A DNA stretch of 10,002 nt from Acidobacteriota bacterium (GTDB lineage Bacteria; Acidobacteriota; Terriglobia; Terriglobales; Acidobacteriaceae), in assembly GCA_021810175.1 (NCBI GenBank), contig JAJZJJ010000055.1, forward strand, positions 1 through 10,002, written 5' to 3'. Position numbers and translations under genes: made by a program. Below, in pieces: positions 1-10,002 of the stretch (the first letter of the stretch is position 1; each line of letters opens with the position of its first letter). The notes below the pieces were generated by a model, which worked only from the letters and a program-made list of their open reading frames with translations, was not told the origin of the DNA and ran no database searches.

Positions 1-710
1 TGAATAACGGCTTTCATGCGCGGTCTTCCGAATCCGCGAACACGATCGTTCGCGTCGAGGATGTGTGGAAGAGCTACGACGACGGCGCGATTCAGGTGCT
101 GAACGGCGTAAGCCTGACGGCGGAGGCCGGCGAATCCGTGGCCCTCTGCGGCCCCTCGGGCTGCGGCAAGAGCACACTGCTGCATCTGCTGGGCGGACTG
201 GACGAGCCGGACCGCGGGCAGGTTCGCGTGAACGGAAGAGAGCCGGCGAATCGTCGCACTTCGCTGCAGCTGCTGCGGCATGAGGTCGGGTTCGTCTTTC
301 AGCTCCACAATCTGATTCCGGATCTGACGCTCGAAGAAAACTGCATGATTCCGGCGGTGGCGGCGGGAACTCCGCGCGAGGCGGCACGGGAACGGCTGGC
401 GCAGCTGGCGGAGCGCACAGGCCTGAGCCATCGCCTGCGGCAGCGCATCCAGAAGCTATCCGGAGGCGAACGCCAGCGGACGGCGCTGTGCCGTGCGCTG
501 ATGAACCGCCCGCAGATTTTGCTGGCCGACGAGCCGACGGGATCGCTGGACGAACGCACCAGCGGACAGATCTTCGAGCTGCTGCTAGAGCTGGTGGAGC
601 ACGAAGGCATCACGCTGGTGATGGCGACGCATGATCGGCAACTGGCGCGGCGCTGCGATCGTCTGGTGGAGATGCGGGACGGAAGAATCTGCGAGCCGGC
701 ACTGAACTGA
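1..710 (+). CDS. ABC transporter ATP-binding protein, LolD/MacB type (start codon cut by window edge)
   Basis: This is the ATPase subunit of an ABC system of the LolD/MacB/FtsE class. These ATPases pair with FtsX-like permeases to move lipoproteins or peptides or to do work at the envelope. Visible motifs, numbered from the inferred start, are Walker A GPSGCGKST (51-59), a Q-loop (VFQLHN), signature LSGGERQ (153-159), Walker B ending in Asp177-Glu178, a D-loop (SLDE) and the switch His211 in ATHD. The frame is open to base 1, and bases 1-2 (TG) followed by AAT AAC fit an ATG whose A lies just outside. That gives 236 residues, normal for the family. The in-frame GTG at 63 would delete the first beta strand (IVRVEDV), so I reject it. 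The gene lies 18 bases before the CcoN-like gene, suggesting one operon. The partner permease would have to lie upstream. The substrate is unknown. Confidence 0.93.
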   Translation, partial: NNGFHARSSESANTIVRVEDVWKSYDDGAIQVLNGVSLTAEAGESVALCGPSGCGKSTLLHLLGGLDEPDRGQVRVNGREPANRRTSLQLLRHEVGFVFQLHNLIPDLTLEENCMIPAVAAGTPREAARERLAQLAERTGLSHRLRQRIQKLSGGERQRTALCRALMNRPQILLADEPTGSLDERTSGQIFELLLELVEHEGITLVMATHDRQLARRCDRLVEMRDGRICEPALN

Positions 711-728
711 GGATTCGGAATACGGGCC

Positions 729-2105
729 ATGAACTACTCCACAACAGCTGAGATCCTGAAGACGCCGGAGAATCGGATGACCGCCTCCGCGCCGCGGAGA
801 AACTCCGCGGAGGCGGGGACGCCCAGCGTGCTGACGCTGACGGCATGGTACGCGGTCGCGTGGATGTCGCTGTCCAACGCGATCGGCGTGGGGCTGGCGG
901 TGCTGCTGCTGTGGCCGCATCCGGGCCGATGGCTGGGCGAGTGGAGCTACGGCCGCTGGATGCCCGTGCATATGAACACGCAGCTCTACGGATGGGCCAG
1001 CCTGCCGCTGGTGGCGTGGCTGCTGCGGATTTACGAGGCGGATCGCGGCGAGCTGGCGCGCTGGAGCCGGGCGGCCCTGCTGTTGTGGTCGGCCGCGCTG
1101 GCGCTGGGCTCCATCTCGTGGCTGGACGGGCATAACAGCGGCAAGCTGTTTCTGAACTGGACCGGATATGCGCGAGTGTTCTTCCCGCTGGCGATTGTGT
1201 TTCTGTGGTGCGTTCTGGCGGCGGCGCTGGCCGCGCACTGGCGGCATCCGAAGAATGCATCGCGCGCGGTGCGCATGGCGAAAGCAGGGGGCCTGGTGCT
1301 GCTGCTGATGGTTCCGCTGGCGATTTACGTCGCCGCCAGCCCGGGTATCTATCCGCCGGTGAATCCGGCGAGCGGAGGGCCCACGGGGGCAAGCCAGCTG
1401 GAGTCGGTGCTGATCATCGTGCTGATCCTGTTTATTCTGCCCTACGGGGTGAGCCGCCGCGCCGAACACGGGAAGCGCTGGATTGTAACTTCGTGGGTAG
1501 CATTTGCGACCGAGGCGCTGCTGTGCCTCTCGCTCGGACGCCACGATGTGAGCAATTACCGGCCGACGCAGATCATCAGCCTGGGCAGTCTGCTGCTGTG
1601 GGTGCCGCTGATGCCGGCGTACTACAGCGCATTTGTGTGGAGGGAGAACACAAGGCTGTGGCGCAGAGCGGTGCTGGCGTGGTGGGCGGTGCTGATTCCC
1701 TCGGGATGGTGCCTGTTTCTGCCGGTGGTGCTCGACCGGCTGAAATTCACCGACGGGCTGGTGGGGCATTCGCTGCTGGCGATGGCGGGCTTTGTCACGA
1801 GCCTGCTGGTGCTGTTGCTGATCGGACTGCTGGGCGAGGATGGGGACGCATTCCAGACGCGCTGGTCGTTCATTGCATGGCAGGCGGGTACGGCCACGTA
1901 TATCGCGATCATGTTTATCGCCGGCTGGATCGAAGGCGGCGATCCAGCGTTTACCATGACTTCAAACACCACACGCAATACGATCTATTTCATACGGCTG
2001 CTTTGCGGAATCGCAATGACGGCCGCGTCGTGGGAGTGGCTGTGGCAGCTGACGGTGCGCATACGCGCCAGAGGCCGCGCGGCGGAGAGAGGCGTGGCAG
2101 GATAA
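729..2105 (+). CDS. CcoN-like (cbb3 oxidase subunit I-like) 12-helix membrane protein, apparently lacking the CuB site
   Basis: This is a polytopic inner-membrane protein of about 12 helices, the fold size of haem-copper oxidase subunit I. Residues 75-85 (GR-x2-P-x-H-x-N) match the CcoN helix that carries a low-spin haem b ligand, here His81. A TD-x3-GH segment (His347) matches the CcoN helix that carries the b3 and b ligands. The second histidine of that pair is Leu349. The CcoN GPHH stretch is replaced by GRHD (His272, Asp273), and the GHN stretch of helix VI is absent around Thr219-Val227. Copper-dependent oxygen reduction therefore looks unlikely; electron transfer or a structural role is inferred. 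The gene sits between the ABC ATPase and two membrane/cytochrome genes with 3-base spacing downstream. An alternative ATG at 777 has a better ribosome-binding site (GGAG, six bases upstream). The 16 residues before it use less typical codons, so 777 may be the true start. Alternatively it is a very divergent but active oxidase subunit. Confidence 0.72.
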   Translation: MNYSTTAEILKTPENRMTASAPRRNSAEAGTPSVLTLTAWYAVAWMSLSNAIGVGLAVLLLWPHPGRWLGEWSYGRWMPVHMNTQLYGWASLPLVAWLLRIYEADRGELARWSRAALLLWSAALALGSISWLDGHNSGKLFLNWTGYARVFFPLAIVFLWCVLAAALAAHWRHPKNASRAVRMAKAGGLVLLLMVPLAIYVAASPGIYPPVNPASGGPTGASQLESVLIIVLILFILPYGVSRRAEHGKRWIVTSWVAFATEALLCLSLGRHDVSNYRPTQIISLGSLLLWVPLMPAYYSAFVWRENTRLWRRAVLAWWAVLIPSGWCLFLPVVLDRLKFTDGLVGHSLLAMAGFVTSLLVLLLIGLLGEDGDAFQTRWSFIAWQAGTATYIAIMFIAGWIEGGDPAFTMTSNTTRNTIYFIRLLCGIAMTAASWEWLWQLTVRIRARGRAAERGVAG

Positions 2106-2108
2106 GCG

Positions 2109-2513
2109 ATGAGAAATAACAGAAGAACGTGGCTTTTGCTGTATCAGCTGGGAGCAGGACTGTGCGACACCAGCACGGGGGCGATGCTGATCGCCGCTCC
2201 GGCGTGGACCTTCCGGCTGATGGGGCTGCATATTGTGCCTCATCCGATTGCATTTGTGCGATTTGTCGGGGTGTTTGTGCTGGGCGTGGGGCTGAGCTAT
2301 CTGCAGCCTGTGCTGCGCCTGCCGATGCGCGAGTGGCGCGGGCAGTGGTCGGCGACGGCAATTATTCGCAGCGGTGTGGCGCTGCTGATCGCATGGCAGG
2401 TGGCGAGCGGCGGACTGGAACGGGGATGGCTGACGGTCGCGGCCACTGACGCAATTCTCGCTTCCGTACAGTGGGCCGGGCTTTCCCGCAACTGGTTGAA
2501 CTTTGCCGACTGA
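2109..2513 (+). CDS. Small four-helix membrane protein of unknown function
   Basis: The product is 134 residues with four likely membrane helices at roughly 9-31, 46-68, 82-100 and 106-124, and a basic N-terminus (RNNRR). I do not recognise a named family. Features that look conserved are the first helix (QLGAGLCD), the amphipathic link RLMGL with HPIAFVRFVG, and Arg87 inside the third helix. It has no cysteine pair, no haem-binding motif and no signal peptide. The ATG lies 3 bases after the stop of the CcoN-like gene, and its own stop is 4 bases before the preferred start of the fusion gene, so it is almost certainly co-translated with both. By position it could be an assembly factor or small subunit of the putative complex, comparable in place but not in sequence to CcoQ. 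That role is inference only. Confidence 0.8.
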   Translation: MRNNRRTWLLLYQLGAGLCDTSTGAMLIAAPAWTFRLMGLHIVPHPIAFVRFVGVFVLGVGLSYLQPVLRLPMREWRGQWSATAIIRSGVALLIAWQVASGGLERGWLTVAATDAILASVQWAGLSRNWLNFAD

Positions 2514-2517
2514 GCGG

Positions 2518-4437
2518 ATGGCGGCAGCGGAGCATCGAACGCCGGCCTTCGACGGCTGGCGCGGAATGGTGCTGGTCGCCGCCACGTATATTTACTTCCT
2601 GATCTTCGCGCAGTTCGGATTCCTGCAGAGGCTGACCGATGCGGGTATCGGCGCTGCGGCGCTCAAGCCGATCCTGGCGGCGATGGCTGCCGGTGGGATT
2701 GCCGCCAGTCTTGCGGCCGGACGGATGGGCCAGCGGTCGGCCGGACGGCGTCTGCCAATGGCGCTGCTGGGTTGTGCGATCGCCGCCGGGTTGACGCTGG
2801 TGCCGCTGAATCGGGCCGGAGCGGCGGCCATCTCGCTGCTGATTGGGATTTCACTCGGCACTCTGACCGTGACGCTGGTGAGCAATCTGCGGCTCTGGGC
2901 GGGCGCGCGGCGTCCGCTGCTGTGGGTGGGGCTGGGAACGGGCCTGGGCTACTGGATCTGCAATTTCCCCGCGCTCTTTACGGCTTTGCCGCAACACATT
3001 GCCATGGCCGCGATGGCGGCCTGCTTGGCGGCCCTGCCAGCGGCTGCGAGCGGACGCGCGGATGCCGCGCCGGAGTCTCCCGCTTCGGCAACCGAAATCG
3101 ATCGCAGCAAGCCGGTGGCGTTCGGACTGGTGCTGGCGTGGTTTACGGCGCTGGTATGGCTCGACTCGGCGGCCTTTTTCATCATTCAGAATTCACCGGC
3201 GTTGAAGGCGGGAACCTGGCAGGGCGCGGCGCACCTGTGGCGCACCGGAGCTGTGCACCTGGTGGCGGCGATCGCCTGTGTGTGGCTGCTGGCGAGGCGC
3301 GGGACCGCAACGGCCCTGCTGGCCGCGTTCGGGTGCCTGGCGGGCGCGTGTCTGCTGCTGCTGAATCCGGCGCACGGCAGCGCAGCGGCATTTCTGTATC
3401 CGGCTGGCGTATCGCTCTACTCCGTGGCGCTGGTGGCGTACCCATCGCTGCTGTTGGGTGGCGTGACGGCGGAGCAGCGGTCGCGCCGGGCGGGGTGGAT
3501 TTACGCGGTCGCGGGATGGATGGGGTCGGCTATGGGAATCGGCATGGCGCAGCATCTGCATCGCATTCCGGTGTGGTTTGTCGCGGCTGCGGCGGTGCTC
3601 TTTCTCGTGCCGATGGTGGTGCGCTACGGCAGAACCTACTGGCGCGAGGCCGTGGCTCTGGTGCTGGTGCTGGCGACGTCGTGGGGCGTGGAGCATCTGC
3701 TTGCGGGGCATGCGAAACCCGCGTCATTAACAGCGGTGGAGCGCGGGCGTCAGGTCTATATCTCCGAGGGCTGCATCAACTGCCACTCGCAGTATGTGCG
3801 GCCGGGTTCTCCGGATGTGCAGATGTGGGGGCCGGCGGGAAATCTGGAAGCGATCCGGCATGAGCATCCGCCGCTGATCGGCAATCGGCGCGAGGGGCCC
3901 GATCTGACCAATGTGGGCGCGCGCCGCTCGCGCCTGTGGCTGCGGATTCATCTGATCGATCCGCGCGCGGTGAGCTACGGATCGATCATGCCCAGCTACG
4001 CCTATCTGTTTCGCGACCAGCGCGGCGATGACCTGGTGGCGTATCTGGCCAGCCTGAAGAATCCGGGTGCGCTGCGACATGTGTTGCATGAGGCTGCGAC
4101 GTGGGAGCCCGCGAGATCCGCCGCGGGAGAAGCGGCGCACATCGATGGCGCGAAACTGTACACGGAGTTCTGTGCAACGTGCCATTCGCCACGCGGAGAG
4201 GTGCGGCAGCGATGGGGCGGGGATTTTCGGCACCGGCCGCCGCGGCTGGACAGCGCCACGCTCAACAAAATGGCCGAGGGGAAAACCCCGGCGGAGCTGA
4301 AGCTGCATCTGGAGCGGATCATCAAGTTCGGTGTGCCGAAGACCAGTATGCCGGGGCATGAGTACTTTCCGGACGCACAGATCGCGGCGCTGGCGAATTA
4401 CCTGATGAGCCGGGATCACGCTTCGGCTACGAATTGA
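2518..4437 (+). CDS. Fusion: MFS-type transporter domain + CcoO-like cytochrome c + second cytochrome c
   Basis: The 639-residue product has three parts. Residues about 15-370 hold 12 predicted helices in two six-helix halves, with a loop of MFS motif-A style between helices 2 and 3 (AGRMGQRSAGRR, lacking the usual Asp). A thirteenth helix (about 376-392) anchors residues about 405-515. These resemble CcoO/FixO of cbb3 oxidase: an RG-x-VYI-x-EGC lead, CINCH (Cys419, Cys422, His423) with SQ-x-VRP, a GPDL-x-NVG segment, and axial Met491 in IMPSYAYL. Residues about 540-632 form another class-I cytochrome c: CATCH (Cys552, Cys555, His556), axial Met611 in TSMPG. Both haem domains should lie in the periplasm. 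The ATG at 2518 is chosen; TTG at 2503 overlaps the previous gene. The end overlaps the opposing gene by 11 bases. Likely role: electron transfer coupled to, or delivering cofactor through, a transporter-like module; the substrate is unknown. Confidence 0.85.
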   Translation: MAAAEHRTPAFDGWRGMVLVAATYIYFLIFAQFGFLQRLTDAGIGAAALKPILAAMAAGGIAASLAAGRMGQRSAGRRLPMALLGCAIAAGLTLVPLNRAGAAAISLLIGISLGTLTVTLVSNLRLWAGARRPLLWVGLGTGLGYWICNFPALFTALPQHIAMAAMAACLAALPAAASGRADAAPESPASATEIDRSKPVAFGLVLAWFTALVWLDSAAFFIIQNSPALKAGTWQGAAHLWRTGAVHLVAAIACVWLLARRGTATALLAAFGCLAGACLLLLNPAHGSAAAFLYPAGVSLYSVALVAYPSLLLGGVTAEQRSRRAGWIYAVAGWMGSAMGIGMAQHLHRIPVWFVAAAAVLFLVPMVVRYGRTYWREAVALVLVLATSWGVEHLLAGHAKPASLTAVERGRQVYISEGCINCHSQYVRPGSPDVQMWGPAGNLEAIRHEHPPLIGNRREGPDLTNVGARRSRLWLRIHLIDPRAVSYGSIMPSYAYLFRDQRGDDLVAYLASLKNPGALRHVLHEAATWEPARSAAGEAAHIDGAKLYTEFCATCHSPRGEVRQRWGGDFRHRPPRLDSATLNKMAEGKTPAELKLHLERIIKFGVPKTSMPGHEYFPDAQIAALANYLMSRDHASATN

Positions 4438-4867
4438 AGAAGAGCAGCAGCGCGACGGCGAGAACAACGACTCCCAGGGCAACGGCGAGGGCGTTTCCGT
4501 CCAGCTCGAACACGCGTCCGGCGGCGCAGGCGCGCAGCGGCGGGATACCGTCGGGATCGTGAAAGGTTCCGCCATAGACTCGGCGAAAGATTGCGGCAAC
4601 GATGAAGCCGGCAAGCGATGCAGCCATGAGGATCGCAGCCAGAATTACGCGCGAGCGGACGCCGGGGCCCGGCCACCAGAGCAGCGCGATTTCCGGCACA
4701 GCAAGAAAGAACGCGGTAAAGCTCTGCCATACAACGTGAAAACGGGCATGTCCCGGCCAGAGCGGATGGGTCGCGTGGGTCCGGTTGAGGTCGATGGCCA
4801 GCGGAGCCAGTCCCTGACCGGCTGCGAGGGCGGAGAGCATGAGTCTCGGGAGAAACGGACCCGACAT
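4427..4867 (-). CDS. Four-helix membrane protein with His-rich N-terminal signature (possibly DUF6640-like)
   Basis: The product is 146 residues with membrane helices near 7-25, 47-66, 73-95 and 126-143. Between helices 1 and 2 lies the segment DLN-x-TH-x2-HPLWPGHARFH (residues 26-44), with four histidines (31, 34, 40, 44). I associate this signature with a small uncharacterised membrane family, possibly DUF6640; that assignment is from memory and uncertain. There is no haem motif. It is the last gene of the minus-strand cytochrome operon, 33 bases after the multihaem gene. Its 3' end overlaps the end of the opposing fusion gene. The ribosome-binding site before the ATG is weak, so translation may depend on the upstream gene. 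Function is unknown. The histidines could bind a metal or haem, but this is inference. Confidence 0.8.
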   Translation of the reverse strand: MSGPFLPRLMLSALAAGQGLAPLAIDLNRTHATHPLWPGHARFHVVWQSFTAFFLAVPEIALLWWPGPGVRSRVILAAILMAASLAGFIVAAIFRRVYGGTFHDPDGIPPLRACAAGRVFELDGNALAVALGVVVLAVALLLFFNS

Positions 4868-4888
4868 GCCCGTATTGTATGCGCCCGC

Positions 4889-4916
4889 GGCGCCTGCGCT
4901 TTAGAGCGTAGGCGCC
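4889..4916. repeat. 12-bp inverted repeat over the stop codon of the multihaem gene
   Basis: Arms at 4889-4900 and 4905-4916 pair over 12 positions, with one G-T (wobble) position and a four-base loop TTAG. The loop contains the stop codon of the minus-strand cytochrome gene. No T tract follows on either strand, so a classical intrinsic terminator is unlikely. The hairpin may attenuate the downstream 4427-4867 gene or protect the 3' end of the upstream cytochrome message. Confidence 0.6.
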
Positions 4917-6352
4917 ACGCTTCCACTGAGACCGAGCTGGCTCAGGATTTTCGGATTGGTCTCATCCACGGCCAGGAGGTTGTGGCAAAGGTTGCAGTCG
5001 TTGCTCAGGACGGTACCCGAAGCGGTGGCATGGCTGCCGTCGTGGCAGCGGAAGCAACCTGGGTAATCCATGTGGCCGATGTTGTTGGGATAGGTCCCCC
5101 AGCTCACCTTCATGCTGGGGAAGACGTTGCGTTTATAGAGGGCGACGAGGCTGCGGGCAGCGCTGTCCACCTGCGTGCGCTGGTTTTGCCACACGTCCGG
5201 ATACTGGGTGCGGTAGAAGTTGTCCAGTTGTTCGGGAATGACGCTGGCGGCTTCCGCCTGCGACTTGTAGGTCGCCTGGATGAGCTTGAGGCCTTCCTTG
5301 TGGACGTAGGGCAAGCTGGGACTGGGGCTGCCGTCGGTCATGGCCTGATCGATAGCCTGTTCGGCGGTCTGGAAGACGTGGGTCGCCTGGTTGTGGCAGT
5401 CCATGCAGTCCATGACGCGGGTGTAGCCCTTGATGGGACCCTTCCAGCCCTGCTGGACAAACGTCCTTGTGCCGCCTTTGCCGTTGGGCATGCTGACGGC
5501 AATGATGTTCTGGGCGTCCTTGTCCGTTGAGGTGTAGACGAAATGGTTGAGGTGAGCGCCGTGGATGCCGCTGCGACGGCGCAGGGAATCCACGCCGCCC
5601 AGGTGCAGGACCAGCACCGTGCGGGCCTCAGTGTTTGCCTTGTCGTTGCCAAAGGAGGTGAGCACCAGCAGGCGATCGCCGACAAAGCGGCTGGGGTTGT
5701 GGCATCGCTCGCAGGTAGCGCGTGCCGGCCGCAGGCCGGAGAGGGGGACGGTAATGGGACGCGGATAGGTGTGGAAGGCGACCTCCACAACCTGTTTGGT
5801 GCCGTTGACCTTTGCTCGGAAGTAGGCCTCCATGCCCGAGCCGACATGGCACTCCACACAGGCCACATGCGAGTGCGGAGACGCCTGATACGCGACCCAT
5901 TGCGGCCTCATCACATGGCAGGAGGTGCCGCAAAACGGGGCCGAGTCCATGTAGGCAACGCCGCGATAGGTCGCGACGCTGACAATCGCGAGGTTGACCA
6001 TGGTGGCGATTCCGACGATGAGGACACCGTGACGGAAGAGGGGATCGCCAAGATGGATGGCCGGATATTCGGCGGGAATCGCGCCGGCTTTCAGCAGTTC
6101 CCGCCGCCGCTGCAGCATGCCCACCGGGATGAGAATGAGCCCGAGGATAAACAGAGCGGGCAGACCCAGGAAAAATATCAGTCCCAGGTAGGGATTTTCG
6201 AACCTGCCCGTGAGCAGGTTCTCAATCCAGTAGAAGACGAGGGTTATGCCCGAGGCCGTGGTGAGTCCCGAACCAATTAAAGTGACCCGATTGTTTCCGA
6301 AATAGAAGAACGGCTGCAGCCAATTCTTCCTGATCCTGGCAAAGACGCTCAC
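4901..6352 (-). CDS. Membrane-anchored multihaem cytochrome c, NapC/NirT type, six haem-binding motifs
   Basis: The product is 483 residues. Three hydrophobic helices (about 23-47, 55-80, 108-128) precede a large periplasmic part. Haem attachment motifs are CGTSCH (141-146, spacing C-X3-CH, followed by VM as in NapC/NrfH CHxM), CVECH (165-169), CERCH (214-218), CMDCH (316-320), CFRCH (433-437) and CNLCH (453-457). NapC/NirT/NrfH proteins usually pass electrons from menaquinol or ubiquinol to periplasmic partners. This protein is much longer, so it may combine a quinol-oxidising head with extra haems. The GTG start is supported by AGGAG seven bases upstream. It lies 24 bases after a small cytochrome c gene, a likely electron partner, and 33 bases before a four-helix protein gene. 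The physiological acceptor cannot be told from the sequence. Confidence 0.92.
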   Translation of the reverse strand: MSVFARIRKNWLQPFFYFGNNRVTLIGSGLTTASGITLVFYWIENLLTGRFENPYLGLIFFLGLPALFILGLILIPVGMLQRRRELLKAGAIPAEYPAIHLGDPLFRHGVLIVGIATMVNLAIVSVATYRGVAYMDSAPFCGTSCHVMRPQWVAYQASPHSHVACVECHVGSGMEAYFRAKVNGTKQVVEVAFHTYPRPITVPLSGLRPARATCERCHNPSRFVGDRLLVLTSFGNDKANTEARTVLVLHLGGVDSLRRRSGIHGAHLNHFVYTSTDKDAQNIIAVSMPNGKGGTRTFVQQGWKGPIKGYTRVMDCMDCHNQATHVFQTAEQAIDQAMTDGSPSPSLPYVHKEGLKLIQATYKSQAEAASVIPEQLDNFYRTQYPDVWQNQRTQVDSAARSLVALYKRNVFPSMKVSWGTYPNNIGHMDYPGCFRCHDGSHATASGTVLSNDCNLCHNLLAVDETNPKILSQLGLSGSVAPTL

Positions 6353-6376
6353 GGCCTCGCTCCTGGTTGATGCTGG

Positions 6377-6700
6377 TTATTTCTTCTGCAGCGTGCGAAT
6401 GTACGCCACGACGTCCTTAATTTGCTGGGCAGACAGCTTCCCCTTATAGGCCGGCATCCTGCCCTTACCGTTTTCGGTGGCGGCAATCAGCTGGCTTTCC
6501 GGCGCCTTTACGAGCGCGGCGGCTTTGAACGACGGGATATGCATCATCTTGCCCATGGGCGTGCTGGCCGTTCCGTCCTGGCCGTGGCACATGGCACACC
6601 GCTCCTTGAAAATCTGTTCGCCTTTGCTCTGAGCGAGCAGGGGAACCGCGAGTGAAGCTGCGAGCAGGGTCAGACCCCAGGTTCGAATGCGTCGATTCAT
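6377..6700 (-). CDS. Secreted mono-haem class I cytochrome c
   Basis: The product is 107 residues. A Sec signal peptide is clear: basic MNRRIR, a hydrophobic core, and a probable cleavage site after LLA (residue 23). The mature part of about 84 residues carries CAMCH (Cys35, Cys38, His39) and a C-terminal KGRMPAYKGKLS segment giving axial Met82, followed by the usual last helix (QQIKDVVAYIRTL). It is a small soluble periplasmic electron carrier of the cytochrome c6/c551-like kind. The ATG at 6700 is preceded by AGGAG seven bases upstream. The frame stays open for 94 more codons upstream, but the signal peptide fixes this start. It is the first gene of an operon with the membrane multihaem cytochrome 24 bases downstream, and probably shuttles electrons to or from it. 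Confidence 0.93.
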   Translation of the reverse strand: MNRRIRTWGLTLLAASLAVPLLAQSKGEQIFKERCAMCHGQDGTASTPMGKMMHIPSFKAAALVKAPESQLIAATENGKGRMPAYKGKLSAQQIKDVVAYIRTLQKK

Positions 6701-7190
6701 GTTGCTTCTCCTATTCGTGATCTGTGGCGCCTTCCAAACAGCGGTTGGCATCGAAGTGGCACTGGAGAGTGCACACTCAGGGGTTGGCGAGTTGCGTCTC
6801 AATCTGAAAGAAGGCGCGGAAACAGCGTCCGTCTTACGGAAAACCGGGAATCTCTGTGGCTGATGGCCGGAACCCGCGGCTGCTGCCAGGGTCCGCGTCA
6901 CGGAAACCGGCGGCAGGAAGGGCAGGATGTCATCCCGATGAATGGTTCGTAATGTTCGTTCGTAAAACAATGCTGCCCGCATGCCTGCGCCTGCCTCAGT
7001 CAGCTGTGCTTATCCTGCGTGGGCCCGGGATACATCCAGAGACTTTCGTCTGGGACTGCTTTGGAAACACCCAGTCTGAAATAGCCCGATGGCAAAGTCA
7101 AATACCTAAAGTAAGGGGATTGGAGGCTCCATGGGACACCGGGAACCGGAGATGATCGCCGCGTAAGTGATTGATAATACGGGTCACGAT

Positions 7191-7260
7191 CCCTCTTCCG
7201 AAAGACGCCGGAGAGGGGTTCGCCCTTGCCGACCGGCTGCGATCCGGCAGGAGACGCCTG
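7191..7260 (+). other. Run of three predicted stem-loops in the leader of the 7516 gene
   Basis: Three adjacent hairpins can be drawn. CCCTCT (7191-7196) pairs with AGAGGG (7212-7217), with extra wobble pairs. CTTGCCG (7225-7231) pairs with CGGCAGG (7245-7251). CAGG (7248-7251) pairs with CCTG (7257-7260) and so competes with the second. Mutually exclusive pairing is typical of leader RNAs, but the region is GC-rich and such stems also arise by chance. Confidence 0.25.
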
Positions 7261-7413
7261 GTTACGTTCGTCATGGTGAGAAAGGGCTTGCCTGCAAGGA
7301 GGATGCTTCACCGAGGCAGGAGAGCGTTATTGTCTTGTGTTACCCGCGCGGGCGGTGGGCTGGCCCGCGGCATCGGGGGCAGTCCATGTTCCCGCTGCAA
7401 AAGGAAGTGAGAA

Positions 7414-7454
7414 AGGCAGCCCCGAAGCTGTTCGATGGGAACGGCGACCTGCCT
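7414..7454 (+). other. Two-layer stem-loop 60 bases before the 7516 gene
   Basis: An outer stem AGGCAG (7414-7419) / CTGCCT (7449-7454) encloses an inner stem GCTGTTC (7427-7433) / GAACGGC (7439-7445, one G-U) with loop GATGG. The nested arrangement is the best-formed RNA structure in the leader of the small membrane protein gene. It could be regulatory, but no known class was matched. Confidence 0.3.
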
Positions 7455-7515
7455 GCTCCTGTGTTCCGCAGACGCATTTTCCCCGCGGCAGTCCGTGGCT
7501 GCAAAGGGGGGTGCC

Positions 7516-7833
7516 ATGAGAATCTCCGTACGAGGAATGACCATCGCGTTTGCGCTGCTGTGGGGAGGCGGCGTTGGACTGGTAGCGCTGCTGCACCTGG
7601 CCGATCCGGGCTATGGGACGGCCTTTCTGGATGCGGTCAGCTCCATCTATCCCGGGTTTCACGGAGCCAGCAGCCTGAATGACGCCTTTGCCGGCATTGT
7701 GTACGCACTGGTCGACGGGGCGATTGGGGGCTGCATTCTGGCACTGCTCTACAATTTGTTCGCCGGACATCCCAGGCGGCAGCCCGCCGAGCAGGAACGA
7801 GTGACGCCAGCGCCGACAGAAAAGGCTGCCTGA
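7516..7833 (+). CDS. Small two-helix membrane protein ('bacteriophage holin'-labelled conserved family)
   Basis: The product is 105 residues with two membrane helices (about 7-28 and 56-83) and a charged, Pro/Ala-rich tail (QPAEQERVTPAPTEKAA). The pattern LWGGGVGL in helix 1, a conserved-looking SIYPGFH loop, and YALVDGAIGGCILALLYN in helix 2 match a small chromosomal family often labelled bacteriophage holin. I know it only by that pattern. No phage or lysis gene lies nearby, so a holin role is doubtful. The acidic Asp67 within a Gly-rich helix is striking. The ATG at 7516 has a purine-rich AAGGGGGG upstream; an in-frame ATG at 7435 would add a segment with no resemblance to the family. The gene appears monocistronic behind a long structured leader. 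Function unknown. Confidence 0.75.
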   Translation: MRISVRGMTIAFALLWGGGVGLVALLHLADPGYGTAFLDAVSSIYPGFHGASSLNDAFAGIVYALVDGAIGGCILALLYNLFAGHPRRQPAEQERVTPAPTEKAA

Positions 7834-8012
7834 GCGCTCCGAGAGGAATTGCAGGGAGGAGCCGGTGATTCGGCGCGAAGGACGAGGGCCGGCGCGCGGG
7901 GGCGTAAGGCCAGCCGGGGAGGAGAGGCTGTGTTCGACTGGCGTTCGATGGAACACAGGATTGCCTGCCCCTCAGCTCCTGTTTGGCACAGCGCGCAATC
8001 GCGCCGCTTTGT

Positions 8013-8018
8013 TATACT
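8013..8018 (+). promoter_or_regulatory. Probable -10 element of the tRNA-Leu promoter
   Basis: TATACT matches five of six bases of the sigma-70 -10 consensus and lies 20 bases before the tRNA 5' end, a usual distance. The best -35-like hexamer (TTGGCA, 7983-7988) is 24 bases away, too far for a standard promoter, so the -35 is weak or not recognisable. Confidence 0.45.
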
Positions 8019-8038
8019 TCCACCAGAGCGACCCGCGT

Positions 8039-8124
8039 GCGGAAGTGGTGAAATTGGCAGACACACCATCTTGAGGGGGTGGCGCCCAAAAGGCATGGGG
8101 GTTCAAGTCCCCCCTTCCGCACCA
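8039..8124 (+). tRNA. tRNA-Leu, anticodon GAG, CCA encoded
   Basis: A full class II cloverleaf can be folded. The acceptor GCGGAAG pairs with CTTCCGC. A three-base D-stem GTG/CAC has the loop AAATTGGCAGA. The anticodon stem CCATC/GGTGG carries loop TTGAGGG with GAG at the anticodon position. The long variable arm has GCC/GGC pairing, and the T-arm is GGGGG/CCCCC with loop TTCAAGT. The discriminator is A and CCA is encoded (8122-8124). It reads CUC/CUU leucine codons. It lies 63 bases before secG with no terminator between, so the two may be transcribed together. Confidence 0.97.
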
Positions 8125-8187
8125 ATATTCTCCGGTCCCGACCTTCGCCATCCAGGTTCCGGTTCGCCCCGAGGTTGAAAGAAACAC

Positions 8188-8490
8188 GTGCTTTTCTATT
8201 TCGTGATTGCCATCCACATTCTGGTGAGCCTGCTGCTCATCATCATCATCCTGCTTCAGCAGGGCAAGAGCGCCGATTTGGCCGCCGCCTTCGGTGGACA
8301 GGGTTCTCAGACCGCCTTCGGACCGCGTTCCGCAGCCAATATCCTCACGAAAACGACGTCGTGGCTGGCGGCTGTCTTCATTCTGACTTCCATCACCCTG
8401 ACAGTGATGGAGCAGCATCGCGTGGCCGGAATCCACTCAGTTTTGTCTGGTTCCTCGACGACGCAGACGACACCGGCGAAGAAGAAGTAG
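8188..8490 (+). CDS. secG: Preprotein translocase subunit SecG
   Basis: SecG is the small accessory subunit of the SecYEG channel; it assists SecA-driven export across the inner membrane. The product is 100 residues with two membrane helices (2-23 and about 57-74). Between them is the family hallmark QQGKSADLAAAFGG (24-37), then GSQTAFGPR and a Thr/Ser-rich second helix (LTSITLTV). A short polar, lysine-ending tail follows. Length and layout are normal for the family. The start is GTG at 8188, with GAGG 13 bases upstream and a purine-rich AAAGAAA close by. It follows tRNA-Leu directly, an arrangement also seen in other bacteria, and is closed by a strong hairpin terminator 33 bases downstream. 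Confidence 0.97.
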   Translation: MLFYFVIAIHILVSLLLIIIILLQQGKSADLAAAFGGQGSQTAFGPRSAANILTKTTSWLAAVFILTSITLTVMEQHRVAGIHSVLSGSSTTQTTPAKKK

Positions 8491-8522
8491 CTTTCCTCGA
8501 GTCAGGCGCGCATCGCGATCAG

Positions 8523-8553
8523 AAAAAGGGCAGGCGCCTGGCCTGCCCTTTTT
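8523..8553. terminator. Bidirectional intrinsic terminator between secG and the lipid kinase gene
   Basis: A perfect 13-bp stem (8523-8535 with 8541-8553) and five-base loop GCCTG combine a GC-rich core (GGGCAGGC) with a flanking A5/T5 run. The T run follows the stem on both strands, so it can end secG transcription on the plus strand and the lipid kinase on the minus strand. Confidence 0.93.
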
Positions 8554-8574
8554 CCTTGTCAGAGACAGGCGGCA

Positions 8575-9534
8575 TCAGCGCCGTCGCTCCGGCCAGAGCA
8601 GCTTCAGTCGCTCGCCGGTCATGCTGACGGCTGCCGAGGACGCGCCCAGCACCTCTCCGTCGGCTTCCACCAGCAGCGGCTGGCGGTATTCCTGACCGTC
8701 GAGCGGCTGGCAGACCATGCGCCGCACCCGGATCATCCTTGGGAACGGGAGCCTGCCCCAGCCCTGCCCGTTCGCCCTGCCCGTTACCAGCGCGTGAAAG
8801 CTGGCGTGCGCCAGCCCCAGGCGTCTGGTTGGCGGTACCCAGGCCACCTGCAACTCTGTCCCAAACGGATCGCCGCCGGGACGCCAGAGGTTGATCTCGG
8901 GCATATGGACGGCGATGGCCTCGCAGGCGACTTCGTTCAGTACCCGTCCATCGGGAAGGGTCAGTTCCATCCGGAACGGCGGGACGGGATGGTCGAGCAG
9001 CAGCCGAAATCCTCCCAGAAAATAGGCCAGCCGTCCGCCTCGCCTTTTTCCCATGCCGGTCGGCGCCAGATTCATGAGAGCGGCGTGGACTCCGAGGCCG
9101 GCGGCGATCAGGAAGTACCAGCTCCGCATGCGCCGATGGCCCACGGGGCTGACTTCAATGCGGCCCAGGGTCACGGTCTTTGCCTGCGCGGTCAGCAGCA
9201 TCCGCGCGGCGGCCAGCGGATCGCGAGGCATACCGAGATTTTGAGCGATCACATTTCCGGTGCCAAAGGGCAGCACGCCCAGAGTCACATCCGCGCCGGC
9301 GAGACCCTGCAGCACCTGAAAGATGGTCCCGTCGCCGCCACAGACGAGGAAGGTATCGAAGCCTTCCCTGACGGCATCGCGAGCCTGCTGACCGGCGGAA
9401 TGAGCGGACAGCGTCTCCTGGAGCCGCACCTCCCGGCCGTCGCGGGCCAGCAATGCGGCAATTTGCTCGACCGTGGCCCGGCGCCGCGCATTGTGGATCA
9501 GGATCGGATTCAGAAACAGAAGGACACGGCGCAT
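8575..9534 (-). CDS. Diacylglycerol kinase-like lipid kinase (DagK/YegS family)
   Basis: The product is 319 residues, normal for the DagK/YegS/BmrU family of soluble or membrane-associated lipid kinases that phosphorylate diacylglycerol or related lipids with ATP. The N-terminal kinase domain shows the opening strand VLLFLNP (4-10), the nucleotide-binding GGDGT (66-70) and LPFGTGN (88-94). Both hallmarks are intact. The C-terminal beta-rich half ends with an EADGEVLG segment typical of the family. The usual glycine-rich stretch after the first NP is replaced by ILIHNARRR, as occurs in divergent members. The ATG at 9534 begins directly at the conserved first strand, supporting this start. It converges on secG, from which it is separated by a shared terminator, and is divergent from the MBL hydrolase gene. 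The exact lipid substrate cannot be read from the sequence. Confidence 0.93.
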   Translation of the reverse strand: MRRVLLFLNPILIHNARRRATVEQIAALLARDGREVRLQETLSAHSAGQQARDAVREGFDTFLVCGGDGTIFQVLQGLAGADVTLGVLPFGTGNVIAQNLGMPRDPLAAARMLLTAQAKTVTLGRIEVSPVGHRRMRSWYFLIAAGLGVHAALMNLAPTGMGKRRGGRLAYFLGGFRLLLDHPVPPFRMELTLPDGRVLNEVACEAIAVHMPEINLWRPGGDPFGTELQVAWVPPTRRLGLAHASFHALVTGRANGQGWGRLPFPRMIRVRRMVCQPLDGQEYRQPLLVEADGEVLGASSAAVSMTGERLKLLWPERRR

Positions 9535-9542
9535 CAGGCAGA

Positions 9543-9570
9543 ATTATCACCAGTGTGAAGCTGGCGCAAA
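9543..9570 (-). promoter_or_regulatory. Possible promoter of the lipid kinase gene
   Basis: On the minus strand GATAAT (9543-9548) could be a -10 element. It has a -35-like TTTGCG (9565-9570) 16 bases upstream and TG just before it. Transcription would then begin within a few bases of the ATG, giving a very short or absent leader. Evidence is consensus resemblance only. Confidence 0.3.
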
Positions 9571-9684
9571 AAATTCATGTAAACAGACAGTTAGATGCGC
9601 TTCAGAAAGTAACGTAGGCGAACCCATTTGGTGAACCCGGCGGACCTCTGGCTTCCAGCCCCCGTCCCAGCGGAGAATAGTCCT

Positions 9685-10002
9685 ATGATTCTGGAAACGT
9701 TCCCTGTCGGCCCACTTCAGTGCAACTGCTCTCTGCTGGGCGATGAAACCAGCGGCGAGGCCATGGTCGTCGATCCGGGCGACAATATTCCGCAGATCCT
9801 GAATCTGCTGGCCCTCCATCGCCTCACTCTGAAGCAGATCGTGGTCACGCACGCGCACATCGACCATGTGGGCGGAGCCTTGCGCCTGAAACGCGCCACC
9901 GGAGCCCCTATTCTGCTCAACCAGAATGACTTGCCGCTACTCAAAATGATGGACGTGCAGGCGGGCTGGCTGGGGATCGCCACGCCGGAGGGGGCTCCCC
10001 CG
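9685..10002 (+). CDS. Metallo-beta-lactamase-fold hydrolase (GloB/YcbL-like), 3' end outside window
   Basis: The first 106 residues are present and the frame is open to the window end. The opening MILETFPVGPLQCNCSLLG and VVDPGDN (28-34), followed by the zinc motif THAHIDHVGG with His56, His58, Asp60 and His61, place it in the glyoxalase II-like branch of the MBL superfamily. These enzymes hydrolyse thioesters such as S-lactoylglutathione or related substrates; the exact substrate is not visible. Strong binding-site GGAG lies nine bases before the ATG. The gene is divergent from the lipid kinase, with about 150 bases between them. The remaining metal ligands and the C-terminal domain, which would separate GloB from YcbL-type proteins, lie outside. 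Confidence 0.9.
   Translation, partial: MILETFPVGPLQCNCSLLGDETSGEAMVVDPGDNIPQILNLLALHRLTLKQIVVTHAHIDHVGGALRLKRATGAPILLNQNDLPLLKMMDVQAGWLGIATPEGAPP

What the first reader, a model, noticed from the sequence alone, without database searches (positions are those of the whole stretch)
2518..4437. MFS-type transporter fused to CcoO-like and second cytochrome c domains
One open frame joins about 12 transporter-like helices to two haem c domains through a thirteenth anchoring helix. The first haem domain carries CcoO hallmarks (CINCH-SQ-x-VRP, GPDL-x-NVG, IMPSYAYL). MFS carriers and oxidase cytochrome subunits are normally separate proteins. A fusion suggests transport coupled to periplasmic electron flow, or a transporter-derived scaffold replacing the usual CcoO/CcoP anchors. 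The domain calls are seen in the sequence; the coupling is inference.
Basis: partly seen in the sequence, partly recalled or inferred. Interest (0 to 1): 0.8.

Follow-up and report, generated by a model that had tools for sequence, protein, structure and literature searches.

The report
Transporter-cytochrome fusion beside a pseudo-oxidase
In a family of soil bacteria a transporter is fused to electron-carrying cytochrome domains and sits beside a respiratory oxidase core that has lost key residues needed to reduce oxygen, so genes counted until now as a low-oxygen respiratory oxidase probably do something else.

Summary

More telling is the gene upstream (729-2105). It has the fold of CcoN, the catalytic subunit of cbb3 oxidases, but all 21 copies checked lack the helix-6 CuB His, the active-site Tyr and one low-spin haem His; 18 of 18 reference CcoN keep all. 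Whether the CuB His pair survives depends on the alignment; in the window protein it does not. Normal O2 reduction is unlikely. Both belong to a six-gene block (isoprenyl diphosphate synthase, MacB/LolD-type ABC transporter, pseudo-CcoN, small membrane protein, fusion), in the same order in 20 of 20 loci. MFS conservation follows the cavity helices, as in a working carrier.

Two genomes that fit Acidobacterium capsulatum and Terriglobus roseus have no other CcoO. Both strains are published as having a high-affinity cbb3 oxidase, puzzlingly silent at low O2. That "cbb3" is most likely this operon. Coupling of electron flow to transport is inference.

The parts
3..710 (+). LolD/MacB-type ABC transporter ATPase, cut by the window's start; third gene of the conserved block
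   Evidence: Pfam ABC_tran E 1.1e-37; best NCBIfam model LolD, below its cut-off; same position in 20 of 20 loci
729..2105 (+). Pseudo-CcoN: CcoN fold with TM2 His (H81, 969-971) and b3-ligand His (H347, 1767-1769) kept; TM6 CuB His, active-site Tyr and second low-spin haem His (L349, 1773-1775) lost
   Evidence: structure matches; HH-align; residue table; counts over 120 proteins
2109..2513 (+). Small membrane protein (134 aa, only a sub-threshold DUF4345 match)
   Evidence: fused in frame to the pseudo-CcoN in L141 and L142
2518..4437 (+). MFS-CcoO-cytochrome c fusion, 639 aa
2551..3630 (+). MFS domain, residues 12-371, 12 helices
   Evidence: AF2 model and VIA-align
3640..3705 (+). Helix 13 (residues 375-396), most simply the CcoO anchor helix
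3742..4023 (+). CcoO/FixO domain (residues 409-502); CINCH at 3772-3786, axial Met M491
4138..4410 (+). Second mono-haem cytochrome c domain (residues 541-631); CATCH at 4171-4185, axial Met M611

Best explanation
A six-gene operon of Acidobacteriaceae encodes a membrane redox-transport complex that descends from a cbb3-type oxidase but is no longer a normal oxygen reductase. The pseudo-CcoN keeps the CcoN fold and one His at each haem position, but lacks the CuB ligand of helix 6, the active-site Tyr and the second low-spin haem ligand. Its partner CcoO keeps its haem c, and has a second haem c at its C terminus and a whole MFS carrier at its N terminus. Shown by sequence or model: the architecture, the lost residues, the gene order, the conservation pattern. 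Inferred: electrons run between a periplasmic cytochrome c pool, the two haems c and one or two haems b of the pseudo-CcoN, without the O2 chemistry of cbb3, and this electron flow serves a substrate moved by the MFS and by the MacB/LolD-type ABC transporter. The isoprenyl diphosphate synthase in the block (both Asp-rich motifs intact in 20 of 20 loci) makes an isoprenoid lipid the first substrate to test.
Against: No biochemistry exists. The two conserved His might still hold a five-coordinate haem that reacts with O2, NO or peroxide without copper. The CuB pair is unsettled: by MAFFT the window protein and L061 have one His in the first column of the pair and the other 19 copies none; HH-align instead puts there residues that are His-His in 91 of 120 proteins and Asn-Tyr in the window. 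T. roseus grows at 1-2% O2, which Eichorst 2018 took as support for its cbb3. A. capsulatum transcripts were seen by RT-qPCR down to 0.1 uM O2 for 10 min. The substrate is unknown, and an operon can join unrelated functions.
Confidence: 0.5

Rival explanations
1. It is a working, unusual high-affinity cbb3 oxidase (CcoN-CcoO dyad), as published genome surveys assume, with an MFS domain as passenger.
For: Folds and haem-c domains are those of cbb3; where JGI gives a name it mostly reads cbb3-type subunit 1 or 2 or cytochrome c; Eichorst 2018 (PMC5900883, section 9 read) and Trojan 2021 (PMC8407424, sections 5, 11, 14 and passages) count it as such. HH-align leaves two of three CuB His in most relatives.
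Against: Helix-6 CuB His, Tyr and one low-spin haem His absent in 21 of 21 copies. Trojan 2021 could not detect its expression below 10 uM O2 and measured a high Km(app), 113 nM, in T. roseus. No copper-importer motif in the MFS.
Confidence: 0.1
2. The CcoN-like subunit is a different reductase: a haem-only or haem-nonhaem-iron site (NO- or peroxide-reducing) using the b3-type haem at H347 and the invariant helix-6 motif SQLES, fed by the two haems c; the MFS is accessory.
Against: No helix-6 His, and N-Y at the pair in the window protein; the second low-spin haem ligand is missing, so the usual electron route to b3 is cut. MAFFT places the former CuB His one residue away from the reading used here (S222), so the spacing is uncertain. 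NOR families were not aligned residue by residue.
Confidence: 0.22
3. Redox or gas sensor: haem in the pseudo-CcoN and the haems c report O2 or redox state and gate the MFS or the ABC transporter.
For: Loss of catalytic residues with conserved single haem ligands and haem-c sites.
Against: No signalling domain found in the fusion or the block genes scanned.
Confidence: 0.1
4. The MFS is a dead scaffold that only anchors or assembles the cytochromes.
For: Motif A between helices 2 and 3 looks degenerate (six rows shown; motif recalled).
Against: Cavity helices are far more conserved than outer helices; helix 13 can serve as CcoO's anchor.
Confidence: 0.08

Closest known systems
cbb3-type (C-family) cytochrome c oxidase, CcoN-CcoO
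   Same: Folds of both subunits; CcoO haem c with CINCH and MPSY motifs; ccoN upstream of ccoO
   Different: Helix-6 CuB His, active-site Tyr and one low-spin haem His lost in the CcoN partner; CcoO carries an MFS domain and an extra cytochrome c; a small membrane gene lies between the two; no separate CcoP gene in the block; isoprenyl synthase and ABC genes joined to it
Single-chain CcoN-CcoO-cytochrome c proteins of Acidobacteria (L028, 865 aa; L030, 918 aa)
   Same: CcoO followed by cytochrome c domains in one chain
   Different: L028 keeps all seven residues and L030 the motifs shown; no MFS domain
CcoA/CalT MFS copper importers
   Same: An MFS carrier linked to cbb3 oxidases
   Different: A separate protein; its MxxxM (TM7) and HxxxM (TM8) motifs are met here in 1 and 0 of 120
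Cytochrome c-dependent nitric oxide reductase (NorB/NorC)
   Different: No helix-6 His and no His-His pair at its place in the window protein

Membership tests
cbb3-type oxidase, CcoN | CcoN fold | tested here: met
cbb3-type oxidase, CcoN | Six His ligands (two low-spin haem b, one haem b3, three CuB) and the active-site Tyr of helix 7 | tested here: not met
   TM6 His, Tyr and second TM10 His absent in 21 of 21 copies; CuB pair doubtful; controls 18 of 18 keep all
cbb3-type oxidase, CcoO | FixO domain with CxxCH and axial Met | tested here: met
   43 of 43 match FixO; C419, C422, H423, M491 in 120 of 120
cbb3-type oxidase | O2 reduction at a haem b3-CuB centre | not testable with these tools
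   Needs biochemistry; the residues argue against it
Major facilitator superfamily | 12-helix two-bundle MFS fold | tested here: met
Major facilitator superfamily | Transport of a solute | not testable with these tools
   Conservation of cavity helices is in keeping with it
CcoA/CalT copper importers | MxxxM in TM7 and HxxxM in TM8 | tested here: not met
   1 of 120 and 0 of 120; motif positions from passages of PMC6362234
Nitric oxide reductase NorB | Three His and one Glu binding FeB | tested here: inconclusive
   No His in helix-6 columns 207-235, N-Y at the pair in the window protein by HH-align; E225 at a plausible place, but no residue alignment to NorB was made

The most novel reading that the evidence does not exclude
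A retired cbb3 oxidase has become a redox-powered lipid or isoprenoid export machine: an isoprenyl diphosphate synthase makes the substrate, the MFS domain flips it, the haems c and pseudo-CcoN change its redox state at the outer face, and the MacB/LolD-type ABC transporter moves it on. It would wire electron transfer to an MFS carrier by gene fusion, and would explain the silent 'cbb3 oxidase' of Acidobacteriaceae.
Probability: 0.15. Interest if true: 0.9.

Novelty: new variant of a known kind. Interest (0 to 1): 0.7.

Why it matters
Genome surveys infer low-oxygen respiration from ccoN/ccoO genes. Eichorst 2018 (PMC5900883, section 9 read) proposed that acidobacteria with type C or bd oxidases are microaerobes, and Trojan 2021 (PMC8407424, sections 5, 11, 14 and passages read) could not explain why the cbb3 oxidase was silent at low O2. 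If those genes are the pseudo-oxidase operon, the puzzle dissolves and trait predictions for a common group of soil bacteria need correction. An oxidase core stripped of part of its active site and joined to a carrier, an ABC transporter and an isoprenoid enzyme also suggests an unknown use of respiratory electrons, testable by deletion in two cultured soil strains.

Tried and rejected
Assembly join or frameshift artefact: rejected, since 119 other listed proteins and 20 sampled genomes share the fusion. Split homologues: none at E <= 1e-4 among 250 family genomes (a first look limits the candidates scored to 7 per genome, so a weak one could be missed). Two frames there are shorter than 634 aa: G383 (521 aa; held contig piece of 9,937 bp ends within the gene and the match is in two pieces) and a second G189 match at a contig edge (450 aa). 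CcoA-type copper importer: tested, not met. MFS as a replacement anchor: not favoured. Sequence search of the pseudo-CcoN profile against PDB gave nothing meaningful and Pfam COX1 matched only 5 of 46 members at E <= 0.1; fold and HH-align showed the kinship. A text-pattern hunt for more CcoN genes found nothing useful and was replaced by an HMM search.

The table shows a His in the first CuB-pair column of the window protein and of L061, and HH-align reads the pair otherwise, so the sure loss is 3 of 7.

Literature: searches found no papers; for 28, 60, 80, 81, 91 and 92 I saw listings with starts of abstracts. None of these, nor the sections and passages read (PMC8407424, PMC5900883, PMC11636273, PMC6362234), describes this fusion or the lost ligands. 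Only open-licence PubMed Central papers are held. Supplementary tables with locus tags (Trojan 2021 Data Set S1, Eichorst 2018 Table S5) could not be read.

Limits of the counts: one search scored 7997 candidates and listed 120 of 2120 hits; one search scored 7996 and listed 120 of 1338; both lists include the window's own protein. Genome samples are even draws. The CcoN set held 9 sequences; L099 and L101 fell out through a failed text pattern, and both are among the 18. Those 18 were chosen by hand from the hits; NOR and A-type lists in that script were not used. The tree was a quick one without the mixture model. Of the 48 family genomes with a pseudo-CcoN, the 20 and 6 more (G003, G005, G500, G531, G538, G560) were seen to have the fusion; the other 22 were not examined. 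Loci cut by contig ends (L006, L074, L143) are not in the count of 20. L141 and L142 are almost identical and not independent.

Full report

Not an artefact. A search of 250 genomes of the family with the MFS part alone (residues 1-395) found 20 genomes with a match; all matches lie in frames of 634-690 aa, except two cut short (G383, 521 aa, and a second G189 match, 450 aa). No free-standing MFS relative appeared at E <= 1e-4. In 299 genomes of the class, 49 have a match to the whole protein and 8 carry it full length; the other 41 match chiefly its CcoO and cytochrome c part, three of them reaching back to residues 237-338.

Layout. Helix 13 is most simply CcoO's own anchor: the family profile aligns to one of the five PDB CcoO chains matched (P. 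aeruginosa, 8smr_F) from profile position 382, chain residue 15, on; the other four alignments start after the helix. So an MFS carrier seems to have been placed in front of a complete CcoO, and a cytochrome c behind it. After 12 helices, helix 13 leads to the periplasm, where haem c is attached (inference from the usual MFS topology).

An open point. The CuB His pair is unsettled. By MAFFT, two of the 21 copies (the window protein and L061) have a His in its first column and none has the pair. HH-align instead puts window residues N276-Y277 there, a place that is His-His in 91 of 120 proteins. That pair was lost or gained at least six times on a quick tree, so it is not under the strict constraint expected of a copper site. 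In the window protein at most one His of the pair can be present.

The operon. In 20 of 20 loci with enough flank the order is isoprenyl diphosphate synthase, MacB/FtsX-type permease, LolD-type ATPase, pseudo-CcoN, small membrane protein, fusion (Pfam of the first two genes from L002). The window starts inside the ATPase. Of the flank genes tested in the first 13 loci, a metallo-beta-lactamase-fold gene was found in L002, L004 and L065, a DUF6640 gene in L001, L002, L003 and L063, and two others (TolC-like, HrpB-like) in L002 only. Both Asp-rich motifs of the synthase are intact in 20 of 20. In L141 and L142 the pseudo-CcoN and the small protein form one frame of 608 aa, which suggests that they work together. 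The same 8 of 299 class genomes have the full-length fusion and a strong pseudo-CcoN match; four further weak matches (E 1e-7 to 4e-4) are to CcoN genes that rank among the references. All 20 family genomes are among the 48 of 398 with a pseudo-CcoN.

Carrier or scaffold. Mean conservation is 0.73-0.85 in helices 1, 2, 4, 5, 7, 8, 10, 11 and 0.52-0.67 in 3, 6, 9, 12. In MFS carriers the first group lines and gates the cavity and the second faces lipid (established knowledge). Polar residues in helix segments kept in at least 119 of 120 include Y24, Q32, N149, D216, Q224, H247, Y301 and S337. This argues for a working carrier. It is not a copper importer of the CcoA/CalT kind: the motifs described in PMC6362234 (passages read) are met in 1 and 0 of 120.

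The published cbb3 oxidase. Eichorst 2018 (PMC5900883, section 9 read) lists for A. capsulatum ATCC 51196 one type A, one type C and one bd oxidase, and for T. roseus KBS 63 two, one and none. Genome G298 (contig 4,127,356 bp) has one COX1, one FixO (the fusion) and one CydA. G531 (contig 5,227,858 bp) has two COX1, one FixO (the fusion) and no CydA. The lengths equal those I recall for the two strains; the names come from no call. Trojan 2021 (PMC8407424; [quoted passage not shown] In detail, A. capsulatum transcripts were low at 10 uM and fell further, with RT-qPCR signal down to 0.1 uM for 10 min only. The order N, small gene, O fits that description. Passages of the 2024 A. capsulatum paper (PMC11636273) still draw a high-affinity cbb3 branch. 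Against this reading, T. roseus grows at 1-2% O2, which Eichorst took as support; Trojan credits low-affinity oxidases. G560 carries in addition a COX1-matching frame (487 aa) beside a CcoO (194 aa).

Mechanism. Shown: architecture, lost residues, gene order, co-occurrence, conservation pattern. Inferred: electron transfer through the two haems c and residual haem b without cbb3 O2 chemistry, serving a transport process. The isoprenoid as substrate is a guess from operon company. Rivals (a different reductase, a sensor, a dead scaffold, an odd but active oxidase) are given with their tests.

Verdict. The fusion is real and recurrent in sampled Acidobacteriaceae. Its context shows a recast, probably non-respiratory descendant of a cbb3 oxidase. 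New variant of a known kind; interest 0.7.

Noticed in passing
4904-6352 (-): NrfH/NapC-type multihaem cytochrome (483 aa, five CxxCH plus a CGTSCH), next to a single-haem cytochrome c (6380-6982, -); neither was matched in the 13 block-bearing loci.
   Followed up: partly
4430-4867 (-): DUF6640-like small protein (below cut-off) just downstream of the fusion; also near the operon in L001, L002, L003 and L063 (4 of 13 loci).
   Followed up: partly
L141:6279-8102 and L142:6935-8758: Pseudo-CcoN and the small membrane protein fused in one 608-aa frame. Other long pseudo-CcoN frames (G479, G501, G532, G561) were not looked at.
   Followed up: partly
L028, L030, L023: Single-chain CcoN-CcoO-cytochrome c oxidases of Acidobacteria with intact ligand motifs (L028 865 aa, L030 918 aa; L023 cut at the locus end).
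   Followed up: partly
L074 (genome G189): G189 holds a second, partial copy of the fusion on a 3,537-bp contig (450-aa frame at its edge).
   Followed up: no
residues 339 and 343 of the fusion family (TM11): An MxxxM pair in 73 of 120 proteins, in another helix than the copper motif of CalT carriers.
   Followed up: no
8039-8124 (+) and 8188-8490 (+): tRNA-Leu (GAG) followed by secG.
   Followed up: no
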